A DNA stretch of 40,634 bases from Oceanospirillum multiglobuliferum (GTDB lineage Bacteria > Pseudomonadota > Gammaproteobacteria > Pseudomonadales > Halomonadaceae): NCBI RefSeq assembly GCF_900167095.1, contig NZ_FUXG01000027.1, positions 1 to 40,634 of the forward strand. Reading direction: 5' to 3'. Shown here piece after piece: positions 1 through 40,634 of the stretch. Every line of letters begins with the position of its first letter. Positions within the stretch are counted from its first letter, which is position 1. Position numbers and translations under genes: made by a program. Below the pieces are notes generated by a model. The model had not been told where the DNA came from. It ran no database searches and saw only the letters and a program-made list of their open reading frames with translations.

Positions 1-258
1 CAAAATCACGAGGTCAAACAGTTCATTACCCTGAGCAAGCTTTTTCACTGGTCGACAGCCTACTCTTCGAGCCTGACGGTTGGCTTGAGCCTTAGGTGCT
101 TCGTATAGGCCATCGGCAAGCTGGTTACGACGAATCTCTCGACTGATTGTTGAGGGGCTTCGATCAAGTAGGCGAGCAATACTTCGCAGACTGAGATTGT
201 GAAGCAGGCCAATTTGAATAGTGGCACGCTCTTCTATGTTGAGTTCTTTGTATGTCAT
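1..258 (-). CDS. IS30-family transposase, N-terminal part (runs off the window edge)
   Basis: The first 86 codons of a transposase are present and the rest lies left of base 1. The protein starts MTYKELNIEERATIQIGL and carries the IS30-type helix-turn-helix, including the motif RSPSTISREIRRN at about residues 36-48, which binds the element's terminal repeats. The DDE catalytic domain would follow outside the window. The ATG at 258 is the first start and lies about 50 bp inside the presumed element end, as is normal for IS30 elements. Whether the copy is intact cannot be judged here. Family assignment is from the recognisable N-terminal HTH. Confidence 0.85.
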   Translation of the reverse strand, partial: MTYKELNIEERATIQIGLLHNLSLRSIARLLDRSPSTISREIRRNQLADGLYEAPKAQANRQARRVGCRPVKKLAQGNELFDLVIL

Positions 259-312
259 AACAACACCTTACCCGATATTGGATTAGGTGTTGCACTCAGA
301 ATTTGCCGCTAA
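259..312. mobile_element. Left end of the IS30-type element
   Basis: Between the transposase start and the unrelated terminator at 321 lies an end-like sequence. It contains an inverted pair AACACCT/AGGTGTT (about 260-289) followed by GTTGCACTCAGAATTTGC, which resembles the terminal inverted repeats of IS30 elements. The exact outer boundary (about 305-312) and any target duplication cannot be set without the other end. Confidence 0.5.
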
Positions 313-320
313 GAAGATAT

Positions 321-359
321 AAAAGCGCGCTTGTGGCTAACCGCAAGCGCGCTTTTTTT
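321..359. terminator. Strong rho-independent terminator, probably bidirectional
   Basis: A 13-bp perfect stem AAAAGCGCGCTTG / CAAGCGCGCTTTT (321-333 and 344-356) has a 10-nt loop. It is flanked by T-runs on both strands. It lies 20 bp past the stop codon of the minus-strand glycosyltransferase gene and probably ends that transcript. It also separates that gene from the IS30 element. Confidence 0.85.
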
Positions 360-379
360 ATGGCGATAAAAATAGAGGG

Positions 380-1621
380 TTATGAGGGCTGCGGTGGGGC
401 ATTTTTAGCCGCGATCCACTGCGACATATACTTTGTGCTGGCCATGGTATGATGCCTCAGCATTGCGCCAGTGAAATTGTCGAGTCGATGCTGTTCTAAC
501 TGCTCACTGATCTGCTCAATTCGCGTGATTAAGGTTCGTCCTAATTGCTCTGCATCATAACGCTTGTTTAATAATGTGTTCGCATCCGCTTGTGCTTGCT
601 GCCACTGCTCAGCGTTTTGATACAGCGCTACCGCTGCGTTTGCAAAAGCTTGTGCGTCAACCTGTTTACAAACCACCCCTGGCCAGCGTTCATCTTCAAG
701 CATGCCCTCACTGCCAATAGGGGTTGTGACGTTCGGTGTTTGCATGATCATCGCATCTAGCAGCTTACCTTTAATACCTGCGCCAAAGCGGAGTGGTGCT
801 AGACAAACCCGAGCTTGTTCCATCACCACAAAGGCATCGTCTGCCCAACCTTTAATTAAAAACCCCGTTTTCGGATTATGTAGCGCAGTGGCCTTAGGAG
901 GCGGATAAGATCCATAAATATGTAACTCAGCACTGGGTAACTGTTTACGAATCAACGGCCAAATTTCCTGTAAGAATAAAACAGCATCCCAATTAGGGGC
1001 GTGTCTAAAGTTGCCGATGGTCATAAAATGCTGACGTTGATCGTAGCTTTTAGTCTCTGTTGGACATTGTGCCAAGTTCACCATAAACGGCAGATGATGC
1101 AGGATGCTAGCGTCAATCTTAAAGCGCTCTGTTAACAGCTCCACTTCAAAGCTGGAGATAATCAGTGCAAGGTCACAGCGTAAAATGGCCGCAATTTCTC
1201 GTTTAGCCAAATCAGAGCATAAGTCAGCCTGCTTCAGTTCTCGGCCTGCTTTGAGTGCTTGGTGACGAGCATTGCGCAGAAACTGTAAGTCCTCGGTATC
1301 CAGTATTTTGAGCGCCTGAGGACAGTTTTTTTCAACGCGCCAGCCAAACTGTTCCTCCATCATAAAGCGGTCAAACATCACGATATCAGGCTGATATTCA
1401 AGGATATACTGATCAAAGCTGTCACAGTTCAACACAATATTTCGGCTGCTAATACCCTCTTCTGCTAGGTCAACCATATGCTCAGTGGCTTGTGCGGGGG
1501 TAGCAAACTCAACCTGCCAGTTTTGCTGACGGAACAGTCTCAAGAGCGACAGCATATGCGTGCCTGCGGCTGAGGAGTTTGGCTCAGGCCATACGTAGCC
1601 AATGACTAATACTTTTTTCAT
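380..1621 (-). CDS. Glycosyltransferase, GT4-like (GT-B fold)
   Basis: A protein of 413 aa from the chosen start. The N-terminus MKKVLVIGYVWPEPNSSAAG is the first beta strand and glycine-rich loop of a GT-B fold. The C-terminal half contains GNFRHAPNWDAVLFL and then a donor-site stretch with LAPLRFGAGIKGKLLDAM and the following acidic pair in GSEGMLEDE, typical of family-1/4 sugar transferases. A GTG 117 bp upstream (1738) also opens the frame, but the 39 extra residues look unlike a folded N-terminus and there is no clear ribosome site. The gene stands alone and ends in a strong terminator, so the sugar and acceptor cannot be inferred from neighbours. A role in surface polysaccharide or protein glycosylation is likely but unproven. 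Confidence 0.75.
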   Translation of the reverse strand: MKKVLVIGYVWPEPNSSAAGTHMLSLLRLFRQQNWQVEFATPAQATEHMVDLAEEGISSRNIVLNCDSFDQYILEYQPDIVMFDRFMMEEQFGWRVEKNCPQALKILDTEDLQFLRNARHQALKAGRELKQADLCSDLAKREIAAILRCDLALIISSFEVELLTERFKIDASILHHLPFMVNLAQCPTETKSYDQRQHFMTIGNFRHAPNWDAVLFLQEIWPLIRKQLPSAELHIYGSYPPPKATALHNPKTGFLIKGWADDAFVVMEQARVCLAPLRFGAGIKGKLLDAMIMQTPNVTTPIGSEGMLEDERWPGVVCKQVDAQAFANAAVALYQNAEQWQQAQADANTLLNKRYDAEQLGRTLITRIEQISEQLEQHRLDNFTGAMLRHHTMASTKYMSQWIAAKNAPPQPS

Positions 1622-1804
1622 ATAAAAGGTGATCCAGCGCTTTGATTTGAAAGGCGTTACCTGCCGAAAGAGTTGCAGCGCAAGTGTATAGGGCAATCCT
1701 TGTAATGTGAAATTGGAGATATTCGGTCGATTACTCACAAGCTTTTAAGACAAAAGGCTCCAAATTGCCTAGAATCTGCGCTTTTAGATTTACAGGTGTC
1801 TCGC

Positions 1805-3037
1805 ATGTCGTTTTCTGCTCCAATTCCCGTTGCCATTATCGGTGCAGGCCCCGCAGGCTTAATGGCGGCGCAACGGTTATTACAAGCAGGTATTGCTGTA
1901 CATCTTTTTGAAGCGATGCCAACGGTTGCCCGCAAGTTTTTATATGCGGGTAAAAGTGGCATGAACATTACGCATGCCGAAGCCACTGAACAGTTTCTGA
2001 CCCGTTATCAGCCGCAAGCCCCTGCACTTTTAGAAAGCTTGCACGCTTTTAACAATGTTGACGTACGCCAGTGGGTACATGATTTAGGCATCGAAACTTT
2101 TGTAGGGTCTTCGCAGCGGGTGTTTCCTACGGGTATGAAAGCCGCGCCTTTACTGCGCGCTTGGCTACATCAGCTTAAAAACCAGGGTTTAGTATTACAC
2201 ACCCGTCATTATTGGACGGGGTGGGATGCAAATCAGCAACTCTGCTTTGACACACCCGAAGGTCAGATTTGTGTAGAGGCGCAAAGTACAATTTTGGCTT
2301 TAGGCGGTGGTAGCTGGGCCAAGTTAGGCAGTGATGCCCGTTGGGTGCCACTATTAACTCAGCGTCAAATTAGGCTGGCCGCGCTGAAACCGGCCAACTG
2401 CGGTTTTTTATATCCTTGGTCACAGGTATTTATCGAGCAGTTCGCGGGAGTACCCATCAAGAGTATTCAAATTAGCGTCACAAATGCAGAGGGTGAATCA
2501 CAGTACAAACGTGGTGATTTGATGGTCAGCCAGCAAGGCATTGAAGGTGGTTTAATTTATGGACTATCCGCATTGATACGAGATCAAATTTTATCCCACG
2601 GCCAATGCACACTGATGCTTGATTTAAGTCCTGATCGTAGCGAGGCACAGCTAAAAGAAAAGCTCAGCCAACGTAAAGGCAAATCTATTACCCAGCAGCT
2701 TAACACTCTCAAGCTAGGTGGTATAAAAAGTGCGCTACTACGCTTATTGACCGATAAGCACTGCTTTCAAGACCCCGCACAATTGGCTTATAAAATTAAA
2801 CATTTGCCACTGGTTCTGACAGAAACCACGCCTATATCTGAAGCGATTAGCACCGCAGGTGGCGTTTGTTTTGAGGTCTTAGATCCATATTTAATGAGCA
2901 CGCAACATAACGGCTTGTTCTTTGCGGGTGAGATGTTGGATTGGGAAGCCCCAACAGGAGGTTATCTGCTTACGGCTTGTTTAGCGACAGGCTTGAGAGC
3001 TGGGGAGGGAGTCTTGCGTTATCTTCAACAAAAATAA
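1805..3037 (+). CDS. FAD-dependent flavoprotein, PP_4765 / HI0933 (YhiN-BaiN) type
   Basis: A 410-aa flavoprotein. A Rossmann dinucleotide motif (VAIIGAGPAGLMAAQ, residues 9-23) binds FAD at the N-terminus. It is followed by the HI0933-family signature KFLYAGKSGMNITH at about 47-60, and near the C-terminus by the second FAD contact GLFFAGEMLDWEAPTGGY. The sequence matches the PP_4765 subgroup of this family, whose substrate is unknown. I chose ATG 1805 because AGGTG lies 6 nt before it; a GTG at 1796 would give three more residues. The gene is divergent from the glycosyltransferase and convergent with the chemoreceptor at 3092, with a hairpin between them. Confidence 0.85.
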   Translation: MSFSAPIPVAIIGAGPAGLMAAQRLLQAGIAVHLFEAMPTVARKFLYAGKSGMNITHAEATEQFLTRYQPQAPALLESLHAFNNVDVRQWVHDLGIETFVGSSQRVFPTGMKAAPLLRAWLHQLKNQGLVLHTRHYWTGWDANQQLCFDTPEGQICVEAQSTILALGGGSWAKLGSDARWVPLLTQRQIRLAALKPANCGFLYPWSQVFIEQFAGVPIKSIQISVTNAEGESQYKRGDLMVSQQGIEGGLIYGLSALIRDQILSHGQCTLMLDLSPDRSEAQLKEKLSQRKGKSITQQLNTLKLGGIKSALLRLLTDKHCFQDPAQLAYKIKHLPLVLTETTPISEAISTAGGVCFEVLDPYLMSTQHNGLFFAGEMLDWEAPTGGYLLTACLATGLRAGEGVLRYLQQK

Positions 3038-3057
3038 CGCAAGACCAGAATACTATC

Positions 3058-3085
3058 ACCTCTACCCCATTAATAGGGTAGAGGT
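3058..3085. terminator. Hairpin between convergent genes
   Basis: A 10-bp perfect stem ACCTCTACCC / GGGTAGAGGT with an 8-nt loop sits in the 54-bp gap between the convergent flavoprotein and chemoreceptor genes. Position suggests a shared terminator. Neither side has a clear T-run, so termination strength is uncertain. Confidence 0.6.
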
Positions 3086-3091
3086 AAACCA

Positions 3092-3994
3092 CTAAAGCTT
3101 AGTCAACGGGCTAAGATCAGCAACCAGCTGCTCACCAATTTGACTATTATTAGCAGACCCTTCAACCGCTTGACGGGTATCACTGACAATCTCTCCAATG
3201 TTTTTCAACACTGTATTGGCATCACTCATTTGGTCTTGTACATGAGAGATTACTGTATCCGCAGCTCGGGCGCTTTGCTGTGAGAAACTGTTCACATTAC
3301 CTAAGCTTTCAGCAATAGCATCTGACAAACTCTGGCTTTCAGAGATACTGTTAACAACGGTTTGCTGCTGCTTCACGATTGCATTAGAGATTTCAATAAT
3401 TTTATTCATCTCAGTTTGAATTTCTTCAGCAGAGCTATTCGCTGTACTGGCAAGCGTTCTAACTTCATCGGCAACTACCGCGAAACCGCGACCATATTCC
3501 CCCGCTCGCGCAGCTTCGATAGCAGCGTTTAATGCAAGCAAGTTAGTCTGGTCTGCAATACCTTTAATAGCATCAACCAACTGTGTAACTGTTTGATTGT
3601 TTTTATTAAAGCCTTCTAGCAAGCCGCTAAACTCTGAAATTCGCTTCTCCGCAGTTGCAATGTTATTAGACAAGGCTTTTAACTGCTTCAAGCTTTGCTC
3701 ACTATGCTTAGCCGTTTCCTGCGCCAAGCTGACGGCTTCATTTGCCAGCCCACCCATATCACTGGCCTGTCCCACCAAACGCTCAACCAGCTGATAGTTA
3801 TGTTCAATTTTATCTAAACGCTGAGATGAAGCTTTGTTCACAGCTTTTGCATTCTGTGTAATCTGTGATGCCTTTTTACTCGGCGCATTACTGATAATTT
3901 GATCCAAAATAGCAGCTTTACGCTCTAACTCTGCTAACGCACTCTTTTTGATGACCACTTCATCATCAGCCACTTTATTTTTTGAGAAAAACAT
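3092..3994 (-). CDS. Soluble methyl-accepting chemotaxis protein
   Basis: A 300-aa chemoreceptor with no transmembrane segment. The first 110 residues are charged, coiled-coil-like sequence with no recognised sensor domain. Residues from about 115 form the signalling hairpin, whose tip contains [20 protein letters not shown] followed by [12 protein letters not shown], the CheA/CheW contact region. It is much shorter than usual membrane receptors (about 540 aa), so it must sense a cytoplasmic cue or work with another receptor. Start ATG 3994 has AGGGAA five bases upstream. The ligand is unknown. The small transporter gene at 4038 is just upstream on the same strand, and the two may share a transcript. 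Confidence 0.9.
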
Positions 3995-4037
3995 AATATT
4001 CCCTATATCTAATTTTTTAGTCGCAACAATGAAATAC

Positions 4038-4256
4038 TCAGGACTCTAGTCGGGCTACAACACTACTGTAAGTGGCAACCGAAAAAGGTACTAAATAGGT
4101 TAATACAATCTTGAAAATATGCTCTGTTTCTAGGGTATTGCTAATCAAGCGATCACCATGGTTAATAAGCATTAGAGATGTACCTACAATCGCCATAACC
4201 TTTATTGATCGCTTCAGAATTGCCTTTTCGGTGGCGATACTAAACCATTTGGGCAT
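4038..4256 (-). CDS. nrtS: Small membrane protein, NrtS-type nitrate/nitrite transporter
   Basis: A 72-aa protein with two hydrophobic helices (about residues 18-34 and 46-65). Between them is the motif [10 protein letters not shown], which I recognise from the NrtS family, small proteins shown in cyanobacteria to transport nitrate and nitrite and common as single genes in marine gammaproteobacteria. AGAGAG lies about 6-8 nt before the ATG. Cyanobacterial NrtS is encoded by a pair of genes, whereas only one copy is present here, so it may work as a homo-oligomer. No nitrate assimilation genes are nearby, so the substrate is inferred from the family only. Confidence 0.65.
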
Positions 4257-4287
4257 CGTATTCTCTCTTCAGTACTAACATCAATAG

Positions 4288-5136
4288 CTAAGGCTTTAAA
4301 AATAATGCTGGATCAACTCGCGCGCCATTCAGAGTAACCGTCCAATGTAAGTGAGGCCCTGTCACTCGACCTGTTGCCCCTACTTCTCCAATTTTCTGGC
4401 CTGCACTGACCTTATCGCCAACTTTTACGCCGTTAATTTCAGACAGGTGACAATATAAAGTGGTTAAGCCTTGGCCATGATCAACTATCACCGTTTTACC
4501 ATTGAAATAGTAATCACCCACCGCAACCACTTTGCCATTTAAGGCTGACAATACGTCTGTGCCTGTTGGTGCCGCAATATCCATTCCGCTATGAGGATTT
4601 CGCGGTTGGTCATTAAAAATACGACGCAAACCAAACGAACTACTAATACGCCCTTGCGTAGGCTGTACTAACTGCTCAGGTAATGGATAAACCACTGGGC
4701 GAAAACTGTCCATCGCGCTACGAATTTCAGGGGTTTCTTTGCGAATACGGGCTAATTGTTTTGGATCAGGCGTGACATGCTTCTGCTTAACGGTTAAACG
4801 CTGCTCTTCATATTTTTTATCACTCAGGTCAAAGGCAATCGCCTTATCACCCTCTGCAGTACGCCAAATAAGAGAATATTGCCCAGCTTTTAGCGACAAG
4901 GGCAAACCTACCCAAGCATACCATTTACCTTCTTTTTGCGTAGTAAACACACGCTTATCTTGAAACAAAACCTGAGGAGAGGCGCTGCCTCTTTGTGGCA
5001 GTTCAATAATCGCAACCCCTCCTGGGACACGGCTGTCTTGTGGGCTAAAGCCTGCAAGTGCCAAACTGGAAAATAGTAATAAACTGCTGAGGATAAATTT
5101 GGGGATCCATCTCACTGATTGGGTCAAGCCAAACAA
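4288..5136 (-). CDS. M23-family zinc metallopeptidase (LytM-like), exported
   Basis: A peptidoglycan endopeptidase-type protein of about 282 aa. A signal-like segment (hydrophobic run ending SSLALAG) is followed by a roughly 120-residue N-terminal domain, then a complete M23 domain at the C-terminus. The Zn ligands are visible as HSGMD and HLHW, with the catalytic-side motif GATGRVTGPHLHW. All key residues are conserved, so it should be an active peptidase rather than an EnvC/NlpD-type activator. The frame is open to a GTG at 5145, but the ribosome site AAGGAG (5144-5149) overlaps that codon. A TTG at 5136, 7 nt behind that site, is the better start. It probably remodels the cell wall in the periplasm. 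Confidence 0.85.
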   Translation of the reverse strand: MFGLTQSVRWIPKFILSSLLLFSSLALAGFSPQDSRVPGGVAIIELPQRGSASPQVLFQDKRVFTTQKEGKWYAWVGLPLSLKAGQYSLIWRTAEGDKAIAFDLSDKKYEEQRLTVKQKHVTPDPKQLARIRKETPEIRSAMDSFRPVVYPLPEQLVQPTQGRISSSFGLRRIFNDQPRNPHSGMDIAAPTGTDVLSALNGKVVAVGDYYFNGKTVIVDHGQGLTTLYCHLSEINGVKVGDKVSAGQKIGEVGATGRVTGPHLHWTVTLNGARVDPALFLKP

Positions 5137-5188
5137 AGCAAGCACTCCTTATAAATTGATAAACTTAATATAAATCAAGCCATAAAGT

Positions 5189-6085
5189 TCAAGACTGTAA
5201 CACCGATTGCCGACACAGGTCGATCCAGCGCTGCACCCCTGCACTACGATATTTTTGTTTATGCAGAATAAAATAGAACCACCGTTCAGTATTACGATGG
5301 GGAATTTGTAAAGGCACCAAACTACCACGTTTAAAAGCATCGGCTAAAGCCACTGCAGATAAGCAACCTAAACCTAGGCCTGCTTCAACGGCACGTTTAA
5401 TGGCCTCTGTATGTTGTAGCTCAAGCAAAACCTGTAGTTCGGGTAGAATACCCGTCATGATGCGGTCAAAGGTTTGCCTTGTACCTGAGCCTTTTTCCCG
5501 CAGAATCCAAGTTGCCGCAAGCAAGTCTGTATCTGTTAGTGCTTGCTCACTACGCTGAGCCAAAGGATGCTCAGGGCTACAAAACACAACTAACTGATCT
5601 TGCCTCCAAGGCAAAACGTCAAGATCTGGTTGCTGTAACTCGCCCTCAATCAGGCCGATATCCAACTCAAAATTCAGCACTTTGCTGGCAATAGCGGCTG
5701 TATTTTCCACATCTAAGGTGACTTTGGCTTGAGGCTGTTCCAGCATGTAGCGCGCCATTAGATCAACGGCAAGGTAATTACCAATGGTTAATGTTGCGCC
5801 AACAGTTAGATGACCGGGTTGCAGATGTTGACTAAAGCTGGTTTCAAGTTCGCTTGCTTGCGCCAACAGTGATTCAGCCTGAGGACGAACCAGTCGCCCC
5901 AACTCATTGAGTTGCAGACGCTTACCGATTCGGTCAAAAAGTTGAATATCAAACTGTTGTTCAAGCTCTTTTAGGGCGCTGCTGGCAGCAGATTGTGACA
6001 TGGACAAACTTTCGGCAGCTCGCGTGATATTTTCAAAGTGTGCCGCAGCCAAAAAGACCTGTAACTGCCTTAGACTATATCTCAT
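5189..6085 (-). CDS. LysR-family transcriptional regulator (CysL/YeiE-like)
   Basis: A 298-aa LysR regulator. The N-terminal winged helix-turn-helix spans about residues 1-60 (MRYSLRQLQVFLAAAHFENI, then SMSQSAASSALKELE), with a linker helix and a periplasmic-binding-protein-like effector domain from about 90. The effector domain contains a stretch WILREKGSGTRQTFD that is typical of the CysL/YeiE/CbbR branch, whose members respond to anions or small metabolites. No divergent partner gene is visible, since both neighbours are on the same strand, so the target is unknown. It may regulate itself. Confidence 0.85.
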   Translation of the reverse strand: MRYSLRQLQVFLAAAHFENITRAAESLSMSQSAASSALKELEQQFDIQLFDRIGKRLQLNELGRLVRPQAESLLAQASELETSFSQHLQPGHLTVGATLTIGNYLAVDLMARYMLEQPQAKVTLDVENTAAIASKVLNFELDIGLIEGELQQPDLDVLPWRQDQLVVFCSPEHPLAQRSEQALTDTDLLAATWILREKGSGTRQTFDRIMTGILPELQVLLELQHTEAIKRAVEAGLGLGCLSAVALADAFKRGSLVPLQIPHRNTERWFYFILHKQKYRSAGVQRWIDLCRQSVLQS

Positions 6086-6205
6086 ATTCCATTTCCGCTA
6101 TCTGCTACCTACCTCGATTTATTTGCCACTGTATTACGTGGCAGAGTGATTGGAAAGACTTTGATTGAATTGTTTGTACCCTAACCACTACTTACTAAAT
6201 ACGTG

Positions 6206-6745
6206 CTAAAAAGCGCTATCAGGCTGGGTTAGAAACTCCAGTTCTTCAGTGGTTGAGGCTCGACCTAGAATAGCGTTGCGATGGGGGTAGCGACCAAAAC
6301 GATCAATAATGGCTTTGTGTTTATATTCAAAATTCAAAGTATTTTCATTGCCTAACAGTTTAAACAACTCTACCGCTAAAACATGCATGTCAGCCTCTTC
6401 ACTATGCATCAAAGGCATATAGAGAAAGGCACGCTCATCACGGGTAAGCGAACGATCATCTTTGCAGGCAATGGCCGCAAGGCAGCGCTCTAATGCCAAA
6501 TCATCAGCGGCAAAAGCTTCAGGGCTATCACGATAGATGTTACGAGAAAACTGATCTAACAAAATAATCTCAGCTAAACGCCCTCGGGGCTGAGCGTGCC
6601 ATTCTCTTAACCCGCCTTTTTTTGCTGTTTCTAGCAAAGTCCCAAAGCGCTGCTTAATCTGAGTATCTAAAATACGGTCTTTAATCCACCACTGTTCAGG
6701 TGTTAACTCACGAAACCAAAATTCAATTACGGGCTGCCATAACAT
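6206..6745 (-). CDS. DUF924 family protein
   Basis: A 179-aa protein that fits DUF924 over its whole length. Hallmarks are an aromatic N-terminus (VIEFWFRELTPEQWW), the stretch LAEIILLDQFSRNIYRDS at about 58-75, and ERAFLYMPLMHSEEADM at about 104-120. The family is alpha-helical with a TPR-like fold and has no established biochemical role. The gene is flanked by a LysR gene downstream and a histidine kinase gene upstream on the same strand, with 100-120 bp gaps, so it is probably transcribed alone. Confidence 0.85.
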   Translation of the reverse strand: MLWQPVIEFWFRELTPEQWWIKDRILDTQIKQRFGTLLETAKKGGLREWHAQPRGRLAEIILLDQFSRNIYRDSPEAFAADDLALERCLAAIACKDDRSLTRDERAFLYMPLMHSEEADMHVLAVELFKLLGNENTLNFEYKHKAIIDRFGRYPHRNAILGRASTTEELEFLTQPDSAF

Positions 6746-6842
6746 AGCGATACCTCAAATAAACAGAACTTATACCCATTGATCTTAGTCAAGAGTTAAA
6801 CATTCTGCTTGTAAGAGATTGCCGACAAATGACAGAGAAAAG

Positions 6843-8225
6843 CTAACGCCCTTCAACAAGATGAGAAAGCAGCGCCCGTAGTTTACTAGGTTTAACTGGC
6901 TTATTTAGAACAGGCAGTTCTAGTCGGTCAAATAGCTGTCGACACTCACTACTGCGATCTGCGGTAATGATAACAGCAGGAATTGGCTGACCAAGCTCTT
7001 CACGCACAGCCTGAATGGCATCCGTACCCAACAAGTCATCATGCAGATGGAAATCGGCCAAAATAATATCAGGCATAAAATCTTCATCAGTACAAAGTGC
7101 GATTGCATCACAACTATTACTGGCCGTTAACACCTCACAGCCCCAACCACTGAGCAACTGATCCATACTCATTAAAATGCTGTCTTCGTTATCAATCACT
7201 AACACAGATTGCCCATGTAAGCTGGAAACTGGCGAAATCGTATAATGACTCACAGCGGCAGGCAAAGCGGCTAGGCTGGCGCGGGGAACTTTAATAGAGA
7301 ACATCGAGCCGACGCCTTCCTCTGAGCGCACCGTCAAAGGGTGCTGCAACATACTGGCAAGTCGCTCCACAATGGCCAAACCTAAGCCTAAGCCTTGCCG
7401 ATCCTTACCACGGTGGCGGTCGAGTTGTTGGAACTCTTTAAAAATATTCTGTTGCTGATTTAACGGAATACCATCGCCAGTGTCCCAGACTTCGATACGG
7501 ATATGACCGCCTTGGCGACGGCAGCCTATGAGCACTCGGCCTGTGCGGGTGTAGCGAATCGCATTGCTCAGCAGGTTTCGAATAATACGCAGCAATAACC
7601 TTGAGTCACTGCACACCGCCAGCGAGTTAGGAATCAGGGTCAACTTCAGGTTCTTGCTCTGCGCAACAGGCTGAAACTCAGCCAGCATTGAGTTGAGCAG
7701 TGGCCCCAAATGAAACTCGCTGATATCTGGTGTAACCGCTTTTTGATCTAGTTTTGAAATATCCAGTAGGTCGGTGATCAAGTCTTCAGCGTTTTCTAAG
7801 GCCAGATGAATCTGCTCAACCAGATAACCTTCATGTTGAGGCAAGGGCTGTTCTCTTAACGCCGATACCAACAGTCGAGCGGCATTCATCGGCTGCAATA
7901 AATCGTGACTGGCAGCTGCAAAGTAGCGGTCTTTGCTCAGCGTGGCCGCTTCGGCCAGTTCTTTGGCCTGCTTCAGCTCCGCTTGCATCAACTCGCGCTC
8001 TGCAATCTCTTGGCGCAGTTGTGCGTTCACTTCGGTGAGTGCTTGCGTGCGCTCTGCAACCCGTTGCTCTAATACTTCATTGAGGCACTTGTAGCGGTTA
8101 CGCTCGGCCTCTAACTCTTCAAGTTTAGCGGTCAGTTCCGAGTAGTAGCTTTTGCGTGCTGACTGTTGGCCTAAACCAATCAGGCTGGCCAGCAGTTGCT
8201 CTTGTTGATCAGAGGGCTTGTTCAT
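6843..8225 (-). CDS. Hybrid histidine kinase/response regulator, NahK/ErcS family
   Basis: A 460-aa cytoplasmic hybrid kinase. A long N-terminal coiled coil (about residues 30-95) leads to the H-box AASHDLLQPMNAARLL (His near 107), an ATPase domain with NLLSNAIRYT and GLGLGLAIVERLA, and a C-terminal receiver with phospho-acceptor Asp in IILADFHL. The H-box form SHDLLQPMNAA is characteristic of the NahK/ErcS group, which in Pseudomonas controls biofilm, quorum sensing and alcohol oxidation. There are no PAS domains or membrane segments, so the input must come through the coiled coil or a partner. Its start overlaps the end of ercA by 17 bp, which indicates translational coupling and joint function. 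Confidence 0.85.
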   Translation of the reverse strand: MNKPSDQQEQLLASLIGLGQQSARKSYYSELTAKLEELEAERNRYKCLNEVLEQRVAERTQALTEVNAQLRQEIAERELMQAELKQAKELAEAATLSKDRYFAAASHDLLQPMNAARLLVSALREQPLPQHEGYLVEQIHLALENAEDLITDLLDISKLDQKAVTPDISEFHLGPLLNSMLAEFQPVAQSKNLKLTLIPNSLAVCSDSRLLLRIIRNLLSNAIRYTRTGRVLIGCRRQGGHIRIEVWDTGDGIPLNQQQNIFKEFQQLDRHRGKDRQGLGLGLAIVERLASMLQHPLTVRSEEGVGSMFSIKVPRASLAALPAAVSHYTISPVSSLHGQSVLVIDNEDSILMSMDQLLSGWGCEVLTASNSCDAIALCTDEDFMPDIILADFHLHDDLLGTDAIQAVREELGQPIPAVIITADRSSECRQLFDRLELPVLNKPVKPSKLRALLSHLVEGR

Positions 8226-9372
8226 ATACCGCTTCTACGTCACGTTGATTGGAGCTACGTGGGTTGGTGAGCATACAAGGATCAGACAGCGCACGAACCG
8301 ACAGCATTGGAATATCAATCACCCGCACGCCCTGTGCTGCTAAAGACTGGCTTAAGCCCACCTGCTGCTTAAAGCTGATAATTTCTTGGATCAATCGTTG
8401 TTTCACTTGGGCACTGCTTAAGCCGCGACAATCAATACCCAAAGTTTCAGCCACTACTTTGAAGCGATTTTCCGCCTCATGGAAATTAAAATCGACCACA
8501 TGCTCCAGCAGCATCGCATTACATAGGCCATGAGGCAGGTCTAAATAGCCGCCCAAACTGTGAGACATGGCATGAACTGCGCCCAGTATTGCGTTAGAGA
8601 AGGCCAATCCCGCCTTCATGGAACCCAGCATCACTTGCTCTCGAAGCTTGAGATCATGGGGTTGTAGCACCAATGCGGCTAAATGTTGATGGATTAAACG
8701 TATACCATCTAAGGCGTACATATCCGTCAACGGCCCAGCTCCTGTCGAGACAAACGCTTCAATGGCGTGAACCAAAGCATCCACCCCTGTGCAGGCGCTG
8801 AGGAACGGGTCCATGGTCAAGGTGGTTTCAGGATCAATCAGTGCCACATCGGGCACAACGGCCTTGCTGACAATAGAGATTTTCACCTTGTCCACTTGGT
8901 CAGAAATAATCGCAAACTGCGACACATCCGCCGAGGTGCCTGCTGTTGTGGGAATAAAAATCAGCGGGGGAATAGGCAGATGAATAGTATCAATGCCCTG
9001 ATAATCTAAGATGTGCTTGCCATTGGCACAGACAATACCAATGCCCTTGGCGCAGTCCATTGGACTACCGCCGCCGACCGCCACAATAAGATTGCACTGT
9101 TGTGTTTGGTAAACCTCAGCCCCTTGCATCACTTCGTCGGTACGAGGGTTGGGGGAAACCTGCGTGAAGGTCACAAACTCAATGCCTTCCGCCGCCAAAC
9201 TATTGGCCACATCGGCTAACCAGCCTGCTTGTTCAACACCGGGATCAGAAACCAATAGCACTTTACGCGCCCCAAATGTGCGGGCGTAGTTCGCCACAGA
9301 ATGACGTGCGCCAGCACCAAAAATGATTTCTGGTGCCACAAACTTTCTGAGATTGGAAATGTCTTGACTCAT
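8209..9372 (-). CDS. ercA: Iron-containing alcohol dehydrogenase-like regulatory protein ErcA
   Basis: A 387-aa group III (iron-type) alcohol dehydrogenase. The start MSQDISNLRKFVAPEIIFG is characteristic of ErcA. The NAD loop is VAVGGGSPMDCAKG, and metal ligands can be seen in DALVHAIEAF and GAVHAMSHSLGGYLDLPHG. ErcA proteins are conserved beside ErcS-type hybrid kinases and are thought to work in their signal pathway, perhaps by making or sensing an aldehyde; the kinase gene overlaps this one by 17 bp here. I chose ATG 9372 over a GTG at 9381 because it gives the usual family length. A structured 70-bp leader lies upstream. Confidence 0.85.
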   Translation of the reverse strand: MSQDISNLRKFVAPEIIFGAGARHSVANYARTFGARKVLLVSDPGVEQAGWLADVANSLAAEGIEFVTFTQVSPNPRTDEVMQGAEVYQTQQCNLIVAVGGGSPMDCAKGIGIVCANGKHILDYQGIDTIHLPIPPLIFIPTTAGTSADVSQFAIISDQVDKVKISIVSKAVVPDVALIDPETTLTMDPFLSACTGVDALVHAIEAFVSTGAGPLTDMYALDGIRLIHQHLAALVLQPHDLKLREQVMLGSMKAGLAFSNAILGAVHAMSHSLGGYLDLPHGLCNAMLLEHVVDFNFHEAENRFKVVAETLGIDCRGLSSAQVKQRLIQEIISFKQQVGLSQSLAAQGVRVIDIPMLSVRALSDPCMLTNPRSSNQRDVEAVYEQAL

Positions 9373-9398
9373 GCCTACCACTCAAATCTGTTTCTCAG

Positions 9399-9469
9399 TG
9401 GATCACACTACCGAAACAGCGGTCGTTGTAATTGTTATAGACCGAGCAGTCTACCTGAACTGTGATCCA
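9399..9469. repeat. Inverted repeat in the leader of ercA
   Basis: TGGATCACA (9399-9407) is repeated inverted as TGTGATCCA (9461-9469). Nested inside is a further short inverted pair, CGGTC and GACCG. The pair lies 27-97 bp upstream of the ercA start and could be a hairpin leader or a paired operator. No T-run follows. Confidence 0.5.
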
Positions 9470-9492
9470 GCCCCAAGTCATCAAAAGTATCT

Positions 9493-9529
9493 GCCAGAAC
9501 GCTACTTAAGATCTAAATTACGTTCTGGC
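9493..9529. terminator. Hairpin downstream of the hut operon
   Basis: A 9-bp perfect stem, GCCAGAACG (9493-9501) and CGTTCTGGC (9521-9529), with an AT-rich 19-nt loop lies 36 bp past the hutG stop. It is placed to end the minus-strand hut transcript before ercA, though there is no good T-run. Confidence 0.45.
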
Positions 9530-9564
9530 CGACCAGCACCCCCTCCAAGCTTCAGACGTGAATA

Positions 9565-10557
9565 TTATTGAGCCGCTCCAGCAATTTCATACACCAACCG
9601 AGCCGCCAGTTTAGCCGTACGGCTGTCTTGATCTAAAAGCGGGTTACACTCCGCAAGATCCACTAACACAATAGGCAGGTTCAGGGCTTGCGCTTCACTG
9701 ATCAGCAGTTTGATCAGGGCTAAACCGATCACAGGGTCTAAGCCCATCACTGAAGGTGCGCTGACACCCGGTGCGGCAGCGGCGTTGAACACATCCATGC
9801 AGATGGTCAGATAGAGATAATCCAACTGACGCAGATAGGTCTGCATTTCCGCTCTGATGTCGGAAAAATCAGACAGCTTGCACTGGTGATCTAAGCGCCA
9901 CAACACCCCTTGGCTTTTGGCAAAGTCGAAGAGTGCCTGTGTGTTGGCGCTGTCATTCACCCCTATGCAGTAGTAGTGAAACGGTTTGTGCTGATGGGCG
10001 CACCACTCGGCAATCTGGCGAAACGGTGTGCCGGAGCTGCCTTGGCGCTCTGGGTTACGTAAATCAAGATGCGCATCGAAATTCACAATACCCACTGCGG
10101 CCTTGGGATTTTGCGCGTATACATGCTGAGCGATGCCTTGAAAACTGGCCCATGCGATCTCATGCCCGCCACCCAAAACAATGGGCTGTAAACCTTGGCG
10201 CAAAAGCTGAGCCACTTGCAGACCTAAAGCCGCTTGTACAGGCTCAAGCTGTTCATCATCACAGTTTACATCACCCGCATCATACACCGCTTTGCTCAGG
10301 TGCCATGCCGCATTGGCCAAGGCTTTACGAATCGCTTCAGGCCCTTGTTTAGCGCCTTGGCGACCTTTATTGCGACGCACTCCCTCGTCACAGGCAAAAC
10401 CCAAAAGCGCAACATCTCCGGTTTGAACCTCTGAATAATCCGTAGGCAAGGCTTGCACTTGTTGATGCCAGCGCCAACTGATGCCCTCTTCCTCATCGTC
10501 GATACGCCCCTGCCAAAGCGCCATATTGGCGGGGGTGTGATGATTCTTAGCCGACAT
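9565..10557 (-). CDS. hutG: Formimidoylglutamase
   Basis: A 330-aa arginase-superfamily enzyme that hydrolyses N-formimidoyl-L-glutamate to glutamate and formamide, the last step of histidine breakdown. Mn-ligand motifs are seen as GGGHE, NFDAHLD and CMDVFNAAAAPGVSAP. In the last motif the first Asp of the usual DxD is Cys, which may be normal in this branch. The start is fixed by CAGGAG at 10564-10569, eight bases before ATG 10557. That ribosome site lies inside the last codons of hutI, whose stop is only two bases upstream of this start, so hutI and hutG are translationally linked. An upstream in-frame start at 10617 has no such support. Confidence 0.93.
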   Translation of the reverse strand: MSAKNHHTPANMALWQGRIDDEEEGISWRWHQQVQALPTDYSEVQTGDVALLGFACDEGVRRNKGRQGAKQGPEAIRKALANAAWHLSKAVYDAGDVNCDDEQLEPVQAALGLQVAQLLRQGLQPIVLGGGHEIAWASFQGIAQHVYAQNPKAAVGIVNFDAHLDLRNPERQGSSGTPFRQIAEWCAHQHKPFHYYCIGVNDSANTQALFDFAKSQGVLWRLDHQCKLSDFSDIRAEMQTYLRQLDYLYLTICMDVFNAAAAPGVSAPSVMGLDPVIGLALIKLLISEAQALNLPIVLVDLAECNPLLDQDSRTAKLAARLVYEIAGAAQ

Positions 10558-10559
10558 GG

Positions 10560-11861
10560 TTAAGCTCCTGTGGTGTTGGAAACAGAGGGATTCAACCGAG
10601 GCTGGCCGTTGACCCAAATCTGTTGAGGTTGATGCATATTGATCGCGTAACTCAGCTCGCTGGGGTGGTCAATTGACCACAGCACCAAGTCGGCCTGATA
10701 GCCCACTTGCAGTTGCCCTTTGCGATCTTGTAAACCCAAAGCTTGCGCCGCATGGCAGGTGACGCCTGCTAAGGCTTGCTCAGGGGTTAAGCCAAATAAG
10801 AGACAGCTTTGGTTCATCGCCAACAGTAACGAGGCAATAGGTGAGGTGCCGGGGTTCAGATCGGTGGAAACCGCAACCGGAATTTGATGCTCAAACAGCG
10901 CTTGTACAGGGGGCAGTTTGGTTTCTTTTAAACAGTAAAACGCCCCCGGTAATAACACTGCAACCGTGTTGGCGGCTTTTAATGCAGGTAGATCCTCTTC
11001 GGCGAGATACTCCAGATGATCCACCGATAGCGCATTAAACTCAGCGGCCAAACGGGAACCCTTAAGGTCGCTTAACTGCTCCATATGGCCTTTCACGGGC
11101 AAACCATACTGCTGCGCGGCTTTAAATAAACGCTCGGTTTGGGCATGGCTAAAGCCGATCCCCTCGCAAAACACATCCACTGCGTCGGCCAAATTATGCT
11201 CCGCCACTTGGGGCAGCATCTCGTTAATCACAAGGTCAAGATAATCATCAGCACGGTCTTTATACTCCGGCGGCACGGCATGGGCGGCCAAAAAAGTGCG
11301 CTTAATCTCGATGCCTGTGTGTTCGGCCAGTTGCCCTGCCACCTTTAACATGCGCTGCTCAGTCGGCCAGTCCAAACCGTAACCAGACTTGATTTCAACG
11401 GTGGTAACTCCTTCGGCCATTAAACGTTGCAAACGCTTTAACCCGCTTGCAAACAGTTCCTGCTCAGATGCGGCACGGGTGGCTCTCACCGTGCTCACAA
11501 TGCCACCGCCCTGCTGGGAAATCTCTTGGTAGCTGTAGCCTTGCAAGCGCATTTCAAACTCACGGGCGCGGCTGCCGCCATAAATCAAATGGGTATGGCA
11601 GTCGATTAAAGCGGGAGTCAGCCAGCCCTGTTGCCCATCAATCTGTTCAATCGCGTCAAACTCCGGAGCTTCTGCTGCCGCCCCGACCCAGCTGATTCGC
11701 CCCGCCGTGACAGCCAATACACCATCTTCTAACTGACCATAGGGCGATGCCGAGTCTGACGTTTCGTAGTCCATTGTCGCTAAAGATACGTTGTGTATTA
11801 AAAGGTCACAGCGATGAGCATCAGCCTTGTTCTGATTTATCACGGTATCCGTTATTGTCAT
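10560..11861 (-). CDS. hutI: Imidazolonepropionase
   Basis: A 433-aa amidohydrolase that opens the ring of 4-imidazolone-5-propionate to give formimidoylglutamate, the third step of histidine degradation. Metal and substrate motifs are in order: HTHLIYGGSRAREFE, the EIKSGYG stretch, HAVPPEYKDR, KGHMEQLSD, SVDHLEYL and STDLNPGTSP. Length is slightly above the usual 400-415 aa because of a polar N-terminal extension. It is followed directly by hutG. A 151-bp gap with a hairpin and a tandem repeat separates it from hutU, so hutI-hutG may have a promoter of their own. Confidence 0.95.
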   Translation of the reverse strand: MTITDTVINQNKADAHRCDLLIHNVSLATMDYETSDSASPYGQLEDGVLAVTAGRISWVGAAAEAPEFDAIEQIDGQQGWLTPALIDCHTHLIYGGSRAREFEMRLQGYSYQEISQQGGGIVSTVRATRAASEQELFASGLKRLQRLMAEGVTTVEIKSGYGLDWPTEQRMLKVAGQLAEHTGIEIKRTFLAAHAVPPEYKDRADDYLDLVINEMLPQVAEHNLADAVDVFCEGIGFSHAQTERLFKAAQQYGLPVKGHMEQLSDLKGSRLAAEFNALSVDHLEYLAEEDLPALKAANTVAVLLPGAFYCLKETKLPPVQALFEHQIPVAVSTDLNPGTSPIASLLLAMNQSCLLFGLTPEQALAGVTCHAAQALGLQDRKGQLQVGYQADLVLWSIDHPSELSYAINMHQPQQIWVNGQPRLNPSVSNTTGA

Positions 11862-11871
11862 AAGGCACTCT

Positions 11872-11899
11872 CTTTCTTATCGCTACTTTCTTATCGCTA
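11872..11899. repeat. 14-bp direct tandem repeat upstream of hutI
   Basis: CTTTCTTATCGCTA occurs twice with no gap, ending 38 bp upstream of the hutI start codon. The proximal copy sits where the ribosome site should be (complement reads AAGAAAGAGAG). It may be a regulator site or a slippage product. Confidence 0.7.
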
Positions 11900-11963
11900 T
11901 AAGGTGGGGATATTCTGGTTCGCCCCGATTTGGAGGCTTTGAATTGCAGGTGAGACTGAATTT

Positions 11964-11992
11964 GAATGCCATCCGTTAAGTGGATGGCATTC
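11964..11992. terminator. Strong hairpin between hutU and hutI
   Basis: GAATGCCATCC (11964-11974) and GGATGGCATTC (11982-11992) form an 11-bp perfect stem with a 7-nt loop, 21 bp after the hutU stop. No T-run follows on the minus strand (AAATTCAG), so it could be a partial terminator, an RNA-stability element at the end of hutU, or a boundary between hutHU and hutIG expression. Confidence 0.65.
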
Positions 11993-12012
11993 TGATACCC
12001 GCTATCAAAAGG

Positions 12013-14025
12013 TTAGAAATTCAGGCCTTCGAGCAAGCCATCATCAACCTGATTTGCCAGAGTGACTTTTAGTTTAGGCGTGCGTTCCATTTCACGCTTA
12101 ATGGCAAAATCAGCTTCTTTATTCCGTGCCCAGCTGCGTCGTGCAATGCCGTTATTGACGTCAAAGAACAGCATATTTTTCAGACGACGTTCACAAGCCT
12201 CAGAGCCATCTAGCAGCATACCAAAACCGCCGTTGATCACTTCACCCCAGCCGACACCGCCGCCATTGTGAATGGATACCCATGTTGCCCCTCGGAAGCC
12301 ATCACCAATCACGTTATGAATCGCCATATCCGCTGTAAAACGGCTGCCATCATAGATATTTGACGTTTCACGGTAAGGGGAGTCGGTGCCACTGACATCG
12401 TGATGATCACGGCCTAATACCACGGGGCCAATTTCACCAGCGTTAATGGCATCATTAAAGGCTTTGGCAATTTCCGCCCGTCCCTGTGCATCGGCATAGA
12501 GGATACGCGCCTGTGAACCAACCACGAGCTTGTTCTGTTTCGCATCCTTGATCCAGGTGATGTTGTCCTGCATCTGCTGCTGAATCTCCTCCGGAGAATC
12601 CCGCATGATACGCTCCAGTACCTTCGCTGCAATCCCATCGGTTTTATCCAGATCTTCCGGATTCCCTGAGGTACACACCCAGCGGAAGGGGCCAAAACCA
12701 TAGTCAAAACACATCGGCCCCAGAATATCCTGAACATAAGAGGGATATTTGAAGTCGATACCGTTTTCAGCCATCACATCACCACCTGCCCGCGATGCTT
12801 CAAGCAGGAAGGCATTACCGTAATCGAAGAAATAGGTGCCCTTAGCCGTATGCTTATTGACCGCATCGGCGTGGCGCTTCAGTGTGGCCTGTACTTTTTC
12901 TTTAAAGACTTCCGGCTCTTCACGAATCAAGCGGTTTGATTCTTCGTAGCTGATGTCTGCCGGATAGTAACCACCGGACCAAGGGTTATGCAGAGAGGTC
13001 TGGTCTGAGCCTAAATGAATGAAGATATCTTCAGTCAGGAAGCTTTCCCAAACGTCTACGACGTTACCAATAAAGGCGATGGAGACCACCTCTTCGTTGT
13101 CCTGTGCTTTACGAACACGGGCAACCAGATCCGGCATATTATCAACCAGTTCGTCTACCCAACCCTGTTCATGACGTTTGATCGCCGCTTTAGGGTTCAC
13201 CTCAGCACAGACAGTAATACAGTTAGCAATGTTGCCCGCTTTAGGCTGAGCACCACTCATACCGCCCAGACCTGCGGTTAAGAAGATCTTACCTTTCGGG
13301 CTTTCACCTTTATTCAGCACTTTACGGAAGGCATTCATCACCGTAATCGTTGTACCGTGAACAATGCCCTGCGGACCAATGTACATAAAGGATCCGGCGG
13401 TCATCTGGCCGTACTGGGTTACACCCAGAGCATTGAATTTTTCCCAATCATCCGGTTTGGAATAGTTCGGAATCATCATACCGTTAGTCACAACGACCCT
13501 TGGCGCCTCTTCAGAAGAAGGGAACAGACCCATCGGGTGTCCGGAATACATGTGCAGTGTCTGATCCGATTCCATCTCACTCAGATACTTCATGGTCAGA
13601 AGATACTGAGCCCAGTTCTGGAATACCGCGCCATTACCGCCATAGGTGATCAGCTCTTCCGGATGCTGAGCCACCGCAGGATCTAAGTTATTGTCGATCA
13701 TCAGCATGATCGCCGCAGCCTGCTGGCACTTAGCCGGATAATCCTCGATTGAGCGAGCCTTCAATGAGTGCTCTGGCTTAAAACGGTACATATAAATCCG
13801 GCCATAGTCGTTCAGCTCTTTCGCGAACTCAGGCGCCAGCTCTGCATGCCACTCTTTCGGGAAGTAACGCAGTGCATTGCGTACTGCCAGCTGCTTTTCT
13901 TCTGTGCTTAAAATATCTTTTCGTTTCGGTGCCCGATTGGCGTTTTCCGGATACGGCTTTGCAGCGGGTAAACTCGCAGGGATGCCTTGCTTAATCGTTT
14001 GTTGAAAAAGATGGATATCATTCAT
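12013..14025 (-). CDS. hutU: Urocanate hydratase, long form
   Basis: A 670-aa urocanase converting urocanate to 4-imidazolone-5-propionate with a tightly bound NAD+. The NAD-binding stretch TAGLGGMSGAQPKAG is near residue 250. The catalytic-Cys motif FGPFRWVCTSG lies near 450 and the C-terminal urocanase block includes GATWVSIHNGGGVGWGE. Most proteobacterial HutU proteins are about 555 aa; this one belongs to the longer type (about 660-680 aa), with extra residues at the N-terminus and in the middle. It lies 28 bp downstream of hutH and was probably acquired as a unit with it. No frameshift was seen. Confidence 0.95.
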   Translation of the reverse strand: MNDIHLFQQTIKQGIPASLPAAKPYPENANRAPKRKDILSTEEKQLAVRNALRYFPKEWHAELAPEFAKELNDYGRIYMYRFKPEHSLKARSIEDYPAKCQQAAAIMLMIDNNLDPAVAQHPEELITYGGNGAVFQNWAQYLLTMKYLSEMESDQTLHMYSGHPMGLFPSSEEAPRVVVTNGMMIPNYSKPDDWEKFNALGVTQYGQMTAGSFMYIGPQGIVHGTTITVMNAFRKVLNKGESPKGKIFLTAGLGGMSGAQPKAGNIANCITVCAEVNPKAAIKRHEQGWVDELVDNMPDLVARVRKAQDNEEVVSIAFIGNVVDVWESFLTEDIFIHLGSDQTSLHNPWSGGYYPADISYEESNRLIREEPEVFKEKVQATLKRHADAVNKHTAKGTYFFDYGNAFLLEASRAGGDVMAENGIDFKYPSYVQDILGPMCFDYGFGPFRWVCTSGNPEDLDKTDGIAAKVLERIMRDSPEEIQQQMQDNITWIKDAKQNKLVVGSQARILYADAQGRAEIAKAFNDAINAGEIGPVVLGRDHHDVSGTDSPYRETSNIYDGSRFTADMAIHNVIGDGFRGATWVSIHNGGGVGWGEVINGGFGMLLDGSEACERRLKNMLFFDVNNGIARRSWARNKEADFAIKREMERTPKLKVTLANQVDDGLLEGLNF

Positions 14026-14053
14026 TGTCAGCGTCTCCTTATGTTTTCCCGGC

Positions 14054-15565
14054 TTAAGCGTGGTTTACTGGCGAATCAACACAGAGCGCCTGTGTTTGAA
14101 CCAGCTTGATCATGGCGTCAATGTCAGGTTTTAGCAGTCTGTCTTCTTCTAATTTGGCGACTTTGCTACGGATAATCTGATGATTCTTCTCAATTGTTTC
14201 TGAACAGGTATTCGGGCGTCTGAAATCAATCGCTTGGGCGGCATACATCAGTTCAATGGCAAAAATCTTGTCTAGATTGCCGAGGATCTGATTGAGTTTA
14301 CGACCCGAAATACTGCCCATAGAGACATGATCTTCCTGCCCCATTGAGGTTGGCACACTGTCTGCTGATGGCGGGAAACACAGTGATTTGTTTTCAGTCA
14401 CTAAAGCTGCCGTGGCATATTGAGGAATCATCAAGCCAGAGTTTAAACCGCCTGATTTGGTTAACATTCTTGGCAGGCCGTGCATGCCTTCAAGTAGTAA
14501 GTAACAACGACGATCGGCAATATTGCCCAACTCAGCCGCCGCAATAGACACATAATCCAACGCCATCGCCAGAGGTTGACCGTGGAAACTGCCGCCAGAG
14601 ATCGCTTCCTCCTGACTGATCACAATAGGATTATCTGTCACTGAGTTCATTTCGATCTCAGCTAACTCTTTCAGGTGGTTATAGGCGTTTCGGGATGCAC
14701 CATGCACCTGAGGAATACAACGCAGTGAGTAAGGGTCTTGTACGCGATTACAGTTGGTATGCGATGCCATATTCTGCGAACCGTCAAAAAAGCTCCGCAT
14801 TCTAGCAGCGACTTCTATGCAGCCCGGAAATGGTCGGGTCTGATGCAGCTCTGCTCTAAAAGGTGAAGAACTTCCCTGCATCCCTTCAATACTCATAGCA
14901 CCTGCTAAATCCGCCAAATCCAGCAGATAGCGCATTTTGACCAGTGCGGTAATGGCATGAGACAGAATAAATTGAGTACCATTAATCAGCGCCAACCCCT
15001 CTTTAGCTTCAAGCTCCATAGGCGCCAAGTGATGCGCTTTTAACAGCGTAATCGCCGATACCGTTTCTGAGCCCTGCCAGAACTCACCTTCGCCGATTAA
15101 GGGTAAAAACAGATGTGAAAGGGGTGCTAAATCCCCTGAAGCCCCCACTGAACCTTGCTCTGGTACGACAGGAATCAGATCCAGCTCTAAAAATTTGAGC
15201 ATTCTTTCAACGACTTCAAGACGAATACCCGAAAACCCCTGACTTAGTGCGTGGATTTTGGTAATCAGCATCAGCTTAGAGATTGACTTATCAATGGAGT
15301 TACCCACCCCAACCGCATGGGTGATTAGCAGGTTTTTTTGTAGCAGATTGGTCTCAGCAGGAGAGATCTGGGTATCACACAGAGGGCCAAAACCAGTATT
15401 GATGCCATATACCGCAGAATCTGAGCTGGCCATGTGCTCAACATTTTTCCGGCTGGCGTTGATCTTGTCTTTTGCTTCCGAGCAGAGCTCAGTTTCAACA
15501 GAGCCATTGGCGATGTCATTGACCAATTCAACAGTGAGTGTATCTATCCCGTATTTAAACATCAT
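14054..15565 (-). CDS. hutH: Histidine ammonia-lyase
   Basis: A 503-aa enzyme that removes ammonia from histidine to give urocanate, the entry step of the pathway. The self-processed MIO prosthetic group comes from the Ala-Ser-Gly in GSVGASGDLAPLSH. Other family blocks are YGINTGFGPL, KEGLALINGTQFI, RVQDPYSLRCIPQVHGA and NSVTDNPIV. I placed the start at ATG 15565 because GGAGA lies 8 nt upstream (15574-15578). The frame is open 35 codons further but that part has no family likeness. The gene is divergent from a LysR regulator across 184 bp that contain four tandem repeats, and is followed by hutU. Confidence 0.95.
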   Translation of the reverse strand: MMFKYGIDTLTVELVNDIANGSVETELCSEAKDKINASRKNVEHMASSDSAVYGINTGFGPLCDTQISPAETNLLQKNLLITHAVGVGNSIDKSISKLMLITKIHALSQGFSGIRLEVVERMLKFLELDLIPVVPEQGSVGASGDLAPLSHLFLPLIGEGEFWQGSETVSAITLLKAHHLAPMELEAKEGLALINGTQFILSHAITALVKMRYLLDLADLAGAMSIEGMQGSSSPFRAELHQTRPFPGCIEVAARMRSFFDGSQNMASHTNCNRVQDPYSLRCIPQVHGASRNAYNHLKELAEIEMNSVTDNPIVISQEEAISGGSFHGQPLAMALDYVSIAAAELGNIADRRCYLLLEGMHGLPRMLTKSGGLNSGLMIPQYATAALVTENKSLCFPPSADSVPTSMGQEDHVSMGSISGRKLNQILGNLDKIFAIELMYAAQAIDFRRPNTCSETIEKNHQIIRSKVAKLEEDRLLKPDIDAMIKLVQTQALCVDSPVNHA

Positions 15566-15660
15566 TTTATAGTTCTCCGATGAAAATGTAGCGGCTGTCA
15601 GAAGTATATCTTGCAACTTAAGTTTCATAGATAAAGAATATCCGAGCGTTATTCCTGCTT

Positions 15661-15719
15661 TATCGAACAAAAGCTATCGAACAAAAACCTATCAAACAAA
15701 AGTCATCGAACAAAAGATG
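15661..15719. repeat. Four tandem 14-15 bp repeats in the hutH/LysR divergent promoter
   Basis: The unit TATCGAACAAAAGC is repeated at 15661, 15675, 15690 and 15705 with small changes (third copy ATCAAAC, fourth without the leading T). All four are in the same orientation. They lie about 95-155 bp upstream of hutH and end about 30 bp before the regulator's start codon, so they would overlap both promoters. Binding by the LysR product is a reasonable inference. Confidence 0.85.
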
Positions 15720-15749
15720 AGAGCTGCATCGCAGCGGAGACATTCTTAT

Positions 15750-16649
15750 ATGCAGATCCATGATGTTGACTTAAAGCTCTTAAGAATCTTTGTCGCAATT
15801 GTTGAATCCGGCGGTTTGTCAGCAGCGGAATCAAGGTTAAACATCGGGCGTTCAACCATCAGCGCTCATCTGTCTGATCTGGAGATCCGACTGGGCCTGA
15901 CGTTATGCAAGCGCGGACGAAGCGGTTTTGAGATAACAGAACCCGGACGTATCACCTATCAGGCCAGTCTCGAACTGCTCAGACAGTGCGAAGCCTTTGC
16001 GGCGACCGTTGCTAGTTCCAAAAATGAACTGACAGGCCGTGTCACCATCGCCACCATTGATAATCTGGTTAACGACCCGCGCTGTGGAATCTCAAAAGCG
16101 ATCGCAGCACTCAGAGACAAAAGCGATTCCATTCAGTTTGAAATCAACGTATGTGAAGCAAGAGAGGTCGAAACATCGGTTATCAGCGGGCGTTCTATGG
16201 TGGGACTGGGGGTGAGCCGTCATCCTATTCGTGGACTGAACTACTACCCGTTACAGAACGAAGTGAACTACTTGTATTGCTCTTCAGAGCATCCGTTGTT
16301 TGATTGCGATGATAATGCCCGTGAAGCCTTGCTGAAGGAGGCTGAAATTGTTTCCAGCCACTATCAGAGAGATAAAGAAACCCGTAATGACGGGTTAAAT
16401 TATCAGAATACCGCCACGGCTTACCATGATCAGGGCATTGCACATATGGTGCTGTCTGGCCGGTTTATCGGTTATCTGCCAGAGCATTATGCGAACCAAT
16501 GGGTCGAAAAGGGTCAGCTAAAAGCGATTTTGCCAGAGCGGTATCATTACGAAATCCCTGTGATGCTGATCACCCTGAAGAATGCAGTTTCAACGCCACT
16601 TATCAAAGAGTTGATCAGTGAATTAAAACGCTGCCACGCAAACTTGTAG
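15750..16649 (+). CDS. LysR-family regulator, divergent from hutH
   Basis: A 299-aa LysR protein. The HTH occupies residues 1-60 (DLKLLRIFVAIVESGGLSAA, then IGRSTISAHLSDLE), followed by an effector-binding domain beginning near GRVTIATIDN. The start ATG 15750 has GGAGA nine bases upstream; an upstream start at 15717 would fall inside the tandem repeats. Its divergent position beside hutH, in a cluster that lacks hutC, makes it the likely activator or repressor of hutHU with urocanate or histidine as possible effector. This is inference from position. A hairpin follows the gene at 16667-16703. Confidence 0.88.
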   Translation: MQIHDVDLKLLRIFVAIVESGGLSAAESRLNIGRSTISAHLSDLEIRLGLTLCKRGRSGFEITEPGRITYQASLELLRQCEAFAATVASSKNELTGRVTIATIDNLVNDPRCGISKAIAALRDKSDSIQFEINVCEAREVETSVISGRSMVGLGVSRHPIRGLNYYPLQNEVNYLYCSSEHPLFDCDDNAREALLKEAEIVSSHYQRDKETRNDGLNYQNTATAYHDQGIAHMVLSGRFIGYLPEHYANQWVEKGQLKAILPERYHYEIPVMLITLKNAVSTPLIKELISELKRCHANL

Positions 16650-16850
16650 CCAGAACCTGCGCAACACACACCGCTGCCAGCGAGCTTTATGCCCAGCAGT
16701 GTGGCTGTAGCGGTATATTTCAGCATTTGCAGAAAACGATGCTCATAAAAGAAGAGAAAAGTGAATCAAGTCAGAAACGAGATAGCCCAGATATTACGAA
16801 TACCCGATACGACTTAGCACCGAAACCTTGATCAATCGCAAGGTGTTAAG

Positions 16851-16931
16851 CGCTTCGGGTATAGCCCGAAGGATGATTGTTGCCAGCGCATCAAAAAGCA
16901 GGTAAAAGATAGTTTTATTAGAAAAAAATAG
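16851..16931 (+). pseudogene. Relic of a gamma-glutamylcyclotransferase 3' end
   Basis: The last 22 codons before TAG 16929 read SPKDDCC then QRIKKQVKDSFIRKK. They align with the C-terminus of the intact gene at 26972-27415, which ends SSGGCC then PYSKKQVEESLVRNK. Both have a CC pair, the KKQV block, and a stop in the same place, and the DNA similarity continues downstream. Upstream of about 16851 the similarity is lost and a stop (TAG at 16815) interrupts the frame, so only the tail survives. It marks a duplicated, degraded copy. Confidence 0.65.
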
Positions 16932-17100
16932 TGAACCAAGCGAACGACTTAGGCGTGGAACAAGCCAGAAAATAGTTCGCAGATAAGCCACAGGTTGACA
17001 GGGAAAACATCGTGTTAAAAAGCAAATTCCCTAGAGTGCCAGCGGCCGTTCAACAAACGGTTATAGCCATGGCTTCGCCATCTGTATAACCGTTTAATAA
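16865..17100 (+). repeat. Dispersed repeat, copy A (inverted partner at 26820-27045)
   Basis: From about 16919 the sequence TAGTGAACCAAG, then GGCGTGGAA, CCAGAA, TCGCAGATA, GCCACA and CAGGGAAAACAT matches the reverse complement of 26984-26890 at roughly 85% by eye over about 95 bp. After a diverged gap, TTATAGCCATGG and CCATCTGTATAAC match again. The repeat thus includes a gene tail, a spacer and an attC-like hairpin, and it ends just before an open reading frame in both copies. Confidence 0.8.
17048..17098 (+). other. attC-like recombination site (candidate)
   Basis: A 51-bp imperfect palindrome. It begins GTTCAAC, which fits the integron R' consensus RYYYAAC, and ends GTTTAAT, six of seven to the R'' consensus GTTRRRY. 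Between them AAACGGTTATA pairs with TATAACCGTTT and an inner ATGGC pairs with GCCAT around a TTC loop. The unpaired bases inside the stem are what folded attC strands show. It lies 32 bp before the FRG gene, where a cassette boundary would be expected. A terminator or an unrelated repeat hairpin is the alternative. Confidence 0.45.
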
Positions 17101-17130
17101 TTAAGTAACTCTAAGGCTAATTATTAAATT

Positions 17131-17859
17131 ATGGAAACAGAGAAGGCTCTCAAAGAATTTTATGAGTCTATCGCGAAAAAGCGAAAGCGACTGGGCATAT
17201 CAAATGATCCTGCTTGGTTTCGTGGTCATAGTCATGGCTACTATGAATTAGTGCCATCTCTTTTCAGAATCAAAGATGTGCGTCTGGTAGACGAGAAGAA
17301 CATATTTAATACGTTTATTACAGAAGGTAGAGCACATGTTGGTATGCCAACCGATCCTTGGGGAATACTCGCGATTATGCAGCACTACAAAGTGCCAACC
17401 CGTTTATTGGATTGGACTGACTCGTTGCACGTAGCTCTCTTCTTTGCTTTAAAATATACAAGCTACGAAAAGCCGCATCTGTGGATTCTAAATCCATATA
17501 GGTTGAATGCAAAAATAAGTGATACTGACCGTATTATATACGGTGATATGGACGAGCTTAAATTTAACTATTACGAACAAGTTAAGTCTGAATCATGGGA
17601 GAGAAAAACTCCAGTAGCCATCGCTCCGAGTTGGAATAGTACAAGGCTGACTGCTCAACGAGGCTATTTTACCGTTCATGGGGGAGATTATAGTCCTGTA
17701 AATAAGGTCGTTACAAATTGTGCCCTGAAAGTTGAAATCCCTGAAGTAATCATCCCTCGACTATTAGATGAGTTAGAGCACTCTGGTACTGATGAGGCTA
17801 GAATGTTTCCTGATTTGGAAGGGCTGGCGCTAAGTATTCGAAGAAGATTTAGGTTGTAG
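17131..17859 (+). CDS. FRG domain-containing protein
   Basis: A 242-aa protein with an FRG domain, named for a conserved F/Y-R-G triplet, seen here as WFRGHSHGYYELVPSLFR at residues 29-46. Further family-like blocks are GILAIMQHYKVPTRLLDWT at about 81-99, with the following ALFFALKY, and LTAQRGYFTVHGG at about 170-182. The family is common near defence and mobile genes but has no proven activity. The ribosome site is weak (AAGG about 14 nt upstream). The stop codon is only eight bases before a tRNA gene on the same strand, so the two are probably on one transcript. It lies between two attC-like structures, as a gene cassette would. Confidence 0.85.
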   Translation: METEKALKEFYESIAKKRKRLGISNDPAWFRGHSHGYYELVPSLFRIKDVRLVDEKNIFNTFITEGRAHVGMPTDPWGILAIMQHYKVPTRLLDWTDSLHVALFFALKYTSYEKPHLWILNPYRLNAKISDTDRIIYGDMDELKFNYYEQVKSESWERKTPVAIAPSWNSTRLTAQRGYFTVHGGDYSPVNKVVTNCALKVEIPEVIIPRLLDELEHSGTDEARMFPDLEGLALSIRRRFRL

Positions 17860-17867
17860 TATTTTAT

Positions 17868-17951
17868 ACGAGAGTGGTGAAACTGGTAGACACGCACGAC
17901 TATAGATCGTGTGCCGAAAGGCGTGGCGGTTCGAGTCCGCCCTCTCGTACC
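17868..17951 (+). tRNA. Class II, Leu-like tRNA with anticodon ATA
   Basis: A complete cloverleaf can be folded. The acceptor stem is ACGAGAG/CTCTCGT (17868-17874, 17942-17948) and the D-arm GTG...CAC contains TGGTAGACAC as in tRNA-Leu. The anticodon stem is CACGA/TCGTG (17895-17899, 17907-17911), the long variable arm GCC-GAAA-GGC, and the T-arm GGCGG-TTCGAGT-CCGCC. The 7-nt loop CTATAGA puts ATA at 34-36 (17902-17904), which would read UAU (Tyr). Discriminator is A73 (17949), followed by CCG, so CCA is not fully encoded. Body features and A73 are those of tRNA-Leu, whose synthetase in bacteria largely ignores the anticodon. An A at position 34 is very rare in bacteria outside tRNA-Arg. Confidence 0.85.
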
Positions 17952-17956
17952 GAATC

Positions 17957-18004
17957 ACTTAACAAAGTGTTGCACCGGACAAGCCGGTGAACACGGCGTT
18001 CAGG
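17957..18004 (+). other. attC-like recombination site (candidate)
   Basis: Starts ACTTAAC, which fits RYYYAAC, and ends near GTTCAGG, a degenerate form of GTTRRRY. Between them GTG/CAC and GCACCGG/CCGGTG can pair around ACAAG. The layout (AAC, then TGCACCGG, then CCGGTG, then GGCGTT) closely resembles short chromosomal integron attC sites. It begins 5 bp after the tRNA. The core mismatch at the right end lowers confidence. Confidence 0.5.
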
Positions 18005-18165
18005 CTGTAGAAAAACCTAACGGGTTCTAGTTATTGAGAATTTATCGCGCTGCCACGTTGATTTAAGCACATTCTTTGATGAGAACTGCTCCAGAATTCG
18101 CGTAGGAGCGCCATTTTTAGTACAAAAAATGATCAATTTTTGAGACTGAGGCTTTTCTACAGCCT
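18002..18165. repeat. 13-bp inverted repeat bounding an ORF-less segment
   Basis: AGGCTGTAGAAAA (18002-18014) is repeated as its exact reverse complement TTTTCTACAGCCT (18153-18165). The 138 bp between them have no open frame. In integrons, the bases just after a crossover point are often complementary to those before the next attC, so this could be a short gene-less cassette. Confidence 0.6.
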
Positions 18166-18166
18166 C

Positions 18167-19036
18167 GTTATGTTTAAAGGAGAGTTATGAGTTTACAGAT
18201 GGATATTTCATTTGCCTGTGAATGTGGTGAGCATGTAGAAGATATAGTCTATGTCCAAGACCCTGATTTTTCCGCTGAAAAGAATAAGGATAGCCAAACC
18301 GACTCTTGGCAGGAGGTGTTTTGCCCTTCTTGCGATAAGGAATATACAGTTCAAGTTACTAACACTTTTTATAGTGCTATGGCATCAATTGATTATGGGA
18401 ATGTGGACGTAAACCACGGGATGCCTTATTACCCAGAAGATGAAGCTGATGAGCTTTACTGGTATATCGATAGCAAAACTCATTATGAAATTCTGCAAAG
18501 CCACTTAAAGAGTGTCCGAACACTACTAGAAGTAGAAGTTCCTCCTGACACCCTATTTAATCTATGGGTCATGCTACATGGTCACGTTGTATCAGCAATT
18601 GAAGGTTACTTGGCAGGCATATTTATTCATAAGGTTACAAACTCTGAGGAGTTAATACGAAAACTAGTTGAAACAGACCCTGAATTCTCAAAAAGAACGT
18701 TCACTCTTAAAGAGATTTTTGAAAAGCAATCAAACTTAAAGGTTACGGTTGCCACTTACCTTAAAGATCTAATATTTCACGATCTAAAGAAGGTTAAGCC
18801 AATGTTTAAAGATGTTCTAGGTCATGATTTTGGTGACATTTCGTGGTTATTTAAAGATGTCGTGAAACGCCATGACTGTGTTCACCGGGCAGGATACAAC
18901 AAGGACGGCGAAGCGATTGAGGTTTCAAAAGATTCTGTTTTGGTACTCTTAGAAAAAGTTGAAGCTCTGGCTGATTCAGTTGAGGCAACGGTAGGTAAGT
19001 TAGATGAGCCTAATGACCTGCCATTTTAAACATAAC
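18167..19036. repeat. 12-bp inverted repeat flanking the HEPN-like gene (cassette ends)
   Basis: GTTATGTTTAAA at 18167-18178 and its exact reverse complement TTTAAACATAAC at 19025-19036 bracket the gene at 18187-19029. GTTATGT at one end and ACATAAC at the other is the arrangement expected for the two ends of one integron cassette. The rest of the right-hand attC has been replaced by transposase-related sequence. Confidence 0.7.
18187..19029 (+). CDS. Zinc-ribbon plus HEPN-like protein, unknown function
   Basis: A 280-aa protein. The N-terminus has two Cys pairs, CECGEH at 11-16 and CPSCDKEY at about 46-53, forming a probable zinc ribbon. The C-terminal half is helical and contains KRHDCVHRAGYNKDG at about residues 235-249. 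Its R-x4-H pattern (RHDCVH) followed by RxGxxKDG is like the catalytic loop of HEPN ribonucleases. A HEPN RNase role is inferred from this motif only. The start is firm: AAGGAG lies just upstream of ATG 18187. The gene fills the space between two halves of a 12-bp inverted repeat, so it is probably a former integron cassette. It is AT-richer than the hut genes. Confidence 0.7.
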   Translation: MSLQMDISFACECGEHVEDIVYVQDPDFSAEKNKDSQTDSWQEVFCPSCDKEYTVQVTNTFYSAMASIDYGNVDVNHGMPYYPEDEADELYWYIDSKTHYEILQSHLKSVRTLLEVEVPPDTLFNLWVMLHGHVVSAIEGYLAGIFIHKVTNSEELIRKLVETDPEFSKRTFTLKEIFEKQSNLKVTVATYLKDLIFHDLKKVKPMFKDVLGHDFGDISWLFKDVVKRHDCVHRAGYNKDGEAIEVSKDSVLVLLEKVEALADSVEATVGKLDEPNDLPF

Positions 19037-19039
19037 AAA

Positions 19040-19270
19040 AAAAAACAGGACACCCATAAAAATTAGCCCCTTTAAAGAACATGGTCTACATTGAACTCAA
19101 CCGCTAAGGAATAGCTTGTTCATCAAGGAGGATACATCATGACCCGCGCTCGCTTAGAACAAATCAGCCCATCCGATACCCCTTACTATCACTGCATTGC
19201 CCGTTGTGTTCGCCGTGCGTTTTTATGCGGCCAATAAATAAATGGGCGTCCGAATTTTCCTAATCATTAA
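19040..19270 (+). mobile_element. Internally deleted REP-type (Y1) transposase element
   Basis: A GGACACCCATAAAAATT motif (about 19049) begins the left flank, and AAATGGGCGTCCGAATTTT (about 19240) is the right flank. Between them lies only the first 32 codons of the transposase. The right-flank motif recurs after the C-terminal transposase fragment at about 19932. The unit looks like a deletion derivative with both ends retained, similar to a MITE. Confidence 0.55.
19139..19237 (+). pseudogene. Y1/REP-associated transposase, N-terminal fragment
   Basis: Thirty-two codons, MTRARLEQISPSDTPYYHC then IARCVRRAFLCG, match the start of gammaproteobacterial REP-associated tyrosine transposases, in which SPxDTPYYHCxxRCVRRAFLCG is highly conserved. 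A good ribosome site AAGGAGG lies just upstream. The frame ends at TAA 19235 straight into the flanking repeat, so the catalytic region is missing. It is a remnant. Confidence 0.8.
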
Positions 19271-19288
19271 ATACTCAAAGGAGCAAGA

Positions 19289-19606
19289 ATGTCCCTCATT
19301 GCCAGTACACCAAAGCCACCTTACTACGCAGTGATTTTCACATCTCATCGTACTGAAGGTGATAGCGGCTACAGCGAAATGGCAGCTCGAATGGTTGAGC
19401 TAGCGTCAATGCAACCGGGTTTCTTGGGCGTAGAGTCCGCACGAGAGGACGTTGGAATTACAGTTTCCTATTAGTCTGATCTTGAGTCCATCAAGCAGTG
19501 GAAGGCGAATGCCGAGCATCAAGAAGCCCAAAGACTGGGGCATGAGCAGTGGTATTCATCATTCAAAACTCGTATATCGAAGGTAGAGCATGATTATGGT
19601 ATCTAA
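19289..19606 (+). pseudogene. Antibiotic biosynthesis monooxygenase (ABM) domain gene with an in-frame TAG
   Basis: The 105-codon frame encodes a small ABM-fold protein (MSLIASTPKPPYYAVIFTS, then GYSEMAARMVELASMQPGF) but codon 62 (19472-19474) is TAG. Reading continues in the same frame as SDLESIKQWKANAEHQEAQ and ends HDYGI. Family members have ITVSYW at the stop position, so a TGG-to-TAG change is the simplest reading. The rest of the frame is intact, so the break is recent or the stop is read through. AAGGAG lies upstream of the ATG. It sits between two transposase fragments. Confidence 0.8.
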
Positions 19607-19631
19607 CCAACGGTAGGCTGATAGTGATACC

Positions 19632-19919
19632 GCTATCCTATTCGATTACTCAGATTATCTAGCCTTAGTTGACTGGACTGGGCGCTGTTGCAGAGAGGAT
19701 AAACGGGACTTTATTTCATCGAATTCAATGCCGATACTGGATCGGTTAGGGATCGATAAGGCGTATTGGCTTAAAGCAATGCAGCCAGAAGGGTTGAAAC
19801 TTAACCGAGCAATAGGCTGTTTAAACAAGCTAAAACAGTACGCTGAACGAGTGGGTTGTGCATGGCTGCATGGTGAGACACAATCTAAGCATTTATATCA
19901 TGGCGATGTAGTATGTTGA
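19632..19919 (+). pseudogene. Y1/REP-associated transposase, C-terminal fragment
   Basis: An in-frame stretch reads AILFDYSDYLALVDWTGRCC, then REDKRDFISS, and ILDRLGIDKAYWLKAMQPEG up to TGA 19917. It matches the C-terminal region of the same transposase type as the fragment at 19139, where YLxLVDWTGRxxREDKRGxI is conserved. It lacks the catalytic N-terminal part. The flank AAATGAATGGGTGTTC about 10 bp later repeats the motif found behind the other fragment. Confidence 0.75.
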
Positions 19920-20224
19920 TTTTTCAGATATAAATGAATGGGTGTTCTAATTTTCCCCTGAGCCACCAACTCAGGCACCTGCGCCAGAATCGGTAAGTCG
20001 TTTTGATTGGACGAGGAGCAGTTAGCGGATGAAACCGAGGATGTCATGGGTAAAACACCGATAGTAAAGCGTGAAAAACAGAGGGCTAAGGATAACGGGA
20101 AAGGATGTTTCTGAGTAGCAGTGTCTATCTGAATCAAAACTCAGCATTTATGCCTATGCTGTTTGAGTTGTGGTATATTTGGTCGATAAAGCAAGGATCT
20201 ACACTATCTATATGGGGTGAAACT
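19920..20224. other. Gap with repeat flank and possible gene remnant
   Basis: After the transposase 3' flank (about 19932-19955) there is no intact gene. A 36-codon open stretch at 20007-20114 (LDEEQLADETEDVMGKTP, then IVKREKQRAKDNGKGCF) could be a piece of another transposase, perhaps IS66 TnpC, but it is too short to assign. A GGGGTG ribosome site for the next small gene lies at about 20214-20219. Confidence 0.4.
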
Positions 20225-20392
20225 ATGACTCTGGGAATTATCAGAACAGCTGCAAAGGCAGTGATGCGTAAAAAGCCGCTGGACGCCTACGACTTGCCGG
20301 AACAGGTTAAGCGCCAGATTGCCCGCCGACACTTTTCAGCCGAAGAGATCAACGAAAAGTACAAACAATCCCGCCGGGCTCATACCGTCTAG
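20225..20392 (+). CDS. Small basic protein, first gene of a two-gene unit
   Basis: A 55-aa protein, MTLGIIRTAAKAVMRKKPLD at the N-terminus, strongly basic, with KRQIARRHFSAEEINEKYK near the end. GGGGTG lies upstream of ATG 20225; a longer frame from 20105 has no ribosome site. It is 11 bp before the next gene, whose ribosome site overlaps its stop codon, so the two are co-translated. I do not recognise a named family. A nucleic-acid-binding or antitoxin role is possible but unsupported. Confidence 0.6.
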   Translation: MTLGIIRTAAKAVMRKKPLDAYDLPEQVKRQIARRHFSAEEINEKYKQSRRAHTV

Positions 20393-20403
20393 GAGATTGT
20401 GTT

Positions 20404-20919
20404 ATGTGGGGACACAATCTTTTTAATGATCTTGTTCAGGGTGATGATGATTTTGTCGGTATGGTGGCTTACTCCGTTTACAAACAGGAAAAAGTCCGCT
20501 GGATACAGAAACACCATCAAGATACTGGTCGTTATCCCACTCCGGAAGAGATGCAAACCTACTTTTATAACCAGCACTCCCGGCCTGAATCAATTCGACG
20601 TTATAGAGGCGAAGCCGAAGCTCAGCTGAATGCTTTTATTCAGGCAACACTTGCTGAAGAGCTTTTAGTGTATCAGCAGGAAATACGCGATTCTGAGATC
20701 ATCAAGAATGTAAAAACTCCCCTGCATAAAAGACTGATTGAGGGGGTTGTTGCTGGCCTTATCTCTACAGCCCTTGTTGCACTGATTTCTATGATTGTCT
20801 GGCTTTACAGCATTATGGAGCCTGTTTCTGAGAACCAGCCTTTGCCGAAAGCTTTGAAAGAGAAAATAGAGTCTCAGGTAAATAAACATACGCCTTCCCC
20901 AGCATCATCTGATAACTGA
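20404..20919 (+). CDS. Single-span membrane protein, unknown function
   Basis: A 171-aa protein. Residues 1-110 are hydrophilic and helical (VAYSVYKQEKVRWIQ, YPTPEEMQTYFYNQHSRPES). One hydrophobic helix at about 122-145 (VVAGLISTALVALISMIVWL) is followed by a short charged tail. AGGAG precedes ATG 20404. Similar proteins, with a YxxYKxxK start and a C-terminal membrane span, recur beside small basic proteins in mobile regions of gammaproteobacteria, but I know of no function. Its coupling to the 55-aa gene suggests a paired system. Confidence 0.65.
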   Translation: MWGHNLFNDLVQGDDDFVGMVAYSVYKQEKVRWIQKHHQDTGRYPTPEEMQTYFYNQHSRPESIRRYRGEAEAQLNAFIQATLAEELLVYQQEIRDSEIIKNVKTPLHKRLIEGVVAGLISTALVALISMIVWLYSIMEPVSENQPLPKALKEKIESQVNKHTPSPASSDN

Positions 20920-21322
20920 TTCAACTAGAAGTAGATCATCGCCAAGAGCGTTAATGCTGTTTTTGTTCGTATCTAGCAGCTCATCCTAACTTCCAGCCCT
21001 CTCAAAACTCGCTCCATCCGCCTTGTAGCCATATCGCGTATCCCATCATATTACCACTCAAGATGCAGCTATACATTCGCGACGGCGGTTGTCAGCGTAA
21101 CGTCATAACCGAGAATGTAGCAGCCCATCAGGCAGGATCAAGGCCGTAATATTCAAATGAATAATTATTTATAGTGTGCAACTGTTTGAAAAAATTGAAA
21201 TTTAATTGATCAGGCTCAATGTTAAGCTCTGAAAGACTAAAACCACCGTATAGGTTAATAGAAATTCTGCAAACCTTGCTTAATACCCGCATTTTTGATG
21301 CGGTCAACTGGGATAAAACAAC
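20920..21322. other. Non-coding stretch before the chemoreceptor
   Basis: No gene was identified in these 403 bp. It is AT-rich towards the right end and should contain the promoter of the chemoreceptor at 21323. A short minus-strand reading, IRDMATRRMERVLRGLEVRM (around 20980-21040), might be a gene remnant but is not assignable. Confidence 0.5.
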
Positions 21323-22951
21323 ATGCTCAAGCAAACCTCTATTTCCCGCGCGCTGCAGTTGGGCTTTGGTGCTGCCATTGCAGCAGTTGTCGCTTTAAGC
21401 CTGCATTTACTATTGTCAGTGAATGGTATTCAAAATCAATTTGTCACCGTAGTTGACCGCAACGTGAGTTTACTGACGACGGTATCAGACTTACGGTATT
21501 ACACGGTCACTTACCGCCGTTTTGCGTTGGACTATGGTTTAACCGATGACGTGCAAGAGCACCGTAAAATCATTCAAACCATTGCGTACAATGACGAAAA
21601 AGTCGCTACTGTTATGGTCAAGATGAAGCGATTAGCGGATACAGATCGTATTAAGGCTGATATTTCAGAGTATGAAACTCGAATCGCGGCCTATCGAAAA
21701 ATGCAGGAAAACTATATTCGCCTAATCGACAACGGTCAGATTGGGGCCGCTCGTGCCGAGATGTTAGGCCCGATGTTAGCGCCTTTTAATGCCATTGTGG
21801 GACTACTCGGTCGTCTACAACAAGACCTAGAAGATGAGGCCATCAGTATCAAAATGGCTGAGTCTGACAAGATGAATGCCTTAATAGAGTTAAGTGCGGT
21901 TGTTGTAGTATTAATTACAGGTTTTATGCTGTTGATGAGTATTGTGATCTCGCGCAAAGTGACTCGCCCTTTGGATTTACTTGTGAAACAGATGCAAGCG
22001 GTTGAACAAGGCCATTTAAGCAAACGGCTTGAGATGCGTGCATTTGCCAAGGATGAACTGGGTACAGCAGCACAATATTTTGATCGTATGCAGATGGGCT
22101 TAACGTCATTGGCGAAGGAAATCAATGAGAGTGTTAGCACTTTAGAGAGTACCAGTCAGACGTTACGTACTAGAGTCAGTGAAACCACTACGAACCTTGA
22201 TACACAGCGTAGTGAAATCTCGCAAATCGCTGCGGCAACGGAGCAGATGCAATCGGGTTTCAGTGAAGTGGTGCAGCGTACGCTTGATGCCTCTGAGCAA
22301 AGTAATCAGGCAAGAAATGAAGCGCATGACAGTCAAACGCAAATTCAGCAGTCTGTCACTCAAAGTGAAGCACTGGCAAATGCCTTAAGTGAAACCGCAT
22401 CAGTGGTATTACAGCTACAACAAGACAGCCATAGCATTAATGCGATCTCTGAAGTGATTGGCAATATCACCGAGCAGACCAACTTGTTGGCGCTGAATGC
22501 CGCCATTGAAGCCGCCCGCGCGGGTGAGGCAGGGCGAGGTTTTGCGGTAGTGGCCGATGAAGTACGACAACTGGCGCAAAAAACACAGGCTTCTTTGGGG
22601 CAAATTAGCGACATCATCAACTCGTTACAAAGCCATGCGGGTAAAGCAGCACAGATGATGACACACAGCCAAGATCAGATGAAAATTGGCTTAGAGCGGA
22701 TTCGTGATGCGGGTGAGTCTTTTGGGCATATTCTCAAAGCCTCGGAGCAAATTGCAGGCATGAGCACACAAATTGCAGCGGCAACTGAAGAACAAACCGC
22801 GGTAGCACGTGATTTGAGTGAAAGTGTAAGCGCCATCCATCTTGCCTCCGACCGTATTGCAGAAGGGGCGATGGAAACGAAAGTTGCCTGTGATGCGCTC
22901 AGTCAAGAGAGTGAGCATCTCAGTAAGTTAGCGGGACGTTTTAAACTTTAG
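21323..22951 (+). CDS. Membrane methyl-accepting chemotaxis protein
   Basis: A 542-aa transmembrane chemoreceptor. The N-terminal helix (about 12-33) and a second span at about 190-212 bracket a periplasmic four-helix-bundle sensor of about 155 residues. A HAMP domain follows (about 213-265, [20 protein letters not shown]), then the signalling domain with its conserved tip [20 protein letters not shown] and [15 protein letters not shown]. Several Glu/Gln pairs suit methylation. No C-terminal CheR-binding pentapeptide is visible. The ligand is unknown. The gene is single and is followed by a hairpin (GCACCTG/CAGGTGC at 22973-22998). Confidence 0.95.
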
Positions 22952-23064
22952 GCTAGAACCACTTAGGGCTTGGCACCTGTCATTGGCTTGGCAGGTGCTG
23001 GCTGATCAGTTGTATTTTTTTCCAGTGCGCAACGGGTTGCAATATTGCGATATTCAAACAATTT

Positions 23065-23292
23065 ATGGGGCAAGATGAGGTGGTGTATCTGCTGTCTGAT
23101 TTTTCACCTGAGCGATACGTTTATTTGAGGTTCTATGTTCAATATGTCTACAACATGGTGCGTGCTGTTTTAGGGGCGGGGGCGGCGCACTATTCGCCTC
23201 TGTTGCTGGTCTATAACCCCGATGATCATGATGACTGTAATCTGCTGAAGTCTCTTCAACAGCATCAGCAGACGATGGATATTGTTCTTTGA
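23065..23292 (+). CDS. Small protein of unknown function
   Basis: A 75-aa open frame, MGQDEVVYLLSDFSPERYVY at the N-terminus, rich in aromatic residues, with an acidic patch NPDDHDD near residue 52. I do not recognise it. Support for a real gene is a rho-independent terminator that begins one base after the stop codon and the lack of any overlapping gene. The ribosome site is weak, and a start slightly upstream cannot be excluded. Confidence 0.5.
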   Translation: MGQDEVVYLLSDFSPERYVYLRFYVQYVYNMVRAVLGAGAAHYSPLLLVYNPDDHDDCNLLKSLQQHQQTMDIVL

Positions 23293-23293
23293 C

Positions 23294-23329
23294 AAAGCCT
23301 GACCTCGGTTATTCCAACGTCAGGCTTTT
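23294..23329 (+). terminator. Rho-independent terminator after the 75-aa gene
   Basis: AAAGCCTGAC (23294-23303) pairs with GTCAGGCTTT (23319-23328), a 10-bp perfect stem, followed by TTTTA. It starts one base past the stop codon at 23292. Confidence 0.8.
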
Positions 23330-23383
23330 AGAGTGTTAAGGGCACCACAAGCTTTAATCAGGCCTCAGTCTCTCAAACCTTGG

Positions 23384-23722
23384 TTACCCCAACCCACAAC
23401 ATTTTTTGTATTTCTTACCACTACCACAACTGCAAGGCTCGTTGCGGTCAGGCTTTGGAGCAAAGCGGGTGGTAGTTGGATAATTCTTTAGCACGTCCAG
23501 TGCCTGTTCATTCACTTGCTCATCAGGGTTAACGCTGATTTGGCAGTGCCAGTCATTTTCTTGGCAGATAGCAAGTAACTCATCTCGACGTGCATCGGTA
23601 TGCACATTAATGATGGCAGGGTTGGCTGCTGTACCCAATCGTTTCTGGCGTTTGTGGTTAAACCCACGAAAAGGCTCTTGGGGCACGCGGGCAATGCGGG
23701 TTTTAAAGGGGTACTTGGGCAT
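23384..23722 (-). CDS. SWIM/SEC-C metal-binding motif protein, PBPRA1643 family
   Basis: A 112-aa protein matching the PBPRA1643 family over its whole length. The N-terminus is MPKYPFKTRIARVPQEPFRG. The C-terminal SEC-C motif CSCGSGKKYKKCCG has the Cys-x-Cys-x8-Cys-Cys zinc site also found at the end of SecA. The middle part (PAIINVHTDARRDELLAICQ) resembles a small alpha-beta domain. The function is unknown; SEC-C motifs bind ribosomes or SecB in some proteins. The gene is monocistronic. Confidence 0.88.
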   Translation of the reverse strand: MPKYPFKTRIARVPQEPFRGFNHKRQKRLGTAANPAIINVHTDARRDELLAICQENDWHCQISVNPDEQVNEQALDVLKNYPTTTRFAPKPDRNEPCSCGSGKKYKKCCGLG

Positions 23723-23889
23723 AACACACCATTTCAGAAAGAATAAAAATGCCGATTAGATCAATCGGCGCGAATGATACACGGAAGTGGTTGCAGCGTC
23801 TTGATCTGCTTTGAGGTAGAGGGACACCAGACATCTGCCAATCAGGAAGAGATCAGCTTTGGGCAATACCTTATTCTTTTTACAGCTGG

Positions 23890-24900
23890 CTAGAAGCTTT
23901 GCACGGGGTTAGGGCAAGTCAGTAAGGGGCAGTCCGCTCCACCGTTAGGTCGATCAGTTCTCTGCAAGATATCTTGCACGCTATGTTGGATATTCTGATC
24001 ACTCGGTGACAAGGTAATCGCGCATTGAATAGCGGAAACTGCACTGCGGTAGCACTGGCGGGCAAGCTGAATGTAGGCAATATTGTTCCAAAGATCCCCC
24101 GAGGTTCCCAATGAGGGGCTTTGCTGTAAAACTTTTGAGGCTGCATTAAACAACCCAGACTGGAAGTATGTATTAGACAGCGCCATCCGTATCGCTTCAT
24201 GCTCAGGCCAAGTGTTCACACCAACTTCTAAGGCTTTCTGTGCCGATAGGTTTAAGCCGACGTTGACAAGATCAAGGCTAGATTGCAAATACACTTTAGG
24301 ATCGGGTTTTGCGGGCAGTTCTCCGGGCGTTAAAAAGAGATAAGCCCAGTGATTAGCCCGCTGCCAAGTGTTGATAAACGTTTTGAAATCAAGACGATAT
24401 TCTTTGATACGAGCAGATCTTAAGATCAATTCTTCTTGTGCAAGGTCATAACCTACAATAACTGCAAAATGCCATTGGGCGAAGGTTTCAAAGGCTAGGT
24501 TTTGGAAGACCAACACAGGGTGCCCCGCGTTAACCTGTTGCAATAAATGGCCTAAGTTTGGATCAAGCTTATAGGCTAACAACCCATAACTTCGGCCTGC
24601 GGCGACCATTTCAAGGGGTAAACTGGCCTCTTGCTCTGGCAGATACACTTTATCGACCAAAACCTCTGGGGTGACGTTTACCCCTTGGCTAGTCAATACC
24701 GTTGCTAAGGCCGCAGGGCCGCATTGGTAATCTTCTTGTGGAAAAAAGGCAACCTGATTGAGATTCACGCTAACACGCAAACCTTCTACATCAAGCACTG
24801 GCTCATGCTTGGAGGGCGCTATCATCGTGCAACCCACTACCGTAATCATCAATGATAAGCTCAGTAGATAACGCAGCAGTGCTCTAAAATAACGCGCCAT
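23890..24900 (-). CDS. PA2778-family C39-like cysteine peptidase lipoprotein
   Basis: A 336-aa exported protein. A signal peptide ends in a lipobox (TVVGCT, Cys 24). A C39-like peptidase domain follows, with the nucleophile in EDYQCGPAALATVL at about 56-69 and the His in QWHFAVIVGYD at about 142-152. The C-terminal third (about 205-320) is helical with TPR-like repeats (LSNTYFQSGLFNAASKVL). It fits the PA2778 family, which is always paired with PA2779, the gene directly upstream here with a 35-bp gap. The function is unproven. The location suggests envelope protein processing. Confidence 0.85.
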   Translation of the reverse strand: MARYFRALLRYLLSLSLMITVVGCTMIAPSKHEPVLDVEGLRVSVNLNQVAFFPQEDYQCGPAALATVLTSQGVNVTPEVLVDKVYLPEQEASLPLEMVAAGRSYGLLAYKLDPNLGHLLQQVNAGHPVLVFQNLAFETFAQWHFAVIVGYDLAQEELILRSARIKEYRLDFKTFINTWQRANHWAYLFLTPGELPAKPDPKVYLQSSLDLVNVGLNLSAQKALEVGVNTWPEHEAIRMALSNTYFQSGLFNAASKVLQQSPSLGTSGDLWNNIAYIQLARQCYRSAVSAIQCAITLSPSDQNIQHSVQDILQRTDRPNGGADCPLLTCPNPVQSF

Positions 24901-24935
24901 AGCCTATAATGCCTTTTAACCCTTTGGTGTTGAGA

Positions 24936-25322
24936 TTACCGATTAATGTTTTTCACAAATGGGAATACATCTGTGGCACCCAGCATGTCAGTGATCACTA
25001 ACACAACGAATACCATGAAAGCCAAACCTAACACATCTTGTCCTGCGGGCTGATCAGCCAGATGTTGGTTCAGTTGATTGATTTCAGCATCAGACATTGC
25101 CGCGACACGAGATTTAGCCAATTCAGCATCAACACCTAATGCAGACAGTTGATTTTGAACATCAGCACGATCAAATAACGCGACTGCGTGTTGACGATCC
25201 AGTTGCTGCACGATTTGTTGATTAGTAATCATGCCTGCTTGCGCTTGTCCGACTGTGGCAGATAGTAGCAGCACTGATAGAAAAGCCGCGAAAAGACGTT
25301 TGATTTGAAGAGAATATTTCAT
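24936..25322 (-). CDS. PA2779 family protein
   Basis: A 128-aa small envelope protein. It has a signal peptide (cut near QAQAG), a conserved helical middle that starts MITNQQIVQQLDRQ, and one C-terminal hydrophobic helix (about 98-115, VLGLAFMVFVVLVITDML). This layout and sequence match the PA2779 family, the regular partner of PA2778 peptidases. A partner, substrate or anchor role is inferred from the pairing. It is the first gene of the two-gene operon and is divergent from pyrC across 214 bp. Confidence 0.85.
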   Translation of the reverse strand: MKYSLQIKRLFAAFLSVLLLSATVGQAQAGMITNQQIVQQLDRQHAVALFDRADVQNQLSALGVDAELAKSRVAAMSDAEINQLNQHLADQPAGQDVLGLAFMVFVVLVITDMLGATDVFPFVKNINR

Positions 25323-25536
25323 TTTTTATTCCTTTAGAAAATTATGAGCCAGAGTGTCACCATCACGCTATCAACACACAATATAAACCAACCTTACACC
25401 TCTCGCTATGGCATTGATTTCTGTGGTGGTTCGATTTGTCATCTCTTATCAACCTATTTGAGAGGTTTTTCTACTGACGATGTTATAGGATAACGTCCAT
25501 TTATTTTACACCCGCCAAATGAGTTGATAGAAACCT

Positions 25537-26571
25537 ATGACGACACTAACGATTCAAACACCTGACGACTGGCACCTACATCTGCGTGATGGCGACATGC
25601 TACCAGAGACCGTAGCCGCAACTGCCCGCTGCTTTAAACGTGCCATTGTAATGCCAAACTTAGTACCACCTGTCACCAACGCTGAAATGGCACTGGCTTA
25701 TCGTCAGCGTATTCTAGACGCCCGTCCAGCAGGCAACACTTTTGAACCGCTGGTAACACTGTTTTTAACCAACAGCACCTCAGCACAAGACATTATCGAC
25801 GCCAAAGCCGCAGGCATTGTGGCCGCTAAGATGTACCCCGCTGGAGCGACCACTAATTCTGATGCCGCTGTCAAACAACTGGAAACCATGTACCCCATTC
25901 TTGAGGTGATGCAAGAGCAAGGCATGTTACTGCTGGTACACGGTGAAGTGACCGATCACCACATTGATATTTTTGATCGTGAAAAAGAATTTATCGACCA
26001 AAAAATGGTGCATATCGTTAAACAATTCCCTGAGTTGAAAGTAGTATTTGAGCACATCACCACCGCTGATGCCGCTCAGTTTGTTCAAGCCGCAGGCAAC
26101 AATATCGCCGCCACCATTACCCCACAACACCTGTTGCTGAACCGTAATGACCTGTTAGTAGGCGGTGTGCGTCCGCATAACTTTTGCTTACCCGTGCTGA
26201 AACGCAACACCCACCAACAAGCCCTGCGTGAAGTGGTTAAAACAGGCTCACCTAAGTTCTTCCTGGGTACAGACTCTGCCCCACACGCCAAAGAAGCCAA
26301 AGAAAACGCTTGCGGTTGTGCGGGTTGTTACAGCGCATGGAGCGCCATTGAGCTCTACGCCCACGTCTTTGAAGAAATAGGTGCACTGGACAAACTAGAG
26401 GGTTTTGCAAGCCACTACGGCGCAGACTTCTATGGTCTGCCACGCAATGAAGGCACCATAACGCTAGTGCGTGAAGATTGGACAATCCCTACTGAAATTG
26501 AACTGCCCAATGGCAAGCCCATCGTGCCATTCTTTGCGGGTCAACAAGTGCATTGGAAACTACAGCGCTAA
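25537..26571 (+). CDS. pyrC: Dihydroorotase
   Basis: A 344-aa type II dihydroorotase that closes carbamoyl aspartate to dihydroorotate in pyrimidine synthesis. Active-site parts are present in order: [11 protein letters not shown] (first Zn ligands), [17 protein letters not shown] (carboxylated Lys), LLVHGEVTD and FEHITTADA (Zn His), and [13 protein letters not shown] (catalytic Asp). Length and sequence are typical of the E. coli-type enzyme. It is a single gene with a terminator-like hairpin after it. Confidence 0.97.
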
Positions 26572-26593
26572 ACTGGTAGCAGCCTCTTGCAAC

Positions 26594-26621
26594 AAAGGGT
26601 ACGCGCTTTGCCGTACCCTTT
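26594..26621 (+). terminator. Terminator-like hairpin after pyrC
   Basis: AAAGGGTACG and CGTACCCTTT form a 10-bp perfect stem with an 8-nt loop, 22 bp after the pyrC stop. Only a short T-run follows (TTTAGTCT). Confidence 0.7.
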
Positions 26622-26640
26622 AGTCTCAACACTTAAGCTA

Positions 26641-26659
26641 CTTGAGGCGTTTGTTATGC
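26641..26659 (-). other. attC half-site (candidate)
   Basis: On the minus strand this reads GCATAACAAACGCCTCAAG, which as far as I recall corresponds to the left arm of the Vibrio-type integron repeats (R' box, then AACAAACGCCTCAAG). It follows the 34-codon frame at 26671, as an attC follows its cassette gene. The matching right arm is not seen before pyrC, so the site is truncated. Confidence 0.55.
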
Positions 26660-26670
26660 GACCTGTGCGT

Positions 26671-26775
26671 TTAAAATATAGAGATAGTCACACCTCGACT
26701 GAACGCCTTGATATGCTCTTTCTTTGATTCATCAAACCCATCTAAGAATTTGTCCAACTGCAAGTTAATTGCCAT
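26671..26775 (-). CDS. Short open frame (34 aa), possible cassette gene or remnant
   Basis: MAINLQLDKFLDGFDESKKE then HIKAFSRGVTISIF, preceded by AGGAAC before ATG 26775. It is too short to assign and may be the start of a longer gene that lost its 3' part. It lies between the repeat copy B and an attC half-site, mirroring the position of the FRG gene behind copy A. Confidence 0.4.
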   Translation of the reverse strand: MAINLQLDKFLDGFDESKKEHIKAFSRGVTISIF

Positions 26776-26819
26776 GATGTTCCTTATTGCCTACCGTTCG
26801 CGGATAACTTAACTAACTA

Positions 26820-27045
26820 CTAAACTAAAAAGTTATACAGATGGTAAACCATGGCTATAAACGCTTTTTGAACAATAGCAGGACTTAATGCAATGTTTTC
26901 CCTGCTAACTTGTGGCGTATCTGCGAGCTATATTCTGGTTTATTCCACGCCAAAGTCACTCACTTGGTTCACTATTTGTTTCTAACTAGGCTCTCTTCTA
27001 CCTGTTTTTTGCTGTACGGGCAACAGCCGCCTGAACTTGCCTGCT
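26820..27045 (-). repeat. Dispersed repeat, copy B (inverted partner at 16865-17100)
   Basis: Read on the minus strand, this covers the last codons of the gamma-glutamylcyclotransferase gene, the spacer (TAGTGAACCAAG ... CAGGGAAAACATT) and the hairpin region TTATAGCCATGG ... CCATCTGTATAAC. It matches copy A in the same order. The stop codon TAG of the gene is part of the conserved block. Its hairpin is less perfect than in copy A (GTTCAAA instead of GTTCAAC). Confidence 0.8.
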
Positions 27046-27415
27046 TTGCACTGTAGTAGTCTAACCAATCCCCTGATGCGACAATTGGCACTCCCGCCAG
27101 TGATTGGTTATACAGATAAACCCAGCACAGCCCAAAAGGGGTTTTCAGTGTTTCTCTGAGATAAAGGCTGTCATTAGGTCGCAAGGGTTCATAGTCTTCC
27201 AGTCTATCTAGCAACGCTAATGTTGCGTTTTCAATTCGATAAACCTCAAGTATCACGCCAGTTGAGGGGTGTCGAAGGGCAGCGGGGTACTCGCCTAAGT
27301 CATAAAGTGTCAAACCTTGGTGCAATATAGTGCCAATCAGTGTGCTACCGCCTAGCAGATAATGGTTGATCAGCCCTGCGCGTAAGGAGCCATAGACCGC
27401 AACGTAGTGTGACAT
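26972..27415 (-). CDS. Gamma-glutamylcyclotransferase family protein
   Basis: A 147-aa protein with the family's signature YGSLR near the N-terminus (MSHYVAVYGSLRAGL), where the gamma-glutamyl group binds, and a candidate catalytic Glu in DRLEDYEP. A conserved middle block YDLGEYPAAL follows the first helix. Such enzymes release 5-oxoproline from gamma-glutamyl amines or peptides; the substrate here is unknown. ATG 27415 has GAGGG about 8 nt upstream; a TTG two codons earlier is less likely. The C-terminal tail with a CC pair is shared with a relic at 16851. The gene is divergent from the DMT exporter. Confidence 0.85.
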   Translation of the reverse strand: MSHYVAVYGSLRAGLINHYLLGGSTLIGTILHQGLTLYDLGEYPAALRHPSTGVILEVYRIENATLALLDRLEDYEPLRPNDSLYLRETLKTPFGLCWVYLYNQSLAGVPIVASGDWLDYYSAKQASSGGCCPYSKKQVEESLVRNK

Positions 27416-27517
27416 CTTCAATCCCTCTTCTGGGCTAGATAAAAACCTATGCCATTGTTATAAGGCTGATATTATAGTGCTCAATACCTTGATCGCCACA
27501 AACCTCAAGAGCCTGTT

Positions 27518-28405
27518 ATGTTCAAAATGCTAACCCTTACGTTTTTCTCGCTATTGGCACTTGCTGCCAACTCGGTGCTGTGTCGGCTGGCGCTTGGGGA
27601 TGGTAGTATTGATCCGGTCAGTTTTACCTTGATTCGTTTGTTTTCTGGCATTTTGATGCTGTCTTTGGCTTTGCTTTTTTTACGTCGCTCTCAACCTAAA
27701 CCCCTTTCTGTGTCTCGTTCTCTTGCTTTGCGCTATGGGGCGGCATTTATGTTGTTTCTTTATGCGATAGCCTTTTCCATTGCTTATATTAATTTGGATA
27801 CTGGTATAGGTGCTCTGGTGCTATTCGGCTCTGTACAACTTACGATGATTATCAATGGGGTGATTAAAGGACAGCATTTGCATAAGGTTGAGTGGCTGGG
27901 TTTGCTGCTGGCCTTTTCAGGCTTGATCTATTTGGTGTTGCCAAAACTCAGTACCCCATCATTGTCTGGGTTTATATTAATGGCGCTAGCGGGTATTGCT
28001 TGGGGGTTTTATACCTTAATGGGGCGCGGTTCTACTACACCGATGACGGATACGGCAAGCAATTTCATTTACACATGGCCTTGGCTGCTGTTATTAGTTT
28101 TGTGGCTAATTTTTAATGGTGCAGAACTACAATCTAAAGGTGTGCTTTTAGCACTGGCCTCAGGGGGCATCACTTCAGGATTGGGTTACATTGTTTGGTA
28201 TGCCGCGCTGAAGTACTACAGTGCTACTCAAGCGGCGGTATTACAGCTTTTGGTTCCCGTTTTAGCTGCTTTTGGCGGTGTGATATTTATAGCGGAAACG
28301 ATCTCTTTAAATTTGATAATGGCCTCTATTATGGTGCTGGGTGGTATCTTTCTAGTGATTGCAGGGCGCTGGTATTTTACCCGTGCAGTAGAAAAGAGTG
28401 TTTAA
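27518..28405 (+). CDS. DMT-family (EamA) transporter
   Basis: A 295-aa membrane protein with ten predicted hydrophobic helices arranged as two EamA repeats. The first begins FKMLTLTFFSLLALAANSVL and the second, after about residue 145, FILMALAGIAWGFYTLMGRG. Family members export amino acids, drugs or metabolites or import nucleotide sugars. Nothing in the context indicates the substrate. A short charged tail ends the protein. It is a single gene. Confidence 0.9.
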   Translation: MFKMLTLTFFSLLALAANSVLCRLALGDGSIDPVSFTLIRLFSGILMLSLALLFLRRSQPKPLSVSRSLALRYGAAFMLFLYAIAFSIAYINLDTGIGALVLFGSVQLTMIINGVIKGQHLHKVEWLGLLLAFSGLIYLVLPKLSTPSLSGFILMALAGIAWGFYTLMGRGSTTPMTDTASNFIYTWPWLLLLVLWLIFNGAELQSKGVLLALASGGITSGLGYIVWYAALKYYSATQAAVLQLLVPVLAAFGGVIFIAETISLNLIMASIMVLGGIFLVIAGRWYFTRAVEKSV

Positions 28406-28471
28406 GTCCTATAATTCTTTGATCTTTCCTAGATTTTCTTTAATTATCGGTTATTCTTAGCGCCCTTTTTC

Positions 28472-28490
28472 CGCAGAGCAGCACTCTGCG
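28472..28490. terminator. Small hairpin between two genes
   Basis: CGCAGAG and CTCTGCG form a 7-bp stem with loop CAGCA. It lies 66 bp after the transporter stop and 34 bp before the next start codon. With TTTTT on its left side it may act as a terminator on the minus strand or as a leader structure. Confidence 0.4.
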
Positions 28491-28523
28491 TTATCACTGT
28501 TTGTATTGAGATTGCTTTTTGTT

Positions 28524-29549
28524 ATGCGCCACACCACAGCTCTACCTTTAAGATATCCTAAGTCTAAGTTTGCCATGCGCACGGTTTACAGTTTTACCGC
28601 GGCTTCGGTTTTAACCTCTATTTTCTTCTCTTTGTTGCTCTTTTTGTCGATTGACGATGATCTGTTAATGAAGGTGATGTTTGGCAGCCTTGCCATTATT
28701 TTTGAGTTGGGTAAGTTCTTCGCTTGGTATGAAGTGGGTGAGCGGTTATCTCGTCGCAATTACATCGCAACTTTTTCCGCGCTGGTGTTCTATGGCATTT
28801 TGGCCGCTATTTCGATTGCAGGCTCTGTGGGCGGGATCAATAGTGCAACTAACAAAGCGCAAAACCATGTCAATGTGCAGCAAAGTCAGGTGAATGCGTT
28901 TAATCATCAAATTGCGGCATTGGATCAGCAGATTGCCTTGAACAATGAAGCGGCAAAAAAATATATTGAGATGGATCGTATAGCAATAGGGCTAGCTCGT
29001 ATCCAAAAAGAGAATGCCAAACTGCGTGAACAGCAACAAGCCTTGGCTATGCAGCGTGATAGTTTACCAGTGGTTAGCCAAGGCTCTGTCTTGGGGCTGA
29101 TTGATGGTTTAGCCAAAACGCTTCAGATTGAAACCCAAACCGCCCAGTTGGGGCTGGTGATCTTTCTCTCAATCTTGCTGGATTTCTTTGCGGCTTTTTT
29201 CATCAGTCTGATTGGTGAGGAGCTGCGCTTTCGTCAGCGGTTTTATGATCGCCGCCCCCTGACCATTGAGCCTGACGACTCGTCAGTACCAATCCAGCTG
29301 TTAACGCATCAAAATGATGTATCAGATGAAGTGGCTGAAGCACCTCAGAGCTCTGAACCAGAGGCGGAAAAAACTTTATACCAAAAGGTGGTAGAAGCAT
29401 TAGAGAGCAAGCAGGTCAGTTGTAGTAAAAAAGCGATCATCTCGCTTTTTAAGATTGACCCTGAAGAAGCCGAAGCCCTTTTTAAGCAGCTATTAGCAGA
29501 AGGGCTGGTGGTTCAAAAAGCGAATAATCACTATCGCTGGAAAGATTAA
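28524..29549 (+). CDS. Membrane protein with coiled coil and winged-helix-like C-terminus
   Basis: A 341-aa protein that I cannot assign to a named family. Three hydrophobic helices lie at about residues 25-45, 50-68 and 82-103. They are followed by a coiled coil of about 75 residues (about 110-185, AFNHQIAALDQQIALNNEAA), a fourth helix at about 205-228 and a cytoplasmic linker. The last 60 residues (LYQKVVEALESKQVSCSKKA, then LFKIDPEEAEALFKQLLAEG) have the spacing of a winged helix and recall the gamma domain of FtsK. A membrane-anchored DNA-binding role is therefore possible. ATG 28524 is preferred over a TTG at 28506; neither has a good ribosome site. Confidence 0.65.
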   Translation: MRHTTALPLRYPKSKFAMRTVYSFTAASVLTSIFFSLLLFLSIDDDLLMKVMFGSLAIIFELGKFFAWYEVGERLSRRNYIATFSALVFYGILAAISIAGSVGGINSATNKAQNHVNVQQSQVNAFNHQIAALDQQIALNNEAAKKYIEMDRIAIGLARIQKENAKLREQQQALAMQRDSLPVVSQGSVLGLIDGLAKTLQIETQTAQLGLVIFLSILLDFFAAFFISLIGEELRFRQRFYDRRPLTIEPDDSSVPIQLLTHQNDVSDEVAEAPQSSEPEAEKTLYQKVVEALESKQVSCSKKAIISLFKIDPEEAEALFKQLLAEGLVVQKANNHYRWKD

Positions 29550-29647
29550 GCTTTAAAAGCTTCTAGCTTAAGTTGGAATATTTTATATCCCTTTTTTTTG
29601 TTATAACTAACGCCTTCAACATATTGGCTTTATCACGGATGTTTTGT

Positions 29648-30220
29648 ATGCAGAAAATAAGAAAAGTTACATTGGCACTCTGTTGTGCGGCTTTGTGCCA
29701 AACCGCAAATGCGGCAGATTACTTTCAGATTGGCTTGGGTGGGGCTTCTGTCGGCTTTGTGGGTTCCTCTTCTTTATCCTCTACAAGCACACATTACGAT
29801 ACAAATAAGGCGGCTCTAAAAATTGGTGGCGCTTCAACCACGCAAAATATGTACATAACGGGTGGTTTGACGGTCATTGGCTTTGAGGGGCAAGATAAAA
29901 TCTACACCTTAGATCTGGCAACGCATTTCTTTGCAGCACCTAGCTTCTATGTCGGTGGTGTAATCGGCTATCAAGAGTATAAATACGACAACGCCTCTAT
30001 GATGAGTAGTATTGGCGCGACTAGCTCAAAGTTTGATTTTAATGGCTTAACAGCAGGTATAAGCGTTGGTGGATTGTTGTTCTATGATAATGTTGATGTC
30101 AATTTAACCTATCGCTTTGTTAATGGTCGTAGTGCCAGCATTACAAGTGCAACAGGGTCTGCAGATATTGAAATTGAAAGAATTGTACAGCTGAGTATTT
30201 CTAGAAATATTATGCTGTAG
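29648..30220 (+). CDS. Outer-membrane beta-barrel protein, unknown function
   Basis: A 190-aa exported protein. The signal peptide MQKIRKVTLALCCAALCQTA ends at ANA-A. The mature part is built of alternating hydrophobic stretches with Gly and aromatic residues (YFQIGLGGASVGFVGS, SFYVGGVIGYQEYKYD, FNGLTAGISVGGLLFYDNVD), as in small 8-stranded barrels. It does not end in the usual aromatic residue. ATG 29648 is chosen because the signal peptide then begins properly; a frame open from 29573 adds an unrelated extension. A hairpin terminator follows. Confidence 0.7.
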   Translation: MQKIRKVTLALCCAALCQTANAADYFQIGLGGASVGFVGSSSLSSTSTHYDTNKAALKIGGASTTQNMYITGGLTVIGFEGQDKIYTLDLATHFFAAPSFYVGGVIGYQEYKYDNASMMSSIGATSSKFDFNGLTAGISVGGLLFYDNVDVNLTYRFVNGRSASITSATGSADIEIERIVQLSISRNIML

Positions 30221-30232
30221 TCGCACAGATAA

Positions 30233-30250
30233 AGGCTGCGTTTGCAGCCT
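30233..30250. terminator. Hairpin after the barrel gene
   Basis: AGGCTGC and GCAGCCT form a 7-bp stem with loop GTTT, 12 bp after the stop. It is also 36 bp beyond the dadX stop on the other strand, so it may serve both genes. The T-run is weak. Confidence 0.55.
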
Positions 30251-30285
30251 CTATGCAAAGCCAGTTTAACCAAATACCTTTGAGA

Positions 30286-31362
30286 TCAACTGTAAATTCT
30301 TGGTACTCGGTTGGTAATACCTGTATACAAACTATAAGAGATAGTGTCTGCACAAGCGGCTACTTCATTAATATCAACCTGCGCACCCCATAGTTCAACG
30401 GGGTCGCCGACTTTAGCATCGGGTTGGTTTGTTAGATCAACCGTCATCATATCCATCGATACTTTGCCAATCACACGGGTCATTTGGCCATTCACCGCCA
30501 CGGGAGTACCATCTTTGGCGTGTCGTGGATAGCCATCGGCATAGCCCATTGCAACCACGCCGACTCGGGTTGGCTCGGTTGTGACAAAACGGCGGCCATA
30601 GCCGATAGGCTCACCTGCGGGCAGTTCTCGTACCGCAATCAGCGCAGAGCTAAGCGTCATCACGGTTTTTAATTGATCGGCGGCGTCCGTTTTCTGATCT
30701 AGTGGTGATGCGCCATAAAGCATAATGCCCGGGCGAACCCAGTCGCCATGAGTTTGCGGCCAGTGTAAAGTCGCGGCAGAATTTGCCATGCACACTGGTA
30801 AGCCAAACTGATCACAGGCTGCGTGGAAATTGGCAATCTGGGTTTCGGTGTAATCAGATTCTAATTCATCGGCACAGGCAAAGTGTGTCATCGCCACTAA
30901 AGAGGCGACCTGTGGTAAAGACTGTAATTGAGCAATTGCAGAAGCAAACCCTTCAGCGTTAAACCCTAAACGGTGCATGCCAGAGTCAAATTTGACCCAA
31001 ACCTGAATAGGCGTTTTGATTGAGCTGGCGGCAATGGCGTCAATTTGCCATTGGCTGTGAACCGCCGTAATAAAACGATGCTGCTCAATCAGTTCCAATT
31101 CATCCGCAGTGAAAAAACCTTCTAATAATGCAATCGGTTGTTCTATGCCTGCTGCACGTAGTTCTAATGCTTCTTCAATACAGGCTACACCAAATGCGTC
31201 TGCCACATCGGCAAGGTAGCGCGCAACAACTACAGCGCCATGCCCATAAGCATTGGCTTTGATAATCGCAACCGCTTTGTTTCCTGATGATAGGGATTTT
31301 GCCAGTAGGTAGTTGTGTTTCAGTGCAGCCAGATCAATAACCGCTTTAGCAGCCCGCGCCAT
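30286..31362 (-). CDS. dadX: Alanine racemase, catabolic
   Basis: A 358-aa fold-type III PLP enzyme that interconverts L- and D-alanine. The PLP lysine is in AVAIIKANAYGHGAVVVARY (about residues 27-46). The second catalytic Tyr lies in the GYGRRFVTTEP region, and SMDMMTVDL near 290 is also typical. It is the last gene of a three-gene operon with dadA and ridA, the layout of the Pseudomonas dad locus, which is why the catabolic name is preferred over the biosynthetic alr. CTGGAGA lies upstream of the ATG. Confidence 0.92.
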   Translation of the reverse strand: MARAAKAVIDLAALKHNYLLAKSLSSGNKAVAIIKANAYGHGAVVVARYLADVADAFGVACIEEALELRAAGIEQPIALLEGFFTADELELIEQHRFITAVHSQWQIDAIAASSIKTPIQVWVKFDSGMHRLGFNAEGFASAIAQLQSLPQVASLVAMTHFACADELESDYTETQIANFHAACDQFGLPVCMANSAATLHWPQTHGDWVRPGIMLYGASPLDQKTDAADQLKTVMTLSSALIAVRELPAGEPIGYGRRFVTTEPTRVGVVAMGYADGYPRHAKDGTPVAVNGQMTRVIGKVSMDMMTVDLTNQPDAKVGDPVELWGAQVDINEVAACADTISYSLYTGITNRVPRIYS

Positions 31363-31458
31363 ATTGCAGGTCTCCAGAAATTTGTTTTTAAACAGCGGCT
31401 TACCATAACGTAAGCCGCAGTATTTATCATGTATTACAGCTTAAATTAACAGATGTAA

Positions 31459-31842
31459 TTACAGGGCTAAAATGCCTTCAACTTCAACATCAACATTCTT
31501 AGGCAGTGCTTTAACGCCAATCGCTGCGCGAGCTGGGTAAGGCGCAGTGAAGTAGCGTTCCATCACTTCGTTAACTTTTGCGAAGTTACCTAAGTCTGGC
31601 ATGTAAATGTTCAGCTTAACGATGTTCTCTAAAGAACCACCTGCGGCTTCTGCAACGGCTTTCAGGTTTTCAAAAACCTGCACAGTTTGTGCTTCAAAAG
31701 ACTCAGTGACCACTTCCATTGTTTTAGGATCTAACGGGATCTGGCCTGACATAAATACCAAGTTGCCCACTTGTACAGCCTGAGAGTATGGGCCAATGGC
31801 CGCTGGTGCGTTGTCTGAATGAATGATTTTTTTCTCGATCAT
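31459..31842 (-). CDS. ridA: RidA family enamine/imine deaminase
   Basis: A 127-aa RidA protein that hydrolyses reactive enamines and imines made by PLP and flavin enzymes. Conserved parts are [29 protein letters not shown], the substrate Arg in [15 protein letters not shown], and the C-terminal VEVEGIL. It lies between dadA and dadX. DadA makes an imine intermediate from D-alanine, so a role in hydrolysing it to pyruvate and ammonia is likely. AGAGAG precedes ATG 31842. Confidence 0.93.
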
Positions 31843-31971
31843 GATGCATCTCTCTTCGTGTGTGAAAAATTAAAAAAAGCAGGCGAACCATCGCTGGCTG
31901 CCTGCAAAGCACGTGGATAGAACAACAAACGCGCGATTAAAACAGGGGGTAGTCGATCAGGCTTGAGAAGA

Positions 31972-33225
31972 TCAGTTGTAGCGGCTGATATCTAGGCCTT
32001 TAGGGTCGATTTCAGGTTTGTTGCCTGAAATCAGATCTGCCAGTAAACGGGCAGAGCCACAAGACATTGTCCAACCTAAAGTGCCGTGTCCGGTATTCAG
32101 TGATAAATTGTCAAACTTTGTTTTGCCAATCAGTGGGGTGCCATCTGGTGTCATTGGGCGTAGGCCTGTCCAGAACTCAGCTTTGGCCACATCGCCGCCT
32201 TCTGGGAATACATCCGAAACCACCATCGCAATGGTCGCACGACGTTTTGCGGGCAAATCTAAGTTGTAACCCGACAGTTCAGCGGTGCCTGCAACACGAA
32301 TGCGGTCATCAAAACGTGTAATAGCCACTTTGTAAGTCTCATCCATTACTGTTGAAACAGGTGCGGCATCATAGTTCGTGATAGGCACGGTTAATGAATA
32401 ACCTTTTACAGGGTAGATTGGCGCATCAATACCCACTTGCTTTAATAACTGGCGAGAGAAGCTGCCCATTGCGACAACATAATGATCAGCAGTCAGTGTG
32501 CCTTGTCTCGTTTTGACACCTGTGATCTTGCCAGCGTTGTCGGTTAAACCTTCAATTTCGGTTTCAAATAGGAACTTAACGCCCATCTCTTCACAGATTT
32601 TGGCCAGTTTATTGGTGAAGGTATAGCAGTCACCAGTTTGGTCATCGGCAAGACGAAGGCCGCCGACAAACTTGTCTTTAACGCGTGCCAGAGCAGGTTC
32701 CGCAGCGATACAGCCTGCCATATCCAACTCTTCATATTTCATGCCGAACTGTTTAAGCACTTCAATATCTTTGCCGACGGCATCCACTTGCTTCTGAGAG
32801 CGGAACATCTGCAATGTGCCTTGTTGGCGATCTTCGTAACTGATCCCTGTTTCGGCACGAAGCGCATCAATACTGATGCGGGAGTATTCAGATACACGCA
32901 CCATACGAGCCTTGTTCACGGCATAGCGTGCTTCGGTGCAGTTGGCTAGCATCTTGGTCATCCAAGTCCACTGATGCGGGTCTGCTGTTAACGCAAGCTT
33001 AAGTGGTGCATGGGTTTGTGTAAGCCACTTCATCGCTTTTAGAGGAATGCCTGGTGCAGCCCATGGAGATGAATAGCCAAAAGACACTTGGCCAGCATTG
33101 GCATGGCTAGTTTCCATCGCAGGGGACGCTTGACGGTCAATTACAGTGACTTGATGTCCTTGCTTGGCCAAGTAGTACGCAGAGGTCACACCGACAACAC
33201 CGCTACCTAGTATTAAAATATTCAT
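31972..33225 (-). CDS. dadA: D-amino acid dehydrogenase, small subunit
   Basis: A 417-aa FAD-dependent dehydrogenase that oxidises D-alanine to pyruvate and passes electrons to the respiratory chain at the inner membrane. The FAD motif [20 protein letters not shown] starts the protein. The family block [20 protein letters not shown] is at about 43-62, and the C-terminus has [20 protein letters not shown]. Length and sequence are typical. It is the first gene of the dadA-ridA-dadX operon, preceded by a long AT-rich region that should contain its promoter. No Lrp/DadR regulator gene is adjacent. Confidence 0.95.
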
Positions 33226-33757
33226 AAGTGCAATCTGCCCCGTTGATAGATTTGAATAGTTAAATCATCTGTTAGCTGACGCTGTGTCAGCGAATGCGCT
33301 TATGATATTGCTTTAAATGCGATAAATGTAACTTTTGTTAGGTGCTTAAAAAGTTTAATTTTCTTTATTTATTTGAAAGACCAGTTGAAACATGCTGTCA
33401 AAATATTTTTAATTAGGCCATTCTCCCTTTTCTTTGTATTTTTCTAATGATTTTAAGTAGTTACTTAGTCAGCCGTCAGACAAAGATCTCGATATTTATC
33501 AGATTATTAGTGGAATACACTTTTTAAAGAGATAGATTTGGTTTTTTATTCGAGAGCAGAATTTAAACTAAAGTTTTAGTCGGAGTGGGCAGATAAAGCC
33601 GTTGTGCACGAGTGTTTTCTGATTAGGCTTAATGGCGCGATGTGCCGAAAAAGAAGGTGGAAAATAAACAAAAACACGCAGACGCGGTTGAAATATATGG
33701 TCATATGCGTCCGTTTGAGTTTAAAGTGCTCGGCTGATCACCAGGGAGTTGAAGTCA
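33226..33757. other. AT-rich divergent control region
   Basis: This 532-bp gap between dadA (minus) and the kinase gene (plus) has no convincing gene. A small hairpin GCTGAC/GTCAGC lies at 33275-33291, about 50 bp upstream of dadA. The middle (33330-33560) is very AT-rich with A- and T-runs, as expected for a bent, protein-bound promoter. Short open frames at 33640-33750 have no recognisable product. Confidence 0.6.
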
Positions 33758-35788
33758 TTGGAACGCAAAATGGTTGAGAGTCGGCATCAGCGGTTGCGCT
33801 TAAAGCAGCAGGGGCAAGCTAAAACATGCATCACCCTCTATTGGATTGTATTCTGTTGCTTGGTGCTGTTAATGCCCAAAGCAGCGGTTGCAGCGCCAGC
33901 TGTCCATGACTTTGAACAGGAACCTTTGATCCCTCAGTTTGAATTCTTTGTGGATAAAGAACACCGCCACACCCTTGAGACGATCCGCCAACTGCCAGAT
34001 AACGCTTTTAAAAAAGCCCCAGTGACAGGCTATGCAGGGGGCTATAACCGTGCAGTTCACTGGTTAAGATTTACGATACCAGCGGCGACACAACCCGGTC
34101 AGCCTCTTTGGTTGCGTATTCATCCTGCTTATACAGATTTTCTCACGTTGTACCGTCCCGACACATCATCTGATGACACCTTTGTCAGCGTTCCCTCTGG
34201 TGAAATGGTCGAAAACTGGGAGAAAAAAACAGACCGTGCCTTTGTTTTCCAACTCCATGCCCAAAACCAAGCACAACGGTTCTATTTGCGTCTGTCCTCC
34301 AGTAATAACCATTCGGTGATCGCTAGAGTTTACAGTCAGTCGGGGTACATCGGCAGAGTATGGGTTGATTACACACTATCAGGGCTGTATATCGGGCTGC
34401 TGATCGCACTTTTCATTCTGAATATCCGCCACCATAAAGTACACAAAAACAAGTTGAACACCCCCTATCTGGCGTTAGTGGCGGCCTCTTTGTTCACCTT
34501 TATCAGTGGGGATAACTGGATTATGCTTTTGCTGCCCGATAGCAGTAAAGCTTGGGCAAGCTACTTACCTCAAGTGGGCACGTTGATCTACACACTGACT
34601 TTATCCTTTTTCTACCACCGCTTGTTTGAGTTCCAACGACAGCGCAACCCCATCGGCTACTATCTGTCGATAGGGTTTATGGGTCTCACTGCAATAGGCT
34701 TTTTGGCGCTGTTACTCGATCTGTATATCGAGTATATGCCCCTGCTGATGAAGTTGTCGGCACTCTATCTGCTCTGGACAACAGGGGTTGCTTTCAGTTG
34801 GTGGTATCACAAGCGTCGTCATGCCGGGTTGATCCTGATTGCGGCTTTATTGATCTTTTTCGGCACCTTCGGCACAGCGCTCTTTTATGGCGGTTGGGTG
34901 GCCAGTGGTATTTTAGTGTTTTACTCCTACACCATTGGCACCTTGTCCGGTACTTTAGTCTTTCATGGACTGATCAGTCGCCAATTACGTCAACTGGAGC
35001 AGCAGTATGTGACAGCCCTGCTTGAAAAAGAACATACCGAGCAACTTCTGGCTCGAGAGCAAAGCGACAAAGAACAAAAAGCCCAATTTATCAGTATGCT
35101 TTCCCATGAGCTGAAAACCCCCTTGTCGGTTATCAGTATGGGCAGTGCCCAATCCAATCTTTCAGAGAAGGCACGCCATTATGTGCAGCAGGCAATTAAC
35201 GACATGAGCCGTGTGATCGACCGCTGTGCAGTGCTGGAGCAGGTCGATCATCAGGTAGAAACCCGACAGGAAACCGTGGAGCTGATCGCATTGTTGGATA
35301 CGTTGATTCAACAAAGCCCGTCACCGACACGCATACAGCGCCTATTTAGCAAAACGAGCTGCCAAGTGCAGAGCGACAGCGATTGGTTACGGGTGATTCT
35401 GTCTAACCTGTTAGACAATGCCCTAAAATACAGTCCACCCGAGACCACCATCCGTATTGGCCTGAGTTGCCACAATCAACAGATCTGCGTGGTATTTCAC
35501 AATTGGACCGCCGATCCTTTGCCGGATGGCGAGAAAATCTTCACCAAATATTACCGTGCCAAAAGCGCCCATAAAAAAACGGGCTCTGGTTTAGGCTTGT
35601 ATATTGTGAAACGTCTGGCGGATCAGTTAGGGGGCAGCATCCGTTATCAAAGTGCCCCCGCCAACACCCCTTTGCTGTTTGAGAGCGACCAGATAACACA
35701 AGCATCTGGTGTAAAGGAAAAGGAGATGCTACAACACAACAAGATGAACCAAGTGGAGATGTCGTTATGCCTGCCCGATCTGAGCTGA
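33758..35788 (+). CDS. Sensor histidine kinase, 7TMR-DISM type
   Basis: A 676-aa membrane kinase. After a signal-like helix ending KAAVAAPA there is a periplasmic 7TMR-DISMED2-type domain (about residues 50-195). Seven hydrophobic helices follow (about 210-405), then a coiled coil, the H-box FISMLSHELKTPLSVISMGS, and the ATPase domain with NLLDNALKYSPPE and GSGLGLYIVKRLADQLGG. The periplasmic part probably binds a carbohydrate-like ligand, as in related proteins. Start choice: GGGAG at 33744-33748 is nine bases before TTG 33758; a TTG at 33749 is too close to it and ATG 33770 is an alternative. The end overlaps the response regulator by 22 bp. Confidence 0.85.
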   Translation: MERKMVESRHQRLRLKQQGQAKTCITLYWIVFCCLVLLMPKAAVAAPAVHDFEQEPLIPQFEFFVDKEHRHTLETIRQLPDNAFKKAPVTGYAGGYNRAVHWLRFTIPAATQPGQPLWLRIHPAYTDFLTLYRPDTSSDDTFVSVPSGEMVENWEKKTDRAFVFQLHAQNQAQRFYLRLSSSNNHSVIARVYSQSGYIGRVWVDYTLSGLYIGLLIALFILNIRHHKVHKNKLNTPYLALVAASLFTFISGDNWIMLLLPDSSKAWASYLPQVGTLIYTLTLSFFYHRLFEFQRQRNPIGYYLSIGFMGLTAIGFLALLLDLYIEYMPLLMKLSALYLLWTTGVAFSWWYHKRRHAGLILIAALLIFFGTFGTALFYGGWVASGILVFYSYTIGTLSGTLVFHGLISRQLRQLEQQYVTALLEKEHTEQLLAREQSDKEQKAQFISMLSHELKTPLSVISMGSAQSNLSEKARHYVQQAINDMSRVIDRCAVLEQVDHQVETRQETVELIALLDTLIQQSPSPTRIQRLFSKTSCQVQSDSDWLRVILSNLLDNALKYSPPETTIRIGLSCHNQQICVVFHNWTADPLPDGEKIFTKYYRAKSAHKKTGSGLGLYIVKRLADQLGGSIRYQSAPANTPLLFESDQITQASGVKEKEMLQHNKMNQVEMSLCLPDLS

Positions 35789-36459
35789 AATTATTGCTGG
35801 TTGAAGATCATTTCGCCCTACGGGAAATGTTGGTGGAATATCTGGTGTCTTTGGATTATCAAGTTGCAGCCTATGAATCTGCTGAAGATGCCTTGGCATC
35901 AGCAGATACTGACAGCAGCATTGCACTGCTAGATGTTAATCTACCCGGTGAAGATGGTATGTTCTTAGCGCAGCAGCTACGTCAAAAGACACCGAATATC
36001 GGCATTATCTTAATGACTGTACGCAACCAACTGAACGATAAGCTGGAAGGCTATAACGTGGGCGCTGATTTTTACCTGCCAAAACCCGTGGCTCCACAAG
36101 AGTTGGATGCTGCCATTCAGGCGCTTTGTCGACGCTTGCCAAATCAGCAGTCCGCTGATTTGGTACTGAATCACGTTAGCCAATTGCTGACCGCTAGCAA
36201 TAACCAACAGGTGGTGTTATCTGCCGAAGAGTGCCGATTGTTGACCGTACTGGCTCAGGCACCTAAAAACCAGCTGGAGTATTGGCAGCTGGCAGATTAT
36301 CTGGCGCTGGATCTGGACAGTGACACCCTGAAAACCACATTGGAAAAACGCGTCTCCCGCCTACGCCGTAAGCTTACCCAACTTGATCTTCCCCCCACCG
36401 CTGTCAAAGCCCTACGGGGTTTTGGCTATCAACTGACCTGCTCGGTGCAGATCCATTAA
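35767..36459 (+). CDS. Response regulator, OmpR/PhoB type
   Basis: A 230-aa regulator. The receiver domain has its acidic pair in LLLVEDHFALREM, the phospho-acceptor Asp in SIALLDVNLPGEDGM, and the conserved Lys in DFYLPKPVAPQELDAAI. The C-terminal winged helix (about 140-225, LSAEECRLLTVLAQAPKNQL, ending KALRGFGYQL) binds DNA. It overlaps the kinase gene and must be its partner. The giant repeat-protein gene begins 172 bp downstream on the same strand, which makes that gene a likely target or operon member. This is inferred from position. Confidence 0.9.
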   Translation: MPARSELKLLLVEDHFALREMLVEYLVSLDYQVAAYESAEDALASADTDSSIALLDVNLPGEDGMFLAQQLRQKTPNIGIILMTVRNQLNDKLEGYNVGADFYLPKPVAPQELDAAIQALCRRLPNQQSADLVLNHVSQLLTASNNQQVVLSAEECRLLTVLAQAPKNQLEYWQLADYLALDLDSDTLKTTLEKRVSRLRRKLTQLDLPPTAVKALRGFGYQLTCSVQIH

Positions 36460-36539
36460 AAGGCCAAGATTCTGTAGGTTAGCCTGTTACAAAAGGGTCA
36501 GCTTAGGTCAGGTTCAGAAAAAACAACAGAGTAAGATCA

Positions 36540-36559
36540 CTGCCAAATAACACTGGCAG
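36540..36559. promoter_or_regulatory. Hairpin in the leader of the giant protein gene
   Basis: CTGCCA and TGGCAG form a 6-bp stem with an 8-nt loop in the 172-bp gap between the regulator and the repeat protein. No T-run follows. It may be a leader structure or an inverted operator. Confidence 0.35.
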
Positions 36560-36631
36560 CCATAAGCTTATCCATAACACCAAAAGCGATGAGTGCCAGT
36601 TTGATTAATCTTGAGCGGAGGCACTCTACTG

Positions 36632-39600
36632 ATGACGACCATCAACAATGCACCTGTACTGGATACCACCAAATCTCCGGCTTTGACCGATGTCATCCAA
36701 AACGCATCAGCCCCACAGGCTAACTCAACCGCGGGTTCCACACTGGTCAGTGATCTGATTGGTACAGCGAATAATAACGGCATCGGTAACTACAGTGATA
36801 TCGAAGACGATAGCCCCGGTATTGCCATTACCGGCGTCAGCGACAAAGGAAAGCTGTATTACACGACCAACGGCGGCGAAACTTGGTCAGCACTCACCGG
36901 CAGAGTATCCGCAACCTCTGCACTGGTGTTACAGGCGAATGCCGATACCCGAGTTTACTTCCTGCCTAATCAACAAACCGATGCAGGTACGATCAACGAT
37001 GCCCTAACCTTTAAAGCTTGGGATGGTACGGGTGGCTATACCAATGGAAAAACACGCATAACAACAGGCACTGTTTGGAGTATTGATGGCAGTCTTGACA
37101 CCTCTGGAGCTGCTTATGGTGTCAGTGTGATCGGCAACTATGCCTATGTAGCCGATGGTGTTTTGGGCTTACAGGTTATTGATATCAGCGTGCCCAATCA
37201 TCCAACCTTAGTCGGTAATTCTGACACTAATGGAGGTTATGGTGTCAGTGTGGTCGGCAACTATGCTTATGTAGCCAGTGGTTATTTAGGTGTACAGATT
37301 ATCGATATCAGTGATCCCGCCCAGCCAACTTTAACCAGCATGGTTGATACTTCAGGATCTGCTAAGGGTGTCAGTGTGGTCGGCAACTATGCTTATGTAG
37401 CCGATGGTTCGTATGGTTTACAGATTATCGATATTAGTGATCCCGCTAATCCAACCTTAACCGGAACGGTTGATACTTCCGGTACAGCTGTTGGTGTGAG
37501 TGTGGTCGGCAACTATGCTTATGTAGCCGATCGTTCGTATGGTTTACAGATTATCGATATCAGTGATCCCGCTAATCCAACCTTAACCGGAACGGTTGAT
37601 ACTTCTAAACCTGCTCTTGGTGTCAGTGTAGTCGGCAACTATGCTTATGTGGCCAATGCTGAAGCAGGTTTACAGATTATCGATATCAGTGATCCCGCTA
37701 ATCCAACCTTAGTCGGTAATTATGAAACTTATGGATATGCTCATGATGTCAGTGTAGTCGGCAACTATGCTTATGTGGCCACTGGTAGTCCAGGTGTAAA
37801 GATTATCGATATCAGTGATCCCACCAAGCCAACCTTAGCCGGTACTGTTGACACCACTGGAGAGGCTCACGGCGTGAGCGTGGTCGGTGACACTATCTAT
37901 ATCGCTGATAGTGATGCAGGCTTGCAGGTGATTAAAGCCACTGTACCAAACGCTTTCTCCACCGCCAGCGATACGGTTAGTTTGGTGGTGAATGAGTTGA
38001 ATACAGCCCCTACTTTAACCGCCACGGGCACCAACCCCACCTTTACTGAGCTTCTGGATTTAGAGCAGGACACACTGCAAAACACCCCATTGACCTATCT
38101 GTTTACGGAAAGCGATTTCGATACGATTGATGCCAATCAAGAAATCACCCAAGTCACAATTACCGTTACGAATGTAGTCGATTATATCGATGGTAATCCG
38201 GAAGAATTATTGTTTATTGGCTCCAGTGCTATTGAGCCTAGTTTTATACCTATTTTCTTAGAAGACGGCTTTAACAGTCAGAATGTTAATTGGGAAGACA
38301 CTCCCGATTTACCCTACTCTGTAACGATTGATGAGAATAATATCGCTACGGTTGTTATTGACTTTAGCGATAGTGCCGAACACTGGGAACAGTATTTAAA
38401 TAAATTGGCTTATATCAATACAAGCCAAGACCCAACTGCTGGTGATCGGGTCGTGACCATCACCAGTTTAAAAGATGACGGTGGTACAGATAACAACGGC
38501 CAAGACACCACCACGGGTTTAAGTGTGTCCTCCACGGTAACGGTAGTATCTGTTAACGACGCCCCCGTACTGGATGCCACTCAATCTCCGGCTTTGGCCG
38601 ACGTTATTCAAAAGGCAGGCGCACCTGAGGCTAACTCAATCGCTGGTTCCACAGTGGTCAGTGATCTGATTGGTACAGCGAATAATAACGGCATTGGCAA
38701 CTACAGTGATGTCGAAGGCGATAGCCCCGGTATTGCTATTACCGGCGTCAGCGACAAAGGTACGCTGTATTACACCACCGACGGCGGCGCGAACTGGACA
38801 GCACTCACCGGCACAGTATCCGCAACCTCTGCACTGGTGTTACAGGCGAATGCCGATACCCGTGTTTACTTCCAGCCTAATCAACAGACCGATGCAGGCA
38901 CGATCAACGATGCCCTCACCTTTAAAGCTTGGGATGGTACGGGTGAATTTAGCAACGGCCAGACAGAAGTGGTGACTGATATTGTCATCATAGAGAGCTA
39001 CGGAGTTGCTACTCAGGGAGTGGCTAGAAGTGTAAGTGTGGTCGGCAACTACGCCTATGTGGCCGATGGTGGTTCGGGCTTACAGGTTATTGATATCAGT
39101 GTGCCCAATCATCCAACCTTAGTCGGTAATTATGACACTACTGGATATGCTTATGATGTCAGTGTGGTCGGCAACTATGCTTATATAGCCGATGGTGGGG
39201 GGGGTGGTTTGCATATTATCGATATCAGTAATCCCGCCCAGCCAACTTTAACCAGAATGTTTGATACTTCTGGATTTGCTCTTGGTGTCAGTGTGGTCGG
39301 TAACTATGCTTATGTGGCCGATGATAGTGATGGCTTACGGATTATTGATATCAGTGACCCCAATAACCTAGCCTTGACCGGAACGTTTGATACTTCCGGT
39401 GCAGCTGCTGGTGTGAGTGTGGTCGGTAACTATGCTTATGTGGCCGATGCTACCTCAGGTTTACAGATTATCGATATCAGTAATCCCAACAATCCAACCT
39501 TAGCCGGTACTATTGACACAACTGGAAATGCTCGTGGCGTCAGTGTGGTCGGTGACTATGCTTATGTGGCCGATCAAGGTTCGGGTTTACAGATTGTCGA

Positions 39601-40634
39601 TATCAGTGATCCCACCAATCCAACCTTAGCCGGTACTGTTGATACCCCTGGATTTGCTTATGGTGTCAGCGTGGTCGGTGGCTATGCTTATGTGGCAGAT
39701 GGTAGTTCGGGTTTACAGATTATCGATATCAGTGATCCCACCAAGCCAACCTTAGCCGGTACTGTTGACACTACTGGAGAGGCTCGCAGCGTGAGCGTGG
39801 TCGGTGACACTATCTATATCGCTGATAATGATGCAGGCTTGAAGGTGATTAAAGCCACTGTACCAAACGCTTTCTCCACCGCCAGCGATACGGTTAGTTT
39901 GGTGGTGAATGAGTTGAATATAGCACCCACTTTAACCGCTGAGGCTGCCACGCCAACCTTTACTGAAAATGGACAAGCGGTCGATCTGTTTAGCGAAGTA
40001 GCAGCCAATACGGGCAATACCAACGATGCCTTTGCTGGGCTGACCTTAACGGTCACCAATGTTGCCGATGGCGCAGACGAAGTGCTCAATATTGACGGTA
40101 GCGCCATTAGCCTAACCGCAACCACAGCAGCGGGCACAACGACAACCAATGGCCTAACCTATGCTGTTAGCCTTGATAACGGAACGGCCAGGGTTACGCT
40201 GTCCGGTGGTGAATTAACCGCCGAACAATTGCAAACCCTGATCGACGGCATCACCTATCAAAACAACTCTGAAAAGCCGAGTACGGCCAATAATCGGGTT
40301 ATTACACTGACGGAAGTGAAAGACAGCGGCGGCACTGATGGTAATGGTCAGAACAGCCAAGCTCTGAATATCGCGGCAACAGTGAATCTCATCTCGATCA
40401 ACGACGCCCCCGTACTGGATGCCACCAAATCCCCGGCTCTGGCCGATGTCATCCAAAAGGCAGGCGCACCTGAGGCGAGCTCAATCGCTGGCTCCACGCT
40501 GGTCAGTGATCTGATTGGCACTGCGGACAATAACGGCATCGGTAACTACAGTGATGTCGAAGGCGATAGCCCCGGTATTGCTATTACCGGCGTCAGCGAC
40601 AAAGGTACGCTGTATTACACCACCGACGGCGGCG
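36632..40634 (+). CDS. Giant repeat protein, LVIVD propellers and Ig/cadherin-like modules (3' end outside window)
   Basis: One frame is open from ATG 36632 to the window end (1334 codons) with no stop. GGAGG at 36617-36621 is ten bases before the start. Order: module A1 (NNAPVLDTTKSPALTD ... FKAWDGTG), propeller block 1 of seven LVIVD repeats, an Ig/cadherin-like module (about residues 450-640), module A2, propeller block 2 of seven repeats, a second Ig/cadherin-like module, and the start of A3. The Ig-like modules end in VNDAP or INDAP, as in VCBS/cadherin adhesins. There is no N-terminal signal peptide, so a C-terminal type I secretion signal is expected beyond the window. It is probably a large surface or biofilm adhesin. 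A two-component system lies upstream. Confidence 0.85.
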   Translation, partial: MTTINNAPVLDTTKSPALTDVIQNASAPQANSTAGSTLVSDLIGTANNNGIGNYSDIEDDSPGIAITGVSDKGKLYYTTNGGETWSALTGRVSATSALVLQANADTRVYFLPNQQTDAGTINDALTFKAWDGTGGYTNGKTRITTGTVWSIDGSLDTSGAAYGVSVIGNYAYVADGVLGLQVIDISVPNHPTLVGNSDTNGGYGVSVVGNYAYVASGYLGVQIIDISDPAQPTLTSMVDTSGSAKGVSVVGNYAYVADGSYGLQIIDISDPANPTLTGTVDTSGTAVGVSVVGNYAYVADRSYGLQIIDISDPANPTLTGTVDTSKPALGVSVVGNYAYVANAEAGLQIIDISDPANPTLVGNYETYGYAHDVSVVGNYAYVATGSPGVKIIDISDPTKPTLAGTVDTTGEAHGVSVVGDTIYIADSDAGLQVIKATVPNAFSTASDTVSLVVNELNTAPTLTATGTNPTFTELLDLEQDTLQNTPLTYLFTESDFDTIDANQEITQVTITVTNVVDYIDGNPEELLFIGSSAIEPSFIPIFLEDGFNSQNVNWEDTPDLPYSVTIDENNIATVVIDFSDSAEHWEQYLNKLAYINTSQDPTAGDRVVTITSLKDDGGTDNNGQDTTTGLSVSSTVTVVSVNDAPVLDATQSPALADVIQKAGAPEANSIAGSTVVSDLIGTANNNGIGNYSDVEGDSPGIAITGVSDKGTLYYTTDGGANWTALTGTVSATSALVLQANADTRVYFQPNQQTDAGTINDALTFKAWDGTGEFSNGQTEVVTDIVIIESYGVATQGVARSVSVVGNYAYVADGGSGLQVIDISVPNHPTLVGNYDTTGYAYDVSVVGNYAYIADGGGGGLHIIDISNPAQPTLTRMFDTSGFALGVSVVGNYAYVADDSDGLRIIDISDPNNLALTGTFDTSGAAAGVSVVGNYAYVADATSGLQIIDISNPNNPTLAGTIDTTGNARGVSVVGDYAYVADQGSGLQIVDISDPTNPTLAGTVDTPGFAYGVSVVGGYAYVADGSSGLQIIDISDPTKPTLAGTVDTTGEARSVSVVGDTIYIADNDAGLKVIKATVPNAFSTASDTVSLVVNELNIAPTLTAEAATPTFTENGQAVDLFSEVAANTGNTNDAFAGLTLTVTNVADGADEVLNIDGSAISLTATTAAGTTTTNGLTYAVSLDNGTARVTLSGGELTAEQLQTLIDGITYQNNSEKPSTANNRVITLTEVKDSGGTDGNGQNSQALNIAATVNLISINDAPVLDATKSPALADVIQKAGAPEASSIAGSTLVSDLIGTADNNGIGNYSDVEGDSPGIAITGVSDKGTLYYTTDGG
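36647..37050 (+). repeat. Module A, copy 1 (others at 38558 and 40403)
   Basis: A roughly 135-residue unit running from NAPVLD through SDLIGTANNNGIGNYSD, GIAITGVSDKG, LYYTT and QTDAGTINDALTFKAWDGTG. Copies begin at 36647, 38558 and 40403, so successive copies are 1911 and 1845 bp apart, both multiples of three. Copies 2 and 3 are nearly identical in DNA over their shared length, including a stretch from about 38700 and 40545 to the window end. Confidence 0.85.
37113..37960 (+). repeat. LVIVD block 1: seven 42-residue repeats
   Basis: The unit GVSVVGNYAYVADGxxGLQIIDISDP is followed by xxPTLxGTVDTSG. Starts of the VSVVG codons are at 37121, 37244, 37370, 37496, 37622, 37748 and 37874, i.e. one 123-bp and five 126-bp steps. 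The seventh unit differs (GDTIYIADSDAGLQVIKATV) and closes the block. Seven units are the number needed for a seven-bladed propeller. Confidence 0.9.
39024..39880 (+). repeat. LVIVD block 2: seven 42-residue repeats
   Basis: VSVVG starts are at 39032, 39158, 39287, 39413, 39539, 39665 and 39791, i.e. 126-bp steps with one of 129 bp caused by a run of G (GGGGGG at about 39197). The seventh unit (GDTIYIADNDAGLKVIKATV) is almost identical to that of block 1, in DNA as well as protein, while inner units differ more. Confidence 0.9.

Follow-up and report, generated by a model that had tools for sequence, protein, structure and literature searches.

What is a tRNA gene with the body of a leucine tRNA and the anticodon AUA doing eight base pairs downstream of a putative phage-defence gene? 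The pair lies in Oceanospirillum multiglobuliferum, on contig NZ_FUXG01000027.1, the whole of which (40,634 nucleotides) was analysed and is called the window below. A sequence-only reading had singled it out, proposing that the FRG-domain gene and the tRNA may form one unit and that the tRNA, if charged with leucine, would misread the tyrosine codon UAU. The positions, the shared strand and the spacing of 8 bp from the FRG stop codon to the tRNA were confirmed, and the pair is flanked by further elements that bear on its origin. The features are as follows, with the strand in brackets.

17048–17098 (+): upstream attC-like site, GTTCAAC ... GTTTAAT, with a short hairpin, called by the strict scan described below, from shape and position only.
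17131–17859 (+): FRG-domain gene, 242 aa, coding for a predicted effector of the ADP-ribosyltransferase (ART) fold, defence candidate PDC-S15 (Pfam, PADLOC).
17868–17951 (+): class II tRNA gene with a Leu-type body and anticodon AUA (ARAGORN, Rfam, isotype profiles and pair comparison).
17957–18004 (+): downstream attC-like site, ACTTAAC ... GTTCAGG, 5 bp past the tRNA gene (strict scan and homology).
18001–18166 (strand not assigned): MITE-like insert, 166 bp, with 17-bp terminal inverted repeats of the AGGCTGTAGAAAAACCT type (inverted repeat 94%).
18167–19036 (+): next putative cassette, with the start GTTATGT at 18167 and an R''-like ACATAAC at 19030–19036, the two boxes complementary at 7/7 positions.
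18187–19029 (+): 280-aa open reading frame in the next cassette, some tblastn relatives of which are named HEPN domain-containing protein.
Contig C20 of the same genome, about 112,880–114,750 (9880–11750 of locus L331): chromosomal integron relic, with an intI piece containing a stop codon and cassette-like open reading frames.

The FRG open reading frame matches Pfam PF08867 (E = 1.9e-21) and, over nearly its full length, the PADLOC model PDC-S15 (E = 6.9e-43). It shares with other proteins of these families the conserved RG, QH, TRLLDW, R, Q and F positions, and carries every residue that is invariant in two alignments in which it is included, one of 13 and one of 30 sequences, but differs from them in that identity is at most about 36% over most of the length, with short pieces reaching 55%, and in having a tRNA gene attached. 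The AlphaFold model of the protein (pLDDT 88.9) gives 62 Foldseek matches, none with E <= 0.001, and the best 18, which we take to be entries for ART enzymes, include one for RhsP2. A passage of PMC9503650 assigns FRG to the ART superfamily and suggests that it might act as an NADase, and one in PMC11833690 describes RNA-modifying enzymes of the ART fold, among them RhsP2. The FRG gene codes for a candidate anti-phage effector, with a predicted ART fold and predicted use of NAD+. The GC content of the gene is 41% and that of the HEPN-like open reading frame downstream is 39%, against 47–48% in the flanking genes.

The tRNA is the only one in the window. ARAGORN calls it as Tyr with anticodon ATA (the loop is CTATAGA), and with the Rfam tRNA model, whose gathering score is 29, it reaches 51.7 bits. 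With the anticodon masked, isotype profiles built from 69 Leu, 22 Ser and 6 Tyr tRNA genes give 63.1 bits for Leu, 5.5 for Ser and 8.2 for Tyr, the Tyr profile being a weak one on which held-out Tyr genes score 1.5–22.8; the Leu-type body with an AUA anticodon that had been read from the letters therefore stands. In the ARAGORN cloverleaf the 7-, 3-, 5- and 5-pair stems are all standard, with one additional G-U beside the anticodon stem. Relative to the nearest of the 69 Leu tRNAs, four base pairs of the acceptor, anticodon and T stems have both members replaced in a compensatory way, and such pairs are more numerous relative to the remaining ones, which argues for a non-random fold; that all the helices are intact with such changes points to recent or continuing selection on the RNA and speaks against pure decay. 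Of the signs that the sequence-only reading had named as pointing to a chance neighbour, one is present, in that relatives show no link to FRG, and another, pseudogene decay of the tRNA body, is not seen.

The gene resembles bacterial tRNA-Leu in its class II body, its 63-bit score, A73 and, as judged from the homologous Leu genes of the host, A15-U48, the D-loop GG and A20a. It differs in U35 in place of A35, the anticodon AUA, an A1-U72 pair and an encoded 3' end that reads ACC-G rather than ACCA. According to a passage of PMC9976931, the identity of E. coli tRNA-Leu for LeuRS is set by A73, A15-U48, G18G19 and A20a and not by the anticodon, with A35 common to the Leu isoacceptors, while Tyr identity is set by A73 and U35, with G1-C72 in bacteria. 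Charging by LeuRS, as had been considered, is plausible on these grounds, the Leu determinants being present by homology and the anticodon not being needed. The sequence-only reading missed that the two critical Tyr determinants, A73 and U35, are also there, although G1-C72 and a Tyr-type body are not; with both sets in one RNA, the amino acid could be Leu, Tyr or both. Misreading of UAU as Leu is accordingly one possible outcome and not the sole one, and a dual Leu/Tyr identity is, as far as the determinants go, just as open. Reading of UAU by this tRNA would be silent if it were charged with Tyr and missense if it were charged with Leu.

Use of the tRNA in translation, with charging by LeuRS, TyrRS or both and reading of UAU, could take the form of a harmless extra Tyr(AUA) on a Leu body or of Tyr-to-Leu misreading, which might be confined to conditions of cassette expression. 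The determinants for both synthetases listed in that passage of PMC9976931 and the intact, compensated helices are what such a tRNA should have, but the A1-U72 pair in place of the bacterial Tyr G1-C72, the encoded CCG and a score of only 8 bits as Tyr are not, the host genome carries a normal Tyr(gta) gene, and no second example turned up in the genome or viral pattern scans, so that we hold this use to be unlikely. The sequence-only reading had called A34 very rare in bacterial tRNAs other than tRNA-Arg; among the other loci, ARAGORN calls of the A34 type comprise one Leu(aag) and two Ser(act). No promoter-like site is present on the plus strand between 16650 and 18200, where two are found on the minus strand (3.0 are expected by chance on both strands). 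Changed decoding ends on a kept body would be consistent either with a passenger whose decoding is under relaxed constraint or with an RNA that is retained for its shape.

Relatives of this RNA were sought in two ways. A pattern combining the Leu body with the AUA loop matches 20 places in one-per-species genomes and five in viral contigs, none of the 25 being a tRNA; divergent bodies would escape it, because the pattern requires TGGTAGAC. A scan for a tRNA directly before an attC site, covering 369 genomes of the class, 322 of the order and the viral contigs, found none but that of the window. ARAGORN and inspection by eye were applied here to 110 of 150 loci, namely 30 from the class, where further places were read from the listing, and the first 80 of at least 120 viral ones, together with 17 loci from the order, several of which are tRNAs followed by terminator-like hairpins. 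The plasmid and phage relatives of the window tRNA are ordinary tRNA-Leu genes where annotated, the phage ones being 75–81% alike among the matches listed (30 of 40 records); six of these plasmid and phage loci were pooled into the tRNA comparison set. The window tRNA is like mobile phage tRNA genes and tRNA-site islands in being a tRNA gene on or beside mobile DNA, and unlike them in having no duplicated 3' end, in lying inside a putative cassette and in its altered anticodon. We considered whether it is the scar of an integration site and rejected this, because its 3' end is not duplicated anywhere in the window.

The boundaries of the putative cassette, which the sequence-only reading did not recognize, are the two attC-like sites. 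The strict scan requires YAACAA, outer boxes complementary at 5/7 positions or more and a compact hairpin, on either strand and in sites of at most 110 nt. In the 40.6-kb window it marks exactly two sites, which bracket the FRG and tRNA genes, and in both of them R'/R'' complementarity is 5/7 as they stand. One hundred dinucleotide shuffles of the window yield a mean of 0.18 matches, with two or more in 2 of the 100, and other DNA yields 3 matches in 261,568 bases, or about 0.5 per window. The scan also marks sites in the intI stretches of genomes G375, G418, G420 and G421 (in both stretches). It marks nothing in the intI stretches of G371, G372, G417 and G419 or at the intI relic of the organism's own genome, and so misses some site types. 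A looser finder, with 16 matches in 12 kb of the window, was dropped as unspecific.

The downstream element, 48 bp in length, has, judged by the attC box consensus, the form of an integron attC site, and it has relatives elsewhere. Sequences 85–93% identical over 33–41 bp are found in genomes G309, G162 (twice), G249 and G288, and plasmids of Pseudoalteromonas, Synechocystis, Salinivibrio and Thiothrix carry matches of 84–89% over 42–53 bp. One of the G162 copies, GGCTAAC ... GTTAGCC, has fully complementary outer boxes; the G309 copy precedes open reading frames that are presumably a HigBA-type pair, and the Salinivibrio and Thiothrix plasmid copies overlap or follow the end of an abortive-infection gene and a HEPN gene. 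In its own genome the element is single-copy by pattern scan. We regard it firmly as an attC-like site, such as would close an integron gene cassette, an assignment made from sequence. The upstream element, with a 19-nt inverted repeat (17055–17073/17077–17095, 84%), is by place and form the likely opposite boundary, and the proposed cassette start is at G|TT near 17092. The FRG and tRNA genes would then form one unit in the sense that both lie inside one putative gene cassette.

FRG relatives are widespread, occurring in 24 of 369 genomes of the class, 14 of 78 relatives and 34 of 381 genomes of the order (each figure includes the organism itself); plasmid records with a relative number 119. 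When sites of up to 130 nt are allowed, 19 of the 68 FRG loci from genomes contain an attC-like site; among controls the figures are 3 of 58 loci drawn from the class and none of 11 LysR loci. Some of the 19 look like chance (L036, L042, L054 and L449), and the 68 loci are partly non-independent, sharing a contig or gene, while matches in the searches outnumber loci. The FRG frame can be located in 55 of the 68 loci and is not locatable in 13, and in four of the 55 the attC-like site starts between –5 and +12 bp from the FRG stop. Loci such as L035, L313, L453 and L458 look like integron-type cassettes with the site directly after the gene. Among viral FRG loci (the best 80 of 158) four have an attC-like match, which is about the chance level; in one viral-contig locus, L394, the site lies 16 bp past the FRG match. 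FRG is thus repeatedly found as the cargo of cassettes, and what sets the window apart is the tRNA: in the four other FRG cassettes attC lies near the stop codon, whereas here the distance is 97 bp and is filled by the tRNA.

The position of the tRNA exactly between the FRG stop and attC, its perfect fold and the difference between a 97-bp gap and one of –5 to +12 bp in the four other cassettes would suit a 3'-end or processing element, with cleavage by RNase P setting the end of the mRNA and shielding the attC hairpin from effects of translation. The same four cassettes do without a tRNA, though, and the anticodon is left unexplained, and we consider such a role very unlikely.

Other FRG genes offer no comparable tRNA. 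With flanks of about 1.5 kb, tRNAs are found in 6 of the 68 genome loci, at gaps of 177, 189, 222, 418, 477 and 1062 bp, and these are Asn, Asn, Phe (two genes at one locus), Gly, Arg and Pro tRNAs with ordinary anticodons; ARAGORN finds none in the viral loci (0/80, the best 80 of 158 relatives, with flanks of up to 3 kb) or in four plasmid loci (0/4). At the closest of the six (989–1218 in L311, from genome G420), the two tRNA-Phe genes precede the FRG relative by 177 bp, an arrangement that resembles an ordinary tRNA-site island. With tRNAs in 6/68, 0/80 and 0/4 loci, a conserved FRG-tRNA pairing was rejected as unsupported: across the 148 other FRG loci the nearest tRNA is at least 177 bp away, so that on this point the idea of a recurring protein-plus-tRNA unit is not supported. 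The pairing may still be young, given that the relatives found share at most about 36% identity over most of the protein.

The two genes might also act as one device, in which FRG would be an ADP-ribosyltransferase directed at RNA and the tRNA its substrate or inhibitor, a decoy or a guard. The genes share a putative cassette and a strand, 8 bp apart, and the tRNA has kept its structure despite the changes at its anticodon and CCA end; PMC9503650 counts FRG as a member of the ART superfamily, and RNA-modifying enzymes of this fold are described in PMC11833690, with RhsP2 among the weak fold matches to the model. Against these stand the single instance, with no tRNA closer than 177 bp at any of the 148 other FRG loci, and the lack of any fold match with E <= 0.001, which together make a device of this kind quite unlikely.

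Genomic islands frequently insert at tRNA genes, and the pair could on that account be a chance neighbourhood, in which an FRG island had inserted beside a resident tRNA gene, as the 6 of 68 other genome loci with FRG within about 1 kb of ordinary tRNAs might be read. The window does not look like this, in that the tRNA 3' end has no second copy, the attC-like site begins 5 bp past the tRNA, the AUA anticodon is unlike that of an ordinary resident gene, and the tRNA tract is missing from the stretch of about 10 kb beside the LysR gene in all three congeners examined. A chance neighbourhood is accordingly highly improbable. These congeners (G369, G371 and G373) keep the LysR gene at 88–92% DNA identity, and the whole of 16.7–19.9 kb of the window is absent from the same 10-kb stretch in 3/3; the locus of the FRG-tRNA cassette is variable, as judged by this comparison. 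A small frame at 19289–19606 in the same variable tract, which we take to be monooxygenase-like, is broken by an in-frame stop. Elsewhere in the window, the open reading frames at 36759–37007 and 38670–38975, about 1.9 kb apart, have very similar translations and probably mark a repeat region.

An integrase that could have moved such a cassette is encoded in the group. Matches to intI (TIGR02249) above the cut-off are found in 8 of 24 genomes searched (the organism's own and relatives), two of them in the same genus. In the organism itself the search gives no more than an N-terminal fragment of 42 residues that contains a stop codon and lies on a contig other than that of the window, along with two weak C-terminal matches to other integrases. 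Near the relic, attC-like sequences can be made out by eye, and a DUF772 transposase piece sits immediately behind the GTT of one of them. Nine intI stretches, and the one with the relic of the organism's own genome, yielded no tRNA. A CALIN would need two or more attC sites with no integrase nearby; the window contig (the window is the whole contig) has no Phage_integrase match and has two attC-like sites, the upstream one called by shape only.

The MITE-like insert has GTT on both sides and separates the outer core of the attC-like site from the next cassette. The R'' box of the FRG attC agrees with the GTTATGT at the start of that cassette in 6/7 positions and with the GTTCAGG now present in 5/7. 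Eight matches to the insert ends were found outside the window's own copies, six of which, at five other loci, lie directly after GCGTT, with one more at the far end of the insert in L314 and an unrelated one in L180; these loci are a biased sample, many having been fetched for attC or FRG. The plasmid search gave no match to the insert. Insert-like ends after an attC-like GTT were seen in L314, L331, L335, L426 and L285, one of them with a DUF772 transposase piece. The pattern suggests that inserts of this type are attC-seeking insertion elements.

In the next putative cassette, 18187–19029 matches phrog_29321, and the relatives annotated as HEPN are 25–30% identical to it, closer ones at 41–43% being unnamed; none of the relatives are in viral contigs. 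No attC of its own is recognizable within 18167–19036.

The reading that we prefer, to which we give roughly one chance in two, is that of a stranded integron-type cassette that carries a defence-candidate FRG gene and a captured, altered tRNA-Leu gene, the latter probably little used. The cassette would span about 0.9 kb (approximately 17092–17998), with the FRG gene first and the tRNA captured between its stop codon and attC. It would have reached the locus through an integron integrase that recombines attC sites folded into hairpins, and would now be stranded there beside the neighbouring HEPN-type cassette, since the genome has only an intI relic. FRG and tRNA would be transcribed together from an outside promoter, and RNase P would cut the tRNA free from the joint transcript. 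The tRNA gene itself would most likely descend from a tRNA-Leu gene and be carried along as a passenger with an intact body; given its altered anticodon and CCA end, and as no separate promoter is visible, its RNA is probably scarce or hardly used.

A more elaborate reading sees in the same DNA a mobile defence cassette of two parts, an FRG effector of the ART fold and an RNA that moves with it as its partner, the tRNA serving as guard, decoy or substrate; its body of dual Leu/Tyr identity may have been kept while the decoding ends changed. We think this improbable, a little more so than a device of the two genes as such. It would be, to our knowledge, the first tRNA packaged in an integron cassette.

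Under the stranded-cassette reading, the cassette is of a known kind and its odd tRNA is new as far as this search goes. Like integron gene cassettes it consists of an open reading frame and an attC-like site on one strand, the site being homologous to sites elsewhere, and the window differs from them in having a tRNA gene between the two. It also resembles integrons in that intI is present in congeners and as a relic in the genome itself, and in its defence-type cargo, a class of cassette cargo that is discussed in part of PMC12444791. A term search of PMC9892861 and PMC12444791 gave no mention of tRNA, and in PMC12690207, which names a published collection of about 115,700 cassettes, the sole mention of a tRNA gene is the title of a reference. 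In titles and the opening lines of abstracts we met with no integron cassette that contains a tRNA, though we do not claim its absence from print.

Integrons are libraries of protein-coding cassettes, increasingly of anti-phage ones. A cassette with a structurally intact tRNA would show that RNAs of translation can also be captured and moved by integrons. The RNA in the window, with determinants for two synthetases and an anticodon for a sense codon, would provide a test of whether cassettes spread changes in decoding, or RNA partners for FRG proteins.
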